Shown: one piece after another, positions 1 to 64,000 of the stretch
Layout: every line of letters starts with the position of its first letter
Numbering within the stretch: the first letter of the stretch is position 1
Assembly (NCBI RefSeq): GCF_029714945.1
Contig: NZ_CP121634.1
Coordinates: forward strand, 3,431,001-3,495,000
DNA length: 64,000 bases
Reading direction: 5' to 3'
Source: Bradyrhizobium sp. CIAT3101
Lineage (GTDB): Bacteria; Pseudomonadota; Alphaproteobacteria; Rhizobiales; Xanthobacteraceae
The notes under the pieces: generated by a model
The model's database searches: none
Told to the model about the DNA's origin: nothing
The model's input: the letters and a program-made list of their open reading frames with translations, nothing else
Made by a program: the position numbers and the translations under genes

Positions 1-375
1 GCAAAGACTCTTGCGAACATGCATCGTCGGGGAACGCGGAGCCGGGCGCCTCACCAGGGGGAGGAACAACAAAATCGTTAGATTTCTTCCCATCCTCAGG
101 GATCGGATGGCCGTTGGCCTTCGCAAGCCGTTGTACGGGGTCGAGGGCTCGCTTGATGGCGCCGGTTTCGGACATACACGCTTTATGACAGTTCGGTGAC
201 AGAGCGCTGACATATACCCGACTTGACTCGCGGGGAGAAGCGCGAGCCGTCGCATCTCCATTGAAATTTCCGAGCTGTGATCGATGGGTCAATCCGGGTT
301 ACGTTCATGTCCGCCGTCATTCGCGCGGGGAATCTTCTTTCTTTCCCGACGCTTGGACGTGTGTTGGGAGAAATC
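1..375. other. Left-edge stretch without a convincing gene
   Basis: No reading frame here has a ribosome-binding site, a recognisable domain or typical codon use. A 62-codon frame near the left edge is Arg/Gly-rich and looks spurious. The last 100 bases are in frame with the DUF2000 gene, but that extension has no homology-like features. The stretch may be the regulatory region of the DUF2000 gene; I see no clear promoter. Confidence 0.4.
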
Positions 376-786
376 ATGCAGTTCGACACCAAGATCGCCG
401 TTGTCATTCGCAACGATCTCCAGGCCTGGCAGAAGCTCAATGTCGCATCGTTCCTGACGAGCGGCGTCGCGGCCGCCTTTCCGGAGTGCATCGGCGACAC
501 CTATGAGGACGCCTCTGCTACGAAATATCTTGCGCTGATCGGCCAGCCGATCCTGATTTATGGTGCCGATGGTCCGGCATTGTCGCGTGCACTCGATCGC
601 GCACTCACGCGCAGCGTCACGCCCGCGGTCTATACCGAGGACATGTTCAAGACCACGCATGATGCCGCCAATCGCGAAGCGGTGAGGGCGGTTGCGCGCG
701 CCGAGCTCAATCTCGTCGGCATCGCGATGCGCGCCGAGCGCAAGGTGATCGACAAGATTGTCGATGGGTTGAAGTTCCATAGCTGA
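376..786 (+). CDS. DUF2000 family protein
   Basis: A 136-residue protein resembling the DUF2000 family, which has a small alpha/beta fold distantly related to peptidyl-tRNA hydrolase-like proteins; its biochemical role is unknown. The N-terminus (MQFDTKIAVVIR) is the conserved first strand, followed by a helix (LNVASFLTSGVAA) and the PILIYGADG strand-turn. The frame is open 99 bases further upstream, but the ATG at 376 places the family's first beta strand at the start, so it is preferred. No signal peptide or membrane segment is visible. The gene stands alone and is followed by a palindromic repeat. The family call comes from sequence pattern only. Confidence 0.7.
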   Translation: MQFDTKIAVVIRNDLQAWQKLNVASFLTSGVAAAFPECIGDTYEDASATKYLALIGQPILIYGADGPALSRALDRALTRSVTPAVYTEDMFKTTHDAANREAVRAVARAELNLVGIAMRAERKVIDKIVDGLKFHS

Positions 787-807
787 GATAGGTGTTAGTT
801 GTTTGCA

Positions 808-951
808 CCTCTCCCGCTTGCGGGAGAGGTCAGCGCGTGCCAGGCGATGCGAAGCATCGTCCCGCGCGCCGGGTGAGGGTTCTTTCCTCTCGAGGAGTGC
901 CCCGTTGCGGAAACACCCTCTCCCCAACCCTCTCCCGCAAGCGGGAGAGGG
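808..951. repeat. Paired palindromic intergenic repeat
   Basis: Two strong hairpins bracket this stretch. The first is CCTCTCCCGC (808-817) against GCGGGAGAGG (820-829); the second is CCCTCTCCCGC (928-938) against GCGGGAGAGGG (941-951). It lies between the convergent DUF2000 and GFA genes. It looks like a member of a dispersed intergenic repeat class and may also act as a bidirectional terminator. Confidence 0.75.
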
Positions 952-959
952 AGCGCACC

Positions 960-1373
960 TCAGCTCGGCGGCATCGTCTCGAACTTGGCCAGGCCAGCAT
1001 CGAGATGGTCCCAGTCATACGCACGCGCCGCGTAGGTCACCACGTGCGGCTTGTAGCGGGCGGGCTCGTCGAGGCTCGCGGCGCGGATGGTGAAGATGTC
1101 GGGCATGGCCTTGAAGGTCATGTAGACGGCCACGCCGCACGCGGGGCAGAAGGCTCGCGTCTTCACATTGCCGCTGTCGCCGGTCATGTCCCATTTTTTG
1201 GCGTCGCCTGTCACCGTGACGCCTTCGCGCGCGAAGGTGGCGTAGGAGCCATGTCCGGTGCCGCTTTCACGCTGGCAGTCCCGGCACTGACAATGGTTGG
1301 CGAACAGGGGCTCGCCGGCGATCGAATAGCGGATCGCACCGCAGGCGCAGCCGCCGGTGTAGGGCTTGTCCAT
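960..1373 (-). CDS. GFA family zinc-binding protein (CENP-V/GFA)
   Basis: A 137-residue protein of the glutathione-dependent formaldehyde-activating enzyme (GFA)/CENP-V family. Zinc-ligand cysteines are visible: C9-x-C11 (GGCACGAIRY), C28/C30/C33 (HCQCRDC) and C76-x2-C79 (FCPACG), the complete family set. Most GFA-like proteins are not proven to act on formaldehyde, so the substrate is unknown. The start is the ATG at 1373, which has a GAGGAG box about 9 bases upstream; a GTG three codons earlier is less likely. It is the third gene of an ArsR-SRPBCC-GFA operon, 30 bases after the SRPBCC gene, so it is probably co-regulated by the ArsR protein. Confidence 0.88.
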   Translation of the reverse strand: MDKPYTGGCACGAIRYSIAGEPLFANHCQCRDCQRESGTGHGSYATFAREGVTVTGDAKKWDMTGDSGNVKTRAFCPACGVAVYMTFKAMPDIFTIRAASLDEPARYKPHVVTYAARAYDWDHLDAGLAKFETMPPS

Positions 1374-1403
1374 CGTGATCACTCCTCGACTGTCTCGTTA
1401 CTT

Positions 1404-1862
1404 TTATTCGCCGCTGATCTCGTCGAGCTGCCGGACGACCTTCTTCCAGCCGCCGCTCATGATGGTGTAGGCGCTCTCGTTCCGGGGCAGCACGAAACCC
1501 GCATGCACCAGTTGAATCCGCGTGCCGGCTTCGACCGGGGTGAGGGACCACGTCACGACAGTGTCGAGCGGCGCGCCGTAACCGATGTTGCGCTCGTCGC
1601 CGCCCTGCCAGGCATAGACGAGGCGCCGGTTCGGTATAACCTCCAGAACGCGGCAATGGATGACGCCGTCCCAGTTGCCGCCAGGCTTGGTCTGGTACGT
1701 GAAAACATTGCCGACGACGGCTTCGAAACCGGTCGGTGGCATCAGCCAGCGCGCGATCAGCTGGGCGCTGGTCAGCGCTTTCCAGATCGTCTCGGGTGCG
1801 TGAGGGAAGACGTCGTCCAGAACGATGTCCTTGGTCTCGGCTTTCAACGCGGCTGCACTCAC
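1404..1862 (-). CDS. SRPBCC (AHSA1-like) domain protein
   Basis: A 152-residue single-domain START/Bet v1-like protein of the AHSA1 type. Diagnostic patterns are the N-terminal strand ending in FPHAPETIWKALT, the turn ARWLMPPTGF, and the C-terminal helix containing SGGWKKVVRQLDE. These proteins bind hydrophobic ligands in a deep cavity; the ligand is unknown. Its start overlaps the stop of the ArsR gene by 4 bases (ATGA), which indicates translational coupling. ArsR plus AHSA1-type SRPBCC is a very common bacterial gene pair, with the ArsR member acting as the local repressor. No signal peptide is visible, so it should be cytoplasmic. Confidence 0.88.
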   Translation of the reverse strand: MSAAALKAETKDIVLDDVFPHAPETIWKALTSAQLIARWLMPPTGFEAVVGNVFTYQTKPGGNWDGVIHCRVLEVIPNRRLVYAWQGGDERNIGYGAPLDTVVTWSLTPVEAGTRIQLVHAGFVLPRNESAYTIMSGGWKKVVRQLDEISGE

Positions 1863-2194
1863 GGGTCGATCTCCTTCAAGAGGTCACGCAGGTTCTGGAA
1901 GCGCTCGCGCCAGAAGACGCCGTAATGATCCATCCAGGTCACCAGCGGCTCGAGGCCTTGCGGCGCGGCGCGGTAATAGACGTTGCGGCCTTCGGCGCGC
2001 TCGGCGACGAGGCCGGCCTGCTTCAACGATTTGAGGTGCTGCGAGATCGCGCCCTGCGTCACGCCGCTGCCGCGCGTGAGGTCGGCGACGCTGATCTCCT
2101 TGCTCTCGAACACGCGCTCGAACACCGCGCGGCGGGTCGGATCGGCGAGGGCGCGCATCACGACGGAGACAGGGTTTGGGGCGGCTTCGATCAT
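1859..2194 (-). CDS. ArsR family transcriptional regulator
   Basis: A 111-residue winged-helix repressor. The ADPTRRAVFER motif near the N-terminus and the helix-turn-helix SVADLTRGSGVTQGAISQHL with the following wing are typical of ArsR proteins. The CxC metal-binding motif of ArsR/SmtB metal sensors is absent, so this belongs to the non-metal subgroup usually paired with SRPBCC genes. The ATG at 2194 is chosen over an in-frame TTG at 2203. Two perfect inverted repeats lie directly upstream and overlap a predicted promoter, so autoregulation is likely. It is the first gene of the ArsR-SRPBCC-GFA operon. Confidence 0.9.
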   Translation of the reverse strand: MIEAAPNPVSVVMRALADPTRRAVFERVFESKEISVADLTRGSGVTQGAISQHLKSLKQAGLVAERAEGRNVYYRAAPQGLEPLVTWMDHYGVFWRERFQNLRDLLKEIDP

Positions 2195-2200
2195 GTCAAT

Positions 2201-2237
2201 CAATTAGCGTTAGCTAATGAATTAGTCAATACTAATT
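2201..2237 (-). promoter_or_regulatory. ArsR promoter with two operator-like inverted repeats
   Basis: Read on the minus strand, TTGACT (2229-2224) and TAATTG (2206-2201) are separated by 17 bases and form a good sigma-70-type promoter. Two perfect inverted repeats overlap it: ATTAGC-N4-GCTAAT at 2203-2218 and AATTAGT-N4-ACTAATT at 2220-2237. The stretch is AT-rich in a GC-rich genome. The positions fit ArsR binding to block RNA polymerase. Confidence 0.7.
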
Positions 2238-2265
2238 TGTTCGGCATCAGTGGCCGTGATCGCGA

Positions 2266-2294
2266 TTGACTATGACTGACTAGTCAGTCATAAA
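2266..2294 (+). promoter_or_regulatory. TetR operon promoter with a 22-bp perfect palindromic operator
   Basis: A perfect 22-bp palindrome spans 2271-2292; its half-site is TATGACTGACT. It fills the 17-base spacer between TTGACT (2266-2271) and CATAAA (2289-2294), and the tetR-like start codon follows at 2301. An operator placed between -35 and -10 is a classic arrangement for TetR-type self-repression. The predicted transcription start falls almost on the ATG, so the mRNA may be nearly leaderless. Confidence 0.75.
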
Positions 2295-2300
2295 TAGGGA

Positions 2301-2987
2301 ATGACAAAGAAGCCCACCAAAGCGGCTGCGGCCAAAGCAGCAAGTCCCAAGCCGGAAGCGGACGGGGAAGCCGCTGCTCCGGCATCGAGCCGCGCCACGC
2401 GCGCGGCCGAGCGGCGTGATGCGATCGTCGAGGCCGCCATGGAGGAGTTCATCGCGCGCGGCTTTGCCGCGACGCGGCTCGACGACATCGCCAAGCGCGC
2501 AGGCGTCGCGAAGGGCACGATCTACCTGCATTTCAAGGACAAGGAATCGATGTTCGAGGAGCTGGTGCGCACCGTGATCGTGCCGGTGGTGGCGCGGCTC
2601 AATGCGTTGCCGCCGCCGACGGGCTCGGTGCGCGATCTGATCGAAACCTTTGCCGGCAACTTTCTCAAAGAGGTGATCGGGACGCGACGCGGCGATCTGG
2701 TCCGCCTCATCGTGGCCGAAGGGCCGCGCTTTCCATCGGTCGCCGACTTCTACTACCGCGAGGTCGTGTCGCGCGGGATCGCGGGCATGCGCGCCCTGAT
2801 CGAGCTCGGCGTGGCCCGCGGCGAGATCCACCAGAAGAATCTCGCTCGCTATCCGCAGATCCTGATCGCGCCCGCGATGATCGCGGTGATCTGGCAGAGC
2901 CTGTTTGCGCGGCACGCGCCGCTCGATGCGCAGGACATGCTGCGCGTCCATCTCGATTTGATTTTTGGCGAACGGAGGACGACATGA
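2301..2987 (+). CDS. TetR family transcriptional regulator of an efflux operon
   Basis: A 228-residue TetR/AcrR protein. About 30 N-terminal residues are Ala/Lys/Pro-rich and probably disordered. The DNA-binding domain follows, with the helix-turn-helix TRLDDIAKRAGVAKGTIYLH and the family-typical FKDKESMFEELV. The C-terminal helical ligand domain is of ordinary length. Its stop overlaps the start of the HlyD-like gene by 4 bases (ATGA), so it is the first gene of the TetR-HlyD-ABC-ABC operon and probably represses its own operon through the palindrome just upstream. The inducing ligand cannot be read from sequence; hydrophobic drugs are usual for such regulators. An AGGGA box directly abuts the ATG, which is too close for normal use. 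Confidence 0.9.
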   Translation: MTKKPTKAAAAKAASPKPEADGEAAAPASSRATRAAERRDAIVEAAMEEFIARGFAATRLDDIAKRAGVAKGTIYLHFKDKESMFEELVRTVIVPVVARLNALPPPTGSVRDLIETFAGNFLKEVIGTRRGDLVRLIVAEGPRFPSVADFYYREVVSRGIAGMRALIELGVARGEIHQKNLARYPQILIAPAMIAVIWQSLFARHAPLDAQDMLRVHLDLIFGERRTT

Positions 2988-3772
2988 GGTCGTCGCAAAG
3001 CATATTTGCAATCGCATTGGCCGCTGTGCTCGCAACCGGACTTGCCGGTTGCAATGAGAAGCGCGATCCCGGCTTCCAGGGCTGGGTCGAAGCTGACATG
3101 ATCTATGTCAGTCCGGACGAGGCGGGCCGGGTCATCAAGCTGGACATCCGCGAAGGCGATGTCGTGAAGGTCAGCGATCCCCTGTATTCCGTCGACGACG
3201 ATCTCCAGCTCGCCGATCTCAACCAGACCAAGGCGACGCTTGCCAACGCGCAGCAGGTGTTCGATCGCGCGGATTCCCTGCGCAAGACCGGCTCGGGCAC
3301 GCAAGCCGCGCTCGATTCCGCCGTCTCCGACTTGCGGGTCGCGCAGGCGCGGGTGGTCACGTCGGAGACGCGGTTGGCGCGGCGCAAGGGTTTTGCGCCA
3401 GTCGCCGGGACCATCCAGCAGATCTATTTCCGCGAGGGCGAGATGGTCGCGGCGCAGCGGCCGGTGCTCTCGATCATGCCGCCCGGCAACATGAAGCTGC
3501 GCTTCTTCGTGCCCGAAGCGGAGTTGCCGAAATTGTCGATCGGCGACGAAGTGCGGGTCGCCTGCGACAATTGCGCGGCCGATCTCACCGCCAAGATCTA
3601 TTTCATCGCGACCTCGGCGGAATACACGCCACCGGTGATCTACAGCCTCGAGGAGCGCAACAAGCTCGTCTACCTGATCCAGGCGCGGCCCTCGCGGCCC
3701 GATGCCTTGCGGGTGGGGCAGCCGATCGACGTCTATCTCCATCCCAAGACGCCGGTGGCGGACAAGCGATGA
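2984..3772 (+). CDS. HlyD-family periplasmic adaptor lipoprotein of an ABC exporter
   Basis: A 262-residue membrane-fusion (periplasmic adaptor) protein. An N-terminal lipoprotein signal ends in the lipobox LAGC, with Cys23 as the acylation site. A biotinyl-lipoyl-like half-domain follows (GRVIKLDIREGDVVKVSDPL), then a coiled-coil hairpin (about residues 70-125), the second lipoyl half (FAPVAGTIQQIYFREGEMV) and a beta-barrel region. In YbhG/YhiI-type systems such proteins link an ABC-2 exporter to an outer-membrane channel. It overlaps the TetR gene upstream and the ATPase gene downstream by 4 bases each, which indicates tight co-translation. No outer-membrane factor gene is nearby, so a shared TolC-like channel is inferred. 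Confidence 0.9.
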   Translation: MRSSQSIFAIALAAVLATGLAGCNEKRDPGFQGWVEADMIYVSPDEAGRVIKLDIREGDVVKVSDPLYSVDDDLQLADLNQTKATLANAQQVFDRADSLRKTGSGTQAALDSAVSDLRVAQARVVTSETRLARRKGFAPVAGTIQQIYFREGEMVAAQRPVLSIMPPGNMKLRFFVPEAELPKLSIGDEVRVACDNCAADLTAKIYFIATSAEYTPPVIYSLEERNKLVYLIQARPSRPDALRVGQPIDVYLHPKTPVADKR

Positions 3773-4704
3773 ACGCGGGCAACGATATCGCGATCGACGT
3801 CAAGGGCCTGACCAAGTCGTTCGGCGGCCGCGAGGTCGTGCACGATCTGTCGATGCAGGTGAAGCGCGGCTCGATCTACGGCTTTCTCGGGCCGAACGGC
3901 TCGGGCAAGACCACGACCATCCGCATCCTCTGTGGCTTGCTCACACCCGACAGCGGCGAGGGCACCTGCCTCGGCTACGACATCCTGAAGGACGCCGACA
4001 AGATCAAGCGCCAGGTCGGCTACATGACCCAGCGCTTCAGCCTGTACCAGGACCTGTCCGTGCGCGAGAATCTCGAATTCGTCGCGCGGCTCTATGGCAT
4101 CACCGACCCGCGCGGTGCGGCGCGCGACATGATCAAGCGGCTCGGGCTTTCGGGCCGCGAGGAGCAGCTCGCCGGCGAGCTCTCCGGCGGCTGGAAGCAG
4201 CGGCTGGCGTTAGGTGCCTGCACGCTGCCGAGCCCGAAGCTGCTCTTGCTCGACGAGCCGACGGCCGGCGTCGATCCCAAGGCGCGGCGCGATTTCTGGA
4301 ACGAGATCCATGCGCTCGCGGCCGAAGGGCTCACCGTGCTGGTTTCGACCCATTACATGGACGAGGCCGAGCGCTGCCACGAGATCGCTTACATCGCCTA
4401 CGGTCATCTGCTGACGCACGGCACGGTGGAGGAGGTGATCGCGGGATCCGCACTTTCGACCTACACCGTAACGGGCGAAGATTTGAACGACCTCACGGCC
4501 GCACTCACCGGCAAGCCCGGTATCGATATGGTCGCACCGTTCGGCACATCGCTGCATGTTTCCGGGCGCGACGTTGCCGCGCTCGAGGCCAGCATCGCGC
4601 CGTGGCGCGACAACAGCGGTCTGCACTGGCAAAAATCGGTGCCCTCGCTGGAAGACGTGTTCATCGAGCTGATGGGCCGCTCCAAGGACAATTTTCAAGG
4701 ATAG
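3769..4704 (+). CDS. ABC transporter ATP-binding protein (ABC-2 drug exporter type)
   Basis: A 311-residue ATPase of the ABC-2/CcmA-like group. Walker A is at residues 41-48 (GPNGSGKT), the signature is LSGGW followed by KQRLALG, and Walker B is LLLLDEP with TAGVDPKARRDFW as the D-loop region. The switch His lies in VLVSTHYMDEAE. The C-terminal extension (about residues 225-311) is typical of YbhF/DrrA-type exporters. The first ATG overlaps the HlyD stop (ATGA). Five bases separate it from the permease gene. With the adaptor and the permease it should form a half-transporter dimer driving efflux of a hydrophobic compound; the substrate is unknown. Confidence 0.93.
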   Translation: MNAGNDIAIDVKGLTKSFGGREVVHDLSMQVKRGSIYGFLGPNGSGKTTTIRILCGLLTPDSGEGTCLGYDILKDADKIKRQVGYMTQRFSLYQDLSVRENLEFVARLYGITDPRGAARDMIKRLGLSGREEQLAGELSGGWKQRLALGACTLPSPKLLLLDEPTAGVDPKARRDFWNEIHALAAEGLTVLVSTHYMDEAERCHEIAYIAYGHLLTHGTVEEVIAGSALSTYTVTGEDLNDLTAALTGKPGIDMVAPFGTSLHVSGRDVAALEASIAPWRDNSGLHWQKSVPSLEDVFIELMGRSKDNFQG

Positions 4705-4709
4705 TTACA

Positions 4710-5873
4710 ATGAGCGCCGTCGATCATCCCGCGCCAGCGCACGAAATCCGGGAGCGGTTCGGCTTCTGGAAGCGCTCCTATGCGATGCTGGTCAAGGAGT
4801 TCATCCAGCTCAAGCGCGATCGGGTCTCGTTCGCGATGATCGTGATGCTGCCGGTGATGCAGCTCTTGCTGTTCGGCTATGCCATCAACACCACGCCGCA
4901 CAATCTGCCGAGCGCGGTGCTGCTCCAGGAAGATTCCGATCTCGCCCGCTCGGTCCTGAAGGCGCTGGAGAACACCGCCTATTACCGCTTCATCTACGAG
5001 GTGCATGACGTTGACGAATTCGACAACCTCCTGAAATCCGGCAAGGTGCTGTTCGGCGTCGAGATCCCGCGCGGCTTCGAGCGCGCGGTGCGCCGCGGCG
5101 ACAAGCCGGCGCTGCTGGTCGCGGCTGATGCCACCGATCCGGTCGCGGCGAGCGCCGCACTCGGCTCGCTCGGCATGATCGTGCAGACTGCGCTGGCGCA
5201 CGATCTCTACATCGGCGATCCCCCGGAAATGCCGTTCGAGATCCGCGCGCACGCCCGCTACAATCCGGCCGCGAATTCCAGCCTCAACATCGTGCCGGGC
5301 CTGGTCGGCACCATCCTCACCATGACCATGCTGATCTTCACCGCGCTCTCGGTGACGCGCGAGGTCGAGCGCGGCACGATGGAGAGCCTGCTGTCGATGC
5401 CGATCAAGCCGGTCGAGGTGATGTTCGGCAAGATCATCCCTTACGTGCTGGTCGGCTTTATCCAGGCCTTCCTGATCATCAGCATCGGTATCGGCCTGTT
5501 CGGCGTGCCGCTGCTCGGCAACGTCCTCCTGCTGGCGTTGCTGTCGACGCTCTTCATCGCCACGAATCTCTCGATCGGGTACACGATCTCGACCCTGGTG
5601 CAGAACCAGCTCCAGGCCATGCAGATGTCGATGATGTTCTTCCTGCCGAGCATCCTGTTGTCCGGCTTCATGTTCCCGTTCGCGGGCATGCCGAATTGGG
5701 CGCAATATGTCGGCGAATGCCTGCCGCTAACACACTATCTGCGCATCGTCCGCGCCATCATGCTGAAGGGCGCCTCCATGCCTAACCTGCGTTTCGACGC
5801 GGCAGCGCTCGCCATCCTGATGCTGGTCGCGATGACCATCGCCGTGACGCGCTTCCGCCGCACGCTGGATTGA
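4710..5873 (+). CDS. ABC-2 type transporter permease
   Basis: A 387-residue permease of the ABC-2 superfamily (YbhS/YbhR-like). A short cytoplasmic N-terminus precedes the first membrane segment (FAMIVMLPVMQLLLFGYAI). A large extracytoplasmic domain (about residues 55-190) follows, then five C-terminal membrane segments. The motif REVERGTMESLLSMPIKP is the conserved intracellular coupling element of this family. It is the last core gene of the TetR-regulated exporter operon and should pair as a homodimer with the ATPase, since only one permease gene is present. The nucleotide-cyclase gene starts 30 bases later on the same strand and may be co-transcribed. Confidence 0.92.
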   Translation: MSAVDHPAPAHEIRERFGFWKRSYAMLVKEFIQLKRDRVSFAMIVMLPVMQLLLFGYAINTTPHNLPSAVLLQEDSDLARSVLKALENTAYYRFIYEVHDVDEFDNLLKSGKVLFGVEIPRGFERAVRRGDKPALLVAADATDPVAASAALGSLGMIVQTALAHDLYIGDPPEMPFEIRAHARYNPAANSSLNIVPGLVGTILTMTMLIFTALSVTREVERGTMESLLSMPIKPVEVMFGKIIPYVLVGFIQAFLIISIGIGLFGVPLLGNVLLLALLSTLFIATNLSIGYTISTLVQNQLQAMQMSMMFFLPSILLSGFMFPFAGMPNWAQYVGECLPLTHYLRIVRAIMLKGASMPNLRFDAAALAILMLVAMTIAVTRFRRTLD

Positions 5874-5903
5874 GGCAGACTGCCCCGGAATCGAGGGGGT
5901 GAA

Positions 5904-7211
5904 ATGGTCAGCCTGGTCAGCGGGAAAGTCCGGCAGAAAGCCGTCTTGTCGGAGGAGTTCGAGCGCGAGCTGACGCGCGAAGTGCTGCGCACCGAGCTGT
6001 TGCGGGTGAAGGCGTTGATCGCCACCGGCTGCGTCATGATGGTCATGCTCACGGCAACCTTCGTGATCGATCCTGCCATCTCGAACCGGATCTGGCGCGG
6101 GACCGAGGGCATGGTCCGCGAATATGTCCTCGTGGCGGGGTTCCTGCTGTTCGAGGTCTGGGTCCACAGCCAGATCAGGCGAAACATCAAGCTCGATCGC
6201 GACCTGCCGGTGGTCAGGCGCTATATCGGCGCCTTCATCGAGACGTCGCTGCCGACGCTCATCCTGATCCTCCAGATCCGCAGCATGGGCGCGAGCCAGG
6301 CGCTCGGCTTCGTGTTGCCTCTGGTCTATTTCATCTTCGTCATTCTTTCGACGCTGCGGCTCGATTTCTGGCTGTCCACCTTCACGGGATTTGTCGCCGC
6401 AGCCGAACTGCTGGCTGTTGCGCTGTACTACAATCCGGTGAGCGACGCCGGCGAGCCTCTGATCTACTTCCACACCGTGCGCAGTATGGTCATCCTGGTC
6501 TGCGGCGTGCTGGCGGGCTCCGTCGGCGCGCAATTGCGGCGGCAATTCGCCGCGAGCATCGCGGCGGCCACCGCGCGCGACCGGGTGACCAACCTGTTCG
6601 GCCAGCACGTCTCGCCGCAAGTGGTCGAGCGGCTGATGGCGGAGGGGACGAGCGCGGCGGGCGACCTCCGCTGCGTCGCCGTGATGTTCGTCGATTTCCG
6701 CGGCTTTACCGCCGGCGCGCAGTCGCGCACGCCGCAGGAGGTCGTCGACCGGCTCGACGGCGCCTTCGCGGTGCTGGTCGATATTCTCGACCGCCACGGC
6801 GGCATCGTGAACAAGTTTCTCGGCGACGGTTTTCTCGCGCTGTTCGGTGCGCCGCTGGAGGCATCCGATGCGGCGCATCGCGCGGTCGCCGCAGGTCGCG
6901 ACATGCTGACCGCGATGGATCACATCAATGCGCAGACGAGCTGGCCGCTGCGGATCGGCATCGGCATCCATTTCGGCGAGGTCGTCGCCGGCAATATCGG
7001 CTCGCCCCGGCGCAAGGAATACACCGTGATCGGCGACACCGTGAACTTCGCCTCGCGGCTGGAAGCACTCAACAAGGAGTTCGGCTCGCAGCTCCTGATC
7101 TCGGCATCCGTGCGCGACGCGCTCGGCGACGATGGCGAGGATGCGGTCGCGCTCGGCGAGGTCACGGTGCGCGGTTACGAGCAGCCGGTCGCGGTGTTTC
7201 AACTGGGGTGA
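5904..7211 (+). CDS. Membrane-bound class III adenylate/guanylate cyclase
   Basis: A 435-residue protein with an N-terminal membrane domain of about six hydrophobic segments (roughly residues 35-205) and a C-terminal class III nucleotide cyclase domain (about 255-400). Both metal-binding aspartates are present: D264 in VMFVDFRGF and D308 in KFLGDGFLALFG. The late motif EYTVIGDTVNFASRLE carries the transition-state-type residues, so the enzyme looks active and probably makes cAMP. The membrane domain is not a recognisable CHASE or HAMP module. It lies 30 bases after the ABC-2 permease gene, so read-through from the efflux operon is possible; whether the two are functionally linked is unknown. 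Confidence 0.9.
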   Translation: MVSLVSGKVRQKAVLSEEFERELTREVLRTELLRVKALIATGCVMMVMLTATFVIDPAISNRIWRGTEGMVREYVLVAGFLLFEVWVHSQIRRNIKLDRDLPVVRRYIGAFIETSLPTLILILQIRSMGASQALGFVLPLVYFIFVILSTLRLDFWLSTFTGFVAAAELLAVALYYNPVSDAGEPLIYFHTVRSMVILVCGVLAGSVGAQLRRQFAASIAAATARDRVTNLFGQHVSPQVVERLMAEGTSAAGDLRCVAVMFVDFRGFTAGAQSRTPQEVVDRLDGAFAVLVDILDRHGGIVNKFLGDGFLALFGAPLEASDAAHRAVAAGRDMLTAMDHINAQTSWPLRIGIGIHFGEVVAGNIGSPRRKEYTVIGDTVNFASRLEALNKEFGSQLLISASVRDALGDDGEDAVALGEVTVRGYEQPVAVFQLG

Positions 7212-7324
7212 GGCGACCGCTCGCGTTTCTTTGAAGGCGCGCGTTGAAATATCCGCTGCGCCATTCCGCTCTTGGACTTCAGGAGGCCGCAACCGGCTTC
7301 CTGATATCACCTGGAGAGGAAACC

Positions 7325-7522
7325 ATGACCCGATTGACCTTTGTCTCGGCTGCTCTGATCGCTGCTTCGGTCTATCAAATACAGGCCGCTGCGGCTCGTG
7401 ACGTCGCGCCGATGCGGCGCGGCGCGGCCCATGCGACGGCGGACTGCGCGCGGGCTCCGGCGGAGGGCGCGTACGCGACTGCGCCGTACAAGGAGCCGCC
7501 CTGCATGCCGAAGACGAACTGA
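7325..7522 (+). CDS. Small secreted hypothetical protein
   Basis: A 65-residue protein with a clear Sec signal peptide (hydrophobic core FVSAALIAASVYQIQ, probable cleavage after AAA near residue 24). The mature part is about 40 residues, Ala/Pro/Arg-rich, with two cysteines (DCARAP and PPCMPK) that could form a disulfide. A GGAGAGGA box precedes the ATG at 7325, supporting this start over an in-frame upstream one. I do not recognise a family. It is transcribed in the same direction as the cyclase 113 bases upstream, but a separate promoter is likely. A strong hairpin follows. Confidence 0.6.
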   Translation: MTRLTFVSAALIAASVYQIQAAAARDVAPMRRGAAHATADCARAPAEGAYATAPYKEPPCMPKTN

Positions 7523-7535
7523 CAATCGAAGTCAG

Positions 7536-7575
7536 GCGAGGCCGGGTAGGGCGACGTCAGCCAACCCGGCCTCGC
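7536..7575 (+). terminator. Terminator-like hairpin
   Basis: A perfect 12-bp stem pairs GCGAGGCCGGGT (7536-7547) with ACCCGGCCTCGC (7564-7575) directly after the small secreted-protein gene. There is no T-tract, so it may be a factor-assisted terminator or an mRNA 3' stabiliser. Confidence 0.5.
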
Positions 7576-7611
7576 GCCCGCATTCCCTGATGTTGTGTCT
7601 TTTCGGTATCC

Positions 7612-7655
7612 TGGTAGTTATTGACTCTACCATCATCTAGTCATCTATATGACTA
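7612..7655 (+). promoter_or_regulatory. GntR promoter with two inverted repeats
   Basis: Two perfect inverted repeats precede the GntR start codon at 7657: TGGTAG-N9-CTACCA (7612-7632) and TAGTCAT-CTAT-ATGACTA (7638-7655). TTGACT (7621-7626) and CTATAT (7645-7650) form a possible promoter with 18-base spacing whose transcription start would fall near the ATG. The second repeat covers the -10 region, which fits autorepression. No Shine-Dalgarno sequence is visible. Confidence 0.6.
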
Positions 7656-7656
7656 T

Positions 7657-8388
7657 ATGAATTCAGCTCCGCGCGACGAACGCCTTCCCCGCTATCAGCT
7701 TCTGCGCGACGACCTCGCCGCGCGCATCAACCGCAATGAATGGCGGCCGGGCGAGCCGATTCCGTCGGAGGCCGAGCTAGGCGCCCATTATGGCGTCGCC
7801 ATCGGCACCGTGCGCAAGGCGATCGACCAGCTCGTCGCGGACGCGGTGCTGGAGCGCCAGCAGGGCCGCGGCACCTTCGTGCGCCGCGCGCGCTTCAACT
7901 CCTCGCTGTTCCGCTTCTTCCGCTTCCAGTCCGAGAGCGGCGAGCGGCGCGTGCCGAAGAGCCGCATCATCCGGCGCAAGAGCGTGCCCGCGACATCGGC
8001 CGTCGCGTCGGCGCTGCGTATCCCGGTGGGCGAGCCGGTGATCAGCCTCTCGCGTCTGCGGCTGATCGACGATGTGCCGCTGCTGGCCGAGGAAATCTGG
8101 CTCCAGCAATCGCGTTTCGCAAAAATACTCGAGATCGACACCGCCGAGTTCGGCGACCTCTTGTATCCGCTTTACGAGGAGCGCTGCGGCGAGGTGGTGG
8201 TCTCCGCCGAGGAAATCCTGACGGTCGAGACCGCCAACGAGATGCAGGCGCGATTGTTGCGGCTCGAGGCCCACGCGCCGTTGATCGTGATCGAACGCCT
8301 CGCGCTCGATCTGGAGCGACGGCCGATCGAATGGCGCCGTTCGCGCGGGCCGGCGGATCGCTTCCGCTACCACGCCGAGATCCGCTGA
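7657..8388 (+). CDS. GntR family regulator (HutC/UTRA type)
   Basis: A 243-residue regulator. The N-terminal winged helix (about residues 12-78) has the GntR signature (WRPGEPIPSEAELGAHYGV, then TVRKAIDQLV and GRGTFV). The C-terminal UTRA-type effector domain (about 95-240) includes PLLAEEIWL and the terminal HAEIR. The ATG at 7657 is chosen; upstream codons overlap an operator-like palindrome. UTRA regulators respond to small organic acids or sugars. The MFS transporter and amidohydrolase genes follow on the same strand, so these are the likely targets and the effector may be the transported aromatic or lactone-type compound. Confidence 0.9.
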   Translation: MNSAPRDERLPRYQLLRDDLAARINRNEWRPGEPIPSEAELGAHYGVAIGTVRKAIDQLVADAVLERQQGRGTFVRRARFNSSLFRFFRFQSESGERRVPKSRIIRRKSVPATSAVASALRIPVGEPVISLSRLRLIDDVPLLAEEIWLQQSRFAKILEIDTAEFGDLLYPLYEERCGEVVVSAEEILTVETANEMQARLLRLEAHAPLIVIERLALDLERRPIEWRRSRGPADRFRYHAEIR

Positions 8389-8438
8389 CGCGGCTATTCA
8401 ACGACATCAAGCAATAAACGAGTACAGGGGTAGGAAAC

Positions 8439-9683
8439 ATGTCGAACTGGTACAGTGAAAGCTCGCCGCTGGAGCGGCGCACGTTCTGGGCAAGCTTTGG
8501 CGGCTGGGCGCTGGATGCGCTCGACGTCCAGATGTTCGGCCTTGCCATCCCCGCGCTGATCGCGGCCTTCGGCATCAGCAAGGCCGATGCCGGCTTGCTC
8601 GGCTCGGTCACGTTGTTCTTCGGTGCGTTCGGCGGCTGGCTCGGTGGCGCGCTCGGCGACCGTTTTGGTCGGGTCAAGGCGCTGCAGATCACGGTTGCGA
8701 CCTTTGCGCTGGCGACGTTCGCTTCAGCCTTTGCGATGAGCTACACCCAACTCCTGGTGCTCAAGGCGATCCAGGGCCTCGGTTTCGGCGCCGAATGGGC
8801 CTGCGGCGCGGTGCTGATGGCCGAGATCATCCGGCCCGAGCATCGCGGCAAGGCGCTTGGCACGGTGCAAAGCGCCTGGGCCGTCGGTTGGGGCGCGGCC
8901 GTGCTGCTATCGGCGCTGGTCTTCACCTATGCGCCGGCTGATATCGCCTGGCGCATCCTGTTTGCGATCGGATTGTTGCCGGCGCTGCTCATCATCTTCA
9001 TCCGCCGCGGGCTGAAGGAGCCGCCGCGCGCCGTTGCCAAGGACGCAGAGATGCCGTTCCTTGCCACGCTTTCCGGCATCTTCCACCGCGACGTGCTGCG
9101 CTCGACCCTGGTCGGCGGCCTGTTCGGCATCGGTGCCCATGGCGGCTATGCCGCGTTGACGACCTTCCTGCCGACATATCTGCGCGAAGTGCGGCATTTG
9201 TCGGTGCTCGGCTCCAGCGGCTATCTCGCCGTCATCATCGTCGCCTTCTTCTGCGGCTGTGTCGCCAGCGGCATCATCAGCGACCGCATCGGGCGCCGGG
9301 CCAATGTCGCGTTGTTCGCCAGCGCATGCATCGCAACCGTGCTGGTCTACATCTTTGCGCCGCTGACCAACGGCGAAATGCTGGTGCTCAGCTTTCCGCT
9401 CGGCTTCTTCTCGGCCGGCATTCCCGCCAGCATGGCGGCGTTGTTCAGCGAGCTCTATCCCGCGGGCGTGCGCGGCACCGGCGTCGGCTTCTGCTACAAT
9501 TTCGGCCGCGTCGTCTCCGCCGCGTTTCCCTTCCTGGTCGGCTTTCTCGGCGATCGCATCGGTCTCGGGCCCGCGATCGGCATCGATGCGGCGTTTGCCT
9601 ATGCATTGGTGCTGATCGCGGTGCTGCTCCTGCCCGAGACCCGCGGCAAGGTGTTCGAGCAGGCCGTGGCGACGCGCGCCTGA
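8439..9683 (+). CDS. MFS transporter, organic/aromatic acid symporter type
   Basis: A 414-residue major facilitator with about 12 membrane segments. The loop 2-3 motif GGALGDRFGRVKALQ and its second-half counterpart SGIISDRIGRRANV are intact. The first segment carries WALDALDVQMFGLAIPAL, whose acidic residues are typical of the aromatic acid:H+ symporter and related sialate/metabolite:H+ symporter groups. A GGGTAGGA box precedes the ATG. It sits between a GntR regulator (50 bases) and a TAT-exported amidohydrolase (22 bases), so it probably imports the substrate or product of that hydrolase. The exact substrate cannot be assigned. Confidence 0.88.
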   Translation: MSNWYSESSPLERRTFWASFGGWALDALDVQMFGLAIPALIAAFGISKADAGLLGSVTLFFGAFGGWLGGALGDRFGRVKALQITVATFALATFASAFAMSYTQLLVLKAIQGLGFGAEWACGAVLMAEIIRPEHRGKALGTVQSAWAVGWGAAVLLSALVFTYAPADIAWRILFAIGLLPALLIIFIRRGLKEPPRAVAKDAEMPFLATLSGIFHRDVLRSTLVGGLFGIGAHGGYAALTTFLPTYLREVRHLSVLGSSGYLAVIIVAFFCGCVASGIISDRIGRRANVALFASACIATVLVYIFAPLTNGEMLVLSFPLGFFSAGIPASMAALFSELYPAGVRGTGVGFCYNFGRVVSAAFPFLVGFLGDRIGLGPAIGIDAAFAYALVLIAVLLLPETRGKVFEQAVATRA

Positions 9684-9705
9684 CGAAGTATGAGGAGCAG
9701 CCATC

Positions 9706-10599
9706 ATGACATTGTCTCAGCGCGGCCTGACCCGCCGCCAGTTTGGCGCGGGCCTCGCGTCGCTCGCCACCGTGGTCGCGACCACAGCCAGGAGTGAGGC
9801 GGCCTTGCCCGTTATCGACACCCACGCCCATGTCTTTCATCGCGAGCTTAAGCTCGCGCCGGGCCGGCGTTACGCGCCGGACTATGACGCGCCGCTGTCG
9901 CTCTATCTCGAGCAGCTCGACCACAACGGCATGACCAACGGCGTGCTGGTGCAGCCGAGCTTCCTGGGCACCGATAATTCCTATCTGGTCGACTGCCTGA
10001 AGCAGACCAAGGGCCGCCTGCGCGGCGTCGCTGTTGTCGATCTCGCGATCAGCGCGGACGAGTTACGCGAGCTCGATCGCGCCGGCGTGGTCGGCATTCG
10101 CCTCAATCTCGTTGGCCAGTCCTTGCCCGATCTCGCTGTGAGCGAATGGAAGGGGTTGCTTGCAAATGTGAAGGCGATGGGCTGGCAGGTCGAGATCCAG
10201 CGCAACGCCTCCGATCTCGCCGTGCTCGCGCCGCAGCTGCTCGATCTCGGCGTCACCGTCGTGCTCGATCACTACGCGCTGCCCGATCCGAAACTCGGTG
10301 TCGCCGATCCCGGCTTTCGATCGGTGCTGAAGCTTGGCGCGACGCGAAACGTGTGGGTCAAGATCTCCGCGCCGTACCGCAACGGGGCGGCGGGCGAAAG
10401 CTTTGCGAAAGAGGCTTATCCGCTGCTGCGCGACGCGTACGGCCTCGATCGCCTGTTGTGGGGCAGCGACTGGCCGCATACGCAGTTCGAGGCAACGCAG
10501 AGCTACGCGAAGAACCGGCAATTCCTCGACACGCTCATCGTCGACAAGAGCGAGCGCGCGCAAGTGCTGGCATCGCCGCGACCGCTCTTTCGTTTCTGA
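9706..10599 (+). CDS. TAT-exported amidohydrolase family protein (PDC-lactonase-like)
   Basis: A 297-residue metal-dependent hydrolase of the amidohydrolase 2 group that includes 2-pyrone-4,6-dicarboxylate lactonase and 4-sulfomuconolactone hydrolase. The N-terminus is a twin-arginine signal (TRRQFG, Arg10-Arg11, then a hydrophobic stretch), so it is probably exported folded to the periplasm. The barrel starts at VIDTHAHVFH (H40, H42). VVLDHYALPDP supplies a further histidine and LLWGSDWPHTQ the catalytic aspartate. An AGGAG box lies upstream. It follows the MFS gene by 22 bases. Together they suggest periplasmic lactone or amide hydrolysis followed by uptake. The substrate is unknown, and the TAT signal is less usual for this family. 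Confidence 0.85.
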   Translation: MTLSQRGLTRRQFGAGLASLATVVATTARSEAALPVIDTHAHVFHRELKLAPGRRYAPDYDAPLSLYLEQLDHNGMTNGVLVQPSFLGTDNSYLVDCLKQTKGRLRGVAVVDLAISADELRELDRAGVVGIRLNLVGQSLPDLAVSEWKGLLANVKAMGWQVEIQRNASDLAVLAPQLLDLGVTVVLDHYALPDPKLGVADPGFRSVLKLGATRNVWVKISAPYRNGAAGESFAKEAYPLLRDAYGLDRLLWGSDWPHTQFEATQSYAKNRQFLDTLIVDKSERAQVLASPRPLFRF

Positions 10600-10718
10600 C
10601 ACGCATCGCGATTGCTCCGATTGCTCTCTATTTTGGGGCATGACGGACGATGTTTTGAGCTTGTAGAGTGCTGCGCGAGGCGGCCGGTTTTCTGCCGCCA
10701 TTTGCGTGAGGACTTTAC

Positions 10719-11633
10719 ATGCAGCGCCGCTACATCACCGTCGACGTGTTCACGGACCGCGCCTTCGGCGGCAACCAGCTTGCCGTGGTGCTCGACGCTG
10801 GCGGGCTGTCCACGCAGCAGATGCAGGCGATCGCGACCGAGTTCAACTATTCCGAGACGACGTTCGTGCTGCCGCCGCGCGACAAGGCCAACGACGCCGA
10901 GGTGCGCATCTTCACGCCCGTGCTGGAGATTGCCTTTGCCGGCCACCCCAATGTCGGAACGGCCTTCGTACTCGCCTCGATGGCGAAAGAGCCGAAGCCC
11001 CGGCTCTTGTTCGAGGAGAAAGCCGGGCTCGTGCCGGTCGAGATCGTGAGAGAGCAGGGGCGGGTGATCAGGACGGAGCTCACCGCGCCGCAACCGCTGG
11101 CGCGGTATGCGCCGCTGTCACCGGCTGAAGCCGCGAGCTGCATTTCGTTGACCGCGGATGATGTCAGGACCGACAACCACGCACCGCATGTCGTCACCGT
11201 CGGAAACGCGTTTCTGGTGATGGAGCTGCATTCGCGCGAGGCATTGAAGCGGGCCCGCCCCGATGCGGCAGCCTACGGCAAGATTTTGCCGCGCGATGGC
11301 GCCCGCTCGGTGTGGTTCTATACGCGCGACGTGCCTGCGGCCGAGGCGCCCTGCGAGCGGCAGGCGCGCATGTTCATGCGCGGCGCGAGCGGCCTCACCG
11401 AAGATCCCGCCACCGGCAGCGCGACCGTTGCGGCCGCCGCGCTATTCGCCGGTCTCGATCCCACGCGCGACGGCGAATTGCAGCTCACGGTCGGCCAGGG
11501 CTTCGACATGGGCCGGCCGAGCATTCTGCAGACGCGCGTGCGCAAGCAGGATGGCAAGATCGTCTCCGCCCATGTCGGCGGCGCTTGCGTGCAGATGATG
11601 GAGGGGACGTTCAGGTTGGCGGGGGAGAGTTAG
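10719..11633 (+). CDS. PhzF family isomerase/epimerase-like protein
   Basis: A 304-residue two-domain protein of the PhzF family. The N-terminus (VDVFTDRAFGGNQLAVVLDA), the catalytic glutamate E46 in FNYSETTFVLPP, and the motif FAGHPNVGTAF are diagnostic, as is the C-terminal SGLTEDPATGSATVAAAALF. PhzF proteins isomerise small unsaturated acids, such as DHHA in phenazine synthesis, but most genomic copies have unknown substrates and there are no phenazine genes here. It is transcribed from its own unit 119 bases after the amidohydrolase. Length and key residue are intact. Confidence 0.9.
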   Translation: MQRRYITVDVFTDRAFGGNQLAVVLDAGGLSTQQMQAIATEFNYSETTFVLPPRDKANDAEVRIFTPVLEIAFAGHPNVGTAFVLASMAKEPKPRLLFEEKAGLVPVEIVREQGRVIRTELTAPQPLARYAPLSPAEAASCISLTADDVRTDNHAPHVVTVGNAFLVMELHSREALKRARPDAAAYGKILPRDGARSVWFYTRDVPAAEAPCERQARMFMRGASGLTEDPATGSATVAAAALFAGLDPTRDGELQLTVGQGFDMGRPSILQTRVRKQDGKIVSAHVGGACVQMMEGTFRLAGES

Positions 11634-11636
11634 ACC

Positions 11637-11719
11637 GTAGCCCGGATGGAGCGAAGCGAAATCCGGGGCAGTACCTGCGACGGAAACACTTCCCGGATTG
11701 CGCTGCGCTACATCCGGGC
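11637..11719. repeat. Palindromic intergenic repeat, type A copy 1
   Basis: The left end (GTAGCCCGGATGGAGCG) and the right end (TCCCGGATTGCGCTGCGC, then CATCCGGGC) form an imperfect long palindrome. A second copy lies at 35145-35231 with nearly identical ends but a different centre. It directly follows the PhzF stop codon. Confidence 0.8.
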
Positions 11720-11734
11720 AACAGACTTAGACCC

Positions 11735-11853
11735 GTCATCCTGAGGTGCGAGCTCTTGCGAGCCTCGAAGGATGTGCGGCCGAGGTGTCGGAGCATCAGT
11801 GCCACGCCGCCGCCCTTCGAGGCCTCCGCTTCGCTACGGCACCTCAGGGTGAC
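11735..11853. repeat. Palindromic intergenic repeat, type B
   Basis: GTCATCCTGAGGTGC (11735-11749) pairs with GCACCTCAGGGTGAC (11839-11853), with one mismatch in 15. The interior contains CCTCGAAGGATG and CCCTTCGAGGCC half-motifs. A related element (CTCCTCA, CCATCCTTCGAGAC) occurs at 54475-54582. It sits between convergent genes. Confidence 0.75.
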
Positions 11854-11867
11854 GGCTACGGAGGTAG

Positions 11868-12329
11868 CTACACCTGCCGTCCAGCCAGATTCTTCACCGC
11901 CACGCCATCGCGCTCCTCGATGATCTCGGCGATCATCTGACGGTGGCAGTGGGTGTGGTCGCGTTCGTAGCAGAGCAGGCAGACGGGGCCGGCCTTCTTC
12001 ACCAGCGCCGAGAGCTCGTCCATCGCTTCCCTGGCCTCAGGCGCCTTCAAGTGCTTTGAGAAGATCTTTTCCAGCACGTCGTATTGGCCACTGCGCGCGG
12101 CGAGGCGGCCTTCCTTCGGCGTGCCGAGTGCTGCGAGATGCACATAGGCGATGCCGCGCTCGTCGAGGCCTGCGGCCAGCTGCTTCTTGGAAAAGCCCGG
12201 CCGCCGCGACGACGTCACCGCGCGCACATCGACCACCAGCTTGACGCCGGCCTGCTCCAGCTCGTCCAGCACGGCCTTGGGCGGCGTCTGCTCATAGCCG
12301 ATGGTGAAGAGCTTCTTCGCCTTGGCCAT
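11868..12329 (-). CDS. DUF488 domain protein
   Basis: A 153-residue protein of the DUF488 family. Conserved elements are TIGYEQTPPKAVLDELEQ at the N-terminus, VVDVRAVTSSRRPGFSK, and near the C-terminus VCLLCYERDHTHCHRQMIAE, with its cysteine/histidine cluster. The enzymatic role is not established. It begins 9 bases after the DUF72 gene, and the two families commonly sit together, so an operon and joint function are likely. The final segment is cut close by the type B repeat just downstream. No signal peptide. Confidence 0.88.
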   Translation of the reverse strand: MAKAKKLFTIGYEQTPPKAVLDELEQAGVKLVVDVRAVTSSRRPGFSKKQLAAGLDERGIAYVHLAALGTPKEGRLAARSGQYDVLEKIFSKHLKAPEAREAMDELSALVKKAGPVCLLCYERDHTHCHRQMIAEIIEERDGVAVKNLAGRQV

Positions 12330-12338
12330 GGACTCTCC

Positions 12339-13160
12339 TCACGAGACTCGCGCGATCAGTTCCATGGCGCCGTGCGGTGCGCGCACTTTGCCCTCGTGAA
12401 TGACATAGGCGAACACGTCGCGCGGTTCCTTCTTCGGCTTCGCCTTGTCGACCTTCGGGAGGTCGTCGGGTTCACCGCCTGCGGCCCAGGCCTGGAAGCG
12501 TTCGGCCCAGGCGTCCAACTGCTTTGGCGGATAGCATGTCTTGATCTCGTCATTGCCTTTCTGCAGCCGGGCATAGACGAAATCGCCGGCGACGTCGGCG
12601 ATCGCCGGATATTTGCCGTGCTCGGCGAACACCACGGGCGTCTCGAATTCGCGGATCAGCGCGATGAAGTCGGGTGCGCAGAAACTGTCGTGGCGCACCT
12701 CCACCACATGGCGCAGCGCGCGGCCCTCGAGCTTGCGCGGCAACAGCTCCAGAAACTTGCCGAAATCGGCGCCGTCGAATTTCTTGGTCGGCGCGAATTG
12801 CCAGAGCACGGGGCCGAGATGGTCGCCCAGTTCCAGCACCCCGGAATCATAGAACCGCTTGATGGAATCGCCGGCCTCGGCCAGCACGCGGCGGTTGGTG
12901 GCAAAGCGCGGCCCCTTCACCGAGAACACAAAGCCGTCGGGCACTTCGGCTGCCCATTTGCGAAAGCTCTCCGGCTTCTGCGAGCCGTAATAGGTGCCGT
13001 TGATCTCGATCGACGTCAGCTTCGAGGCCGCGTAGGACAGCTCCTTCGCCTGCGTCAGCTTCTCCGGATAGAACACGCCGCGCCACGGCTCGAAGGTCCA
13101 GCCGCCGATTCCGATGAAGATGTTGCCGGATTTTTTGGTCGCGGTTTTTGCTTTGGCCAC
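12339..13160 (-). CDS. DUF72 domain protein (TIM-barrel)
   Basis: A 273-residue DUF72/YecE-family protein, predicted to be a TIM barrel. Diagnostic patterns are IGIGGWTFEPWRGVFYP near the N-terminus, LTSIEINGTYYGSQ, VFSVKGPRFATNRR and LGPVLWQFAPTKKFD. The biochemical role of the family is unknown. Translation apparently begins with GTG at 13160; no strong ribosome-binding site is visible. The first residues are Lys/Ala-rich. It is the promoter-proximal gene of a two-gene operon with the DUF488 gene. Confidence 0.87.
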   Translation of the reverse strand: MAKAKTATKKSGNIFIGIGGWTFEPWRGVFYPEKLTQAKELSYAASKLTSIEINGTYYGSQKPESFRKWAAEVPDGFVFSVKGPRFATNRRVLAEAGDSIKRFYDSGVLELGDHLGPVLWQFAPTKKFDGADFGKFLELLPRKLEGRALRHVVEVRHDSFCAPDFIALIREFETPVVFAEHGKYPAIADVAGDFVYARLQKGNDEIKTCYPPKQLDAWAERFQAWAAGGEPDDLPKVDKAKPKKEPRDVFAYVIHEGKVRAPHGAMELIARVS

Positions 13161-13278
13161 GGGGGATCTCGCATCGACGGGAAGGGGAGATCTGCATCCT
13201 AGTCAAACCAGAAGTGATTGGCCAGTTGCGGTGTCCCGTCTAAGCTGACGAAGAAATCTGCGCAAAAAGGAGAACAAG

Positions 13279-13659
13279 ATGCGGATGCTGATGCTGGGAG
13301 CGGCGCTCGTCATGATGACATCTGCTGCCATGACGTCTGTTGCGATGGCTGACGATGACGACGCGAAGGGCGCGCAGAAGCTCGCCATGCAGGGCCGCGA
13401 CGATTACTGGCATTGCCTGGCGCGGGAGTATTCGCGCGACAGCAATCAGGGCATGTCGGAACAGGATTTTGGAAAGTCGGTTTCGGGGGCCTGCCCCTCG
13501 GAACGGCAATATTACCGGGTGGCGCTGCTCGACTATCTGACCTCGCAGTATCCGAACATCGAATCCGGTGCCCATCTCGCGACCGCGAACAGGGCGGTGG
13601 AGGCGGCGCAGAAGGACATCGTGACCGCCTTCGTCAAGCACCGGCCGCCGCAGAAGTAG
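13279..13659 (+). CDS. Secreted hypothetical protein
   Basis: A 126-residue protein with a Met-rich Sec signal peptide (hydrophobic stretch MLMLGAALVMMTSAAMTS, probable cleavage after VAMA near residue 23) followed by an acidic DDDDAK start of the mature chain. The mature domain has two cysteines (WHCLAREY and GACPSE) that may form a disulfide in the periplasm, and is otherwise helical. An AAGGAG box precedes the ATG. I do not recognise a family. It is divergent from the DUF72 gene and 89 bases upstream of another small protein gene. Confidence 0.65.
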   Translation: MRMLMLGAALVMMTSAAMTSVAMADDDDAKGAQKLAMQGRDDYWHCLAREYSRDSNQGMSEQDFGKSVSGACPSERQYYRVALLDYLTSQYPNIESGAHLATANRAVEAAQKDIVTAFVKHRPPQK

Positions 13660-13748
13660 GGCTATGAATAGTCGCGGTCCGGCGGCCCTTCCGGCCGCGC
13701 GATCATCCGTGGTATGACTGGCAGCATCTGGAGCGGGGACGGGTTGGC

Positions 13749-13955
13749 ATGTCGTCTGAGTCGGTAGGTGGCATCTTTGGCGCGATCGTCGCGGCGGTCG
13801 TGCTGGCGGTCGCCGTCGTCTTCGGGCCGATCGGGCAGTACGGCAAGCCGCCGAAGCCGGCCAAGGTCGAGCCGGCCCCCGCCGCCATGGCACCCGCAGC
13901 CCCGGCTGCGCCGGCGCCGCGGGGCCCGGTGATCCGGGAAGTCCCGAACCAGTAA
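13749..13955 (+). CDS. Small single-pass membrane protein, Pro/Ala-rich tail
   Basis: A 68-residue protein. Residues 8-27 (IFGAIVAAVVLAVAVVFGPI) form one membrane helix. The remainder is a low-complexity Pro/Ala/Lys tail (PPKPAKVEPAP, then APAAPAAPAP) that probably extends into the periplasm or cytoplasm as a flexible linker. No enzyme motif is present and the function is unknown. Codon use resembles neighbouring genes, and a reading frame of this composition could be fortuitous, so confidence is moderate. Confidence 0.5.
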   Translation: MSSESVGGIFGAIVAAVVLAVAVVFGPIGQYGKPPKPAKVEPAPAAMAPAAPAAPAPRGPVIREVPNQ

Positions 13956-14196
13956 TGGCCTGAAAAAGACCTCCCGGCCCCCTTGCGGAGCGGCTGTGTC
14001 GTCCCCATTTAGGTGACAACGGCAACGTTGAGTAACAATCTCCGTTGTTGAGACGACCTTGGAATAGCTTGGGCTAGCGCCGGATGTACGCGCGGTCCGC
14101 CGTTCCGGGGTCGTTGGCATTTTTGGGCCTGTTTTGGGCCATCTCCCGAGAACCCCGGCTTGGCATCGCAGGACGCGGCAGATATACGCTGCCGTC

Positions 14197-15324
14197 ATGA
14201 ATGAAGCGATCAGACCGGGCGTCGGCGGCCAGGCTCAAGAGGGGCCGGAACTGTCGGTCATCGTCCCGACTTTCAACGAGCGCGACAATGTCACGGTGCT
14301 GTACCGGCGGCTGGAGGCGACGCTTGTCAACGTCGCCTGGGAAGTCGTGTTCGTCGACGACAATTCGCCCGACGGCACCTCCGACGTGGTGCGGGCGCTG
14401 GCGCAGCAGGACAGCCGCGTGCGCTGCATCCGCCGCATCGGCCGCCGCGGCCTGTCGGGCGCGTGCATCGAGGGCATCCTGGCCTCCAGCGCGCCTTTCG
14501 CCGCCGTGATCGACGCCGACCTCCAGCACGACGAGACGCAGCTGCCGAAGATGCTGTTGCTGCTCGCAAGCGATCAGGCCGACCTCGTCGTCGGCAGCCG
14601 CTACATCGAGGGCTACAAGAGCGAAGGCTTCAACAAGCAGCGCGCCGGCGCCAGTGCGCTGGCGACCGAGGTGGCGAAGAAGATGCTCCGGGTCGAGATC
14701 GCCGACCCGATGAGCGGCTTCTTCATGGTTCGCCGCGACCGGTTCGAGCAATTGGCACCAAAGCTGTCGGTGCACGGCTTCAAGATCCTGCTCGATCTCG
14801 TCGCGAGTGCGCAGGGCAATCTGCGCGCGGTCGAGATTCCCTACACGTTCGGCGCCCGCCAGCATGGCGAGAGCAAGCTCGATTCCATGGTCGCGCTCGA
14901 TTTCATCGGCCTCGTGCTGGCGAAGCTCACCAACGACATCGTCTCGCTGCGTTTCATCCTGTTCGCGATGGTGGGCGGCATCGGCCTCGTGGTGCATCTC
15001 ACCACGCTGTTCATCGGACTTCAGTTGTTCAAGGCGCCGTTCGCGGAGGCGCAGGCCGCAGGCGCCATCATCGCCATGACGACCAATTTCATCATGAACA
15101 ATTTCCTCACCTATCGGGATCAGCGGTTGAAGGGCTTTGCGATCTTGCGCGGCCTGATCATGTTCTACATCGTGTGCAGCGTCGGTCTGCTCGCCAATGT
15201 CGGCGTCGCCTTCTCGGTCTACGACCAGGAACCGATCTGGTGGCTGGCGGGCCTCGCCGGCGCGCTGATGGGCGTGGTGTGGAATTACGCGATGTCCGGA
15301 CTGTTCGTCTGGCGCAAGAAATAG
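14197..15324 (+). CDS. Polyprenyl-phosphate sugar synthase (GT2) fused to a GtrA membrane domain
   Basis: A 375-residue two-domain protein. The N-terminal GT2 domain (about residues 15-235) has the dolichol-phosphate mannosyltransferase pattern: SVIVPTFNERDNV, VFVDDNSPDGTSDVV, the AVIDADLQHDE metal-binding aspartates and DPMSGFFMVRRDRFE. The C-terminal GtrA domain (about 250-372) has four membrane helices. The enzyme should transfer a hexose from a nucleotide sugar to undecaprenyl phosphate, with GtrA helping membrane presentation or flipping. The ATG at 14197 is preferred over an open frame upstream. The GT39 gene follows after 30 bases and would use the lipid-linked sugar. The sugar (mannose or another) cannot be read from sequence. 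Confidence 0.9.
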   Translation: MNEAIRPGVGGQAQEGPELSVIVPTFNERDNVTVLYRRLEATLVNVAWEVVFVDDNSPDGTSDVVRALAQQDSRVRCIRRIGRRGLSGACIEGILASSAPFAAVIDADLQHDETQLPKMLLLLASDQADLVVGSRYIEGYKSEGFNKQRAGASALATEVAKKMLRVEIADPMSGFFMVRRDRFEQLAPKLSVHGFKILLDLVASAQGNLRAVEIPYTFGARQHGESKLDSMVALDFIGLVLAKLTNDIVSLRFILFAMVGGIGLVVHLTTLFIGLQLFKAPFAEAQAAGAIIAMTTNFIMNNFLTYRDQRLKGFAILRGLIMFYIVCSVGLLANVGVAFSVYDQEPIWWLAGLAGALMGVVWNYAMSGLFVWRKK

Positions 15325-15354
15325 TGCGCCCAGAAAACGGACAAGGATTCGGGT

Positions 15355-16860
15355 ATGGGCGGGGCTGACGCGCGGATCGTCCGCAATACGGCGCTGGTGA
15401 TTCTTGCGCTGGTCGCATTGCGGCTGGTCGCGGCCGCCTTCACGCCGATCACCTTCGACGAAGCCTATTACTGGATGTGGTCGCAGAACCTGGCGGGCGG
15501 TTACTACGACCATCCGCCGATGGTGGCCTACGTCATCCGCGCCGGCACCATGATCGCCGGCGACACCGAGCTCGGCGTTCGTCTGGTCTCGATCCTGCTC
15601 GCGCTGCCGATGAGTTATGCGATCTATCGTTCGGCCGCGATCCTGTTCGGCGGTGCCCGGGTGGCAGCGACCAGCGCCATCCTGCTCAACGTGACGATGA
15701 TGGCCTCGGTCGGCACGTTGATCGTGACGCCGGATGCGCCGTTGCTGGTCGCCTCCAGCTTCGTGCTGTTCTTCCTCGCAAAAGTGCTGGAGACCGGTCG
15801 CGGTGCCTGGTGGCTTGCGGTCGGTGCCGCCGTCGGCGCGGCGCTGCTGTCGAAGTACACCGCGATGTTCTTTGGTGCGGCGATCCTGATCTGGCTCGCT
15901 TCCGTGCCGAAACTGCGGCGCTGGTTCCTCTCGCCCTGGCCCTATCTCGGCGGCCTCGTCGCGCTCGCGCTGTTCTCGCCGGTGATCCTCTGGAATGCGG
16001 ATCATCACTGGGTTTCGTTCGTCAAGCAGCTCGGTCGCGCCAGGATCGAGGATTTTCGGCCGGTCTTCATTGCCGAGCTGATCCCGACCCAGATCGCGTT
16101 TGCGACCCCGCTGGTCTTCATCCTCGGTGCGATGGGGCTGCATGCGCTGACCTGGCGGAGGGCGGGCGCGCTGGCCTCGCGCGTGCTGATCGAGACGATG
16201 TTCTGGACCATCGTCGCCTATTTCGTCTGGCATTCGCTGCATGCCCGCGTCGAGGCCAACTGGTTTGCGCCGGTCTATCCGCCCTTCGTCGTTGCCGCCG
16301 CCGCCGCGGCCAATCTCGTGCAATGGAAACCGCGCGCGCAACGCCTGGTGGATTTTTGCCTGCGCTGGGCCGCGCCGACCGGCATCGTGATGTTTGCCGC
16401 GCTGATCCTTCAGGCCAATACGGGTTGGCTATCCGGCTATCGCCGCGATGCGACGGTCCGCAGCGTCGGTGTCGGCTGGCGGGAGCTTGCCGCAGAGATC
16501 GAAGCGGCACGTGTCCGCGCAGGCGCGACCTGCGTGCTCACGCCGGATTACGGCACGACGGGCTGGCTTGCCTTCTATCTGCCGCGCGGCACCTGCGTGG
16601 TGCAGCAGAACCAGCGCATCCGCTGGGTCAACATGCCCGAGCCCGATCCAAAACTGCTCGCAGGCAAGCTGATCTATGTCGACGAGCTGCGCCCCGACGG
16701 CCATCCGTTCCTGAACGACCTCTTCACGCAGGTGAGCCGTGTCGCCGAGCTGCAGCGCAAGCGCGGGCCGCTCGTGGTCGAGACCTACGGCGTCGATCTG
16801 CTCGAGGGCGCCAAGGGCGACGTGCTGGACCGCTCGCCGCCGCCTGAACTCCTGCCCTGA
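15355..16860 (+). CDS. GT39/ArnT-like membrane glycosyltransferase
   Basis: A 501-residue integral membrane transferase of the PMT/ArnT class. The first periplasmic loop carries the catalytic signature FDEAYYWMWS and then YYDHPPMVAYVIR, characteristic of enzymes that use polyprenyl-phosphate sugars. About 10-12 membrane segments cover residues 10-375, and a soluble periplasmic domain of about 120 residues ends the protein. It lies 30 bases downstream of the polyprenyl-phosphate sugar synthase/GtrA gene, so the two probably form a donor-synthase/transferase pair decorating lipid A, core or another envelope glycan at the periplasmic face. Acceptor unknown. Confidence 0.88.
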   Translation: MGGADARIVRNTALVILALVALRLVAAAFTPITFDEAYYWMWSQNLAGGYYDHPPMVAYVIRAGTMIAGDTELGVRLVSILLALPMSYAIYRSAAILFGGARVAATSAILLNVTMMASVGTLIVTPDAPLLVASSFVLFFLAKVLETGRGAWWLAVGAAVGAALLSKYTAMFFGAAILIWLASVPKLRRWFLSPWPYLGGLVALALFSPVILWNADHHWVSFVKQLGRARIEDFRPVFIAELIPTQIAFATPLVFILGAMGLHALTWRRAGALASRVLIETMFWTIVAYFVWHSLHARVEANWFAPVYPPFVVAAAAAANLVQWKPRAQRLVDFCLRWAAPTGIVMFAALILQANTGWLSGYRRDATVRSVGVGWRELAAEIEAARVRAGATCVLTPDYGTTGWLAFYLPRGTCVVQQNQRIRWVNMPEPDPKLLAGKLIYVDELRPDGHPFLNDLFTQVSRVAELQRKRGPLVVETYGVDLLEGAKGDVLDRSPPPELLP

Positions 16861-16891
16861 ACCGGCTGCACCTCGCGGGTGCGGGCTGCAC

Positions 16892-17632
16892 TCACCAGCG
16901 GGGGATTTCGCCGGTCGGAACGGTCGTCGAAACCGCGTTGTTGTTCTTGGGAATGACGAGCGGGCTGAGGCAGGCGAAGGCCTCGATCGAATTGTAGATG
17001 AAGTTCATCATGCCATCGACCCCCATCACCGCGATCGTGCGATTGAGCGCCGCAACCTGCAGAAACCGGTTCTCCATCGGGAAGCAAAGCTCCAGGAGCC
17101 TCTTCGCGCCCCGGGGCGAAACCACATAACCTGCCGTGCCGAAGCAATTGACGAGCCGAAACGCGGCGACCTCCGAGGTCGATCTTTGAAAGACCGGCGC
17201 GCTTTCATTGCTCTGATGCTTGGGCGTGAACACCATCTCGGTCTTGAAGCCGGGCGTCAGCTCGAGGGCGAGAATGGAGTCCGTATTGTAGCCGAGCGCG
17301 ACGTAGTCCCAGTCCTTGAGACGGTGAAGGAAATCCAGGCGCTCGGTGATGTCATTGCGGATGATCGCGTCGTCCTCGAACACGAGCGCCGGGGTTTCAG
17401 ATTGGACCGTCTGTTGCCAGATCCGCAAGTGCGAGGCGGCGCAACCGACAGCGCCGGGCGTGAACTGCGCTCCGGGCACGACAAGGTTCATCCCGAGCGC
17501 GTCCTGCGATGAGAACGATGCGCCTTCGGATGCCTCAAATCGTTCGAAGGCGATCTTCGATCCGGCATTCAGTCTCAGGAAGCTTTCGTACTTTTCCGGC
17601 TGACGGTTGAGGTTGACGACGAAGTTCTTCAT
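16892..17632 (-). CDS. Glycosyltransferase family 25 protein
   Basis: A 246-residue GT25-type (LPS/collagen galactosyltransferase-like) enzyme. The start (MKNFVVNLNRQPEKYESF), the GAVGCAASHLRIWQQ motif and the LVFEDDAII metal/nucleotide-sugar motif are diagnostic. The C-terminal half is less conserved and includes FGTAGYVVSPRGAKRLLE, the usual acceptor-side segment. It probably adds a hexose to lipopolysaccharide or another surface glycan in the cytoplasm. It converges on the GT39 gene and is divergent from the TPR-glycosyltransferase-methyltransferase gene, so the surrounding 5 kb is a small surface-glycan locus. Confidence 0.85.
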   Translation of the reverse strand: MKNFVVNLNRQPEKYESFLRLNAGSKIAFERFEASEGASFSSQDALGMNLVVPGAQFTPGAVGCAASHLRIWQQTVQSETPALVFEDDAIIRNDITERLDFLHRLKDWDYVALGYNTDSILALELTPGFKTEMVFTPKHQSNESAPVFQRSTSEVAAFRLVNCFGTAGYVVSPRGAKRLLELCFPMENRFLQVAALNRTIAVMGVDGMMNFIYNSIEAFACLSPLVIPKNNNAVSTTVPTGEIPRW

Positions 17633-17841
17633 GGAAAGGACCAGATTGAAAGTTCGGATAAAGCGTCGACCGCTGGTTGAGCCATATCAACGGGCCCCTT
17701 GATTCGCCACGCGCCGGCGCGTCGAGACGAATGTGGTGTCCAGCTTCGAGCAAGCTCCACGGGATAATTGGGAAGCGGCAACTTCCTGCACTGTCAGGAA
17801 TCGGATTGCTGCCCGCTCTCCCTTGATCCGGAAGGTCCCCG

Positions 17842-19842
17842 ATGAATTATCACGACGGCACTCTCGCAAGAACAAACGAGATCTCGACAGGGCCGTCTTC
17901 GCTGACGCGGGATGAAGTTTACCAGATCTGCCTTCAGCATCTGAAAACGGGTGAGCTCGAACAGGCCGAAGCTCGTTGTCGGGAAGGGCTTGCTTCCGAT
18001 GGAAACCACGCCGGTCTACTTCATCTGATGGCCGGTGTCTCTCTGCTCAACGGGAATTACGATGCCGCCCTGGAGTGGGCCGGCCGCGCCCTCACCAATG
18101 AGATGAAGGCGACCTATCTCGCAACGTTCGGAACGGCTCTGCTGGGCAAGGGTCTCCAGGCGGAGGCGCTGGAGGCGTTTCAGCGCGCGGTGGCGCTCGA
18201 TCCCGTCGATCCGTCAATCTGGGAGAATTTCGGCAACGCCTTGAGCAGGACGGGGCATGTCAACCAGGCGAGCCTTTGCGTTCTGATCGCGCGGGCATAT
18301 CAGAAATTGCCGTTCCTCGCGGAGTGCCGCTTGGTCCCGCGCAGCGATTGGAATGCCCTGACGGCGCAGTTCAATCCGCATCTTCGGAGCCGCCCGGGCG
18401 CAACTGAAGCCCGCGATCCCATTCACTGCTTCTGGTCGAACGCCCCGCTGAGCGAGATGTCGCGTCTCTCGCTTCAGTCGATGGTCCGCCAGGGCCATCC
18501 GGTGAAGCTGTACACCTACGACAATGTCGCCGCCATGCAGGCACGCGTGCCGCCCGGCGTCATGGTGGTCGATGCGGGAAATCTCGTGCCGGGTGCGATC
18601 TACCAGCACGCCGTCCTGAACAGCGAGATCCGTTACTTCAGCGACATCTTCCGCTACGCCGTTCTCCACGAGTTCGGCGGCTGGTGGCTCGACACGGACA
18701 TCGTGCTGGTGAAGCCGCTGGAGTTTGGCCGGGAGCATGTGTTTTCCGCGCAGTGGTCGGGAGTCGAGAACGGGCATGTCTGCGTCGGCGACGTGATGCG
18801 CGCGCCCAAGGGCTCGGTTCACATGGCCAATCTGTATGCCCTGTCGCTGCAGAGGCTGTTCAGCGAAAAGCGCGTCGAATACGGCGCGGTGGGGCCGCTG
18901 CTGCTCAGCGAATACCTGCTCGTGGCAGGTGATGAGGCGCTCCAATCCTCGATTCTGCCGCCGACGACCTTCAACGCGATCGACTGGCGCGAAGTGGATC
19001 TGTTCGCGGCCGAAGGCCGCGCCGGCTTCGATCTCCTGGGCGATCCCCGTGTCACCGGTGTCCATCTCTGGGGAAAAATGTGGGCCGAACGGGGGCTGCG
19101 CTTCGATGCGGTCCCCGAGCAGAGCGTGGCGGGCTATCTCAAGAAGCTGGTGCTCGAGCCGAACTGGCTGACGCAGCTTGCGGCGAAATACGACTCCGAC
19201 AAGGGCGCAGTCTACAAGGGCCACCTTGCCCATCACTACACGCGCGTCTATCACGAGCTGTTCCGATCGAAGGCGCTCGAGCCCATTCGCATCCTCGAAA
19301 TCGGCCTGTGCCGCGGGCGCGTCGAAGGCTGGACTCAGGATCAGGTGCCGTCGCTGCAGATGTGGCTGGACTACTTCCCGAATGCGGAAGTCATCGGCGT
19401 CGACATCGAGGACTTCAGCTGGTTCTCCCATCCGCGGGTCAGGATCCATCGCGTCGATCAGGGCGACCGGACCATGCTGGCGGAGCTCGCAAGCAAAGAG
19501 AACGCGCTGGACATCATCATCGACGACGGCTCTCACGCCTCGGTGCATCAGCACCTGACGCTCGGCGTGCTGTTTCCTTCGCTGAAGCCGGGCGGTTTGT
19601 TCGTGATCGAGGATCTCGACTGGCAGCCGCCGGAGATCCCGTCCAACGGCGCACCCCTGGTCAAGGACGTGCTCAACGCCATGAAGGCGAGCGGCACGTT
19701 CATGTCCAACGTCATGACCGAAGCCGAAGCGAAGCTGATCTCGGACGAAGTCGACGAGATCCTCCTCAACGACAGTTTCCGCGAGTTGATGTCGCGCGGC
19801 AAGCTGGGTGGCTTGGGCGTGCTGAAGCGCAAGGCGCGATAG
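17842..19842 (+). CDS. Three-part fusion: TPR, GT32-like glycosyltransferase, MycE-like methyltransferase
   Basis: A 666-residue protein with three recognisable parts. Residues about 24-150 are TPR repeats (ALEWAGRALTNE, then AEALEAFQRAVALDP). Residues about 190-420 resemble DXD-containing Gly_transf_sug/GT32 enzymes: IHCFWSNAPLSEMSRLSLQS, and WWLDTDIVLVKPL with the DXD at D284-D286. Residues about 435-666 resemble the SAM methyltransferases that methylate macrolide and cell-surface sugars: KYDSDKG, HHYTRVYHELF, RILEIGLCRG, LQMWLDYFPNAEVIGVDI and IIIDDGSHASVHQH. A single chain that transfers a sugar and O-methylates a glycan is the natural reading. It is divergent from the GT25 gene. Cytoplasmic; no signal peptide. 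Confidence 0.82.
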   Translation: MNYHDGTLARTNEISTGPSSLTRDEVYQICLQHLKTGELEQAEARCREGLASDGNHAGLLHLMAGVSLLNGNYDAALEWAGRALTNEMKATYLATFGTALLGKGLQAEALEAFQRAVALDPVDPSIWENFGNALSRTGHVNQASLCVLIARAYQKLPFLAECRLVPRSDWNALTAQFNPHLRSRPGATEARDPIHCFWSNAPLSEMSRLSLQSMVRQGHPVKLYTYDNVAAMQARVPPGVMVVDAGNLVPGAIYQHAVLNSEIRYFSDIFRYAVLHEFGGWWLDTDIVLVKPLEFGREHVFSAQWSGVENGHVCVGDVMRAPKGSVHMANLYALSLQRLFSEKRVEYGAVGPLLLSEYLLVAGDEALQSSILPPTTFNAIDWREVDLFAAEGRAGFDLLGDPRVTGVHLWGKMWAERGLRFDAVPEQSVAGYLKKLVLEPNWLTQLAAKYDSDKGAVYKGHLAHHYTRVYHELFRSKALEPIRILEIGLCRGRVEGWTQDQVPSLQMWLDYFPNAEVIGVDIEDFSWFSHPRVRIHRVDQGDRTMLAELASKENALDIIIDDGSHASVHQHLTLGVLFPSLKPGGLFVIEDLDWQPPEIPSNGAPLVKDVLNAMKASGTFMSNVMTEAEAKLISDEVDEILLNDSFRELMSRGKLGGLGVLKRKAR

Positions 19843-19862
19843 CCTGAGCTTGGCCCGCGGCC

Positions 19863-21749
19863 TTAGTCGATCATCTCGGCTTTGGCCGCGGCCTGGCTCG
19901 GCCTGTCCTGGTCGCGCCAGAACCAGACGGTCACGACGCCGGAGCGGCCGCGGATCTGCGTCAGCAGGGGGCCCGACAGGACCCCGTCGGGCGCGCCGTG
20001 AAAGTCGGCGGCATCCAGCAGCTTGTCGGTCATCGCGAGCCGGGCGCTGTTCTGCGCCGCGACCTCCATCAGCCGGCTCGCGAGATTGACGGTGTCGCCG
20101 TTTGCGGTGATGTGCTGATGGCTCTCGCCGAGACGCGATGCGACGATCGGGCCGAAATGCGCCCCGATCTTGAAGCCGAGCCGGCCACCGATCGCAGGCG
20201 GCAGTGATGCGATCCAGCGCTCGACGCCGCGATGCAGGTCGATCGCACATTTCAGCGCCCGCGCCGCGTCATCCGGCATCGCGCCCGGCAGGCCGAACAG
20301 GATCATGGCGCCGTCGCCGAGGAAGCTCGTGATCATGCCGCCGCAATCGACCGCGGCGCGGTCGATCAGCGCGTGGAATGCTTGAAGGATATCCTGAAGC
20401 TCGTCCGGATCGATCCGCTGGCTCAGCGCAGTGAAATCGGAGAGATCGATGAAGACGATGGCCGCATCCTGCCGGACGGGCTTCGCCAGGAAATCGGGAT
20501 CGCGTGCCAGCCACTCCTGCACGGCTGGTGCCTGGAATTGCGCCAGCGACCGGCTCTTGGCGGCGAGATACTGCGTGCGGCGGCCTCCTGCCCACAATTG
20601 CACGCCGATGAACACCGCAACCGGTGGCACCGCGGCTGCGAGCGTGGTCGCGGCGTCGAGCCAGATCCCGTGCGTGAACGCGAACAGATTGAGCCCGGCC
20701 CAGGCGATCATCACCACGGCGGCCGTCACGAAGCCGAGCGCGCTGCGTCGCCAGGCCAGCAGGCCCACCAGCAGCATCGGCAGCAGGATCGCGATGAGCG
20801 CGTCGGCGATGTGAACCTTGCGGTCGCGCACGATGCTGTCGCCGGCGACGAGATGCGTGATCGCGGTCGATATCACCTCCACGCCCGGCATGAGGGAATC
20901 GAACGGCGTCGGGAAGAAATCGCCGCCGCCGGCAACGGCGGCGCCGATCACGACGATCCGGTTCTCGATCGCCTTGCGGTCGAGCGTGCCGTCGAAAATG
21001 CTTTGTGCGCTCACGGTGCGGATGGTGCGGCGCGGGCCGTAATAGGTGATCGGCAGCGCGAAGTCGGCGTCGGTCGGCACGGCGCGATCGCCGAGCATGA
21101 GATGATCGGGGGCGATCGTCAGCGGCTTGTCGAGCGCGCGGCTCGCGACCCGCAGTGGAAACGACAATTCGACCTTGTCGTCCGTCCGGAACAGCATCGG
21201 CACCGAGAGCGGTGAGCCCGATTGCCCGGTCGCGACGTTGACGATGCCGACATCGGCGTGATCGGCGAACGCCGGCAACGGCAGCAGGAAGCGCTCGGCC
21301 TGGGGCAGGGCGGCGAGCGGCCCGGCGCTGGCGGGTGCCACGGTCTCGCTCGCGCTCGGGAAGATCGCGGCGGCTGCGAGCACCATGGGACCGGTGGCGA
21401 GCGTGTTGGCCAGCGTGGCGTCGCCGATCGCAGCACTGCGGTCGATCAACAGCAGGTCGATCGCGACGACCTTCGGCTTGAACTGCACGATGGTGTCGAC
21501 CACGCGGGCGAGATCGGCGCGCGGCAGCGGATAGCTGCCACCACGTTTCACTACGGTGTCGTCGATGGCGACGATGGTGACGAGATCGGGCGGAGCCTGC
21601 ACGCCGCGGACCTGCGTTCGCCAATCCGTCAGCGTGGCTTCGAGCCGATCGAGGAAACGCAGGTGACCGTTGGCGTGGCCCGCATAGATGCCCGCGCCCC
21701 ACAGCGCGGCGAGGACAAGTGCCACCAGAATTTGAACGCGTCTCTTCAT
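19863..21749 (-). CDS. CHASE2-domain adenylate/guanylate cyclase
   Basis: A 628-residue sensor enzyme. An N-terminal membrane anchor is followed by an extracytoplasmic CHASE2 domain (about residues 30-300; VTIVAIDDTVVKR, PKVVAIDLLL, NRIVVIGAAVAGGGDFFPTP). Three membrane helices follow (about 305-375), then a class III cyclase domain (about 405-580) with metal aspartates in IVFIDLSDFTALS and SFLGDGAMILFG, and NGDTVNLASRLME late in the domain. It probably makes cAMP in response to an envelope signal. The ATG at 21749 is preferred. It lies 92 bases downstream of a FecR-like gene; CHASE2 cyclases and FecR-domain proteins are a recurrent pair, presumably a periplasmic signalling module. Confidence 0.9.
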   Translation of the reverse strand: MKRRVQILVALVLAALWGAGIYAGHANGHLRFLDRLEATLTDWRTQVRGVQAPPDLVTIVAIDDTVVKRGGSYPLPRADLARVVDTIVQFKPKVVAIDLLLIDRSAAIGDATLANTLATGPMVLAAAAIFPSASETVAPASAGPLAALPQAERFLLPLPAFADHADVGIVNVATGQSGSPLSVPMLFRTDDKVELSFPLRVASRALDKPLTIAPDHLMLGDRAVPTDADFALPITYYGPRRTIRTVSAQSIFDGTLDRKAIENRIVVIGAAVAGGGDFFPTPFDSLMPGVEVISTAITHLVAGDSIVRDRKVHIADALIAILLPMLLVGLLAWRRSALGFVTAAVVMIAWAGLNLFAFTHGIWLDAATTLAAAVPPVAVFIGVQLWAGGRRTQYLAAKSRSLAQFQAPAVQEWLARDPDFLAKPVRQDAAIVFIDLSDFTALSQRIDPDELQDILQAFHALIDRAAVDCGGMITSFLGDGAMILFGLPGAMPDDAARALKCAIDLHRGVERWIASLPPAIGGRLGFKIGAHFGPIVASRLGESHQHITANGDTVNLASRLMEVAAQNSARLAMTDKLLDAADFHGAPDGVLSGPLLTQIRGRSGVVTVWFWRDQDRPSQAAAKAEMID

Positions 21750-21807
21750 GCCGCCGTACTGCAATCTTCTTTTTGTTGTCGGGGCCTGCCTGGGCAGGTC
21801 GTGACGA

Positions 21808-21860
21808 CCGAGTCTTGTTGCCGAGTCTTACTGGCCCAGTCTTATTGGCCGAGTCTTGCC
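21808..21860. repeat. Short tandem repeat over the FecR-like stop codon
   Basis: Four imperfect 12-14-base units lie head to tail: CCGAGTCTTGTTG, CCGAGTCTTACTGG, CCCAGTCTTATTGG and CCGAGTCTTGCC. They cover the last codons and the stop (21842-21844) of the FecR-like gene and run into the gap before the cyclase gene. The unit length is not a multiple of three, so gain or loss of a unit would change the protein's C-terminus. Confidence 0.8.
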
Positions 21861-22369
21861 ATCAGCGCGTCGACGCGCGGCTGGCCCCATGTCTTGACGG
21901 TCAGCGGACCGGTCGCTTCCACGTCGACGCCTTCGCCAACTCCCAGCACGACGCCTCGTCCACGCGCCGCCCTGCGGGTCACGCCGACCCGGCCGTTGGC
22001 GACGAACACCGACGTCTTGGCCTCGGCGACATCGACCGCCCATTTGGTGCCCCGCACGGCGGCGATGGCTTGCGGCGTCAGCACCTTGAAGGGATTGCCG
22101 CCCGGCTTCTTGGGCACTTCGATCAGCAGCGCCTTGCTGCTCAACTCCACGGAGTCAATATGTCCGTCGCGGTTGGCGTCGTTTAGTTCAAATCGGGCGC
22201 CGTTTTCGGCAACGATGGTGATGCCGTTGTCGCAACGCCAGGTCTGAGTCCCAGCGGCCGACGCCGATGCCGTGCAGCCCGCATTGGCGGCCGGTTGTGC
22301 AGTTGCAGATCCGATCAACACGAATGACCACGCCAGGGCGCAAAACCCGGCGCGCGAAAACCCTCTCAT
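21842..22369 (-). CDS. FecR-like domain periplasmic protein
   Basis: A 175-residue secreted protein. The ATG at 22369 begins a good signal peptide (FSRAGFCALAWSFVLIGSATAQP), so it is preferred over a GTG nine codons upstream. The mature region has a disulfide-type cysteine pair (GCTAS, WRCDNG), then a FecR-like core: KVLTPQAIAAVRGTKWAVDV, SVFVANGRVGVTRR and VVLGVGEGVDVEA. The core sits near the C-terminus without the transmembrane anchor of classical FecR, so it is probably a soluble periplasmic FecR-domain protein. It precedes the CHASE2 cyclase gene and may feed a signal to it. The C-terminal end lies in a tandem repeat. Confidence 0.8.
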   Translation of the reverse strand: MRGFSRAGFCALAWSFVLIGSATAQPAANAGCTASASAAGTQTWRCDNGITIVAENGARFELNDANRDGHIDSVELSSKALLIEVPKKPGGNPFKVLTPQAIAAVRGTKWAVDVAEAKTSVFVANGRVGVTRRAARGRGVVLGVGEGVDVEATGPLTVKTWGQPRVDALMARLGQ

Positions 22370-22411
22370 GCCAGCCTCCGTTTGCGTGCTCGGCACAGTC
22401 CAAGGCGATGT

Positions 22412-22429
22412 TGATACGGTACCGTATCA
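22412..22429. promoter_or_regulatory. 18-bp perfect palindrome upstream of the FecR-like gene
   Basis: TGATACGGTACCGTATCA is perfectly self-complementary. It ends 43 bases before the ATG of the FecR-like/CHASE2-cyclase unit. A symmetric site of this size at a promoter-proximal position suggests a dimeric repressor or activator site. The regulator is not encoded next to it. Confidence 0.6.
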
Positions 22430-22952
22430 CGCGTAGAGGCTGCTGAAAAGTGCCGGGCTGTTTAGCTATTTTTGCGCTGCGGCAATTTCCAGAGCGGCGC
22501 GATCAACTTTCAGTCATGGCGCCGTGCCGCGTGAGCGATCGTCGCGCGATGCGTGATGTGTGATCTCTGTGATCCGCTGCCGCCGTTCTGCTGACATCTG
22601 CACTTGACTGCACCAGCCTCGCGCAACGCTTCTCCGCTATCTTCCGGATATTGATGACCACGAAAACGACTTGGTTGGTGGGTCTAGAGATGCGGGCCGG
22701 AGACGTCCTCTGACCGTGCCGAACCGGCCGAGAATTATGGTTAACAGTTTCGCTTAAGTCCGTAGTTTTGCGGACCTTTTTCTCGAAATGGCACAGCGTT
22801 AATGGGCTGCCCTACATCTGCCAGAACTTAATCCGCATTTAACTAAAAGTCGCCTTAATGACGCTCCGACCCTCTGCGAAATGCTGGTTCCGGAACGTGA
22901 CCAGCGGCACTTCGAAGGGGGACTGAGTGACACCGTCCTGGACGCAAGGCGA
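22430..22952. other. Long intergenic region between divergent genes
   Basis: About 520 bases with no convincing coding frame. It must hold promoters for the divergent FecR-like and DUF2778 genes. The right half is AT-richer. A terminator-like hairpin (22758-22781) on the plus strand lies in the middle with no gene ending at it, so a small RNA transcribed rightward before it is possible; I could not identify its promoter. Confidence 0.45.
22758..22781 (+). terminator. Orphan terminator-like hairpin
   Basis: GTCCG (22758-22762) pairs with CGGAC (22771-22775) across an 8-base loop, followed by CTTTTT. It looks like an intrinsic terminator on the plus strand but no annotated gene ends here. It may close an unannotated small RNA or attenuate the DUF2778 transcript. 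Confidence 0.5.
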
Positions 22953-24104
22953 ATGAGTACGAGTATCGCTGCGCAAAGTTACGCGGCACGGAATCCGAAA
23001 AATTTCCATCGGAAGTCTTCCCGGAAAATGACCACCCAAAACGTGCTTGGCGCGGCCGTGATCGGCTGCGTCGCGCTTGCCGGCTGGACCGTCTACAACA
23101 ACATCTTCGCCGCCAGCGTCTATCCGACCGTCGGCAGCTCCGGCTACGACGAGCCCGTGATCAAGCGTGAGCCCAGGGTCGCGTTGCGCGAGGCGGGCGA
23201 GGCCATCCGGGAAACCTTTGCACTGCTGCCCGACAGGCTGCAGGTGGCTGCGCCGATTTCACGCGAAATGTTCAACGAGCGCTTTGCCGCGGCCGCGACG
23301 CAGGGCGTCGAGTCCAACGCCGCGAGTGCTGTGCCTGCGACGAAGGTCGCCGAAGCCAAGGACGTGGCGAAGCCGACTGTCGTCGCCAAGGTCGCGGAAG
23401 TCCTGAAGAGCCCGGTCAAGGCCGTCGAGAAGATCGCGGACGCCGCGAAGGCCAAGCGCACCGAAGCGCCGGTGCAATTGGCTTCTGCGGATCCGGCCCA
23501 GATCGTGCCGGCGCCTGAAGCCAAGCCAAAATCCTTTGCCGATCGCGCCAAGGCCGCGGTGATGTCGATCACCGGTCCGCGCCAATCGATGGTGGAAAAG
23601 CTCTGGGGCAAGCGTGAGCCGTCCGGCGGCTTGCTCGCCTATGCCTCGGCCGATGCCAGCGTGACCTCGGCCATCGCGCCGAAGGAACAGAACCCGATGC
23701 TTGGCGGTTCGGCGCCTTATGAGCGCGACACCGCGGTCTACGACATCACCGCCAAGACGGTTTACCTGCCCGATGGCACCAAGCTTGAGGCGCATTCCGG
23801 CCTCGGCTCCAATCTCGACGATCCCCGTTCCTCGCGGGTCCGCATGCGCGGCGTGACGCCACCGCACATCTACAATCTGAAGCCGCGCGAAGCGCTGTTC
23901 CACGGCGTGCCGGCGCTGCGTCTGACCCCGATCGGCGGTGAGAGCGCGATCTACGGCCGTGACGGTCTGCTTGCGCACACCTTCATGCTCGGGCCGAACG
24001 GCGACTCCAACGGCTGCGTGTCGTTCAAGGACTATTACGCGTTCCTCGACGCTTATCGCAACAAGGGCATCCGCAAGCTCGCGGTGCTGGCGCGGGTCGA
24101 CTGA
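22953..24104 (+). CDS. DUF2778 (L,D-transpeptidase-like) membrane-anchored protein
   Basis: A 383-residue protein. After a short basic N-terminus there is one membrane helix (about residues 30-50, VLGAAVIGCVALAGW). A long Ala/Lys-rich linker follows to about residue 240. The C-terminal DUF2778 domain (about 260-383) begins YDITAKTVYLPDGTKLEAHS and contains the catalytic-type segment HTFMLGPNGDSNGCVSFKDY, with His and Cys placed as in L,D-transpeptidases. DUF2778 includes the Tlde1 toxins that attack peptidoglycan, but here the membrane anchor and absence of secretion genes suggest a housekeeping envelope role. ATG 22953 is chosen because it directly precedes the basic, membrane-helix N-terminus. 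A strong terminator follows. Confidence 0.82.
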   Translation: MSTSIAAQSYAARNPKNFHRKSSRKMTTQNVLGAAVIGCVALAGWTVYNNIFAASVYPTVGSSGYDEPVIKREPRVALREAGEAIRETFALLPDRLQVAAPISREMFNERFAAAATQGVESNAASAVPATKVAEAKDVAKPTVVAKVAEVLKSPVKAVEKIADAAKAKRTEAPVQLASADPAQIVPAPEAKPKSFADRAKAAVMSITGPRQSMVEKLWGKREPSGGLLAYASADASVTSAIAPKEQNPMLGGSAPYERDTAVYDITAKTVYLPDGTKLEAHSGLGSNLDDPRSSRVRMRGVTPPHIYNLKPREALFHGVPALRLTPIGGESAIYGRDGLLAHTFMLGPNGDSNGCVSFKDYYAFLDAYRNKGIRKLAVLARVD

Positions 24105-24127
24105 TCTCAGCCAAGTCCAGGCAATGC

Positions 24128-24160
24128 AAAAGGGCCGCTCGCTGCGGCCCTTTTCTTTTT
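24128..24160 (+). terminator. Intrinsic terminator
   Basis: A perfect 11-bp stem pairs AAAAGGGCCGC (24128-24138) with GCGGCCCTTTT (24144-24154) over a 5-base loop, followed by a T-rich run. It lies between the convergent DUF2778 and SDR genes and probably terminates both. Confidence 0.9.
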
Positions 24161-24173
24161 TGGCTCTGCGTTG

Positions 24174-24998
24174 TCAGCCCGGCCAGCACTGCCCGCCGCC
24201 GTCGATCCGCAGCACCTGGCCCGAAACGAAGGCGCCCATCGGACCTGCGAAGAACTCGACGACGCGCGCGACCTCGTCGACGGTCGCGATGCGGTCGAGC
24301 GTGCCGGTCTCGACCATCCGGTTGGGGTCGACCGCGCGGGTGCCGAGAAAGCGGCCGGTGCGGGTGTCGCCGGGCGCGATGCAGTTGACGGCGATGTCGT
24401 ATTCGCGGAGCTGGTCGGCCAGGCATCGCGTGTAGTGGGTCACGCCGGCCTTCGACACCGCATAGATCGAACCCTGGGTGCGTCCCTTGAAGGCGGCGAC
24501 CGAGCCGAGCGTGACGATGCGGCCACGCCGCCGCTGCATCATGCCTTTCGCGACCGCCTGGCAGGTCAGGATGGTCGAGAGCAGATTGCGCTCCAGCACC
24601 GCGCGCACATCGGCCTCCTTGATGTTTACCGCGTCGTTCGGATCGGGCTTGCCGCCCGCGGCTGCGATGTCGCCGCCGGCATTGTGCACGAGGATGTCGA
24701 TCGGTCCGAGCGCGCCTTCCGTCTCGGCCACCACGCGCGCGATGTCGTCGCCCCTGGTGAGATCGCCGAGCGCGCGCTGGCTGCGGACGCCGAATTGCTG
24801 GCCGATCTCCGCGGCCACTGCGGTCAGCGTCGTGCCCTCGCCATATTCCGCCGGCCCGTTCTCGCGCATGCCGTGGATGGCGACATCGGCGCCGAGCGCG
24901 GCGAGCTTCTCTGCAAAGGCGCGGCCGAGCCCGCGCCCTGCGCCGGTCACCAGCGCGACCTTGCCGGCCAATATCTTCGTAGCGTCATGCGATGTCAT
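24174..24998 (-). CDS. SDR family oxidoreductase
   Basis: A 274-residue short-chain dehydrogenase/reductase. The cofactor motif TGAGRGLG is near residue 20, NAGG (VHNAGGDIAAAGG) near 110, and the catalytic YAVSK motif after a conserved serine (LGSVAAFKGRTQGSIYAVSKAGV). The C-terminus ends IDGGGQCWPG, as in classical FabG-like SDRs with a substrate loop. Cofactor preference is probably NADP(H) given the Arg after the glycine motif. The gene stands alone, converging with the DUF2778 gene at a shared terminator and followed upstream by a caspase-like gene, so context does not give the substrate. Confidence 0.9.
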   Translation of the reverse strand: MTSHDATKILAGKVALVTGAGRGLGRAFAEKLAALGADVAIHGMRENGPAEYGEGTTLTAVAAEIGQQFGVRSQRALGDLTRGDDIARVVAETEGALGPIDILVHNAGGDIAAAGGKPDPNDAVNIKEADVRAVLERNLLSTILTCQAVAKGMMQRRRGRIVTLGSVAAFKGRTQGSIYAVSKAGVTHYTRCLADQLREYDIAVNCIAPGDTRTGRFLGTRAVDPNRMVETGTLDRIATVDEVARVVEFFAGPMGAFVSGQVLRIDGGGQCWPG

Positions 24999-25080
24999 GA
25001 TCTTGTTCCCGTTGTGAGATGTCAGCTTGCTACGGGATCGAGGCCGATCGCCGTCTCCGCTCGTGCGTGATATCGCACGA

Positions 25081-26415
25081 TCAGCGTTTGACGAAATTGA
25101 AACTGCACGGACGCAGTTCGTTGCGTTTTCCGCTGCCGCGGGTGCGCTCGAATTGCGCGTCGATCGTGTACGCGTAAGGCGAGCCGGGAACGGCGTTGTT
25201 GACAGTATAGGCGCTCGGTCCCGTCGTGCCCCGAGCGCTCAGCGTCGTCTTTCCGTCAGCCGGTATCTGTCCGTCGATCGCAAGCGTGTTGTTCGTGCGC
25301 GGCTCCGAATCCTCGGCATGGAGCGCGCCGTTCGTGACGGTGGCCGACAGGGATCGGGTGTAGCCGAGCGCTTTGCCGGAGTTCGTGCAACTTATGGTGA
25401 CGTCCCACTTGCCGTCGAACGTCTTGCTGTCGCCGGCTGCCGGCGCCAGCACCACCTTCTGCTTCAGGGCTTCGATCCGTCCCTTGGCGAGACTGGCGAA
25501 GCTGCAATTCGAGAACCGCGCAAGATGATCCTCGAAGGCAGCGGCCGTGCCGATGCTGTCGGCCGCCTTCCAGTGCGCCTCGGCGGAGGCGCAGGGATCG
25601 GCCTTCGGCGCAGCCTGCGGCGCAGCTGGCGCGACCGTGACCGACACCGGCCCGTTCAGATAGAACTTGCCGATGATCGAGAGCGAGAGCTCGGGGAGCT
25701 GCGTCTTGCCGCTGGAATCATAGACGTCGCTGCTGATGTCGCGAAAGACGTCGCCGATCTCCTGCGGCTCCTCGATGTGCTTCAGGAACGCGGTCGTATA
25801 GGGGCTGTTGCGACCGCTGCCGTCCGCAGCGGTCTGCCCGGACTGGGTCGAGAACGACACGATCGTGCCGCGCGGCGCTTCGACTTTCGACAGGCCGCGA
25901 CCGATCGAGGCGGCGCGCGTGGCGGAACGTTTGAGGTTTTCGGCGAGCGGATTGTCGCGGCAGGAATCCAGCACGAGGATGCGCAGGTTCTTGGCCTGCT
26001 GCAAATCGTTCACGATGTCGTCGACCCGCACGAAGCGCTTGAGGTCCGCTTCATCGGCCAGCACGGCGTCGACCGGCATCAGATAGTTGACGCCGTTGTA
26101 CTGCATCGCATGGCCGCTGTAATAAAACAGGGCGACGTCGGCTTGGCTCGCGGCGCGCGCGAAGCGGATGGTCAGGTCCTGCATGTCGGCCTGGCGCAGG
26201 TCGATGCCTTGCAGGACCTCGAAGCCGCTGCGCCTGAGCGAGGCCGCGACGTCCTCCGCATCGTGCGACGGGTTGGCAAGCTGCGCCGTAGAGACATAGG
26301 CGCCGTTGCCGATCACCAGCGCAACGCGCCTGTCCGCCGACGCGGGGACAAAGCTCAGCCAGAGGGCGAGAAGAGTCAGGGAAATTCGACGTAAAATTCC
26401 AGAAGCAGCACGCAT
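25081..26415 (-). CDS. Secreted caspase-like (peptidase C14) protein
   Basis: A 444-residue protein with a Sec signal peptide (about residues 1-27) and a caspase-like p20 domain. The start is RRVALVIGNGAYVSTAQLANP; the catalytic histidine is H102 in FYYSGHAMQ and the catalytic cysteine is C152 in VLDSCRDNP. Both are intact, so it is probably an active metacaspase/orthocaspase-type protease, specific for basic residues in known members. Residues 270-444 form an unrecognised C-terminal region with several cysteines, possibly a ligand domain. ATG 26415 has a good AGGAAGG box. It is predicted periplasmic, which differs from cytoplasmic death proteases; the role is unknown. Confidence 0.85.
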   Translation of the reverse strand: MRAASGILRRISLTLLALWLSFVPASADRRVALVIGNGAYVSTAQLANPSHDAEDVAASLRRSGFEVLQGIDLRQADMQDLTIRFARAASQADVALFYYSGHAMQYNGVNYLMPVDAVLADEADLKRFVRVDDIVNDLQQAKNLRILVLDSCRDNPLAENLKRSATRAASIGRGLSKVEAPRGTIVSFSTQSGQTAADGSGRNSPYTTAFLKHIEEPQEIGDVFRDISSDVYDSSGKTQLPELSLSIIGKFYLNGPVSVTVAPAAPQAAPKADPCASAEAHWKAADSIGTAAAFEDHLARFSNCSFASLAKGRIEALKQKVVLAPAAGDSKTFDGKWDVTISCTNSGKALGYTRSLSATVTNGALHAEDSEPRTNNTLAIDGQIPADGKTTLSARGTTGPSAYTVNNAVPGSPYAYTIDAQFERTRGSGKRNELRPCSFNFVKR

Positions 26416-26526
26416 GAATGCCTTCCTGGGAAATATCAAAAATATTTCCCAGATTAGCGCATGCCGCGCCGGCATCAATGGCTTCGCCGCTATGGAACCG
26501 TCAGATCTGGCGGTCGTGACATCCCG

Positions 26527-27165
26527 TCACGCCGGGCTGGCTGCCATGGTCTTGCGCAGCGCCATCTCGGTCGCGACTGCTTCTCTCACCGTGGGCCGCG
26601 CCTGCATGCGTTCGAGATAGGCAGTCAACGACGGCCATTGCGCGACGTCGACACCTGCGGCACGGAGCAGCAGCAAAGCCCAGGTGAGATGGGCATCCGC
26701 AACAGTGAAGCGTTGACCCACGAGGAATTCACGGTCTGCAAGATAGGCCGCCGGCACCGATAATGTCTGTCCGATCCTCGCGCGCGGCTTGGCGAGCGAG
26801 CCCTCGTCCTTGTACCAGAAGGTCGGAAACAGGAACGCCTTGTGGATCTCCGTACCGATGAAGCTCAGCCATTCCTGCAACCGGTAGCGATCCGCTTCTC
26901 CCGGCCGCGGCGCAAGGCCGCGCTCAGGATTCAGGTCGGCGATGTATTGCAGCACCGCCGCGCTCTCGGTCAGCCGCTCGCCGTTCTCCAGCACCAGGAC
27001 CGGCACGGCGCCCTTCGACGAGATGCCGCGGAAATCACCGTCGTCGTCCGCGACTTTCTTGGTCCCGAGATGCACCAGATGATAGTGCGCATCGAGGCCG
27101 GCTTCCATCAGCGCGATGCGGCTCGCAAGCGAGCAGGCCATCGGCGAGAAATAGAGCTGCAGCAT
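26527..27165 (-). CDS. Glutathione S-transferase (beta-like)
   Basis: A 212-residue GST. The N-terminal thioredoxin-like domain begins LQLYFSPMACSLASRIAL, with the catalytic-type Cys10 of bacterial beta-class enzymes, and contains GAVPVLVLENGERLTESAAV, the glutathione gamma-Glu binding motif. The helical C-terminal domain follows (about residues 90-205) with VADAHLTWALLLLR. It probably conjugates or reduces electrophiles with glutathione in the cytoplasm. It starts 12 bases after the cysteine-hydrolase gene on the same strand, so the two should be co-transcribed, divergently from the LysR gene that may control them. Confidence 0.9.
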   Translation of the reverse strand: MLQLYFSPMACSLASRIALMEAGLDAHYHLVHLGTKKVADDDGDFRGISSKGAVPVLVLENGERLTESAAVLQYIADLNPERGLAPRPGEADRYRLQEWLSFIGTEIHKAFLFPTFWYKDEGSLAKPRARIGQTLSVPAAYLADREFLVGQRFTVADAHLTWALLLLRAAGVDVAQWPSLTAYLERMQARPTVREAVATEMALRKTMAASPA

Positions 27166-27177
27166 CGCGTTGCTCCG

Positions 27178-27771
27178 TTATGTCAGCACGTCGCCGCGCG
27201 CGATGATCGCGAAGCGGTCGGATAGCTCGGCGAGGGCGACCTCGTGGATGGTTCGGGCATCCAGCGTGCCGCCGCGGCCGTCGGGAAGGTCGCGTGTGGC
27301 GCAGGCGTCGGCGTCGATCGTCGTGCGAAAGCCGAGGTCGAGCGCGGCGCGCGCGGTGGAGCTGACGCACATATGCGTCATGAAGCCGGCCAGCACGATG
27401 TTCTTCCTGTCGGTTGCGGCAAGGCGCGCCTGCAGATCGGTACCGGCAAACGCATTCGGCAACTCCTTCTCGATCACCAGCTCGCCGGCGCGAGGTGCCA
27501 GCTCTGCGACGATGGCGCCGCGGTCGGCGCCGCGATCGAACAGGCTGCCGGCCTTGCCGCGATGTGCGATATGGATGATCGCCGCGTTTGCCTCGCGTGC
27601 CCGTGCCAGCAGCGCAGCCGCCCGCGCGATCGCGGGCTTGGCGTCGGGCAAGGCGAGGGGACCTGCGAGATATTCGTTCTGGATGTCGATCAGCACCAGC
27701 GCGGCGTCGCCAAGACGCGGCGGGTTGAGATCGGCACCGGCGAGCTGCAGCAGGGTCTTTGCGGTCGTCAT
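27178..27771 (-). CDS. Isochorismatase-like cysteine hydrolase
   Basis: A 197-residue member of the cysteine-hydrolase/isochorismatase superfamily. The catalytic triad is readable: D29 in LVLIDIQNEY, K102 in VIEKELPNAF and C135 in GFMTHMCVSS. The cis-peptide-type motif LAGFMTH is conserved. Substrates in the family include isochorismate, nicotinamide and N-carbamoyl compounds; none can be assigned here. The ATG at 27771 is preferred to an ORF start 35 codons earlier that would overlap the divergent promoter. It is the first gene of a unit with the GST and is divergent from a LysR regulator. Confidence 0.9.
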   Translation of the reverse strand: MTTAKTLLQLAGADLNPPRLGDAALVLIDIQNEYLAGPLALPDAKPAIARAAALLARAREANAAIIHIAHRGKAGSLFDRGADRGAIVAELAPRAGELVIEKELPNAFAGTDLQARLAATDRKNIVLAGFMTHMCVSSTARAALDLGFRTTIDADACATRDLPDGRGGTLDARTIHEVALAELSDRFAIIARGDVLT

Positions 27772-27821
27772 GGTCTGGAAATCTCCGGGACAGAAACGCG
27801 CAAAGGATAGCCCCGGTAACG

Positions 27822-27868
27822 CCTGCCGATATGCAGGGATATTGCAGCGGGTGGCTGCGATATTGCAG
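27822..27868. promoter_or_regulatory. Repeat-rich divergent LysR/hydrolase control region
   Basis: An inverted repeat CCTGC-N6-GCAGG (27822-27837) abuts two direct copies of GATATTGCAG (27838-27847 and 27859-27868). The copies start 21 bases apart, two helical turns, so a LysR tetramer could bind them on one face. The region lies between the divergent cysteine-hydrolase and LysR genes. Confidence 0.6.
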
Positions 27869-27897
27869 GCCGCCACCGGCCGGTATAGCTTCGATCG

Positions 27898-28731
27898 ATG
27901 AACTGGGACGATCTACGCATCATCGCTGCCGTCAGGGACGAGGGCACCTATGCCGGGGCCAGCGCGCGGCTGCGCATCGACGAGACGACGGTCGGACGCA
28001 GGTTGGCGCGCATCGAGCGCGCGCTCGGTTTGCGTCTGTTCGAGGCCGCCGACGGCGTCCGCAGGCCGACGCGGCAGTGCGAGGCGGTGCTGGCGCATGT
28101 CGAGGCGATGGCCTCGCATGCCGCCGAGATCGGTCGCGTCGGTGCGAGCCTGGCTGGTCCGGTGGGACGCCTGCGCATCGCCTCCACCAACACGGTCGCC
28201 GAGGAGGTGTTGTCGCCGCGCGCGAGTGACTTCCTGCGCAACAATCCCGGCCTGACACTGCAATTCCTCACCTCGAGCGAGAACGTCAGGTTCTCGCGCT
28301 GGGAGGCCGATCTCGCCATCCGGCTGCGCAAGCCCGACAAGGGCGACTTCGCGATCTCAAAACTCGGCGAGACCCGCATCTATTATTTCGAGCCTGTTGC
28401 GAGCGAGGGCGAGCCGGTGCTGTGCGCCTATCCCGACGAGCTCGGTGCGATTCCCGAGATGCAGTTCCTGCGCACGAAGCAAGCACGCGCGCGCTGCGTC
28501 ACCGACAACGTCCGCGTCATCCGCAGCCTGATCCGCTCGTATCAGGCTGCCGGCGTGCTGCCGGAGTATGTTTGCACGGATCTGCTCCGCGATCGTCGCC
28601 TGCGCGCGACGCTGCTGCCGAAACGGCGCGACGTCTGGTTGCTCGTGCAAAATCACCTCAAGCGCGACGCCGCAACGCGCGTGACGATCGAGTGGGTGAG
28701 GGCGTGTTTCCAGGATGTGGCGCGCGGTTGA
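27898..28731 (+). CDS. LysR family transcriptional regulator
   Basis: A 277-residue LysR protein. The winged helix (about residues 1-60) begins MNWDDLRIIAAVRDEGTYAG and has ETTVGRRLARIERALGLRLFE. The effector domain (about 85-270) starts at GPVGRLRIASTNT. The N-terminal variant (WDDLRII) marks the subgroup acting on divergent neighbouring genes. The direct repeats just upstream are candidate binding sites, with the cysteine hydrolase-GST unit as the likely target. The inducer is unknown. No ribosome-binding site is evident before the ATG, and the possible upstream in-frame starts are absent. Confidence 0.9.
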   Translation: MNWDDLRIIAAVRDEGTYAGASARLRIDETTVGRRLARIERALGLRLFEAADGVRRPTRQCEAVLAHVEAMASHAAEIGRVGASLAGPVGRLRIASTNTVAEEVLSPRASDFLRNNPGLTLQFLTSSENVRFSRWEADLAIRLRKPDKGDFAISKLGETRIYYFEPVASEGEPVLCAYPDELGAIPEMQFLRTKQARARCVTDNVRVIRSLIRSYQAAGVLPEYVCTDLLRDRRLRATLLPKRRDVWLLVQNHLKRDAATRVTIEWVRACFQDVARG

Positions 28732-28799
28732 GGCGTTGCTGCGGTGTGACGATTGCGTCACAGCGGAAGGCGCGTGACGAAAAATCCTTTACCGCCCTC

Positions 28800-28828
28800 T
28801 TGCAACCCGAACGTGCTTCGTTTATTAG
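28800..28828 (+). promoter_or_regulatory. Promoter of the tRNA-like array
   Basis: TTGCAA (28800-28805) and TATTAG (28823-28828) are separated by exactly 17 bases, a fair sigma-70 promoter. Transcription would begin near 28835 and give an 89-base leader before the first tRNA-like element. CCTTCG (28834-28839) can pair with CGAAGG (28913-28918), closing the leader into a separate domain. No sigma-54 (GG-N10-GC) promoter was found here. Confidence 0.5.
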
Positions 28829-28923
28829 CGCGCTCCTTCGCTAGGCCATGTGCCCGGGCTCGTTGAGATCCCGGCTGGCGCGAGCCGGTCTCCGGTTTCG
28901 TGTTCCGCCGAACGAAGGCAAAC

Positions 28924-28996
28924 GCAGGACGTAGCTCATGGAGAGCGTCGGGCTGAAAGCTCGAAGACATCGGTTCGATTCCGGTCTCTTGCACCA
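28924..28996 (+). ncRNA. tRNA-like RNA 1, Phe-type anticodon GAA, encoded CCA
   Basis: This folds as a tRNA-like cloverleaf. GCAGGA (28924-28929) pairs with TCTTGC (28987-28992), and ACCA (28993-28996) supplies the discriminator and an encoded CCA. The D arm GCTC/GAGC (28934-28946) has a loop of only five bases, ATGGA. The anticodon stem TCGGG/CTCGA (28948-28964) carries loop CTGAAAG. The T arm ATCGG/CCGGT (28969-28985) has loop TTCGATT. Odd points are the tiny D loop, three bases before the D stem, and a mismatch at the base of the acceptor stem. A functional tRNA-Phe is doubtful; it may be a tRNA mimic or a decayed gene. Confidence 0.65.
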
Positions 28997-29066
28997 AAAG
29001 GATAGCTCAGTGGTAGAGCAGATGATCTTTACTCATCGTGACGCGGGTTCGAATCCCGCTCCAGCG
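28996..29066 (+). ncRNA. tRNA-like RNA 2, anticodon TTT, broken acceptor stem
   Basis: Immediately after the CCA of element 1. The D arm GCTC/GAGC (29005-29019) has a normal AGTGGTA loop. The anticodon stem GATGA/TCATC (29021-29037) is perfect, with loop TCTTTAC: anticodon TTT, but C at position 33 instead of the near-universal T. The T arm GCGGG/CCCGC (29043-29059) has loop TTCGAAT. Only three base pairs of the acceptor stem form (GGA 29000-29002 with TCC 29060-29062), and there is no encoded CCA. Intact inner arms with a lost acceptor stem suggest a structural tRNA mimic rather than random decay; decay is the alternative. Confidence 0.6.
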
Positions 29067-29105
29067 CTCCGTTTCAGCCTGAAAAGCTGATTCCTCTGAA
29101 GGGGA

Positions 29106-29140
29106 CCGGACGCGCGCTTCAGTCGCAGTCCGGCCGTTTT
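29106..29140 (+). terminator. Terminator of the tRNA-like array
   Basis: CCGGAC (29106-29111) pairs with GTCCGG (29128-29133), followed by CCGTTTT. It ends 40 bases after tRNA-like RNA 2 and 258 bases before the slipin start codon, so the tRNA-like RNAs may form a discrete short transcript. Confidence 0.55.
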
Positions 29141-29398
29141 GCCGCAAGGCTTTCCGTCCGAACTTAGACACTGTGAGACCGGCTTCGCGCCGCGGTAGAT
29201 ACCGCTTGCGCTGATGCCGGGTGGCTCCGCACGGCCGCGCGACAGATGTCGCGCGATCGCGCGCGTGCGCCCGTCATCGTGCAAGCTCAAGCCACGGCCC
29301 GCCGATCTCTGCAGGAAGCGTCGTCCGCGTCCTCACGTCCTTTGCAAACGAAAACTGTCCGTCCGGCATCCCGCCGGGCGCAACGAAGGAGGCGTGTC
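29141..29398 (+). other. Leader region between the tRNA-like array and the slipin gene
   Basis: About 258 bases without a supported gene. The slipin frame is open through part of it but codon use and the AAGGAGG box at 29386-29392 place the start at 29399. I see no strong promoter; a weak TTGCCG/ACTTAG pair begins near 29139. Confidence 0.4.
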
Positions 29399-30550
29399 AT
29401 GACCTGGCATTTGCTGACGACCACTGTCACCGTCAAGGACGGTGAGCGCGCGCTACTCACGCGAAACGGCCAGCTCGAGCGGGTGCTCGCGCCTGGTCGG
29501 CATCGTCTGATCGATTGGCGCAACGAGCTGACGGCCACCGTGTACAACGTCGTGGGAACTGAATTCCCCACGGATCGTTACGCGGTGCTGAAGGCCGCGC
29601 GTCCCGATCTTGCCGCCGAACTGTTCGAGGCGGTCGAGACGCGGGCTGACGAGATCGCCATCGTCAGCCTCGACGGCCGGCCCGTGCATCTGATGACGCC
29701 CTGGCAGGTGCGCGTCTACTGGAAGGTTGCGACCCGCATCGATGTCGAGCGCATCGATGTGTCCAGCGATCCCAAGATCGACGCGCGCCACCTGAGCATG
29801 ATCGAGCGCAACCGTTCGGCCGTGTCGTCCGAGACGGTGGTCGAGAACCACGAGGCGGGCCTGCTCTACGTCGAGGGCCGGCTCGTCGAGCGGCTCGCGC
29901 CTGGCCGGCACGCGTTCTGGACCGTCGGCCGCAAGATCGAGGTGAAGCGCCTCGACCTGCGGCCCCAGGCGGTCGAGATCACCGCGCAGGAGATGCTGAC
30001 CAAGGATCGCATCGCGCTGCGGGTGACGCTGACGGCGTTCCGCCGGGTGGTCGATCCCGAGCGCACGGTGGCGACCGTGCCCGACGTGGATGCGTGGCTG
30101 TACCGCCTGGTGCAGTTCGCGATCCGCGAGGCGGTTGCGGGCCGGACGCTGGACGAGGTGCTGTCTGCGAAGGCGGCGCTGGATGCGGAGCTGCGCGACT
30201 ACGTGCGTGCACGCGTCGCGGAGTCCGGTGTCGAGGTCACCGAGCTCGGCGTCAAGGATGTGATCCTGCCCGGCGAGATCCGGGAGCTGGTGAACAAGGT
30301 GGTGGAGGCGGAGCGGGTCGCGAAGGCGAACCTGATCCGCCGGCAGGAGGAGACCGCGGCAACGCGTTCGCTCCTGAACACCGCCCGCCTGATGGAGGAG
30401 AACCCCCTGCTGCTTCGGCTCAAGGAGCTGGAGTCGCTGGAGCGACTGGTCGAGAAGGTCGGCCGCATCGATCTCCACGCCGGCAACGGCGAGGGCCTCG
30501 ATGCCCTCCTGACCCGGCTCGTACGCCTGAAGGCGCCCGAGACTGCATAG
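29399..30550 (+). CDS. Slipin family (SPFH/band-7) protein, double-domain form
   Basis: A 383-residue slipin-like protein. The N-terminal half (about residues 1-160) is a beta-rich module with DGERALLTRNGQLERVLAPG; the same pattern recurs at NHEAGLLYVEGRLVERLAPG (about 160-180), so the chain has a duplicated leader followed by the SPFH core (VEITAQEMLTKDRIALRV, EVTELGVKDVILPGEIRELV). A coiled-coil tail (VVEAERVAKANLIRRQEE, then LLLRLKELESLERLVEKVGR) ends it. No membrane helix is evident, unlike most slipins. From memory, this form commonly accompanies RtcB/Ro/RtcR RNA-repair genes, but none is in this window. Two tRNA-like RNAs lie upstream. An AAGGAGG box fixes the start. Confidence 0.85.
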   Translation: MTWHLLTTTVTVKDGERALLTRNGQLERVLAPGRHRLIDWRNELTATVYNVVGTEFPTDRYAVLKAARPDLAAELFEAVETRADEIAIVSLDGRPVHLMTPWQVRVYWKVATRIDVERIDVSSDPKIDARHLSMIERNRSAVSSETVVENHEAGLLYVEGRLVERLAPGRHAFWTVGRKIEVKRLDLRPQAVEITAQEMLTKDRIALRVTLTAFRRVVDPERTVATVPDVDAWLYRLVQFAIREAVAGRTLDEVLSAKAALDAELRDYVRARVAESGVEVTELGVKDVILPGEIRELVNKVVEAERVAKANLIRRQEETAATRSLLNTARLMEENPLLLRLKELESLERLVEKVGRIDLHAGNGEGLDALLTRLVRLKAPETA

Positions 30551-30554
30551 GATA

Positions 30555-30580
30555 GAAGGGTCGCCCACGGGCGGCCCTTC
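30555..30580 (+). terminator. Terminator-like hairpin after slipin
   Basis: An 11-bp stem (30555-30565 with 30570-30580, one G-T pair, loop CACG) follows the slipin stop codon by four bases. There is no T-tract. It separates slipin from the signal peptidase gene. Confidence 0.6.
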
Positions 30581-30714
30581 GCTGTCCTTCGCGTTGTCGT
30601 CGGTCTCGAACGCGCGAGCACATCGGTGCGACCAAGATCACAGAGCTGATCGGGATTGCGCGTGCCATCGCTTGCGCTAGTCTCCGTGCACAACCTCATC
30701 GGGCAGGGCAGGCG

Positions 30715-31464
30715 ATGACCACTCTTCAGGACACCATCCAGCCGCGGGCAAAATCCAGCGAATGGAAGGCGATCGTCATCCTGATCCTGCTCGTCCCCGT
30801 GTTGTGGTCGCCGCCGTTCCTGTTTCGCATCTTCCTGTATCAGCCGTTCAACATTCCATCCGGCTCGATGATGCCGACGCTGGTGGTCGGCGACTACGTC
30901 TTCGCCGCCAAATATGCCTATGGCTACGACCGCTATTCGTTTCCCTTCTCGCCGTCATGGATCTCGGGCCGCTTCCTTGCCGCGGAGCCCCGCTACGGCG
31001 ACATCGTGGTGTTTCGCAACCCGAAGGACATTTCCGTCGACTACGTCAAGCGCGTGGTGGGCCTGCCCGGCGACCGCATCCAGATGCGACAGGGGCAACT
31101 CGTCCTCAACGACAAGCCGGTGATCCGCGTTGCGCTCAAGGATTTTGCCGCAGGCGGGGCTGCTTGCGGGTTGGAGGCCGGCGCCAAGATCAAGCGCTGG
31201 CGCGAGGTGCTGCCGAACGACGCGAACTACGTCACCTATGACTGCATCGACAACGGCTATTACGACAACACCAATGTCGTCACGGTGCCGCCCGGCCATG
31301 TCTTCGTGCTCGGCGATAACCGCGACAACTCCACCGACAGCCGCGCGATGGGTGCGATGGGATTCGTGCCGATGGACAATCTCGTCGGCAAGGTGACGCG
31401 GATCTTCTGGTCGCTCGATTCCCGAGGCGAGCTGCGTCCGGATCGGATGGGGAAGGTGGGGTGA
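30715..31464 (+). CDS. lepB: Signal peptidase I
   Basis: A 249-residue type I signal peptidase that cleaves Sec/TAT signal peptides at the periplasmic face of the inner membrane. One N-terminal membrane helix (about residues 18-41) precedes the catalytic serine S51 in IPSGSMMPTL. The general base is K112 in DYVKRVVGLPGDRI, and the conserved box GDNRDNSTDSR lies near the C-terminus. Length is normal for alphaproteobacterial enzymes; the periplasmic cap region (PFSPSWISGRF) resembles other rhizobial LepB proteins. It stands apart from the usual lepB-rnc-era order, so it may be an accessory paralogue. Confidence 0.93.
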   Translation: MTTLQDTIQPRAKSSEWKAIVILILLVPVLWSPPFLFRIFLYQPFNIPSGSMMPTLVVGDYVFAAKYAYGYDRYSFPFSPSWISGRFLAAEPRYGDIVVFRNPKDISVDYVKRVVGLPGDRIQMRQGQLVLNDKPVIRVALKDFAAGGAACGLEAGAKIKRWREVLPNDANYVTYDCIDNGYYDNTNVVTVPPGHVFVLGDNRDNSTDSRAMGAMGFVPMDNLVGKVTRIFWSLDSRGELRPDRMGKVG

Positions 31465-31540
31465 GGCAGCCGCGTCTCTCGTCTCGTCACGGGCTCGCGC
31501 CCAAGCGGGCGCGCCCCGGAATGACGATCCCCACAAACAA

Positions 31541-31565
31541 AAACCCGGCATTGCTGCCGGGGTTT
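31541..31565. terminator. Bidirectional terminator between lepB and groEL
   Basis: AAACCCGGCA (31541-31550) pairs with TGCCGGGGTTT (31555-31565) over TTGC, with one bulged G. Poly-A precedes and T-rich sequence follows, so it can act for both convergent genes. Confidence 0.75.
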
Positions 31566-31641
31566 CGTATTATTTGGAGCGAGATCCCGGATCTGCGGTG
31601 CACCGCTTCGCGCTGCGCCGCGTCCGGGACGACTTCGTCGC

Positions 31642-33330
<1,689 letters not shown>

Positions 33331-33645
33331 TTAGGCCGCCTTCTTCTTGGAAGCGGGGACGTCGAGGACGCCCATGATGTCGCTTTCCTTCATGATCAAG
33401 AGATCGACGCCGTCGATCTTCACTTCGGTGCCGGACCACTTGCCGAACAGCACGCGGTCGCCGACCTTCAGGTCGATCGGGATCAGCTTGCCAGCCTCGT
33501 CGCGGCCACCGGGGCCAACGGCGACGACTTCACCCTGCGAGGGCTTTTCCTTGGCAGTGTCGGGGATGATGATGCCGCCGGCGGTCTTCTCTTCTGCGTC
33601 GATACGCTTGACCACGACGCGGTCGTGAAGCGGACGGAATTTCAT
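33331..33645 (-). CDS. groES: Co-chaperonin GroES
   Basis: A 104-residue co-chaperonin. The N-terminal [20 protein letters not shown], the mobile loop [19 protein letters not shown] (the GroEL-binding segment) and [16 protein letters not shown] are typical. It forms the heptameric lid of the GroEL folding chamber. It is the promoter-proximal gene of groES-groEL. A CIRCE inverted repeat and a -35/-10 pair lie just upstream. The last residues (PASKKKAA) are Lys-rich, as in rhizobial GroES proteins. Confidence 0.97.
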
Positions 33646-33688
33646 GCAGCTCTCCTAAGCATTTGCACGAGTTAAGGATTTTTTGGCA

Positions 33689-33757
33689 TTAGCAGTCTGT
33701 GCCCACGAGTGCTAGCACAGGCGAGGCTGAAATAGGACAGGAATTTTGCGGGGGCAA
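33689..33757 (-). promoter_or_regulatory. groES promoter and CIRCE element (HrcA operator)
   Basis: TTAGCAGTC-N9-GAGTGCTAG (33689-33715) matches the CIRCE consensus TTAGCACTC-N9-GAGTGCTAA with one change in each arm. On the minus strand, TTGCCC (33757-33752) and TATTTC (33734-33729), 17 bases apart, form the promoter. The operator lies just downstream of the predicted start site, the usual place for HrcA repression. Confidence 0.85.
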
Positions 33758-34034
33758 GGGCTTCTAGCAGAAAAATCGGCACTCTGAAGGCCCGCCCTGC
33801 CAAAATCTCTTTACCATCGTTAACCGAGCTTGGGGACCCGCCGGGGCCGTATTAGCACGGAGCTGTCTCTGCTGCTAAAGCATTGAATTTCAACAGCTTG
33901 TTAAACCTTTGGGCTTGAGATGGATTATCAGTTTGCGTCACATTTCTCTCATGTGAGCGCATCTCCACCGGGTGGCTCGTAAGCAGCGTACCGGCAAGCC
34001 GCCCCCTGAATGCGCTCCTGCAAAGGAGGTTGGC
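33758..34034. other. Intergenic region upstream of the Usg-family gene
   Basis: About 280 bases between the divergent groES and Usg-family genes. A frame beginning with GTG at 33972 leads into the Usg gene, but the AAAGGAGG box at 34022-34029 marks the later start. No structured element is seen beyond the groES promoter. Confidence 0.4.
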
Positions 34035-34322
34035 ATGGGATTGCGGGTTGGGGGCGTTTCCGAGGACTTCCGGAAACAGATGCTGGGCTACGGGCTGACG
34101 ACGGCCCAGATTCTCTACCGGATGCCGGATCACCCGTCGCTGCTCCAGACTTACGTCTGGCAGAACTACGACATGTTTCCGAAATTCCCGGCGCTGACAG
34201 ACTTCCTCGCGTTCTGGACCGAGAAGCTCGACGGGCCGCTGCATTCGGTGACGGTGGCGCATTCCAAGCTGATCAAGCCGGCCGAGCTGCGCGCCGTGGA
34301 CGGCGTGTTCCGATTGAATTGA
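34035..34322 (+). CDS. usg: Usg family protein
   Basis: A 95-residue protein of the Usg family, found widely in Alphaproteobacteria and named after a gene near trp genes. The pattern GYGLTTAQILYRMPDHPSLL, then TYVWQNYDMFPKFPALTDFL and WTEKLDGPLHSVTVAH, is characteristic. The function is unproven; early naming as a phosphoribosylanthranilate isomerase subunit was not confirmed. A strong AAAGGAGG box 6 bases before the ATG at 34035 sets the start against an upstream GTG at 33972. It is a single gene and is followed by a palindromic repeat. Confidence 0.85.
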   Translation: MGLRVGGVSEDFRKQMLGYGLTTAQILYRMPDHPSLLQTYVWQNYDMFPKFPALTDFLAFWTEKLDGPLHSVTVAHSKLIKPAELRAVDGVFRLN

Positions 34323-34354
34323 GATAGGGCCCAGGTCTCGCGGCGAGCACCGCT

Positions 34355-34484
34355 CTCGTAGGGTGGGCAAAGGCGCGCAAGCGCCGTGCCCACGATCTCT
34401 TCATGATCACGCGCAGAACGTGGGCACGCTTCCGCCTTCGCTCTTCGAGCTTCGGCGGACAAGTCGCTTTGCCCACCCTACGAG
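34355..34484. repeat. Palindromic intergenic repeat with 18-bp perfect arms
   Basis: CTCGTAGGGTGGGCAAAG (34355-34372) and its exact reverse complement (34467-34484) enclose a central region with further symmetric pieces (GTGCCCACG and CGTGGGCAC). It lies between the Usg and cupin genes. The ends resemble the element at 56202-56291 (CGTAGGG/CCCTACG). Confidence 0.8.
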
Positions 34485-34533
34485 ACCTGTTTCCGTGTTA
34501 GCCTCTTCCCATAACAACAGGGGAGGCCGGCTC

Positions 34534-35100
34534 ATGGCCAAGACAACAACCAAAAAAACAAAATCGCGCAGCGCAGCCCAGACCGCTGTGAAGAAACGAA
34601 GCGGTGCCAAGGCCGCCGTGCGTTCCTCCGCACGCAAGGCCGTGAAGTCGAAGGCGCGCACGACCACCGCCAAGACTTCAGCGAAAACGTCCGCGACGAA
34701 GAAACCCGGCCGCCCAAGGCAGCGCATCGCCATCAGCCATCACCGCGAGGAAGATTTCAAAGCCGACGGCCTGCGCGCCTACGCCAAGTATCGCGACCTC
34801 GGCATTGCCGCGGCCAGCCACGGCCTCGCGCAAGCCCACGTGATCCGCCTGCAGGGTCCCTGCGATCCTGCCGAGGTTTCGAAGCTCCACTTCCACGATG
34901 TCGACTTCCAGATGGTCTACGTGCTCAAGGGCTGGGTGAAGACCTACATGGACGGGCAGGGCGAGACCCTGATGAAAGAAGGCAGCGCCTGGACCCAGCC
35001 GCCGAAGATCAAGCACATGATTTTGGATTACTCCGATGACGTCGAACTGCTGGAAGTGATCCTGCCGGCGGAGTTCAAGACGGTGGAGCTGAAGGCGTAG
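34534..35100 (+). CDS. Cupin-domain protein with histone-H1-like Lys/Ala-rich N-terminus
   Basis: A 188-residue protein in two parts. Residues 1-65 are extremely Lys/Ala/Thr/Arg-rich (MAKTTTKKTKSRSAAQ, then KAVKSKARTTTAKTSAKTS), like the tails of histone-H1-like and PhaF-type DNA-associated proteins. Residues about 75-188 form a single cupin barrel: LHFHDVDFQMVYVLKGWVKT supplies two histidines, and a late KHMILDYSDDVELLEV strand. A basic tail on a cupin is unusual and could bring the enzyme to nucleic acid or another polyanion. The cupin substrate is unknown. A GGGGAGG box supports the ATG at 34534. Confidence 0.75.
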   Translation: MAKTTTKKTKSRSAAQTAVKKRSGAKAAVRSSARKAVKSKARTTTAKTSAKTSATKKPGRPRQRIAISHHREEDFKADGLRAYAKYRDLGIAAASHGLAQAHVIRLQGPCDPAEVSKLHFHDVDFQMVYVLKGWVKTYMDGQGETLMKEGSAWTQPPKIKHMILDYSDDVELLEVILPAEFKTVELKA

Positions 35101-35144
35101 GCCACTCTCTCCACGTCGTTGCGAGAAGCCCGCGATGACAGCGC

Positions 35145-35231
35145 GTAGCCCGGATGGGAGCGAAGCGAAATCCGGGAAAGTCTCTCCCCGGCGAAGCTGG
35201 TCCCGGATTGCGCTGCGCTCCATCCGAGCTA
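35145..35231. repeat. Palindromic intergenic repeat, type A copy 2
   Basis: GTAGCCCGGATGGGAGCG at the left and TCCCGGATTGCGCTGCGC then TCCATCCGAGC at the right match the element at 11637-11719. Internal sequence differs. It follows the cupin gene. Confidence 0.8.
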
Positions 35232-35395
35232 TGGCGTCCGTATGAAGGGCTCCAGGCAATCCCTAAAAAGCCCGCGATCCGGGAAACCGGGCCGTTACCA
35301 GTCGGAAGGTTCCTGCCGCCCGCAGGGCTTGCGCTAACCCGTCGAAAACATTCCTCGCGTCAACTCAAGGCTGTGAGAACGCGAGAGATGCATTC

Positions 35396-36610
35396 ATGGC
35401 GACCACTTTTGGCCGACGCGGCGTTGTAGCGCCAGCTCCAGGTCGATCGTTTCAACCCGCCGCGCCGATCGCCCCGGCGGTCGAGCGCGACGACACTCAG
35501 CCCTCGTCCGATGAGGGCTCGCTGTTTCGCGACAACAGGCTTCTGGCCGATATCCCTTTCCTCACCATTGGCCTGATTTTCGTTCTGCTGCTCGTCTATG
35601 CGCTGCAACGCAGCCTGGCCATCGACATTGCCAAGGATGGCTCACTCGATGTCCGCTCGCTGATCGCTCAGGGCGCATCCGGCTACGATCTGGTCGTCGG
35701 ACGGGGAGAGTGGTGGCGGATCGGCCTTGCGCCGCTTCTGCATGGCAGCCAGTGGCACCTCGTCGGCAATTGCGTTGCGCTGTTCATCGTCGGCGTCAGG
35801 CTGGAGAGCCTCATCGGCCGTGGCTGGTTTTCGCTGATCTTCGTCGCCAGCGCAGTCGCCGGCGAAATCGGCTCGTTGCTGGGCAATGGCCCCGCCGTCG
35901 CGGTGGGCGTCGGTGCGTCCGGCGCCATTACCGGGCTCATCGCCGCGCTGTTCGTATCGAGCTTCGATCCGGAGGCGGACGCCGCGCAAACAATCTCGCG
36001 ACTGAAGACGTCGCTGTTCTTCGGCATTCCCGCGCTGCTGCCGCTCGCCTTTGGCGCCTCCGGCAACGTCAACTACTATGCCCATGCAGGCGGTGCGCTG
36101 GCCGGCGCCGCGCTTGCGATCACGCCGTGGCTCGCCTTCTGGTCCTATGACAGCCTGCCACGGAGCGCCGGCATGACGTTGTTCGCAGGATTGGCGGTGT
36201 CTCTGGTCTGCGCCGGCTTCGCCGCCATGCATTATTCATCCTACATGGCCGATGCCTTGCACTACATCCGCGCGTCGGAAGCGCCGACGAATGCTGAAGA
36301 GATGGCGAGCCGGTCGCTCGATCTCGTGACCCGCTATCCGAAGGACCCGCGGGCTCATCTGTTCCGCGCGATCGCCTACCTGGAAAAAGCCAGCTTCAAC
36401 TCCGCCGAGACCGAAGCGCGAACCGCCATGTCGCTCGCCGCCTCGGATGTCGCGGGCGGGCCGGTGCGCTCCGGCGCGCAGAGCCTTATGGCGGTGTTGC
36501 TGCTGGCACAGGGACGAACCAGCGAGGCGAAGGCCATGGCGGCCGAGCCGTGCCGCGCCAAGATGGCTGAAGTGCGTCGCATCCTGCAGAAGCAGAAACT
36601 GTGCAGCTGA
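35396..36610 (+). CDS. Rhomboid family intramembrane serine protease with TPR-like tail
   Basis: A 404-residue protein. A 50-residue cytoplasmic N-terminus leads to about six to seven membrane helices. The active-site serine is in GVGASGAITGL and the partner histidine in NYYAHAGGALAG; the WHLVGN motif follows HGSQ, as in active rhomboids. The final 115 residues after the last membrane helix (MASRSLDLVTRYPKDPRAHLFRA) form a helical, TPR-like domain. It cleaves membrane proteins within the bilayer; substrates are unknown. The last 30 residues (AEVRRILQKQKLCS) are basic. It lies alone, divergent from none and converging with the LysR pseudogene at the 3' end. Confidence 0.88.
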   Translation: MATTFGRRGVVAPAPGRSFQPAAPIAPAVERDDTQPSSDEGSLFRDNRLLADIPFLTIGLIFVLLLVYALQRSLAIDIAKDGSLDVRSLIAQGASGYDLVVGRGEWWRIGLAPLLHGSQWHLVGNCVALFIVGVRLESLIGRGWFSLIFVASAVAGEIGSLLGNGPAVAVGVGASGAITGLIAALFVSSFDPEADAAQTISRLKTSLFFGIPALLPLAFGASGNVNYYAHAGGALAGAALAITPWLAFWSYDSLPRSAGMTLFAGLAVSLVCAGFAAMHYSSYMADALHYIRASEAPTNAEEMASRSLDLVTRYPKDPRAHLFRAIAYLEKASFNSAETEARTAMSLAASDVAGGPVRSGAQSLMAVLLLAQGRTSEAKAMAAEPCRAKMAEVRRILQKQKLCS

Positions 36611-36629
36611 GCGGAATTGCGCCGGTCGC

Positions 36630-37549
36630 CTACCGCTCGAGATAGCCCAACTCCGCGCCCATGACCTTGCGGGCATATTCGCCGAAGGCATCAATCAACC
36701 GGCCGGGCGCGGCATGAGGTGGATGGAGCAGCGCGATCGTCACGGGGACGATAGGGTTGAAGGGGCGCGTGACCAGAGCCGCGCCGGAGCTTTCGTCGTG
36801 TGCGGCAATCGGGTTGATGATGCTGACGCCGAGGCCGGCTGCGACCAGGGCACAGACCGATGCGCCCAGATCGGTCTCGGCAACAATGCGGCGTGCAACG
36901 CCCGCCTGCGCGAAGATCGCATCGATGCGATCGTAGAGCGGACTCCCTGTGGCGAAGGAGATGAAGGCCTCATCGGCGAAGTCGGCAGGGCGCAGCGTCT
37001 TCTTCTGCGCAAGGCGATGTGCTTTCGGCATGATTGCGACGCAACGTGTCCTGAGCACCGGCTCGACATGCACCCCCGCAACCTCGCCATAGAGCATGGC
37101 CAACCCGATGTCGCAGAGCCCGGAGCTGATCCAGTCGTGCACGGCGCTCGCCGTGCCGGACCGGATCGAGATCATCACATGCGGATAGTCCATCTTGAAA
37201 CGCGCCGCGATGCGCGTCAGCAGGCCGCCGGCCAGGCGCGGCATCGCCGCAACGCTTAGCCGACCCATACCGAACGAACGGATGCTGGCTGCGCTGGCCT
37301 CCAGTCCGGCGAGGCCGATGAAGGTCTTCTCGACCTCCTGAAAAAAGCGCGATCCGTCCACGGTCGGGCGGAGGCGACCGCCGCTGCGGTCGAACAGCGG
37401 GAATTGCGTGATCGCTTCCGCTGCCCGATCAGGCGGCTGATCTGGGGTTGCGAGGTATGCATGCGCTGAGCTGCCTGCGTCATCGATCCCGTCACGAAGA
37501 CCGCCCGAAAGGCCTCCACATGCTTCAAGCCCATCCGTCTGGTGGCCAT
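36630..37549 (-). pseudogene. LysR family regulator broken by a frameshift
   Basis: Two overlapping frames together make one LysR protein. The first (from 37549) gives MGLKHVEAFRAVFVTGSMTQ and QISRLIGQ, the HTH start. The other frame continues with AEAITQFPLFDRSGGRLRP and GSRFFQEVEKTFIG to a complete effector domain ending at 36630. One base appears deleted near 37428: inserting G would restore LIGQAEAITQFPLFDR. Either it is a pseudogene or a sequencing error. It is divergent from the periplasmic binding-protein gene and would be its likely regulator if repaired. The rest of the chain has no other stop. Confidence 0.8.
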
Positions 37550-37699
37550 ATCAAATCCGTATAGGAGAGTGTGAAACTGGAATTTCATCAGATCGACCTT
37601 TTGGACGATAGTCCAGAGCATGAAGCCGTTCGCGCCGGGCCGTCCTTTCGTTGGCTACCGTGGACGGCATCACGGACATCAGCGGAAGAAGGGGACGAG

Positions 37700-38620
37700 A
37701 TGAAAGCGATAACGATCAAGGCGCTCGCCGCGGCGGCCGTCGCTGCTTTTGTTCTTTCCGGCGAGGCCATGGCGCAGGGTGCGGGCAGGCTCGACAAGAT
37801 CCGTGAGACCGGCTCGATCACGCTGGGGTATCCCGAGACCTCGGTGCCCTTCGCTTATCTCGATGGCAACCAGAAGCCGATCGGCTACACCGTGGAAATC
37901 TGTGAACAGGTGGTGCAGGCGATCAAGACGGCCCTCAAGCTCCCCAAGCTCGAGATCCGCTATCAACCCATCACCTCGGCGACGCGCATTCAGCTGCTAG
38001 CCAACGGCACGATCGATCTGGAATGCGGCAACACCACCAACAATATCGAGCGGCACAAGCTCGCCGCTTTTTCTCCCACCATCTTCGTTGCGCAGGTGGT
38101 CCTCGTCGCGCGCAAGGATGGCGGGGTCGATGTCAACGACCCGACTTCGTTTCGCGGCAAGGCCATCGCTGCCCAGGCCGGCGGCCAGACTTTCAAGGTG
38201 ATCACGCTGATCAACGCCAAGAACAATCTCGGCATCTCGGTGGTGCCGGCCAAGGACACCGCCGAGACCTTCCTGATGCTGTCGTCGGGCCGTGCGGCCG
38301 GCACCGCCAACGACGACGGTCTCGCCTATGCCACGGTCGCAACTTCAAGGACGCCGGATGACTTCGTGATCGGCAGCAAGGGTCTCGAGATGGCGCCTTA
38401 CGGCATCGTCGAACCCAAGGATGATCCTGCCTTCAAGAAGGTGGTCGACGAAGCCGTGATCGACCTGATGAAGAACGGACAGATTGCGGCGCTCTACGAC
38501 AAATATTTCAATTCACCGATCCCGCCGTATGGCCTCAACCTGAAATTCCCGATGAGCGCCGCCCTCAAGCGGGCGCTGGCCAACCCAACCGATTCCGGCG
38601 ACCCGGCAGCCTACGAATGA
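37700..38620 (+). CDS. Amino-acid ABC transporter substrate-binding protein
   Basis: A 306-residue periplasmic binding protein of the SBP family 3, glutamate/aspartate-type (GltI-like). The signal peptide covers residues 1-26 (AAAAVAAFVLSGEAMAQ). The mature chain has RLDKIRETGSITLGYPETSVPFAYLD, ending VNDPTSFRGKAIAAQAGG and the C-terminal NSPIPPYGLNLKFPMSAALK. An AAGGGGA box precedes the ATG at 37700. The cognate permease and ATPase genes are not adjacent. It is followed by a threonine aldolase gene 27 bases downstream, so the imported amino acid may be processed by that enzyme. Confidence 0.9.
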   Translation: MKAITIKALAAAAVAAFVLSGEAMAQGAGRLDKIRETGSITLGYPETSVPFAYLDGNQKPIGYTVEICEQVVQAIKTALKLPKLEIRYQPITSATRIQLLANGTIDLECGNTTNNIERHKLAAFSPTIFVAQVVLVARKDGGVDVNDPTSFRGKAIAAQAGGQTFKVITLINAKNNLGISVVPAKDTAETFLMLSSGRAAGTANDDGLAYATVATSRTPDDFVIGSKGLEMAPYGIVEPKDDPAFKKVVDEAVIDLMKNGQIAALYDKYFNSPIPPYGLNLKFPMSAALKRALANPTDSGDPAAYE

Positions 38621-38647
38621 AGCACCAGGCGCTCTAGAGGTCCCGCA

Positions 38648-39718
38648 ATGGCAGATCAACATGTGACGAACGCGGCGGGCGCCGGGGCGCCGCCCATCGA
38701 CCTGCGCAGCGACACGGTCACCAAGCCGACCGAGGCGATGTATGCCCGCATGGCCTCGGCGCCGATCGGTGATGACGGGCTCGACGGTGACCCCACGGTA
38801 CGGGAGTTGGAGGCCGTCGCGGCTGCCGCATTGGGCAAGGAGGCCGGCCTGTTTGTGCCAAGCTGCACCATGGCCAATCTGCTGGCGACGCTGGCGCAGT
38901 CGCAGCGCAGCGAACAGATCGTGCTGGAATCGCGTGCCCATATGTACACCTCCGAGCGAGGAGCGGCGACATTCACGGGACAGTTCTACCTCGCTGTTGC
39001 CGGTACCGACGGCGCGATGGACCTGAACTTGCTGGAGGATGCCCTACAGAGCGACGGGCACAAGCTCAGGACCGCCCTTGTCGCGATGGAAACCTCGCAC
39101 AACAATGCAAGTGGCGCCGTGCTGCCGCTGGAGCACATGCAGGCGGTGCACGCCATGGCTTCGGCGCGTGGCGTCCCTGTGCATCTCGACGGTGCGCGGC
39201 TCTTCAACGCCGCGGTCGCGCTCGAAACGGCGCCGGCCGCGGTTGCGAGGCATTGCGACACGGTCTCGCTGTGCCTATCGAAGGGCCTGAGCGCGCCGGC
39301 CGGTGCCGTGCTCGCAGGGCCGGGCGCGGCGATCGACCGGAGCCGCAGATTTCGCCGCATGCTGGGAGGCACGCAGCGCCAGATCGGCATCCTGGCTGCC
39401 GCCGGCCTGGAGGCCGTTCAGGTCATGGGCGTGCGTCTGGTGGAGGACCATCGGCGTGCGCGCGCTCTGAGCGATGCGCTGAACGGGATGCATCCGAGGA
39501 TCAGCGCGACAATCCCGCAAACGAATATCGTGCAGGTCGATGTCTCTCGCTCCGGGCGCGACAGCGCCGCGTGGTCGGAGGCTCTGGAGGGGATGGGCGT
39601 GAAGGCGAGGCCTTGGGGCAAGCAGCGATTGCGCTGCGTGACCCATCGCCATATCGAGGACGCGGATATTGAGCGCGCGGTCACGGCATTTCGCGCCGTG
39701 GCTGGAGCCTTGGCTTAG
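38648..39718 (+). CDS. ltaE: Low-specificity threonine aldolase
   Basis: A 356-residue PLP enzyme that cleaves L-threonine/L-allo-threonine to glycine and acetaldehyde. The start IDLRSDTVTKPTEAMYARM and GDDGLDGDPTVRELE are diagnostic, and the PLP lysine is K212 in LCLSKGLSAPAGAVL. The C-terminal domain contains RRMLGGTQRQIGILAAAGLEA. It lies 27 bases after the substrate-binding protein gene, so they are probably co-transcribed, giving import plus breakdown of a hydroxy-amino acid. Cytoplasmic, homotetramer in the family. No anomalies. Confidence 0.93.
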   Translation: MADQHVTNAAGAGAPPIDLRSDTVTKPTEAMYARMASAPIGDDGLDGDPTVRELEAVAAAALGKEAGLFVPSCTMANLLATLAQSQRSEQIVLESRAHMYTSERGAATFTGQFYLAVAGTDGAMDLNLLEDALQSDGHKLRTALVAMETSHNNASGAVLPLEHMQAVHAMASARGVPVHLDGARLFNAAVALETAPAAVARHCDTVSLCLSKGLSAPAGAVLAGPGAAIDRSRRFRRMLGGTQRQIGILAAAGLEAVQVMGVRLVEDHRRARALSDALNGMHPRISATIPQTNIVQVDVSRSGRDSAAWSEALEGMGVKARPWGKQRLRCVTHRHIEDADIERAVTAFRAVAGALA

Positions 39719-39753
39719 GGCATACGCTGAAGTGACGGGCTGCGGGCCTGTTG

Positions 39754-41004
39754 CTAACTCAACACCCCCACGATCGCGCCCATCAAGCACGTCGTCAGCG
39801 TGCCCGACACGATCGACTTCAGCCCCAGCGCGTTGATCTCGTCGCGCCGCTCCGGCGCCATCACACCGAGGCCGCCGATCATGATGCCGAGGCTGGCGAA
39901 GTTGGCGAAGCCGCACATCGCGTAGAGCATGATCAGGCGCGAGCGCGGATCGAGCGTACCCGGCGGCAGCTTTGAGAAGTCGACATAGGCGATCAGCTCG
40001 TTGAGCACAGTCTTGGTGCCCATCAGGCTGCCGGCGGTGACGGCCTGGTCCCAGGGCAATCCCATCAGCCAGCACACCGGCGCCATCACGAGGCCCAGCA
40101 ACCGCTGCAGCGAGATCGCACCGCCGCCGATGTTCGGCAGCAGGCCGAGGATGGCGTTGACGAGGTAGACCAGCGCCACCAGCACCAGCAGCATTGCGAC
40201 GATGTTGATCAATAGCTCGATCCCCGCGGTCGTGCCCTTCACGATCGCATCCATGGTGCCGGAGACTTCCATCTCCGGATCTTCCAGCGCGCCGCCGGTG
40301 CGCTTGTCTGATGTCTCGGGCACCATGATCAGGCTGACCAGGATCGCGGCCGGCGCCCCCAGCACCGAGGCGATGACGAAATGCGCGGCCGCATCGGGAA
40401 TAAGAGGAGCAAGGAGCGTCGCATAGAGCACCAGCACGGTGCCGGCGATGCCGGCCATGCCGCCGGTCATCACCAGAAACAATTCGCTGCGGCTCATCTG
40501 CGCCAGATACGGCCGCACGAACAGCGGCGCTTCGACCATGCCGAGGAAGATGTTGGCGGCGGTCGAGAGCCCGACCGCACCGCCGACGCCGAGCGTGCGT
40601 TCGAGCAGCCACGCCATGCCGCGCACGATCGGCGGCAGCACGCGCCAATAGAACAGCAGCGTCGTCAGCACGCTCATGACGAGCACGATCGGCAGCGCCT
40701 GGAACGCCAGGATGAAATCGGCGCCCGGTACCTTCAGGTCGAAGGGCAGGGGACCGCCGCCGACATAGCCGAACACGAAGGAGGAGCCCGCGCGCGAGGC
40801 CGCCGAGATGGCGCCGACCGCGTCATTGATGGCGCCGAAGGCATGCGCCACGATCGGCACCTTCAAGAGCACGATCGCGGTGACGAAGGTCACGACGAGG
40901 CCGATCAGCGCCTGCCGAAGCGAGACCGCGCGGCGATTCTCCGCCAGCGCGAACGCGATCAGCAGCAATGCGAAAACGCCGAGTGTCGATTGCAGCCGCA
41001 GCAT
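39754..41004 (-). CDS. Concentrative nucleoside transporter (NupC/CNT family)
   Basis: A 416-residue inner-membrane transporter of the CNT family, which imports nucleosides with protons or sodium. The ATG at 41004 starts at the first membrane helix (MLRLQSTLGVFALLLIAFAL). Family motifs are GLSTAANIFLGMVEAPLFVRPY, TGGMAGIAGTVLVLY and VMGTKTVLNELIAYV-like (SLMGTKTVLNELIAYV). About 10 membrane segments. The gene has no nucleoside-metabolic neighbours; it is convergent with the threonine aldolase gene and divergent from the MFS transporter gene. An upstream open frame (to 41091) lacks hydrophobic features and is rejected. Confidence 0.92.
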   Translation of the reverse strand: MLRLQSTLGVFALLLIAFALAENRRAVSLRQALIGLVVTFVTAIVLLKVPIVAHAFGAINDAVGAISAASRAGSSFVFGYVGGGPLPFDLKVPGADFILAFQALPIVLVMSVLTTLLFYWRVLPPIVRGMAWLLERTLGVGGAVGLSTAANIFLGMVEAPLFVRPYLAQMSRSELFLVMTGGMAGIAGTVLVLYATLLAPLIPDAAAHFVIASVLGAPAAILVSLIMVPETSDKRTGGALEDPEMEVSGTMDAIVKGTTAGIELLINIVAMLLVLVALVYLVNAILGLLPNIGGGAISLQRLLGLVMAPVCWLMGLPWDQAVTAGSLMGTKTVLNELIAYVDFSKLPPGTLDPRSRLIMLYAMCGFANFASLGIMIGGLGVMAPERRDEINALGLKSIVSGTLTTCLMGAIVGVLS

Positions 41005-41164
41005 GATGTCCCCAAAGCCCCAATGATTATGGCCGCGCGTGCGTTGCAAACGCAATGCCGGATGGCGCCGGGGGCCGCCCGCTGTTGACAAGCAGGCCCG
41101 CGTCAGCCACGCGGGGAGCGCGTCGATATCAGGGGCGGACCAGCCGAGCGTGACCGAAGAGGCA

Positions 41165-42400
41165 ATGCCAGAGCAGCCAGTTTCAGCCCGTCCGGCGGTC
41201 AGCGCCGGAGAGCTCCTCCGCCACCGCGCCTTCCTGTTCTTCCTGCTCTCGCGCAGCCTGTCACGCTTTTCCAGCCAGATCGCGGCGGTCGCGATCGGCT
41301 GGCAGATCTACGATCTCACCGGCTCGGCTTTCGACCTCGGCATGGTCGGGCTCGTACAGTTCGCGCCCACCGCGCTGCTCGTCTTCGTCGCCGGCCACGC
41401 CGCCGACCGTTTTGAGCGCAAGCGCGTGGTCCAGCTCTGCCAGCTGGTGGAAGCCGCGACCGCGCTCTATCTCGCCGTCATTACCTATCTCGGCGCGGTC
41501 AGCGAGGTGCAGATTTTCGTCGCGACCTTCGTGCTCGGCATTGCCGGCGCCTTCGAGAGCCCGACCACGGCGGCCCTGCTGCCGCTCATCGCGCCGCAGG
41601 GCTCGCTGCAGCGTGCCACCGCAGTAGCGAGCGGCGCAGGCCAGGTCGCGACCATCACCGGGCCGGCGCTCGGCGGCTTTGCCTATGCGATCGCGCCGCA
41701 TCTCGCTTACGCCGTGATGCTGCTGTTCTGGATTCTCGGGATGATCCTGACCGGCTTCATCCAGCCGCGTCCGCAGGCCGTGGCCAGGGACGAGAGCACG
41801 GACAATATCTTTGCCGGCGTCCGCTTCATCCGCAGCAATCCGGCGATCCTCGGCACCATCTCGCTCGATTTGTTCGCGGTGCTGTTCGGCGGCGTAACCG
41901 CGCTGCTGCCGATCTATGCCCGCGACATCCTGCAGACCGGTCCGGTCGGGCTCGGCGTGCTGCGTGCCGCGCCGGCCGTCGGCGCGCTGCTGATGACCAT
42001 GGTGCTGGCGCGCCACGCCATTACGCGGCATGTCGGCCTGCGCATGTTCCAGGCGGTGATCGTGTTCGGGGTGGCCACGATCGTGTTCGCGCTGTCGTCC
42101 TGGATGTGGCTGTCGGTGCTGTCGCTCGCAGTTCTGGGTGCCGCCGACACGATCAGCGTCGTGATCCGCTTCTCGCTGGTGCAATTGTCCACACCCGACG
42201 AGATGCGCGGCCGCGTCGGCGCGGTCAATTTTCTCTTCATCAACGCCTCGAACCAGCTCGGCCAGTTCGAGAGCGGGCTGACCGCCGCGCTGTTCGGCGC
42301 CATGCCGGCCGCCGTGCTCGGCGGCGTCTGCACGGTTGCGGTGGCCTTGCTGTGGATGAAGCTGTTCCCCAGCCTGCGGCAGGTGGAGAGTTTGGAGTAG
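41165..42400 (+). CDS. MFS transporter (EntS-like efflux type)
   Basis: A 411-residue major facilitator of the DUF894/EntS-type group. The first helix follows RHRAFLFFLLSRSLSRFSSQ, and the motif VAGHAADRFERKRVVQ is the conserved loop 2-3 signature; the second-half counterpart is weak. About 12 membrane helices. This group typically exports siderophores, lipids or drugs, so efflux is likely, but the substrate is unknown. The ATG at 41165 is preceded by a GAAGAGG box; an earlier GTG (41150) is a possible alternative. Divergent from the nucleoside transporter gene and followed by a palindromic repeat. Confidence 0.85.
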   Translation: MPEQPVSARPAVSAGELLRHRAFLFFLLSRSLSRFSSQIAAVAIGWQIYDLTGSAFDLGMVGLVQFAPTALLVFVAGHAADRFERKRVVQLCQLVEAATALYLAVITYLGAVSEVQIFVATFVLGIAGAFESPTTAALLPLIAPQGSLQRATAVASGAGQVATITGPALGGFAYAIAPHLAYAVMLLFWILGMILTGFIQPRPQAVARDESTDNIFAGVRFIRSNPAILGTISLDLFAVLFGGVTALLPIYARDILQTGPVGLGVLRAAPAVGALLMTMVLARHAITRHVGLRMFQAVIVFGVATIVFALSSWMWLSVLSLAVLGAADTISVVIRFSLVQLSTPDEMRGRVGAVNFLFINASNQLGQFESGLTAALFGAMPAAVLGGVCTVAVALLWMKLFPSLRQVESLE

Positions 42401-42402
42401 GG

Positions 42403-42462
42403 CTCGTGTCCCGGACGCGCTGCAGCGCGTCATTGCATGCCGCGCTGCGTCCGGGGCACGAG
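42403..42462. repeat. Palindromic intergenic repeat
   Basis: CTCGTGTCCCGGACGC (42403-42418) pairs with GCGTCCGGGGCACGAG (42447-42462), with one mismatch in 16. The centre holds a second hairpin (GCGCTGCAGCGC). It lies between the MFS gene and the convergent SDR gene. Confidence 0.75.
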
Positions 42463-42595
42463 AGCGGCAAGTCTGCGCTCGCAATGACGATTGCTGAAGC
42501 AGCGCGTGGACTTACGCCGCGTCACCCCGCAAGCCCGGCAGCAGCAGGCGCCTCTTGGCGCCTACTGTGCATGGGGTTGTTTTCGTAGTTTTGGT

Positions 42596-43354
42596 TCAGC
42601 CTCGTCCGACGAACGGCATCTTGCTGGCCATCACCGTCATGGTCAGCACGTTGGCGTCGAGCGGCAGGCCGGCCATGTAGGCCACGGCATCGCCGACCGC
42701 CTTCGCATCCATGCGCGGCTCGTGCTTGGTGGTGCCGTCCGGCTGCAGCACGCCGGGGCCGTTGACCATGCGGTCGGTCATCGGCGTTGCGGCATTGCCG
42801 ATGTCGACCTGGCCGACCGCGATGTCGTACATGCGGCCGTCGAGGTTGCTCGCCTTGGTCAGGCCGGTGATGGCGTGCTTGGTCGAGGTGTAGGCCGCCG
42901 AGAACGGCCGCGGCGCATGCGCCGAGATCGAGCCGTTGTTGATGATGCGGCCGCCGCGCGGGCTCTGGTCCTTCATGATGCGGAAGGCGTGCTGGGTGCA
43001 CAGGAACGGGCCGGTGAGGTTGGTGTTCACCACCGCCTGCCACTGCTCGAGGCTGAGGTCCTCGAAATTGACGGCGGGCGCGCCCATGCCGGCATTGTTG
43101 AACAGCACGTCGAGCCGGCCGTAGGTCGCCTTCACCTTGTCGAACAGCGCGGCGATCGAGTCGGGCTTGGTCATGTCGGCGGTGACGCAGAGGCTCTTGC
43201 CCGCGGGGCCGAGCTTGGCGGTCTCCTCGAGCATGTCGAGCCGGCGCCCGACCAGCACCACGGTGAAGCCGGTGTTCATCAGCGCCAGCGACGCGGCGCG
43301 TCCGACACCGGTGCCGGCGCCCGTCACCACTGCGATCTTTTTTGCTTCACTCAT
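42596..43354 (-). CDS. SDR family oxidoreductase
   Basis: A 252-residue classical SDR. The dinucleotide motif [10 protein letters not shown] is near residue 12, NNAGMGAP near 90, and the catalytic motif YTSTKHAI with the preceding serine of [12 protein letters not shown]. The C-terminal part contains [17 protein letters not shown], a long substrate loop. It is the last gene on the minus-strand unit that includes Anbu, 24 bases after the Anbu stop, so it is probably co-transcribed with it. Substrate unknown; a role in the ATP-grasp/Anbu pathway is only an inference from position. Confidence 0.88.
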
Positions 43355-43378
43355 CGTTTCCTGCCTTTTCTTCAGTTG

Positions 43379-44137
43379 TCAGGTTTTGGGTTCTTTTTCG
43401 TTCTTGTAGGGCGGCCGCGGAATATTCTGATGCGCCGCGCGCAGCGCCGCCGACCAGCGCGAGCGCAGGTCGTGGAAATAGGGCTCGCCTGCCTCGATGC
43501 GGTGGTTGAGATCGGCATCGCAGGCATCCGCGCGCACCACCAGCACGTCGATGGGAAGACCGACGCCGAGGTTCGAGCGCATGGTCGAGTCCATCGAGAT
43601 CAGGCCGGTCTTCAGCGCCTCGTAGAGCTCGACGTCGTAATGCATGGCGCGGTCGAGCACCGGCTTGCCGTATTTGTGCTCGCCGATCTGCAGGTAGGGC
43701 GTGTCGGTGGTGCATTCGATGAAATTGCCGGCCGTGTAGACCATGAACAGGCGCATGCGTGCGCCCTTGATCTGGCCGCCGAACAGGAAGGAAACGTCGA
43801 ACGACACGTCCTCGGATTTCAGCGCCGGGCCTTCGGTCGCGTGCACCGCCCGGATCGCCCGACCGATGCGCTGGGCGGCCTGGAACATGGTCGGCGCGTT
43901 CATCAGCGTCTCGATCTCGCCCGTGTTCGGGTCCTCAAGACCCTCGGTCAGGGTGGAGAGCACCGACTGGCTGATGGCGAGATTGCCGGCGCTGGCGATC
44001 GCCATGATGCGGTCGCCCGGCTTGGAGAAGATGTGCAGCTTGCGGAAGGTCGAGACATTGTCGAGGCCGGCGTTGGTACGGGTGTCGGCGATCATGACCA
44101 GCCCGTCCCGAACCAGGATTCCACAACAATAGGTCAT
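43379..44137 (-). CDS. Anbu: proteasome-like peptidase (COG3484)
   Basis: A 252-residue proteasome/HslV-superfamily subunit of the Anbu type. It begins MTYCCGILVRDGLVMIADTR: after Met removal the catalytic Thr1 is exposed, with D17 and K32 (STFRKLHIF) as expected for the active site. Later, FLFGGQIKGARMRLFMVY and STMRSNLGVGLPIDVLVVR are Anbu-specific. Anbu subunits form open spirals or rings rather than closed barrels, and the substrate is unknown. Family operons typically contain ATP-grasp, alpha-E and transglutaminase genes, all present upstream in this window; two extra genes lie between. The ribosome-binding site is weak, so translational coupling to the upstream gene is possible. Confidence 0.93.
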   Translation of the reverse strand: MTYCCGILVRDGLVMIADTRTNAGLDNVSTFRKLHIFSKPGDRIMAIASAGNLAISQSVLSTLTEGLEDPNTGEIETLMNAPTMFQAAQRIGRAIRAVHATEGPALKSEDVSFDVSFLFGGQIKGARMRLFMVYTAGNFIECTTDTPYLQIGEHKYGKPVLDRAMHYDVELYEALKTGLISMDSTMRSNLGVGLPIDVLVVRADACDADLNHRIEAGEPYFHDLRSRWSAALRAAHQNIPRPPYKNEKEPKT

Positions 44138-44243
44138 TTCCAGTCCCCGAACGCGAGCGCTTTTGCCGGCGCCAATCTAGTAGCCAATTTCGGAGGCGCA
44201 TGAAACCCCCAATGGGATGCATCGACGGGGCAAAAAGCCTAGC

Positions 44244-44651
44244 TCAGTCAGCGGCATCGGCGAGAAACGCCCGGTCGACGGGGACGCCGAGCGCGGTGAC
44301 CAGCCGGTTGGTTTCCGAAGCCATGCCGACGATGGCAAGCAGCTCGCCATATTCGGCCTCGGTCATGCCCTTGGCCCGGGCGGCCGCGGTGTGCGAATGG
44401 ATGCAGTAGCTGCAGCCATGCGCGATCGAGACCGCGACATAAAGCATCTCCTTGACCTTGGGATCGAGCGCGCCCGGCGCCATCACCTCCATGATGCTCT
44501 CCCAGGTCCGCCGCAGCGTCTTCGGATCATGCGCCAGCGCGCGCCAGAAATTGTTGACGAAATCCGATTGCCGGACTTTTCGGATGTCGTCGAAAACGGC
44601 GCGCGCCTCGCTGGAGAGTTCATCGTCCGAAAGCAGCTTCACGGTCGCCAT
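44244..44651 (-). CDS. Carboxymuconolactone decarboxylase-like (AhpD-type) protein
   Basis: A 135-residue CMD/AhpD-fold protein. The conserved segment is VKEMLYVAVSIAHGCSYCIHSHTAAARAKG: the CSYC redox pair followed by His, as in AhpD peroxidase partners. This suggests thiol peroxidase or thiol-disulfide activity instead of lactone decarboxylation. It lies 54 bases downstream of the acyl-CoA dehydrogenase-like gene and about 106 bases upstream of Anbu. It is not a usual member of the Anbu cluster. Cytoplasmic; homotrimer or hexamer in family. Confidence 0.88.
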   Translation of the reverse strand: MATVKLLSDDELSSEARAVFDDIRKVRQSDFVNNFWRALAHDPKTLRRTWESIMEVMAPGALDPKVKEMLYVAVSIAHGCSYCIHSHTAAARAKGMTEAEYGELLAIVGMASETNRLVTALGVPVDRAFLADAAD

Positions 44652-44705
44652 GGGGGTCCTCGCAGGGTCAGGTCTGATCCTGCGATTGTAGCACGGCTGG
44701 TGCGA

Positions 44706-45902
44706 TCAACAGGCCTGCTCGGCCGAGCGACGCAACGCCAGCCTGCCGACCTCGACATATTGGCGCTGCTGTGCGTGAGCGTGCTGCGCGCCGACGTGAA
44801 GATCGCGCAGACGCCGCTGCAGCGGCGAGCTGTCATAGACCGCGCTGCTACCCGCCAGCGCAAAGCAGGCGTCCGCAATGCCGACGCAGGTCGTGGCGAG
44901 CCAGGCCGCGGATCGGGCCCCTTCGACCAGGAGATCCGGGTCGTTCAGCGTTCCCGACAGCGCGCGCCGCCAATGGCTGGCGACCTGCACCTCGTGAAAC
45001 GCCTGCGCCGCCTTCAGGTCCGCGGAAATCCGGCCGAGCTCGTACTGGAAAATCTCGGACTCCCGCATCGGCACGGCCGCGTATAATTGCTGCCGCCCGG
45101 TATGGGCCAGCGCGAGCAGATCATCGACGGTGCCCTCGGCGAGGCCCACCGAGAAGGTCCCGTGCAGCAACGGCAGCCATTGCCGCAACGACTGATAGAG
45201 CGGACCCGACAGGCGCGGGGCAGCATCGACATCGAAGACGTGGGTATCGGGAACGGATGTCTCCCGCAGCGTGATGTGATGGCTGCCGGTGCCCTTGAGC
45301 CCTGCTGCGTGCCAGGTGTCCTCGATCTCCCAATCGCGCGCCGGCAGCATGATTGCACGAACCAACGGCTTGCCCTGCGGGCCCGGGACCGGCTTGCCGC
45401 GGTCGGTGACAACGCAAAACCCGCCGATCCAGTCGGCATGGGTGCAGCTGCTGGCGAACGGCCAGCGCCCTTTGACGCGATAGCCGTCGGCCACGCGCTC
45501 CGCCGTTCCTGCCGGCTGCGACGAGCCGCAGATCGCCACGTCCGGTCCGTCCTGATAGATCTGCTGATACAGTTCAGGACGCGACGCGGCGGCGAAAAGG
45601 CCGCCGACGCCGGCAACGATCGCGAGCCAGCCGATCGAGCCGTCGAGACGGGTCAGCGTCTTCATCACCTCGAGCCCGGCCGGCAGATCAAGCTCCAGCC
45701 CGCCATGGCTCCGCGGCACGAACATCCGAAACAGTCCGATTGATTTCAGCCGTTCCACCAGATCGGGCGGGAGACGGCGCGCAGCTTCGATCTCGGCGGC
45801 GCGTGCCGTGATCTCGGGCGCCAACTCGCCGATGCCCAGAAGCATGCCCTTGTGAGGATCGCGCAGTGCCAGGGAATTGCTGATTTTTTCTTGAAGCCGC
45901 AT
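44706..45902 (-). CDS. Acyl-CoA dehydrogenase-like flavoprotein monooxygenase
   Basis: A 398-residue protein with the acyl-CoA dehydrogenase fold, closest in pattern to the HsaA/DszC/HpaB-like group-D flavin monooxygenases. Residues about 20-130 are the N-terminal helical domain (ELAPEITARAAEIEAARRLP, LFRMFVPRSHGG). The beta domain begins ICGSSQPAGTAERVADGYRVKGRWPFASS and contains ADWIGGFCVV. The C-terminal helices end with QHAHAQQRQYVEVG. The catalytic acyl-CoA dehydrogenase glutamate is not evident, supporting oxygenase use of reduced flavin. The ATG at 45902 is chosen; an upstream TTG is weak. With the AhpD-like gene it interrupts the usual ATP-grasp-alpha-E-transglutaminase-Anbu series. 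Confidence 0.8.
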   Translation of the reverse strand: MRLQEKISNSLALRDPHKGMLLGIGELAPEITARAAEIEAARRLPPDLVERLKSIGLFRMFVPRSHGGLELDLPAGLEVMKTLTRLDGSIGWLAIVAGVGGLFAAASRPELYQQIYQDGPDVAICGSSQPAGTAERVADGYRVKGRWPFASSCTHADWIGGFCVVTDRGKPVPGPQGKPLVRAIMLPARDWEIEDTWHAAGLKGTGSHHITLRETSVPDTHVFDVDAAPRLSGPLYQSLRQWLPLLHGTFSVGLAEGTVDDLLALAHTGRQQLYAAVPMRESEIFQYELGRISADLKAAQAFHEVQVASHWRRALSGTLNDPDLLVEGARSAAWLATTCVGIADACFALAGSSAVYDSSPLQRRLRDLHVGAQHAHAQQRQYVEVGRLALRRSAEQAC

Positions 45903-46014
45903 CTGTCTCAACCTCTGTTGCGGGATGGATCGCAACGGAGGTTGAAGAGACGGCGCTACGATGCGGTTTCAGCGCGGTCGCCGTCGATTACGGCTGTAAC
46001 GCTTGCCGCCGAGC

Positions 46015-46863
46015 CTAGCTCTGCCGCTGGGATTGCGATTGCGACTGGCCGCCGCGGCCGGCCTGCTCGACCCTGACCGCGACCGTCAGCGTCTCCGCGC
46101 CCCCGCCATAGCGGGTGCCGCGCACCGGTGCCGCGCCGAGATAATCGAGCCCGATGGCGACGCGGACATGGGCGTCGGTGGTGCAGATGCTGTTGGCAGG
46201 GTCGAAACCGACCCAGCCGAGATCGGGAACGTAGGCTTCCGCCCAGGCATGGCCGGCGTCCTGATGCACGGTGCCGTCGGAGCGCAAAAAGTGTCCGGAG
46301 ACGAAGCGCGCCGGCACGCCGCCGGTGCGGGCGCAGGCGATGAAGATATGCGCATAGTCCTGACAGACGCCGCGCTTGAGCGTGAACGCTTCGGCCGCCG
46401 ACGTGCCGCTGTTGGTCGGATCTTCGTCGAAGGTCATGTGGTCGCTGATCTCGCTCATCAGCGTGTGCAGGAAGCCCAGCGTGTCGCTCTCGGCCTCGCT
46501 GCGCAACTGGCGCGCGACCGCTGCCATCGCAGGATTGACGGTCGTGAGATCGGTGGTGCGCAGAAACATGTCGGCGGGAAAGCGCTCGTCGGCGCCGCGC
46601 AGCACGCCGCCTGTATCGTGGGTCTCGATCAGGCCCTCGGCCGTGATCTTGATGTCGCCGACGGGTCCGCATGACAAGACATGGGTGACGTTGCCGAAGG
46701 CGTCCTCATGGATGTCGAGCTTGGTGTCGGTCGAGACGTCGATCTGCCATTCCGCCACATATTGCCCGTCATGGCTGCACGGGGTCATGCGCAGGATCTG
46801 GATCACGCTCGTCGCCTGCGGCTCGTAGCGATAGGTCGTGGTGTGCTGGATTCGCAGGCGCAT
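46015..46863 (-). CDS. Transglutaminase-like cysteine protease domain protein
   Basis: A 282-residue protein. The N-terminal part is the bacterial transglutaminase beta domain (MRLRIQHTTTYRYEPQATSV). The transglutaminase-like core carries the catalytic cysteine in LKRGVCQDYAHIFI, histidine in DAGHAWAEAYVPDLGW and aspartate in GFDPANSICTTD. A Gln/Ser-rich tail (QSQSQSQRQS) ends it. It is predicted to be a peptidase or to form/cleave isopeptide or amide bonds. In gene-neighbourhood studies of amidoligases this family accompanies circularly permuted ATP-grasp, alpha-E and Anbu proteins. Here it lies downstream of alpha-E (169 bases, including a repeat). Confidence 0.9.
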   Translation of the reverse strand: MRLRIQHTTTYRYEPQATSVIQILRMTPCSHDGQYVAEWQIDVSTDTKLDIHEDAFGNVTHVLSCGPVGDIKITAEGLIETHDTGGVLRGADERFPADMFLRTTDLTTVNPAMAAVARQLRSEAESDTLGFLHTLMSEISDHMTFDEDPTNSGTSAAEAFTLKRGVCQDYAHIFIACARTGGVPARFVSGHFLRSDGTVHQDAGHAWAEAYVPDLGWVGFDPANSICTTDAHVRVAIGLDYLGAAPVRGTRYGGGAETLTVAVRVEQAGRGGQSQSQSQRQS

Positions 46864-46913
46864 GGGGAACCGTGCAGTTAGTGGTTAGGCCCGACTGCCT
46901 TTCGCGAAGAAGC

Positions 46914-47007
46914 TCGTCGTGCCCGGGCTGGTCCCGGGCATCCACGCTCTTCCTCACCGCGCGGCAGCAAGAACGTGGATGGCCGGGACAAGCCCGGCCA
47001 TGACGAT
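46914..47007. repeat. Palindromic intergenic repeat within the ATP-grasp/Anbu unit
   Basis: GTCGTGCCCGGG at the left and CCGGCCATGACGAT at the right are part of an imperfect long palindrome with internal GGTCCCGGGCATCCACG and CGTGGATGGCCGGGACA. The right half is essentially identical to the solitary half-element at 57282-57319. It separates the transglutaminase and alpha-E genes. Confidence 0.75.
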
Positions 47008-47032
47008 ATCCCGTTTCGTCAGCCGGGGGACA

Positions 47033-47977
47033 TCAGATCAAATACTGCTTCGTGATGATTTCGCCCAGCCTGGAATTGTCCGCGATGAATTCCTGAATGA
47101 ATTCATGCACGCCGTGCTGGAAAATGTCGTTCATGTTGCTGTGTTCCAGCCGGTTGCGGATGCCGCGGGCGTGGCGTTGCGCCGGACCCTGGCGGCCATA
47201 GGCGACGCCGATCTGGTCGAGGTTGCGCGTGAGATTGTCGTAGCAGCTGGCCAGCGAGCGCGGCAGCGTGCCGTTGAGAATGAGCAGGTCCGCGACCAGC
47301 CAGGGCTTCAGCGTCTCGCGGTAGACCCAGTGATACGCCGTCAGCGCCGACACCGAACGCAGGATCGAGCTCCACTGATAGAAGTCGAGCGGACCGCCGA
47401 CGTGCTCCTCCTCGGGCAGCAGCACGTGATACTTGACGTCGAGAATGCGTGCGGTGTTGTCGGCGCGCTCCAGATGCAGGCCGAGGCGCGAGAACCAGTA
47501 GGCGTCGTTGCGCAGCATGGTGCGGTATGCCGAGCCGTCGAAGCGCAGCGAGGTCTCCTGCACGAAGCGCAGGAATTTCGCGAGGTCCTCGCGTGTGGAG
47601 GTGCCCTTGCTCCAGACCGCCTGCAGCTCGATCCAGGCCGAGTTGATGGTGTCCCACATCTCGCTGGTCAGCGCGGTGCGCACCGAGCGCGAATTCAGCC
47701 GCGCGGCCTCGATGCAGTTCCTGATCGAGGACGGGTTGTCGGCCGAGAACGACAGGTAGTCGACGACGTTGTGCTCGTTGGCTTCCTCGTGGGTCTGATA
47801 GAAGCTTTCCGCGACGCCGGCGGTGAGCAGGGCGGAGTCCCATTCGTTGGTCTTGCCGATATAGGCGGCGGGAAGCGCGGTGACGCGCAAGGTCGCATCA
47901 ATGGTGCGCGCGAGATATTCGGCCCGTTCGACATAGCGGGCGAGCCAGTAGAGGTTTTCGGCGGTACGCGACAGCAT
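47033..47977 (-). CDS. Alpha-E domain protein
   Basis: A 314-residue all-helical alpha-E protein (COG2307). The start MLSRTAENLYWLARYVERAE is diagnostic, as are WDSALLTAGVAESFYQTHEE and SVRTALTSEMWDTINSAWIELQ, and LGLHLERADNTARILDVKYH. Alpha-E proteins occur with circularly permuted ATP-grasp amidoligases and are thought to assist peptide-bond or peptide-tag synthesis; the mechanism is unknown. It starts 4 bases after the ATP-grasp stop codon, so the two are translationally coupled. No signal peptide or membrane segment. Confidence 0.92.
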   Translation of the reverse strand: MLSRTAENLYWLARYVERAEYLARTIDATLRVTALPAAYIGKTNEWDSALLTAGVAESFYQTHEEANEHNVVDYLSFSADNPSSIRNCIEAARLNSRSVRTALTSEMWDTINSAWIELQAVWSKGTSTREDLAKFLRFVQETSLRFDGSAYRTMLRNDAYWFSRLGLHLERADNTARILDVKYHVLLPEEEHVGGPLDFYQWSSILRSVSALTAYHWVYRETLKPWLVADLLILNGTLPRSLASCYDNLTRNLDQIGVAYGRQGPAQRHARGIRNRLEHSNMNDIFQHGVHEFIQEFIADNSRLGEIITKQYLI

Positions 47978-47981
47978 CTCT

Positions 47982-49400
47982 CTACTCGTCCAAAATCCAG
48001 GTGTCTTTGGTGCCGCCGCCCTGGCTCGAATTCACCACGAGCGAACCTTCCTTCAGCGCAACACGTGTCAGCCCGCCCGGCACGATCGTCGTGCTCTTGC
48101 TGCCGGTGAGCACGAAGGGGCGCAGGTCGACATGGCGCGGCGCGAGGCCGCTTGCCGTGCAGGTCGGGCAGGTCGAGAGCGCCAGCGTCGGCTGGGCGAT
48201 GAAGCCTTCCGGCTCGCGCTTGAGCTTCTCGCGGAAGGCTTCGATCGTTGCTTTCGTCGCCGCGGGGCCGATCAGCATGCCGTAGCCGCCAGAGCCGTGC
48301 ACTTCCTTGACGACGAGATCGCCGAGATGGTCGAGCACGTAAGCGAGATCCTTCGGCTCGCGGCAGCGCCAGGTCTGCACGTTCTTCAGGATCGGCTCCT
48401 CGCCGAGGTAGAATTTCACGATCTCCGGCATGTAGGAGTAGATCGCCTTGTCGTCGGCGATGCCGGTGCCGACCGCATTGGCGAGCGTGATGTTGCCGGC
48501 CGCGTAGGCCGACATCAGCCCGGGCACACCGAGCGCGGAGTCGGGACGGAAGGTGAGGGGATCGAGGAAATCGTCGTCGACGCGGCGGTAGATCACATCG
48601 ACCCGTTTCACGCCCTCGGTCGTCCGCATGAACACTTCGTTGTTCTTGACGATGAGGTCGCGGCCCTCGACCAGCTCGATGCCGAGCTTGTCGGCAAGGA
48701 AGGAGTGCTCGTAATAGGCGGAGTTGTAGACGCCGGGCGTGAGCAGAGCGACCGTCGGTTCACCCGAGGCACTGTTCGGTGCGACCGATCGCAGCGCGGA
48801 GAGCAGTTCGTCCGGATAGCGCTCGACCGGCGCCACTCTGTGGCGGGCGAACAGATCCGGAAACAGCCGCATCATGATCTCGCGGTTTTCCAGCATGTAG
48901 GACACGCCCGACGGCGTGCGCGCATTGTCCTCCAGCACGATGAAGTCGTTGGCATCGACCCTGATGATATCGATGCCGGCGATGTGCACGTAAACGTCGT
49001 GCGGCACCTGCTGGCCGTTCATCTCGGGGCGGAAGACCGGGTTCTGGAAGATCAGATCGTCGGGCACGATCTCGGCGCGGAGGATGTCGCGGCCGTGATA
49101 GATGTCGCGCAGGAACATGTTCAGCGCCTTGACGCGCTGCTTCAGGCCTTTCTCCAGCAGCGTCCATTCCTTGCCGGACATGATCCGCGGGATCACGTCG
49201 AACGGGATCAGGCGCTCGGTGGATTCGGAGTCCCCATAGACCGCAAAGGTGATGCCGATGCGGCGGAACAGGAGCTCGGCCTCCTGGCGGCGATATTCGA
49301 GCGCCTCTGGAGGCGTCTCCTTGAGCCAGCGTGCCAGCTCCTGATAGGCGGGACGAAGGTCCCCACCCGGAATATTCATTTCGTCAAACGCGACTGCCAT
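47982..49400 (-). CDS. Circularly permuted type 2 ATP-grasp protein
   Basis: A 472-residue enzyme of the COG2308 circularly permuted ATP-grasp family. Signature segments are FRRIGITFAVYGDSESTERLIPFD, PRIMSGKEWTLLEKGLKQRV, LEDNARTPSGVSYMLENREI, and later ADDKAIYSYMPEIVKFYLGEEP, DLVVKEVHGSGGYGMLIGP and TSKSTTIVPGGLTRVAL-like (GSKSTTIVPGGLTRVAL). It probably forms an amide/peptide bond by ATP-driven acyl-phosphate chemistry. The ATG at 49400 is preferred over a longer ORF whose extra 32 residues are low-complexity. First gene of the ATP-grasp-alpha-E-transglutaminase cluster. The downstream alpha-E gene is 4 bases away. Confidence 0.92.
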   Translation of the reverse strand: MAVAFDEMNIPGGDLRPAYQELARWLKETPPEALEYRRQEAELLFRRIGITFAVYGDSESTERLIPFDVIPRIMSGKEWTLLEKGLKQRVKALNMFLRDIYHGRDILRAEIVPDDLIFQNPVFRPEMNGQQVPHDVYVHIAGIDIIRVDANDFIVLEDNARTPSGVSYMLENREIMMRLFPDLFARHRVAPVERYPDELLSALRSVAPNSASGEPTVALLTPGVYNSAYYEHSFLADKLGIELVEGRDLIVKNNEVFMRTTEGVKRVDVIYRRVDDDFLDPLTFRPDSALGVPGLMSAYAAGNITLANAVGTGIADDKAIYSYMPEIVKFYLGEEPILKNVQTWRCREPKDLAYVLDHLGDLVVKEVHGSGGYGMLIGPAATKATIEAFREKLKREPEGFIAQPTLALSTCPTCTASGLAPRHVDLRPFVLTGSKSTTIVPGGLTRVALKEGSLVVNSSQGGGTKDTWILDE

Positions 49401-49677
49401 AGATCCCGACTTGTCTCCGCTAGGCGTTGCGCCATTGGACAGGTCGTCAGGCCTTGGTGAAGACCGCAACGTCCTGGCCATGCGGCAAGAGTGCATGACT
49501 CTGAGGAGGTAGCAAGGGGCGGGCCAGCGCTATAAGCATTGAGAAGGGGCATTTGCCGGGGATGACCGGTGACCTGCCTGAAAAAATGGCTGAGGACTGC
49601 TTATTTCGGCAGCAAAACCGCGTGACTTCAACGCGTTACCTCGGCAAAGTCGGGACCAGAGGTGAGGGACTTAAGGC

Positions 49678-50415
49678 ATGAGCGAGATCGTCACGGCGGG
49701 CATTCTGGTCATCGGGGATGAAATCCTGTCCGGCCGGACCAAGGACAAGAATATCGGCTTCATCGCCGAATACCTGACCAATATCGGCATCGACCTGAAG
49801 GAAGTCCGGGTCGTCTCCGACGACGAGCCCGACATCATCGCCGCCTTGGATGCACTGCGGCATCGCTACAATTATGTGTTCACCACCGGCGGCATTGGGC
49901 CAACCCATGACGACATCACTGCTGATAGCGTCGCCAAGGCGTTCGGCGTCGGCATCGACCATCACCCGGAGGTGGTCGCCCGCTTCAAGGAGCGCTGGAG
50001 CGAGCAGGACCTCAACGAGGCCCGCCTGCGCATGGCTCGCATTCCCGACGGCGCCGAGCTGATCCAGAGCGCGACCATCCTCGCCCCCGGATTCAAGATC
50101 GGCAATGTCATCGTGATGGCCGGCGTGCCCTCGATCATGCAGGCGATGATGGACATCGTCTCGCCCAAGCTGAAATCCGGCGTTCGCATGCTGTCGGAAT
50201 CGGTCCGTGCCAATGCGCGGGAAGGCGACATCGGCAGCCCGCTGCGGGCGATCGCCGCCGCTCATCCCGACACCATCATCGGCAGCTATCCCTTCATGGA
50301 CGAGGAGCAAAAGCCGAACACCAATCTGGTGGTGCGCTCGCGCGATGCGGATAAGCTCGCATCCGCGATGTCGGCGGTGAAGGAAATGCTGGCGGGATTG
50401 AACATCACCCGGTAG
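49678..50415 (+). CDS. CinA N-terminal (MoCF-type) domain protein
   Basis: A 245-residue protein corresponding to the N-terminal domain of CinA, which is related to molybdopterin-binding MogA/MoeA folds. Segments [20 protein letters not shown] and [23 protein letters not shown] are diagnostic. Full-length CinA also has a C-terminal nicotinamide-nucleotide amidase domain (about 150 residues), absent here, so the protein lacks that activity. The COG1058 domain carries ADP-ribose pyrophosphatase activity in some members. It is followed by gpt 39 bases later on the same strand. Divergent from the ATP-grasp gene. Confidence 0.9.
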
Positions 50416-50453
50416 CAAATGGAGCTGCCGGCAGACGAATGCAGGAGACGATG

Positions 50454-50981
50454 ATGGCTGGTGAAGCACCGGAACTGAGCGCGCAGGAGCGGGCGGGCCG
50501 GCCCTTTCCGGTGTCGTGGGACCAGTTCCACCGGGATTGCCGGGCGCTGACCTGGCGGCTCAACGAGGTCGGTCCGTTCCATGCGGTGATCGCGATCACC
50601 CGCGGCGGCCTGGTGCCGGCTGCGATCGTGGCGCGCGAGCTCGGCGTGCGCGTGATCGATACGGTCTGCATCGCCAGCTACGATCATGACAAGCAGGGTG
50701 AGCTCCAGGTTCTGAAAGGTATCTCGGAACAAGCGATGACGCTCGGCGGCGGCACCGGCAAGGGCCTGTTGATCGTCGATGACCTCGTCGATACCGGCAA
50801 GACCGGCAAGCTGGTGCGCGAGATGCTGCCCGATGCGCATTTCGCGACAGTTTACGCCAAGCCAAAGGGGCGTCCGCTGGTCGACACGTTCATCACGGAG
50901 GTCTCGCAGGACACCTGGATCTTCTTCCCCTGGGATACTGCGCTCTCCTACCACCCGCCGCTCCGCGACGGTGCTGCGTAG
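50454..50981 (+). CDS. gpt: Xanthine phosphoribosyltransferase (Gpt-like)
   Basis: A 175-residue type I phosphoribosyltransferase. The PRPP-binding motif is [15 protein letters not shown], and the loop [17 protein letters not shown] and the C-terminal [17 protein letters not shown], with its aromatic purine-binding residue, match E. coli Gpt. It converts xanthine, guanine and hypoxanthine to nucleotides with PRPP. Start choice is uncertain between ATGs at 50451 and 50454; an AGGAGA box at 50443-50448 favours 50454. It probably forms a unit with the CinA-like gene upstream. The class II aldolase gene follows 13 bases later. Confidence 0.92.
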
Positions 50982-50994
50982 GCACGAAAGGCTG

Positions 50995-51792
50995 ATGGCC
51001 ATGGCCGGACGCGCGCGGTTGGCACTTTGTGGCTTCATCGTCGCGCTCGCGGCGATGGGCCTGACGGCCGAGGCGCGCAGCCAGGACCGTGCTTCTGTCA
51101 TCGACGACATCGTGGTCGGCAGCCGCGTGCTCGCCGAGTTCGGTGTGGTTGACGCATTCGGTCATGTCAGCGCGCGTGATCCCGGCCATCCCGATCGCTT
51201 CCTGATGTCGCGCTCGCTGGCGCCGGCGCTGGTCACCGCCGACGACGTCATGGAGTTCGATCTCGACGGCAACGCCGTCGATGCCAAGGGCCGCACCGTC
51301 TTCCTCGAGCGCTTCATCCACAGCGAGATCTACAGGGCGCGGCCGGACGTGATGGCGGTGGTGCATACGCACTCGCCCGGCGTGATCCCGTTCACGGTCA
51401 GCCAGGTGAGCTTGCGGCCCATCTTCCACAACGCGGCCTTCCTCGGCGCGGGGGCGCCGGTCTGGGAGATACGCAAGGAGTTCGGCGAGACCAACATGCT
51501 CGTCAGCAACGCGGCGATCGGCAAGTCGCTGGCGCTCGCGCTCGCAGACAAATCGGTGGTGCTGATGCGTGGCCATGGCGATGCGACGGTCGGCCCATCC
51601 GTGAAGCTCGCGGTGTTCCGCGCCTATTACACCGACGTCGATGCGCGGCTGCTGTCGCAGGCCCTCGCGCTCGGCGGCGAGGTCAACTATCTGACCCCGA
51701 CCGAGGCGACGAAGGCCGATGCGGTCAATGTTCAGGTGCTCGATCGCGTCTGGAATCTCTGGAAGATGCGTGTCACAGCGGCGACAAAATAA
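50995..51792 (+). CDS. Secreted class II aldolase/adducin domain protein
   Basis: A 265-residue class II aldolase-fold protein with an N-terminal signal peptide (LALCGFIVALAAMGLTAEA), cleaved near residue 30. The aldolase core has VDAFGHVSARDP, the metal-binding HTHSPGVIPF and, later, MRGHGDATVGP; the E/H metal ligands are present. Family enzymes (fuculose-1-phosphate aldolase, ribulose-5-phosphate epimerase) are cytoplasmic, so export to the periplasm is unusual. The ATG at 50995 (MAMAGRARL) is preferred to the long upstream frame, which overlaps gpt. It lies 13 bases after gpt and overlaps the next gene by 1 base. Confidence 0.85.
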   Translation: MAMAGRARLALCGFIVALAAMGLTAEARSQDRASVIDDIVVGSRVLAEFGVVDAFGHVSARDPGHPDRFLMSRSLAPALVTADDVMEFDLDGNAVDAKGRTVFLERFIHSEIYRARPDVMAVVHTHSPGVIPFTVSQVSLRPIFHNAAFLGAGAPVWEIRKEFGETNMLVSNAAIGKSLALALADKSVVLMRGHGDATVGPSVKLAVFRAYYTDVDARLLSQALALGGEVNYLTPTEATKADAVNVQVLDRVWNLWKMRVTAATK

Positions 51793-52409
51793 TGCCCCTG
51801 CAAAACCGCGTCACGCCGACCGGCGACATCATCGCCACCCCGCATCGTGGGCTGTTCACCGGCAACCGCGGCATCATCCACGATCCCGCGACGAAGACGC
51901 TGCTGAAGAAGCGCTGGTCGTCGCCGGCCTGGCTCACCTGCACCTGCGAATTCCGGGGCCGCCGCCGCGAGGTGATGGCGCAGCGGAGCTGGACCGAGCT
52001 GTTCTTTCTCGATGAAGCGACCGCGCTCGCTGCCGGGCATCGTCCCTGCTTCTACTGCCGTCGCGACGACGCCAACCGCTTCCGCGCCGCGTGGGAGAAG
52101 GGCAACCGCGTGCACGACGTCCGCATGCACGACATCGACACCGTGCTGCACCACGAGCGGCTCGATCACGGCAGGAAGCGGCTGCACGCGCTGCTGGTGC
52201 CGCTCGACCAGCTTCCCGAAGGCGCGATGCTGCAGCAGGGGGAGGAGAGCTATCTGGTCACGCGAGGCAGGGCGCTGCTGTGGTCGCCGGAGGGCTATGG
52301 CGCGGTCGAGCGTCACCCCGTTGAAGCGACACTGCTGACGCCGCCATCGACGCTGCGCACGATGAACGCGGGCTACCAGCCCGTGCTGCATCCGACCGCA
52401 CGCGGCTAG
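51792..52409 (+). CDS. Conserved hypothetical protein with possible zinc site
   Basis: A 205-residue protein I cannot assign to a family. Visible features are a CxC (LTCTCEFRG, about residue 50) and CxxC (HRPCFYCRRDD, about residue 85) that with nearby histidines could bind one zinc; a RxWTELFFLDEATALAAGHR segment between them; and a HHERLDHGRKRLHAL stretch. The overlap with the aldolase stop (TAATG, 1 base) suggests co-translation. Its 3' end overlaps a convergent small gene by 4 bases. Codon use is like the neighbours, so it is probably a real gene. Cytoplasmic. Confidence 0.7.
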   Translation: MPLQNRVTPTGDIIATPHRGLFTGNRGIIHDPATKTLLKKRWSSPAWLTCTCEFRGRRREVMAQRSWTELFFLDEATALAAGHRPCFYCRRDDANRFRAAWEKGNRVHDVRMHDIDTVLHHERLDHGRKRLHALLVPLDQLPEGAMLQQGEESYLVTRGRALLWSPEGYGAVERHPVEATLLTPPSTLRTMNAGYQPVLHPTARG

Positions 52410-52642
52410 CGCAGCGGCTTGCCCTCTTCATCCACCGTCGTGCGCGCATCGCGCAGCGCCCATTCGCGGATCACCTGGCGGCAGCGGGTCAGCTCGGCTT
52501 CGCTCGCGGCACTGGCATCCTTCGACGCACGCTCCACCATCGCCTTGCAATTCATGAGCACCGAGCGATCTTCCGCCTGCGCCGGCAGCATGAGCGCTGC
52601 CAGCGCGACGGCGGCAAGTGCCGTCCGAACAACCACCATCAC
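52406..52642 (-). CDS. Small secreted hypothetical protein
   Basis: A 78-residue protein with a signal peptide (residues about 1-23, VVVRTALAAVALAALMLPAQA). The mature domain has two cysteines (LMNCKAMVERASKD and ELTRCRQVIREW), which could form a disulfide. Start overlaps the MetE-like gene's stop by 4 bases (ATGA), so it is translationally coupled to it. The function is unknown. Its stop overlaps the end of the convergent gene upstream on the plus strand by 4 bases. Confidence 0.65.
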   Translation of the reverse strand: MMVVVRTALAAVALAALMLPAQAEDRSVLMNCKAMVERASKDASAASEAELTRCRQVIREWALRDARTTVDEEGKPLR

Positions 52643-53661
52643 CCGAGCTTCTCACGCGCCAGCGCAGCGCCGGCGCCGAGCGCCATCAGCTTGGCTTCGG
52701 CGATCTCGCGCCGCATCGGCGCCATGCCGCAATTGGTGGTGGCGATGATGTTGCTCTTGGGCACGAATTTCGACACCGCGTCGATCACCTTGACGACGTC
52801 CTCGGCAGTCTCGACCGTATCGCTGGCGACATCGATCACGCCGGCCTGGACGATCTTGGTCTTCAAAAGCGCGAGCAGATCGAGCGGCACCTTGGAATTG
52901 CGGCACTCGATCGCGACCTGCTGGATCGGGCTCGCATCGATCGCCGGAAAAATCTGCTCGTACTGCCGCCACTGCGCGCCGAGCGTCTCCTTCCAGTCGG
53001 TATTGGCCTTGATGCCGTAGCCGTAGCAGATGTGGACGGCGGTGGCGCAGGTGAGGCCTTGCGCGGCGCGCTCCAGCGCCTTGATGCCCCAGTCGTTGAC
53101 CTCGTCCATGTAGACGTTGAAGGCGGGCTCGTCGAACTGCACGAGATCGACGCCGTCGGCCTGCAGCGCCTTGGCTTCTTCGTTCAAGAGCTCGGCGAAG
53201 GCAAAGGCCATCTTGACGCGGTCGCCATAGTAACTGTCGGAGATGGTGTCGATAATGGTCATCGGGCCGGGCAGGGTGAACTTGAGCTTCTTCTTCGTAT
53301 GCGTGCGCGCGACGCGGGCCTCGAAGTCGTGGACGCGCCCCTTCAGCCGCAGCGGCGCGACGACCTGCGGCACCATTGCCTTGTAGCGATCTTTCCGGAT
53401 GCCCATCTCAACCTTGTGGGCGAAATCGATGCCCTCGATCTTCTCGAGGAAACCGTGCACGAAATGCTGCCGGGCCTGCTCGCCCTCGGTGACGATGTCG
53501 ATGCCGGCGTCCTCCTGGATCTTCAGCCAGATCAGCGTGGCGTCGCGCTTGGCGCGGAGCAGCTCGTCGCCTTGCGACTTCCAGGGCGCCCAGAGCATGT
53601 TGGGTTCAGCGAGCCATTCCGGCTTCGGCAAGGAGCCGGCGATCGTCGTTGGAAACAGCAT
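52639..53661 (-). CDS. MetE C-terminal-like (cobalamin-independent methionine synthase family) protein
   Basis: A 340-residue protein corresponding to the C-terminal catalytic barrel of MetE. Zinc ligands are visible: ICYGYG with H two residues before C (VHICYG), IECRNS and TTNCGMAP. LFPTTIAGSLPKPEWLAEP starts the barrel. The N-terminal MetE half is missing, as in the archaeal-type/MetE-C family; such short forms usually depend on a methyl donor other than 5-methyltetrahydrofolate. The ATG at 53661, preceded by GGGAGGG, is chosen over ATG 53703. It overlaps a secreted small protein gene by 4 bases downstream. Substrate is uncertain. Confidence 0.88.
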   Translation of the reverse strand: MLFPTTIAGSLPKPEWLAEPNMLWAPWKSQGDELLRAKRDATLIWLKIQEDAGIDIVTEGEQARQHFVHGFLEKIEGIDFAHKVEMGIRKDRYKAMVPQVVAPLRLKGRVHDFEARVARTHTKKKLKFTLPGPMTIIDTISDSYYGDRVKMAFAFAELLNEEAKALQADGVDLVQFDEPAFNVYMDEVNDWGIKALERAAQGLTCATAVHICYGYGIKANTDWKETLGAQWRQYEQIFPAIDASPIQQVAIECRNSKVPLDLLALLKTKIVQAGVIDVASDTVETAEDVVKVIDAVSKFVPKSNIIATTNCGMAPMRREIAEAKLMALGAGAALAREKLG

Positions 53662-53770
53662 GGGTCCCTCCCGGCGGGTTGTGATTGCGCCTCTGTCTGC
53701 CATGTCTTAACGTCGAGGTACAGAACAACAAAAGTCGCCCTCCATTCCATCGGCGACGACAGGGAAGGTG

Positions 53771-54472
53771 ATGATCGACCTCCACTACGCGCCGACGCCG
53801 AACGGCTGGAAAATCTCGATCATGCTGGAGGAACTCGGGCTTCCCTATACCGTGAAGCCCGTCAACATCCGCGCCGGCGAGCAGTTCAGTCCCGACTTTC
53901 TGGCGATCTCGCCCAACAACCGCATTCCCGCGATTGTCGATCATGATCCCGCCGATGGCGGTGGGCCGTTCTCGGTTTTCGAGACCGGTGCCATCCTGAT
54001 CTATCTGGCGGAGAAGACCGGCCGCTTTCTCCCCGGTGATCTCCGCGGCCGCTCCGCCACCATCCAATGGGTGATGTGGCAGATGGCGGGGCTCGGGCCG
54101 ATGCTCGGTCAGCACGGCCATTTTGCGCTCTATGCGGCGGAGAAGATTCCCTATGCGATCGAGCGCTACCGCGACGAGGCTGCGCGGCTCTATGGCGTGC
54201 TCGATCGCCAACTCGCCACGACCGGCGCCTATGTCGCCGGCGACTATTCGATCGCCGACATCGCCTGCTTCCCCTGGACCATGACCCACAAGGCGCAGGG
54301 CTTTACGCTCGACGACTATCCGAACGTGAAGCGCTGGTACGCCGAGGTGAGAGCCAGGCCGCAGGTGCAGGCCGGGCTCGCGATCGGAAAATTCGTGAAA
54401 GAGCCGTTCGACGAGGAATCACGCAAGATCATGTTCGGCCAGCGGGCTAAGGAAGTGTTGGGAAAGAGGTAG
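53771..54472 (+). CDS. Glutathione S-transferase (Nu/YfcG-like)
   Basis: A 233-residue GST. The N-terminal domain has DLHYAPTPNGWKISIMLEEL, with the thiol-binding TPNGWK segment of Ure2/YfcG-type enzymes, and NNRIPAIVDHDP. The C-terminal helical domain includes WVMWQMAGLGPMLGQ and ADIACFPWTMTH. Nu-class members mostly have disulfide reductase activity with bound GSSG. The ATG at 53771 follows an AGGGAAGG box; GTG 53768 is a possible alternative. It is divergent from the MetE-like gene. A palindromic repeat separates it from the isomerase gene. Confidence 0.92.
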   Translation: MIDLHYAPTPNGWKISIMLEELGLPYTVKPVNIRAGEQFSPDFLAISPNNRIPAIVDHDPADGGGPFSVFETGAILIYLAEKTGRFLPGDLRGRSATIQWVMWQMAGLGPMLGQHGHFALYAAEKIPYAIERYRDEAARLYGVLDRQLATTGAYVAGDYSIADIACFPWTMTHKAQGFTLDDYPNVKRWYAEVRARPQVQAGLAIGKFVKEPFDEESRKIMFGQRAKEVLGKR

Positions 54473-54474
54473 TG

Positions 54475-54582
54475 CTCCTCATGGTGAGGAGCGCCGCAGG
54501 CGCGTCTCGAACCATGAAGGCCCGGTTGTCACCCGCGGCCATCCTTCGAGACGGCCGCTATGCGGCCTCCTCAGGATGAGGT
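54475..54582. repeat. Palindromic intergenic repeat, type B variant
   Basis: CTCCTCATGGTGAGGAGC at the left is a local hairpin; CCATCCTTCGAGACGGCC and CCTCCTCAGGATGAGG lie at the right. It shares CCTTCGAG and CCTCAGG core motifs with the 11735-11853 element. Located between the GST and isomerase genes. Confidence 0.65.
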
Positions 54583-54602
54583 CCGTCAGTAAAGGAAACA
54601 CC

Positions 54603-55211
54603 ATGATCGAGTTCTTCTTCGACTGTTCCAGCCCCTGGACCTATCTCGCCTTCCACAACATCCAGCCGCTCGCGAGCGAGCTCGGCGCCGAGATCATCTG
54701 GCGGCCGATCCTGGTTGGCGGCATCTTCAACACCGTCAACCCGAGCGTCTACGCGCAGCGGGAGACGCCGGTGCCGTTGAAGGCGCGTTACATGAAGAAG
54801 GACCTCGCCGACTGGGCGCGCTCGGCTGGCCTTGCGATCAAGATGCCGCCGACGGTGTTTCCGGTGAACAGCGTCAAGGCGATGCGCGGCTGCATCTGGT
54901 TGGGCAAGGACATGGTGCCGTTCGCCACGAGCGTGTTCGAGGCCTATTGGGGCGCTGACAAGGACATTTCGCAGGACGCGGTGCTGGCCGAGATCTGCAA
55001 GAAAGCCGGCATCGACGAGCAAAAGTTCTTCGCGGGCATCTCGGAGCAGGCGATCAAGGACCAGCTCAAAGCCAACACGGAGGAGGTCGTCGCCCGCGGC
55101 GGCTTCGGCTCGCCGACGATCTTCGTCAACAAGACCGACATGTATTTCGGCAATGACCGCCTGCCGCTGATCCGCGAGGCGCTTAAGCGCAGCAAGGCGA
55201 GCGCGGCCTGA
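54603..55211 (+). CDS. 2-hydroxychromene-2-carboxylate isomerase family protein (kappa-GST-like)
   Basis: A 202-residue DsbA-like, kappa-class GST-fold protein. The start IEFFFDCSSPWTYLAFHNI carries the active serine (SSPW) and later GGIFNTVNPS, ARYMKKDLADWARSAGL and RGGFGSPTIFVNKTDMYFGNDRL. It isomerises 2-hydroxychromene-2-carboxylate in naphthalene-type catabolism and needs glutathione; many homologues have other roles. An AAAGGAA box precedes the ATG at 54603. It overlaps the quinone oxidoreductase start by 1 base, so the two are coupled. Confidence 0.9.
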   Translation: MIEFFFDCSSPWTYLAFHNIQPLASELGAEIIWRPILVGGIFNTVNPSVYAQRETPVPLKARYMKKDLADWARSAGLAIKMPPTVFPVNSVKAMRGCIWLGKDMVPFATSVFEAYWGADKDISQDAVLAEICKKAGIDEQKFFAGISEQAIKDQLKANTEEVVARGGFGSPTIFVNKTDMYFGNDRLPLIREALKRSKASAA

Positions 55212-56188
55212 TGGTACGGGCTGTTGTTTGCCGCGCGCTCGGTGCGCCCGAGCGCTTGCTGCTGGAAGAGTTTCCCTCGCGCGCCCTGAAGCCGGGCGAG
55301 GTCCGTGTCGCGATCCGCGCCGCTGGCCTGAATTTCCCTGATGTGCTGATGGCCGCCGGCGAATACCAGCTCAAGCCCGAGTTGCCGTTCACGCCCGGTA
55401 TGGAAGCCGCCGGCGATGTGACTGAAGTCGGCGCGGAGGCGAAGGGCGTCGCTATCGGCGACAAGGTCATCGTCAAGATGCGTCACGGCGCCTTCACGGA
55501 TGAAGCCGTGGTGACGCCGGCGCAGCTCACGCCGATGCCGTCGACGTTCGACTATGCGGAAGGTGCGACCTATCTCGCCGGTCACGGCACGGCCTATCAC
55601 GCGCTGATCGATCGCGGCCGGGTCGAGCCCGGCGAGGTATTGCTGGTGCACGGCGCCGGCGGCGGCGTCGGCCTTGCGGCTGTCGAGATCGGCAAGATGC
55701 TGGGCGCGACCGTGATCGCGACGGCGTCCAGCGACGAGAAGCTGGCCATTGCCAAATCGCGCGGTGCTGATCATCTCGTGCGCTACGACCGCGAACCGTT
55801 TCGTGATGCCGTCAAGCGCATCACCGATGGCCGCGGCGCCGACGTGGTGTTCGATCCTGTCGGCGGCGACGTGTTCGAGAACTCGATGCGCTGCATCGCC
55901 TGGGGCGCGCGGCTGCTGGTGATCGGTTTCACCGGAGGCATCGGCTCGGCCAAGACCAATTTGCTGCTGATCAAGGGCGCCAGCGTGTTAGGGGTGCGTG
56001 CGGGCGAGGCGGTGCGGAAAAATCCGGCGCTTGGCGAAGTGCGCCTGAAGGCGCTGCTGCAATGGGCGGAGGAGGGCAAGCTGCGCCCGAACATTTCGCA
56101 TCGCCTGCCGTTGGAGGATTACGCCAAGGCGATGCGGTTGCTGCTCGACCGCAAGGCGATCGGGCGCGTGGCGCTGGTGATGGATTGA
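55211..56188 (+). CDS. Quinone oxidoreductase-like MDR family protein
   Basis: A 325-residue medium-chain dehydrogenase/reductase of the QOR/zeta-crystallin type. The N-terminal GroES-like fold has LKPGEVRVAIRAAGLNFPDV and TPGMEAAGDVTEVG. The Rossmann part contains VHGAGGGVGLAAVEIGKMLGA, the NADPH-binding loop, and VVFDPVGGDVFENS. There are no zinc-ligand cysteines, so it is zinc-independent. It reduces quinones or enones. The 1-base overlap (TGATG) with the isomerase gene implies translational coupling; both may act on electrophilic aromatic intermediates. Confidence 0.92.
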   Translation: MVRAVVCRALGAPERLLLEEFPSRALKPGEVRVAIRAAGLNFPDVLMAAGEYQLKPELPFTPGMEAAGDVTEVGAEAKGVAIGDKVIVKMRHGAFTDEAVVTPAQLTPMPSTFDYAEGATYLAGHGTAYHALIDRGRVEPGEVLLVHGAGGGVGLAAVEIGKMLGATVIATASSDEKLAIAKSRGADHLVRYDREPFRDAVKRITDGRGADVVFDPVGGDVFENSMRCIAWGARLLVIGFTGGIGSAKTNLLLIKGASVLGVRAGEAVRKNPALGEVRLKALLQWAEEGKLRPNISHRLPLEDYAKAMRLLLDRKAIGRVALVMD

Positions 56189-56201
56189 CGGTGCCGCTAT
56201 G

Positions 56202-56291
56202 TTCGTAGGGCGGATTAGCGAAGCGTAATCCGCCGTTTGATTGCCGCGAGAGAAGTGGCGGGTTACGCCTTCGGCTAACCCGCCCTACGAA
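56202..56291. repeat. Palindromic intergenic repeat with 11-bp perfect arms
   Basis: TTCGTAGGGCG (56202-56212) pairs exactly with CGCCCTACGAA (56281-56291). Inside are further paired pieces (GGCGGATTAGCG and GGCTAACCCGCC). It lies between convergent quinone oxidoreductase and crotonase genes. The ends resemble those of 34355-34484. Confidence 0.8.
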
Positions 56292-56292
56292 G

Positions 56293-57183
<891 letters not shown>

Positions 57184-57281
57184 GTGGTTTCCTTCCTTAG
57201 CTTAAATGCGGTCTCGATGAGACGAGACGCACGGTCGCCACTGTCCGTCTTGCGCGGACTGGGCATCTGATGATGCAGTAC

Positions 57282-57319
57282 AAGAACGTGGATGGCCGGG
57301 ACAAGCCCGGCCATGACGG
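57282..57319. repeat. Solitary half of a palindromic repeat
   Basis: AAGAACGTGGATGGCC then GGGACAAGCCCGGCCATGACG matches the right half of the element at 46914-47007, apparently identical across about 37 bases. The usual left half is missing. It contains its own hairpin GGCCGGGACAAGCCCGGCC. Between the amidase and crotonase genes. Confidence 0.7.
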
Positions 57320-57325
57320 AGAAAG

Positions 57326-58747
57326 CTACCTCGCCGGCGGCTTCGGCCAGGGCTGCTGCGCCCCGCGCAGGCCCTCGAAGGCCTTGGCCATGCCGAGTAC
57401 GCCGATATCGTCGAAGCGGCGGCCGACGATCTGCACGCCGATGGGAAAACCGTTGGCGTCGAAGCCGCCATTGATGGAGACGGCCGGGTTCTCCGACATA
57501 TTCCACGGTACGGTATAGCAGATGTGCTCGAACGGCCGCATCGGATCGTTGGTGGGCGAGGCCCATTCCGCCGCATAGTTCACGTTCGGCGCGGTCGGCG
57601 AGATCACATAGTCGAGCTCGCAGAACAGTTTTGAGGCCGCAGCGCGGATCGCCATGGTCTGGTTGAAGCCACGGATGACGTCGACGCCCGACAGCTTCGC
57701 GCCGGACGCGCCCCATTTGAAGATATAGGGCAGCACCTTTGCCTGTTCGGCCGGCGTCAACTTCGACAGATCGTCCCACATCCGCGCGCGCCAGAAATTG
57801 TCGAGACCATCGAGCATCTCGCGCGTGAGGATGCCGTCGACCTCGGTGACGACGCTGCCAGCGGATTCGAACGCCTTTGCGGCTTTCACCGCGACGTCGC
57901 GGACCGGCTTTTCCGCCGGCAGGCCGACGCCGGCATCGAGCATCAGGCCGATCCGCAATTTGCGCGGAGATTTTTCCAGCCCTTTCCAGTTCAGCGGCTC
58001 TGCCGGCAGGCTCATGCCGTCGCGCCGGTCGGGCTTGGCGATCACGCTCATCATCAGCGCGCAATCGTCGACCGTGCGGGTCATGGGGCCGGCGACGCGG
58101 CCCACATAAGTGGGATCGATCGGCACGCGGCCAAAGCTGGGCTTCAGGCCGACGAGACCGCACCAGCCCGCGGGCAGGCGCACCGAGCCGCCGATATCGG
58201 TGCCGAGATGCAGCGGCCCATAGCCGGCCGCCGCAGCAGCGCCTGCACCCGCGCTGGAGCCGCCGGGGTTTTTTGAGAGATCCCAGGGATTGCGCGCGAG
58301 CGCATGGAACGAGGAGAGCCCCGATGACAGCATGCCGTAATCGGGCATGGTGGTCTTGGCGAAGATGATCGCACCAGCCTCACGCAGACGCGCGGCAGGC
58401 GGGGCGTCCTTCTCGGCCGGCACGAGCTTGACGCTCGCAGCCCCCAGCGGCACCGGCACGCCCTTGGTCGCAATATTGTCCTTCACCGTGACAGGCACGC
58501 CGTCGAGCGGGCCTGACGGTTCGCCGCCTGACCAGCGCGCGGTCGAGGCGGCTGCGGCCTCCCGCGCGCTGTCGGGATCGAACGCATAGAGCGCCTTCAG
58601 GTGCGGCTCCCACGCAGCGACATGCGCAAGCACGTCCTCCAGCACCTCGCTCGGCGAGAACTGCTTGGCCCGATAGCCCGCGATCAGATCGACGGCGGAC
58701 AGATCGTGCAGCGAGGTGACCGCCTCTTCGACGCTCTTTTTCTGCAT
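57326..58747 (-). CDS. Amidase (amidase signature family)
   Basis: A 473-residue amidase-signature enzyme. The Ser-cisSer-Lys triad is visible: Lys in VPVTVKDNIATKG, and the two serines in NPGGSSAGAGAAAAAG and LGTDIGGSVRLPAG. It hydrolyses amides to acid and ammonia. Its gene ends the M81-M20-amidase group; it begins 2 bases after the M20 gene's stop, so translation is probably coupled. Given the upstream oligopeptide ABC genes, short peptides or amides are plausible substrates. Cytoplasmic, no signal peptide. Confidence 0.93.
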   Translation of the reverse strand: MQKKSVEEAVTSLHDLSAVDLIAGYRAKQFSPSEVLEDVLAHVAAWEPHLKALYAFDPDSAREAAAASTARWSGGEPSGPLDGVPVTVKDNIATKGVPVPLGAASVKLVPAEKDAPPAARLREAGAIIFAKTTMPDYGMLSSGLSSFHALARNPWDLSKNPGGSSAGAGAAAAAGYGPLHLGTDIGGSVRLPAGWCGLVGLKPSFGRVPIDPTYVGRVAGPMTRTVDDCALMMSVIAKPDRRDGMSLPAEPLNWKGLEKSPRKLRIGLMLDAGVGLPAEKPVRDVAVKAAKAFESAGSVVTEVDGILTREMLDGLDNFWRARMWDDLSKLTPAEQAKVLPYIFKWGASGAKLSGVDVIRGFNQTMAIRAAASKLFCELDYVISPTAPNVNYAAEWASPTNDPMRPFEHICYTVPWNMSENPAVSINGGFDANGFPIGVQIVGRRFDDIGVLGMAKAFEGLRGAQQPWPKPPAR

Positions 58748-58749
58748 TG

Positions 58750-59913
58750 TTAAGCGACCGGCATGCGCGTTTCGATGATCCGGGCGAACATGCTGGCGCC
58801 GATCGGCAGGATCTTGTCGTCGAGTACGAAGCCGGGATTGTGCACGGGCACCGAGCCGTCATGACCGACCCAGAAATAGGCGCCGGGAATGGTCTCCAGC
58901 ATGTCGGCGAAATCCTCGCTGCCCATCTTCGGCTGGCTGCGGGTGATCACCTTGGCGGGATCGATGATGGTGCGGGCGACGTCCTCGACCACCTTGGACT
59001 GCTCGACCTGGTTGACCAGCACGTTGAAGGTGTCGCGGATGTCGACGTCGATCACGCACTGATAGGCGCTCGCGATGCCGGCGCAGATCGTGCGGATGCG
59101 TTCGCTGACCAGGGTGCGGACTTCCTTGGAGAAGGTGCGGATGGTGCCGCAAAGATGCGCGTCGCCGGGAATGACGTTGTAGGCGGAGCCCGCGTGGATC
59201 TGGGTGATCGAGACGACAGCAGCCTGCAGCGGCTCGACGTTGCGGCTGACGATGGTCTGGATCGCCTGTGCCAGCGTGGTCGCGATGATCACCGCGTCCT
59301 TGGAGCGCTCGGGCATCGCGCCATGCGCGCCGTAGCCGGTGATGCGGAGATCGAAGAAGTCGGCGCTGGCCATCGCCGGACCGGGCAGGATCGCGATCTC
59401 GCCGAGATTGAGGTCGGGCGCGTTGTGCAGGCCGTAGAGCTCGTCGCAGGGAAATTTCTCGAACAGGCCGTCCTTGATCATCGCGCGGGCGCCGCCGAGG
59501 CCTTCCTCGGCCGGCTGGAAGATCAGGTGCACGGTGCCGTCGAAATTCCGGGTCTCGGCGAGATAGCGCGCGGTGCCGAGCAGCATGGTGGTGTGGCCGT
59601 CGTGGCCGCAGCCGTGGAAGCGGCCGGGGATTTTCGAGCTCCATTTCAGATTGGTGTTCTCTTCCATCGGCAGCGCGTCCATGTCGGCGCGGAGGCCGAT
59701 GCGCTTGCCGCCCGAGCCCTTGCCCTTGATGACGCCGATCACGCCGGTACCGCCGAGGCCGCGATGCACCTCGATGCCCCAGCTCTTCAGCTTGTCGGCG
59801 ACGATGCCGGAGGTGCGGACCTCCTCGAAGCCGATCTCGGGGTGGGCGTGGATGTCGCGGCGGATGGCGGTGAGTTCGTCGGCGTAGCCGTCGATGCGGT
59901 CAATGGTGGGCAT
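58750..59913 (-). CDS. M20 family amidohydrolase (hippurate hydrolase-like)
   Basis: A 387-residue M20D-type metalloamidohydrolase. The metal-binding segments are RADMDALPMEENT and GCGHDGHTTML, with PAEEGLGGARAMI supplying the catalytic Glu pair and NPGFVLDD the last ligand region. Enzymes of this type hydrolyse N-acyl amino acids, hippurate or indole-acetyl-amino acids. It lies between M81 (27 bases) and amidase (2 bases) genes, forming a hydrolytic operon. The dimerisation domain (about residues 185-295) is intact. Confidence 0.92.
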   Translation of the reverse strand: MPTIDRIDGYADELTAIRRDIHAHPEIGFEEVRTSGIVADKLKSWGIEVHRGLGGTGVIGVIKGKGSGGKRIGLRADMDALPMEENTNLKWSSKIPGRFHGCGHDGHTTMLLGTARYLAETRNFDGTVHLIFQPAEEGLGGARAMIKDGLFEKFPCDELYGLHNAPDLNLGEIAILPGPAMASADFFDLRITGYGAHGAMPERSKDAVIIATTLAQAIQTIVSRNVEPLQAAVVSITQIHAGSAYNVIPGDAHLCGTIRTFSKEVRTLVSERIRTICAGIASAYQCVIDVDIRDTFNVLVNQVEQSKVVEDVARTIIDPAKVITRSQPKMGSEDFADMLETIPGAYFWVGHDGSVPVHNPGFVLDDKILPIGASMFARIIETRMPVA

Positions 59914-59940
59914 GTGTCCTGTCCGGTTGGCGTGACTTGA

Positions 59941-61446
59941 TTAGCGAGATTTGGGCGCGAAAGCGGGGCCGTTCGGCTTGATGCGGATCCCCGGCCGCAG
60001 GCGCGTCCAGGGCAGGGTGGCGGTGTCGGCCGGCATCGCGCCGGGCGCCGCGCAGATCATCAGCTTTTCCGCGATCGGCTCGAAATCGGCACGGAAATGC
60101 ACCGAGCTCTTGTTGACCAGAATCTTCTCTGTCGTCGGCTCGATGCCGACATAGCGGTACATCGCCTGATCGGCGAGCTGCGCCTTGTGCGAGGAGACGA
60201 CGACGCGGACATCGCCGATACGCAAGGCCGCGGACGGGCCCATCTCCATCTCGCGGCCGCCATAATAAGGGCCGGGCGCGATGAAGCGGCCGTCGGAGAG
60301 CTTTTCGACGACGAAGGTCTCGGTATAGGGCTCGTCGCCGGGAATGCCGGACTTGCCGCCGAGCGAGAGCGTCACGGTGGCGCCGACGCCGGCTGCATGC
60401 GCGGCCTTGGCGGAGACCGGATCGTAGATAGCGCCGGTCGCGGCGCTCGCCTTGTTGCGCACCAGCGCGCGCAGCATGCCGGTAGTGTCGGAATCGCCGC
60501 CGGCACCGGGATTGTCCTGGGTATCGGCGATGATGATCGGCTTGCTGGCGTTCTTCGAGAGTTCCATGGCGTGGCGGACGCCGTCATCGGGCGACCAGAT
60601 CTTGCCGTCGAAATCGTCCTCGTGGCTTTCGATCAGTCTGACGATCGCATCTGCCGCGCGGTCGGCATCTGCTTGCGTCCTGCCGTAGGCGAACACGCTC
60701 GGCCCGCAATCGCGGAAATCAGCGGCTGGAAAACCCGGCGCGAAGGAGAGCGTGGGAACCGCATCGTTCTCCAGCGCTGCGAGCTTCTCGTAGATGCCTT
60801 TGGTCGGAAAGTCGTTGGTGCATTGCCAGCTGATCGCGATCAGGAACGGCAACTGCCGGAACGATTTTGCGAAGCGCTGCTTTGTCTTCAGAAGCAGAGC
60901 AAGGTGCTTGGCCGAGGCACGGCCGGTCTCGGCCATGTCGACGTGGGGATAGGTGCGGTAGGCGATCAGCGCGTCCGCATGTTCCATCATTTCGGGCGTG
61001 ACGTTGGCGTGAAGGTCGAGGCTCGCGACCAGCGGGACATCCTTGCCGATGACGCGACGGACGCGCGCCAGAATCTCGCCTTCACCGTCGTCGAGATGTT
61101 CGGTGACCATCGCGCCGTGCAAATCGAGATAGACGGCGTCGAGCGGGCCGGCGGCTGCGATGCCGTCCACCATGACCTTCACGATGCGCTCGAACGCGTC
61201 CTTGGTGACGTGCGCGGACGGGCTCGCGCCGCAGGCAATCGTCGGAACGAGTTCCCAGCCGTTGGCCTCGGCGCTGTCGACGAAACCGGCGAGCCCGACA
61301 TTGATGCGCCGCATCACCTTCAGCACGTCGGGACCTGTGGTCATCGCCGGCCAGCCGCCGCCATGTTGGAAGTCCGCGAACGTTGCCTTCGTCGGGGCGA
61401 AGGTGTTGGTCTCGTGCAGGAAGCCGCCGACGGCGATGCGTGTCAT
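59941..61446 (-). CDS. M81 family metallopeptidase (MlrC-like)
   Basis: A 501-residue M81/MlrC-type metalloprotein. The N-terminus RIAVGGFLHETNTFAPTKAT, the DLHGAMVTEHLDD and ASLDLHANVTPEM segments (metal ligands) and DTQDNPGAGGDSDTT are diagnostic; the C-terminal domain contains GPYYGGREMEMG. MlrC was first described in microcystin degradation, where it cleaves short linear peptides, but most homologues have unknown substrates. ATG 61446 is used; the preceding TTG is unlikely. It is followed by the M20 gene after 27 bases. An inverted repeat lies between it and the ABC ATPase gene upstream. Confidence 0.92.
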   Translation of the reverse strand: MTRIAVGGFLHETNTFAPTKATFADFQHGGGWPAMTTGPDVLKVMRRINVGLAGFVDSAEANGWELVPTIACGASPSAHVTKDAFERIVKVMVDGIAAAGPLDAVYLDLHGAMVTEHLDDGEGEILARVRRVIGKDVPLVASLDLHANVTPEMMEHADALIAYRTYPHVDMAETGRASAKHLALLLKTKQRFAKSFRQLPFLIAISWQCTNDFPTKGIYEKLAALENDAVPTLSFAPGFPAADFRDCGPSVFAYGRTQADADRAADAIVRLIESHEDDFDGKIWSPDDGVRHAMELSKNASKPIIIADTQDNPGAGGDSDTTGMLRALVRNKASAATGAIYDPVSAKAAHAAGVGATVTLSLGGKSGIPGDEPYTETFVVEKLSDGRFIAPGPYYGGREMEMGPSAALRIGDVRVVVSSHKAQLADQAMYRYVGIEPTTEKILVNKSSVHFRADFEPIAEKLMICAAPGAMPADTATLPWTRLRPGIRIKPNGPAFAPKSR

Positions 61447-61596
61447 CAATGCAAGTCCAGCGTTAAAAGTTGCGCGAAATTAGCCATGGCGCTGCGGCGA
61501 GGGCAAGGTGGGAAGCAGTCGCGCCACGCATGGCCTCAGGCTGTTTTGGGAATGCTGCGGATGCGGTGGAGCGCAGCAGCCTGCAACACCCTCGGT

Positions 61597-61723
61597 GTCG
61601 TCCTGGCGAAAGCCAGGACCCATACCGCGAGGTCCATCCGCTGCGCACGGTGTGAGTCCCGGACGACGAGTCTTCGCCAAACGTCTCCCTGGGGTAATGG
61701 GTCCTGGCTTTCGCCAGGACGAC
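61597..61723. repeat. Inverted repeat with 27-bp perfect arms and nested hairpins
   Basis: The arms are 61597-61623 and 61697-61723, exact reverse complements over 27 bases. Each arm itself contains TCCTGGC-GAAA-GCCAGGA, so each can fold as its own GNRA-capped hairpin. It lies directly between the ABC ATPase stop and the M81 gene in the same transcription unit, so it may trim or stabilise the mRNA. Confidence 0.85.
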
Positions 61724-61724
61724 A

Positions 61725-63392
61725 TCAAGCCGTGGCCCCCACACCCTCCGACACCGGTCGGAAATTCGCAAAGTCCCAGTTGCGTCCTGGTGCCGCATCC
61801 AGAAGGGCCTTGGTATAGGCCTCCTGCGGATGCGTCAGCACCTCGGCGGCCGGGCCCTGTTCGACGACGCGGCCGTGCTGCATCACCACGACCTCGTCGC
61901 AGATTTGGGCTGCGACGCGCAGATCATGGGTGATGAACAGGATGGCGATGCCGAGCCGCTTCTGGATCTCGTCGAGCAGTTCCAGCACCTGCGCCTGCAC
62001 GGAGACGTCGAGCGCGGAGACCGCTTCGTCCGCGACCAGCACGTCAGGATCGAGCGCGAGCGCGCGGGCAATGGCGATGCGCTGGCGCTGGCCTCCGGAG
62101 AATTGGTGCGGATAGCGCGACACCGCATCGGCCGGCAGGCCGACGAGTTCGAGCAGCTCGCGCGCGCGCTTCATCGCAGCGGCATGCGAGGTGCCGTAGT
62201 TGATCGGGCCTTCCGCGATGCTCTCGCCGACGGTGATGCGCGGGTTGAGCGAACGGTAGGGATCCTGGAACACGATCTGGATCTTCTGCCGGTGCGGCTG
62301 CAGCAGGCGTCGCGAGATGTCGGAGATCTCGCGGCCGGCCAGCCGTACGCCGCCGGAGGTCGGATCGATCAGGCGGACGATGCAGCGCGCCACGGTCGAC
62401 TTGCCCGAGCCGCTTTCACCGACGATGCCGAGCGTGCGGCCCTTGCGCAGCGTCAGCGTCACCTTGTCGGCGGCGACGACCTCGCGGCCTTTCCCGAAGA
62501 ACGCGCGCTCCTTGTAGATCTTGCTGAGATCGTTGGCCTCGAGCACCACCGGTTCCTTGCTCTCCTCGCGCGGCGGCCGCGGCACCAGGCTCGGCACCGA
62601 AGCGAGCAAATTGCGGGTGTATTCCATCGTGGGATTGCGCAGCACGGTTTCGAGCGGGCCGGTCTCGACCAGGCGACCCTGCCGCATCACCGCGACGCGG
62701 TCCGCGATCTCGGCGACCACGCCCATGTCGTGGGTGATGAACAGCACGGCGGTGCCATGATCGCGCTGGAGCTCGCGGATCAGGGACAGGATCTGCTTCT
62801 GCGTGGTGACGTCGAGCGCGGTGGTCGGCTCATCCGCAATCAGCAGCTTCGGCTCCAGCACCAGCGCCATCGCGATCATGATGCGCTGGCGCTGGCCGCC
62901 GGAGAGCCGATGCGGGTAGGAGGCGAAGATGCGCTCGACCTGAGGCAGGTGGACCTGCTCCATCATGTCGAGGATGCGCTTCTTCCGTGCCTTCGCGTCG
63001 AGCTTGGTGTGGGCGCGCAAGACTTCATCGATCTGTCGGCCGACCGGCACGACCGGATTGAGCGCGGTCATCGGCTCCTGGAAGATCATCGCCATCTTCG
63101 TCGCGCGCAGCTGGCGCAGGCGGCGATCAGTCGCCGTTAGGATCTCCTCGCCGACGAGTTTTACGCTGCCACTGGTCGGAACCAATGTGCCCTTCGGCAG
63201 CAGGCCCATCGTGGTCAGCGAGGTCACCGACTTGCCCGAGCCGCTTTCGCCGACCAGGCACAGCGTCTCGCCCTGGTGGACCTGGATCGAGATGCCGTCG
63301 ATGATTTTCGCACCGCCCGGCTTCTTGCCGACGGAGACGACGAGGTTGTTGATGTCGAGAACGATGTCTTTGGTCATCACTTGATCGGTCAT
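61725..63392 (-). CDS. Dipeptide/oligopeptide ABC transporter, fused double ATPase
   Basis: A 555-residue protein with two complete ABC ATPase domains, the DppD-DppF/GsiA-type fusion. The first half has Walker A GESGSGKSVTSL, signature LSGGQRQRIMIAMAL and Walker B LLIADEPTTALD. The second half has GESGSGKSTVARC, FSGGQRQRIAIARAL and VLVADEAVSALD. Peptide-transporter features are RTSLNPRITVGE-like (YRSLNPRITVGE) and the C-terminal cysteine-free tail. The ATG overlaps the permease stop by 1 base (TAATG). It energises an oligopeptide-type importer. The following hydrolase genes fit breakdown of imported peptides. Confidence 0.93.
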   Translation of the reverse strand: MTDQVMTKDIVLDINNLVVSVGKKPGGAKIIDGISIQVHQGETLCLVGESGSGKSVTSLTTMGLLPKGTLVPTSGSVKLVGEEILTATDRRLRQLRATKMAMIFQEPMTALNPVVPVGRQIDEVLRAHTKLDAKARKKRILDMMEQVHLPQVERIFASYPHRLSGGQRQRIMIAMALVLEPKLLIADEPTTALDVTTQKQILSLIRELQRDHGTAVLFITHDMGVVAEIADRVAVMRQGRLVETGPLETVLRNPTMEYTRNLLASVPSLVPRPPREESKEPVVLEANDLSKIYKERAFFGKGREVVAADKVTLTLRKGRTLGIVGESGSGKSTVARCIVRLIDPTSGGVRLAGREISDISRRLLQPHRQKIQIVFQDPYRSLNPRITVGESIAEGPINYGTSHAAAMKRARELLELVGLPADAVSRYPHQFSGGQRQRIAIARALALDPDVLVADEAVSALDVSVQAQVLELLDEIQKRLGIAILFITHDLRVAAQICDEVVVMQHGRVVEQGPAAEVLTHPQEAYTKALLDAAPGRNWDFANFRPVSEGVGATA

Positions 63393-64000
63393 TATTTGCC
63401 CTCCCGCTGCTTCATGCGGGGATCGAGTGCGTCGCGGGCGGCGTCGCCGATCAGGTTGATGCTGAGGATGGCGATCGAGAGCAGCAGGCCCGGCCAGAAA
63501 ATCAGGGTCGGCTTGAGCTGAAAATACTGGCGGCCCTCGGCCATGATGTTGCCCCAGGTCGGCGTCTCCGGCGAGATGCCGGCGCCGAGGAAGGAGAGGA
63601 TGGCCTCGGTGAGGATCGCGGACGCGCAGACATAGGTGCCCTGGACGATCAGCGGCGCGATCGTGTTCGGCATCAGGTGCCGCCACATGATCTTCGGCAG
63701 CGAGGAGCCGACCGAGATCGCGGCTTCCACATAGGGCTCCTCACGCGCCGACAGGACGACCGAGCGCACTAGGCGTGCCACGCGCGGGATTTCGGGGATC
63801 GTGATCGCGACCAGCACCGTCCAGATGCTCGCGCCGGACAGCGACACCACGGCGATTGCAAGCAGGATGCTCGGCATCGCCATCAGGCCGTCCATGATGC
63901 GCATCAGGACGGAATCGATCAGCTTGAAGAAGCCGGAGACGAGACCGATCACAAGGCCGATGGCGATCGAGAGGATCGCCGAGCCGATGCCGATCAGGAG
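63392..64000 (-). CDS. Peptide ABC transporter permease, DppC-like (partial, 5' end outside window)
   Basis: The last 202 residues of a DppC/OppC-type permease; the frame stays open to the window edge, so the start is beyond 64000. Membrane helices are seen near LLIGIGSAILSIAIGLVIGL, SILLAIAVVSLSG and ILTEAILSFLGAGIS. The EAA loop is EAAISVGSSLPKIMWRHLMP, the coupling motif with the ATPase; near the C-terminus GDAARDALDPRMKQREGK is typical of DppC. It overlaps the double ATPase gene by 1 base. With a partner permease and a binding protein, presumably outside the window, it would import peptides. Confidence 0.92.
   Translation of the reverse strand, partial: LLIGIGSAILSIAIGLVIGLVSGFFKLIDSVLMRIMDGLMAMPSILLAIAVVSLSGASIWTVLVAITIPEIPRVARLVRSVVLSAREEPYVEAAISVGSSLPKIMWRHLMPNTIAPLIVQGTYVCASAILTEAILSFLGAGISPETPTWGNIMAEGRQYFQLKPTLIFWPGLLLSIAILSINLIGDAARDALDPRMKQREGK

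Follow-up and report, generated by a model that had tools for sequence, protein, structure and literature searches.

Upstream of a slipin gene in a Bradyrhizobium genome, two adjacent sequences fold like tRNAs, and the question arises whether they decode, have decayed from something that did, or belong to an RNA with a different task. The locus was analysed within a stretch of 64,000 nucleotides (the window), which is part of a 9.37-Mb genome labelled G000 in our comparisons. At its own cut-offs, Rfam 15 yields two tRNA matches and nothing else in the window, with 41.9 and 50.2 bits both exceeding the cut-off of 29; the second match spans 29000-29062. ARAGORN calls the first unit tRNA-Phe(gaa) with an encoded CCA. 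The two tRNA-type folds of the preliminary description are thus recovered by ARAGORN and the Rfam tRNA model. A tmRNA is not part of the picture, as there was no covariance match in the window at the Rfam gathering cut-off and ARAGORN lists none. The features discussed below are collected in Table 1.

Table 1 Features of the slipin locus, in coordinates of the window.
Feature	Position	Strand	Basis
Sigma70-type promoter: TTGCAA (28800-28805), 17-base spacer, TATTAG (28823-28828)	28800..28828	+	Read in the sequence
5' domain	28834..28922	+	Alignment A3 of 42 sequences; match to covariance model R1
TL1, first tRNA-like domain, encoded ACCA	28924..28996	+	ARAGORN; Rfam tRNA, 41.9 bits
TL2, second tRNA-like domain, acceptor stem of 3 pairs, lacking CCA	28996..29066	+	Rfam tRNA
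3' domain	29102..29334	+	P5 strand-pairing test; GATACCG motif
Local hairpin followed by TTTT	29106..29140	+	Hairpin kept in loci of type A; no conservation of the T-run
Slipin (383 aa), an SPFH/Band-7 protein whose SPFH1-type leader is duplicated	29399..30550	+	Pfam Band_7

Our comparisons place the two folds in the middle of something larger: positions 28834 to 29335 are predicted to be a single structured noncoding RNA. It begins with a covarying 5' domain, continues with the two tRNA-like folds and ends in a 3' domain that a long-range stem closes; it is located between a sigma70-type promoter and the slipin gene. The earlier proposal of two free-standing RNAs ending at 29140 was not supported, the conserved structure extending from about position 28834 to about 29335. 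Scanning with a profile of slipin returned 343 relatives, of which the best 80, mostly from Bradyrhizobium and its allies, were taken forward; among these best 80 of 343, the closest named loci belong to Bradyrhizobium. Together with the window's own leader they make up the 81 leaders referred to below. The 5' motif and the tRNA-like D and T arms were present in all 80 of these best-scoring loci and the 3' motif in 79, whereby the D and T motifs were the search patterns themselves, so that their constancy is partly built in. A motif near GTGTTCCGC lies about 450-670 bases 5' of the slipin start codon in each of the 80 loci. Note that the 9-base 5' motif was sought with one mismatch allowed, such that a chance match is possible within 900 bases of some loci; its weight therefore derives from the constant position and from the covariance model R1.

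The 5' domain is closed by the stem CCTTCG/CGAAGG (28835-28840/28913-28918) and comprises the hairpin CCGGGCTC..GAGATCCCGG and a bulged helix, GG-CGCG/CGTG-TT-CC, similar forms of which occur in other classes. In the 42 sequences of alignment A3, 91.8% of the cells are paired and 17 of the 26 pairs are changed on both sides in some sequence. None of 500 shuffles gave pairing or covariation as high, and sliding the partners halved the pairing. R1, built from this alignment, matches the window at 28830-28922 with 99.9 bits. When run on 41 sources, it detected the 5' domain in 31 with E-values of 6e-8 or better, and its matches outside the training set include L010 (2e-11), L143 (8e-9) and L012 (6e-8). 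Ten sources remained without a match: L013 and L014, which hold truncated slipin remnants from two Bradyrhizobium genomes; L052, where the leader is lost at a contig end; and seven distant leaders (L137-L142 and L144). In L013, a promoter-like TTGCAAC is found about 20 bases 5' of the matched slipin remnant. The preliminary description had proposed looking for arms conserved upstream of slipin orthologues, and these were found, with compensatory changes in the 5' domain, in the closing stem P5 of the 3' domain and in the T arm of TL1.

RNA and slipin also occur together. In a family sample of 149 genomes including G000, for which the RNA searches used stricter filters than the R1 run on loci and limited scoring to 28 first-look candidates per genome, R1 matches of at least 78 bits were obtained in seven genomes, and the same seven encode a full-length slipin. 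There, the slipin gene lies downstream of the RNA on the same strand at a distance of 0.42-0.51 kb. The sample also contains one genome with a weak R1 match (27.7 bits) and no slipin (G276) and one with a slipin fragment and no RNA (G280). Full-length slipin is encoded in 8 of 24 same-genus relatives. In each of these eight, the Rfam tRNA model matches 5' of the gene, twice except in L005, where there is a single match. Slipin remnants in two of the 24 are accompanied by matches to neither R1 nor the tRNA model. These comparisons show that the predicted RNA architecture is conserved and coupled to this slipin subfamily.

The slipin itself matches Pfam Band_7 with 112 bits (cut-off 23.6), and its predicted structure (pLDDT 83, pTM 0.58) yielded fold matches. 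Classical slipins and stomatins possess an N-terminal membrane segment. The window's protein differs in this respect: with a highest 19-residue hydropathy of 0.93 it has no obvious membrane span. Nor does its pI of 6.5 suggest an obvious basic RNA-binding surface. Between G000 and other genomes without RtcB, the dN/dS of slipin is 0.12 (G022), 0.18 (G005) and 0.21 (G271), which indicates purifying selection. The number of leader domains varies among slipin relatives, an example being a protein of 526 aa with an extra leader repeat (L052, 428-2008).

What could such a pair do? We lean, with some reserve, towards a reading by analogy in which the RNA is the leader or a processed product of the slipin transcript and acts as a cofactor of a soluble SPFH ring. 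Transcribed from the sigma70-type promoter, the RNA would either remain the leader of the slipin transcript or be processed from it. A soluble SPFH ring or cage would bind the 5' domain at its bulged helix, and a tRNA-handling enzyme would dock on the tRNA-elbow mimics, that is the D and T arms. Where present, this could be RtcB or a nucleotidyltransferase, while in G000 it might be PNPase or a tRNA-processing enzyme. The ring would then keep damaged tRNA, or another structured RNA, ready to be repaired or degraded, modelled on the action of Y RNA with Rsr and PNPase as outlined in the available parts of two accounts (PMC8394870, PMC7790460). The RNA-slipin module of the Bradyrhizobium lineage studied here would persist without RtcB, RtcA, RtcR and a sigma54-type promoter. 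Several observations count against the cofactor model, namely leaders in E. coli and Citrobacter without a recognised tRNA fold, the seven distant leaders missed by R1, the slipin pI of 6.5 and the lack of effect in the part seen of a report on deletion of PaFlo8, the orthology of which is an assumption (PMC13086221).

The main rival, which we regard as rather unlikely, has the RNA act in cis: the tRNA-like parts would bind a tRNA-binding protein (RtcB, RNase P, a modification enzyme and slipin itself are candidates), and slipin expression would be set by which of the two forms, the local hairpin or P5. This fits with the position of the RNA ahead of slipin in 80 of 80 loci and with the absence of any strong copy away from slipin in the 149 family genomes. 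There is precedent in tRNA-like mRNA operators, for which thrS is named in the portion consulted of PMC8394870. The hairpin and P5 (29102-29117 paired with 29318-29334), which closes the 3' domain, share the 5' strand of P5 and exclude each other, which also favours this reading. P5 occurs in two sequence types, CCGGACGCG/CGCGTCCGG and GCCGGCYGC/GCRGCCGGC or near. In 24 loci, matched strands pair with a mean of -25.7 kcal/mol as compared with -15.4 kcal/mol when partners are taken from the other type and -14.5 kcal/mol (sd 3.7) in the shuffled control; for 11 loci of the other type, the corresponding values are -25.5, -13.8 and -12.7 kcal/mol, the test having missed L104, L120 and L122 and kept L108 in spite of mis-anchoring. 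The second landmark of the 3' domain, GATACCG (29198-29204 in the window), is present as such or as a close variant in 80 of the 81 leaders, L091 having GATGCCG. The local hairpin fares less well, and it is here that the cis-acting leader loses ground: in type-B loci local pairing is weak, the mean of -12.3 kcal/mol being about that of the shuffled P5 control (-12.7 kcal/mol), and the T-run is not conserved. Moreover, the conserved parts, which include the closing stem, the pair of tRNA mimics and more than 200 nt of 3' domain, go beyond what a switch usually needs. The hairpin with TTTT, previously described as a terminator, was rejected as an intrinsic terminator that ends the RNA at 29140: it competes with the conserved long-range stem P5 and its T-run is not kept.

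The claim that the tRNA mimic has its own promoter is supported: the sigma70-type match recurs across the 81 leaders at scores above those of shuffles (mean 8.0 versus 6.9, sd 0.9). For the best match in each leader, the spacer is 17 bases long in 66 of the 81, the -10 element is TATTAG in 41, and the match ends 5-6 bases 5' of the anchored RNA start in 50. A sigma54-like site was detected in none of the 81 leaders of the window's group, as opposed to 6 of 14 distant leaders; of 2800 shuffled windows, 54 contained one.

As to the tRNA-like domains, the pattern search recognised two units in 73 of the 81 leaders and one in the remaining eight; in some of these eight, a second unit is present in degenerate form. 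In the T arm of TL1, 318 of 325 cells are paired against a mean of 275 with shuffled partners, and 29 cells are changed on both sides; the inner two pairs are fixed by the pattern, so that the outer T-arm pairs alone are unbiased, and the anticodon arms in this test were selected by best pairing. The anticodon loops behave differently. That of TL1 ranges from 4 to 8 nt; of 76 units, no more than 24 have the 7-nt form, and 10 have a GNRA tetraloop. That of TL2, although 7 nt long in 68 of 78 units, carries 17 different anticodons, with U33 present in 55 of the 68 seven-base loops and missing in 13. A fixed anticodon in a constant 7-nt loop was found among the orthologues of neither TL1 nor TL2. 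Selection thus appears to keep the elbow formed by D and T arms rather than the anticodon. Since the anticodon loops vary while the D and T arms are kept, we take TL1 and TL2 to be tRNA-elbow mimics, not decoders.

This variation also bears on the idea that the tRNA mimics are decoys which soak up a tRNA nuclease or modifying enzyme and thereby spare real tRNAs, with slipin anchoring the decoy. We consider it improbable, even though the T arms are kept with compensatory changes. Anticodon loops that differ in size and sequence between orthologues make an anticodon-directed enzyme unlikely, and the neighbours examined in the window, a LysR-type regulator and a signal peptidase, offer no support either. 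A known anti-phage protein was considered and set aside, as a PADLOC search with three proteins remained without a match. The preliminary description had suggested a tRNA bait: the slipin-linked mimic is retained, but bait for anticodon cleavage is disfavoured by the differing loops, with the counterpoint that 7-nt TL1 loops mostly read GAA (20 of 24). The same GAA preference, together with the tRNA-Phe(gaa) call and the encoded CCA, is what speaks for working or minor decoding tRNAs placed upstream of slipin by chance; we hold this to be very improbable, given the 17 TL2 anticodons, the inconstant TL1 loop size, the 13 TL2 loops without U33 and the embedding of both units in a larger conserved RNA, and candidacy as decoding tRNAs was rejected on these grounds. 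Decayed tRNA genes or chance cloverleaves would agree with tRNA scores among the four lowest of 52 matches in the genome and with folding z-scores near -0.75, yet this alternative, raised at the outset, is practically eliminated by conservation: the arrangement is shared by the 80 loci and recurs in other families and classes, with compensatory changes. Plain tRNA copies without slipin were also sought elsewhere in the genome, where the tandem resembles one ordinary tRNA only, with 79% identity over 51 bases.

The link to RNA-repair operons drawn in the preliminary description is supported: relatives in other classes adjoin rtcR, rtcB or rtcA. Searching by protein alone revealed eight relatives with the same layout among 150 genomes of the phylum, two from the window's order and six from other classes. 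Rfam tRNA folds precede slipin in seven of them and are lacking in L144. In the six loci from other classes, one to three of Pfam RtcR, RtcB and RtcA are found near the pair, with all three in L165. The absence of rtcB, rtcA and rtcR noted for the window extends to the whole genome, as does that of Ro60: genome searches of G000 gave no match for rtcB, rtcA and rtcR or for Ro60/Rsr (TROVE). RtcB is encoded in two of the seven family genomes that carry the module and lies within the examined flanks in 14 of the 80 loci. As far as can be judged from these searches, the module is an orphan in G000, without RtcB, RtcA, RtcR and a sigma54-type promoter. In L046, as in some Bradyrhizobium loci, two RtcB-family genes surround slipin (3290-4336 and 8800-10185), the second of which is divergent and falls below the cut-offs of the NCBI RtcB models. 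In L162, an open reading frame at about 9860-10597, HNH-endonuclease-like by eye, is situated 5' of the RNA-slipin pair.

The pair also extends to enterobacteria in what we interpret from sequence as a reduced form of the leader in E. coli. At least 80% of a leader-plus-slipin query is present in 1621 of 5426 complete E. coli genomes; in E. coli C2, a slipin-nucleotidyltransferase pair resides between yjbD and lysC. In Citrobacter, rtcR adjoins the leader and a nucleotidyltransferase gene follows 3' of slipin. Four loci from a plasmid collection were examined, and in those from E. coli, Citrobacter and Subdoligranulum only T arms were found 5' of slipin, while ARAGORN recognised one tRNA fold in the Burkholderia locus. 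Neither Rfam nor ARAGORN detected a tRNA fold in the E. coli and Citrobacter leaders with their T arm. The bulged helix was matched by pattern in E. coli and in the Bacillota locus; in Citrobacter it was seen by eye only and is absent from the predicted fold. In the E. coli C2 locus (L176, 4105-6991), a zeta-toxin-family gene lies behind slipin and nucleotidyltransferase on the opposite strand. The stretch shown for this locus contains no rtcR, although its leader, which is also that of L172, is preceded by a sigma54-like site.

Burroughs and Aravind reportedly proposed in 2016 a novel 'tRNA-like molecule' linked to Band-7 genes in RNA-repair systems. The window resembles that pair in having a Band-7 gene downstream of a tRNA-like RNA, with relatives in RtcB systems; what would set it apart are the covarying 5' domain and the more than 200 nt of 3' domain besides the tRNA-like units, the lack of RtcB, RtcA and RtcR, and the sigma70-type promoter. 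The 5' and 3' domains and the orphan state with a different promoter may be additions to what is known, as may the forms reduced to T arms and the wide occurrence in E. coli. Among the titles and abstract openings listed by a literature search, none showed an account of a slipin- or Band-7-linked tRNA-like RNA, although one may exist. From an RtcR-type RNA-repair operon, the window is set apart by the lack of rtcB, rtcA, rtcR and a sigma54 promoter.

A second comparison is with YrlA, a Y RNA. According to the sections consulted of PMC7790460 and PMC8394870, this noncoding RNA contains a tRNA-elbow mimic, is encoded with the ring protein Rsr/Ro60 and, in some bacteria, occurs with Rsr in rtc operons. 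The likeness to YrlA, Rsr/Ro60 and PNPase (RYPER) thus lies in an elbow-mimicking RNA encoded with a ring protein. Membership in YrlA was nevertheless rejected: the window scores 25.8 bits with the Rfam model RF02553 and the best relative, L010, 38.9 bits, both below the gathering cut-off of 69, and G000 has no linked TROVE gene. The protein is SPFH, not TROVE, and the tRNA domains are in normal order, whereas those of YrlA are permuted. The exception is L010, where a permuted YrlA-like domain is followed by a complete tRNA-like unit (2998-3150). A T arm, a hairpin and a D arm are all that its first unit contains, in the permuted order of YrlA; L010 may represent a stage between tandem tRNA mimics and Y RNA.

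Two further SPFH genes invite comparison. PaFlo8 of P. aeruginosa PA14 is embedded with rtcA, rtcB and rtcR, unlike the slipin of the window's genome, and in the part of that report available its deletion had no effect on pyocyanin, swimming, biofilm or oxidative stress; 'tRNA' is absent from the main text (PMC13086221). The Anabaena slipin alr0740 resembles the window's in being a slipin that belongs, in the passage seen of PMC10272220, to a translation-stress regulon, that of TrcR, with rtcB and a tRNA array.

Among the closest known systems we also list the eukaryotic vault, composed of major vault protein (MVP) and vault RNA, the kinship of slipin to MVP being an analogy only. We offer as a speculation that probably will not hold that these pairs represent a bacterial family of vault-like ribonucleoproteins, in which a soluble MVP-like SPFH cage with a dedicated tRNA-mimic RNA of about 500 nt would be older than its use in RtcB operons and serve as a general particle for tRNA quality control; orphans would use ordinary tRNA enzymes, and YrlA could have arisen from the junction of the tandem mimics, with L010 as the intermediate. 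To our knowledge, few cargoes of bacterial SPFH rings have been described. Were the cofactor reading true, a dedicated, tRNA-imitating RNA partner inherited with one SPFH subfamily would give SPFH proteins a testable molecular task. It would also point to RNA-repair operons, at least some, in which the core of RNA and protein can function on its own, with the repair enzymes missing. Because some E. coli genomes carry leader and slipin, the leader being reduced, study in a model species should be possible. Finally, a gene named GroEL-like by eye (31642-33282 of the window) follows closely 3' of slipin, and relatives of it are also found near slipin in Rhodoplanes and other genera.
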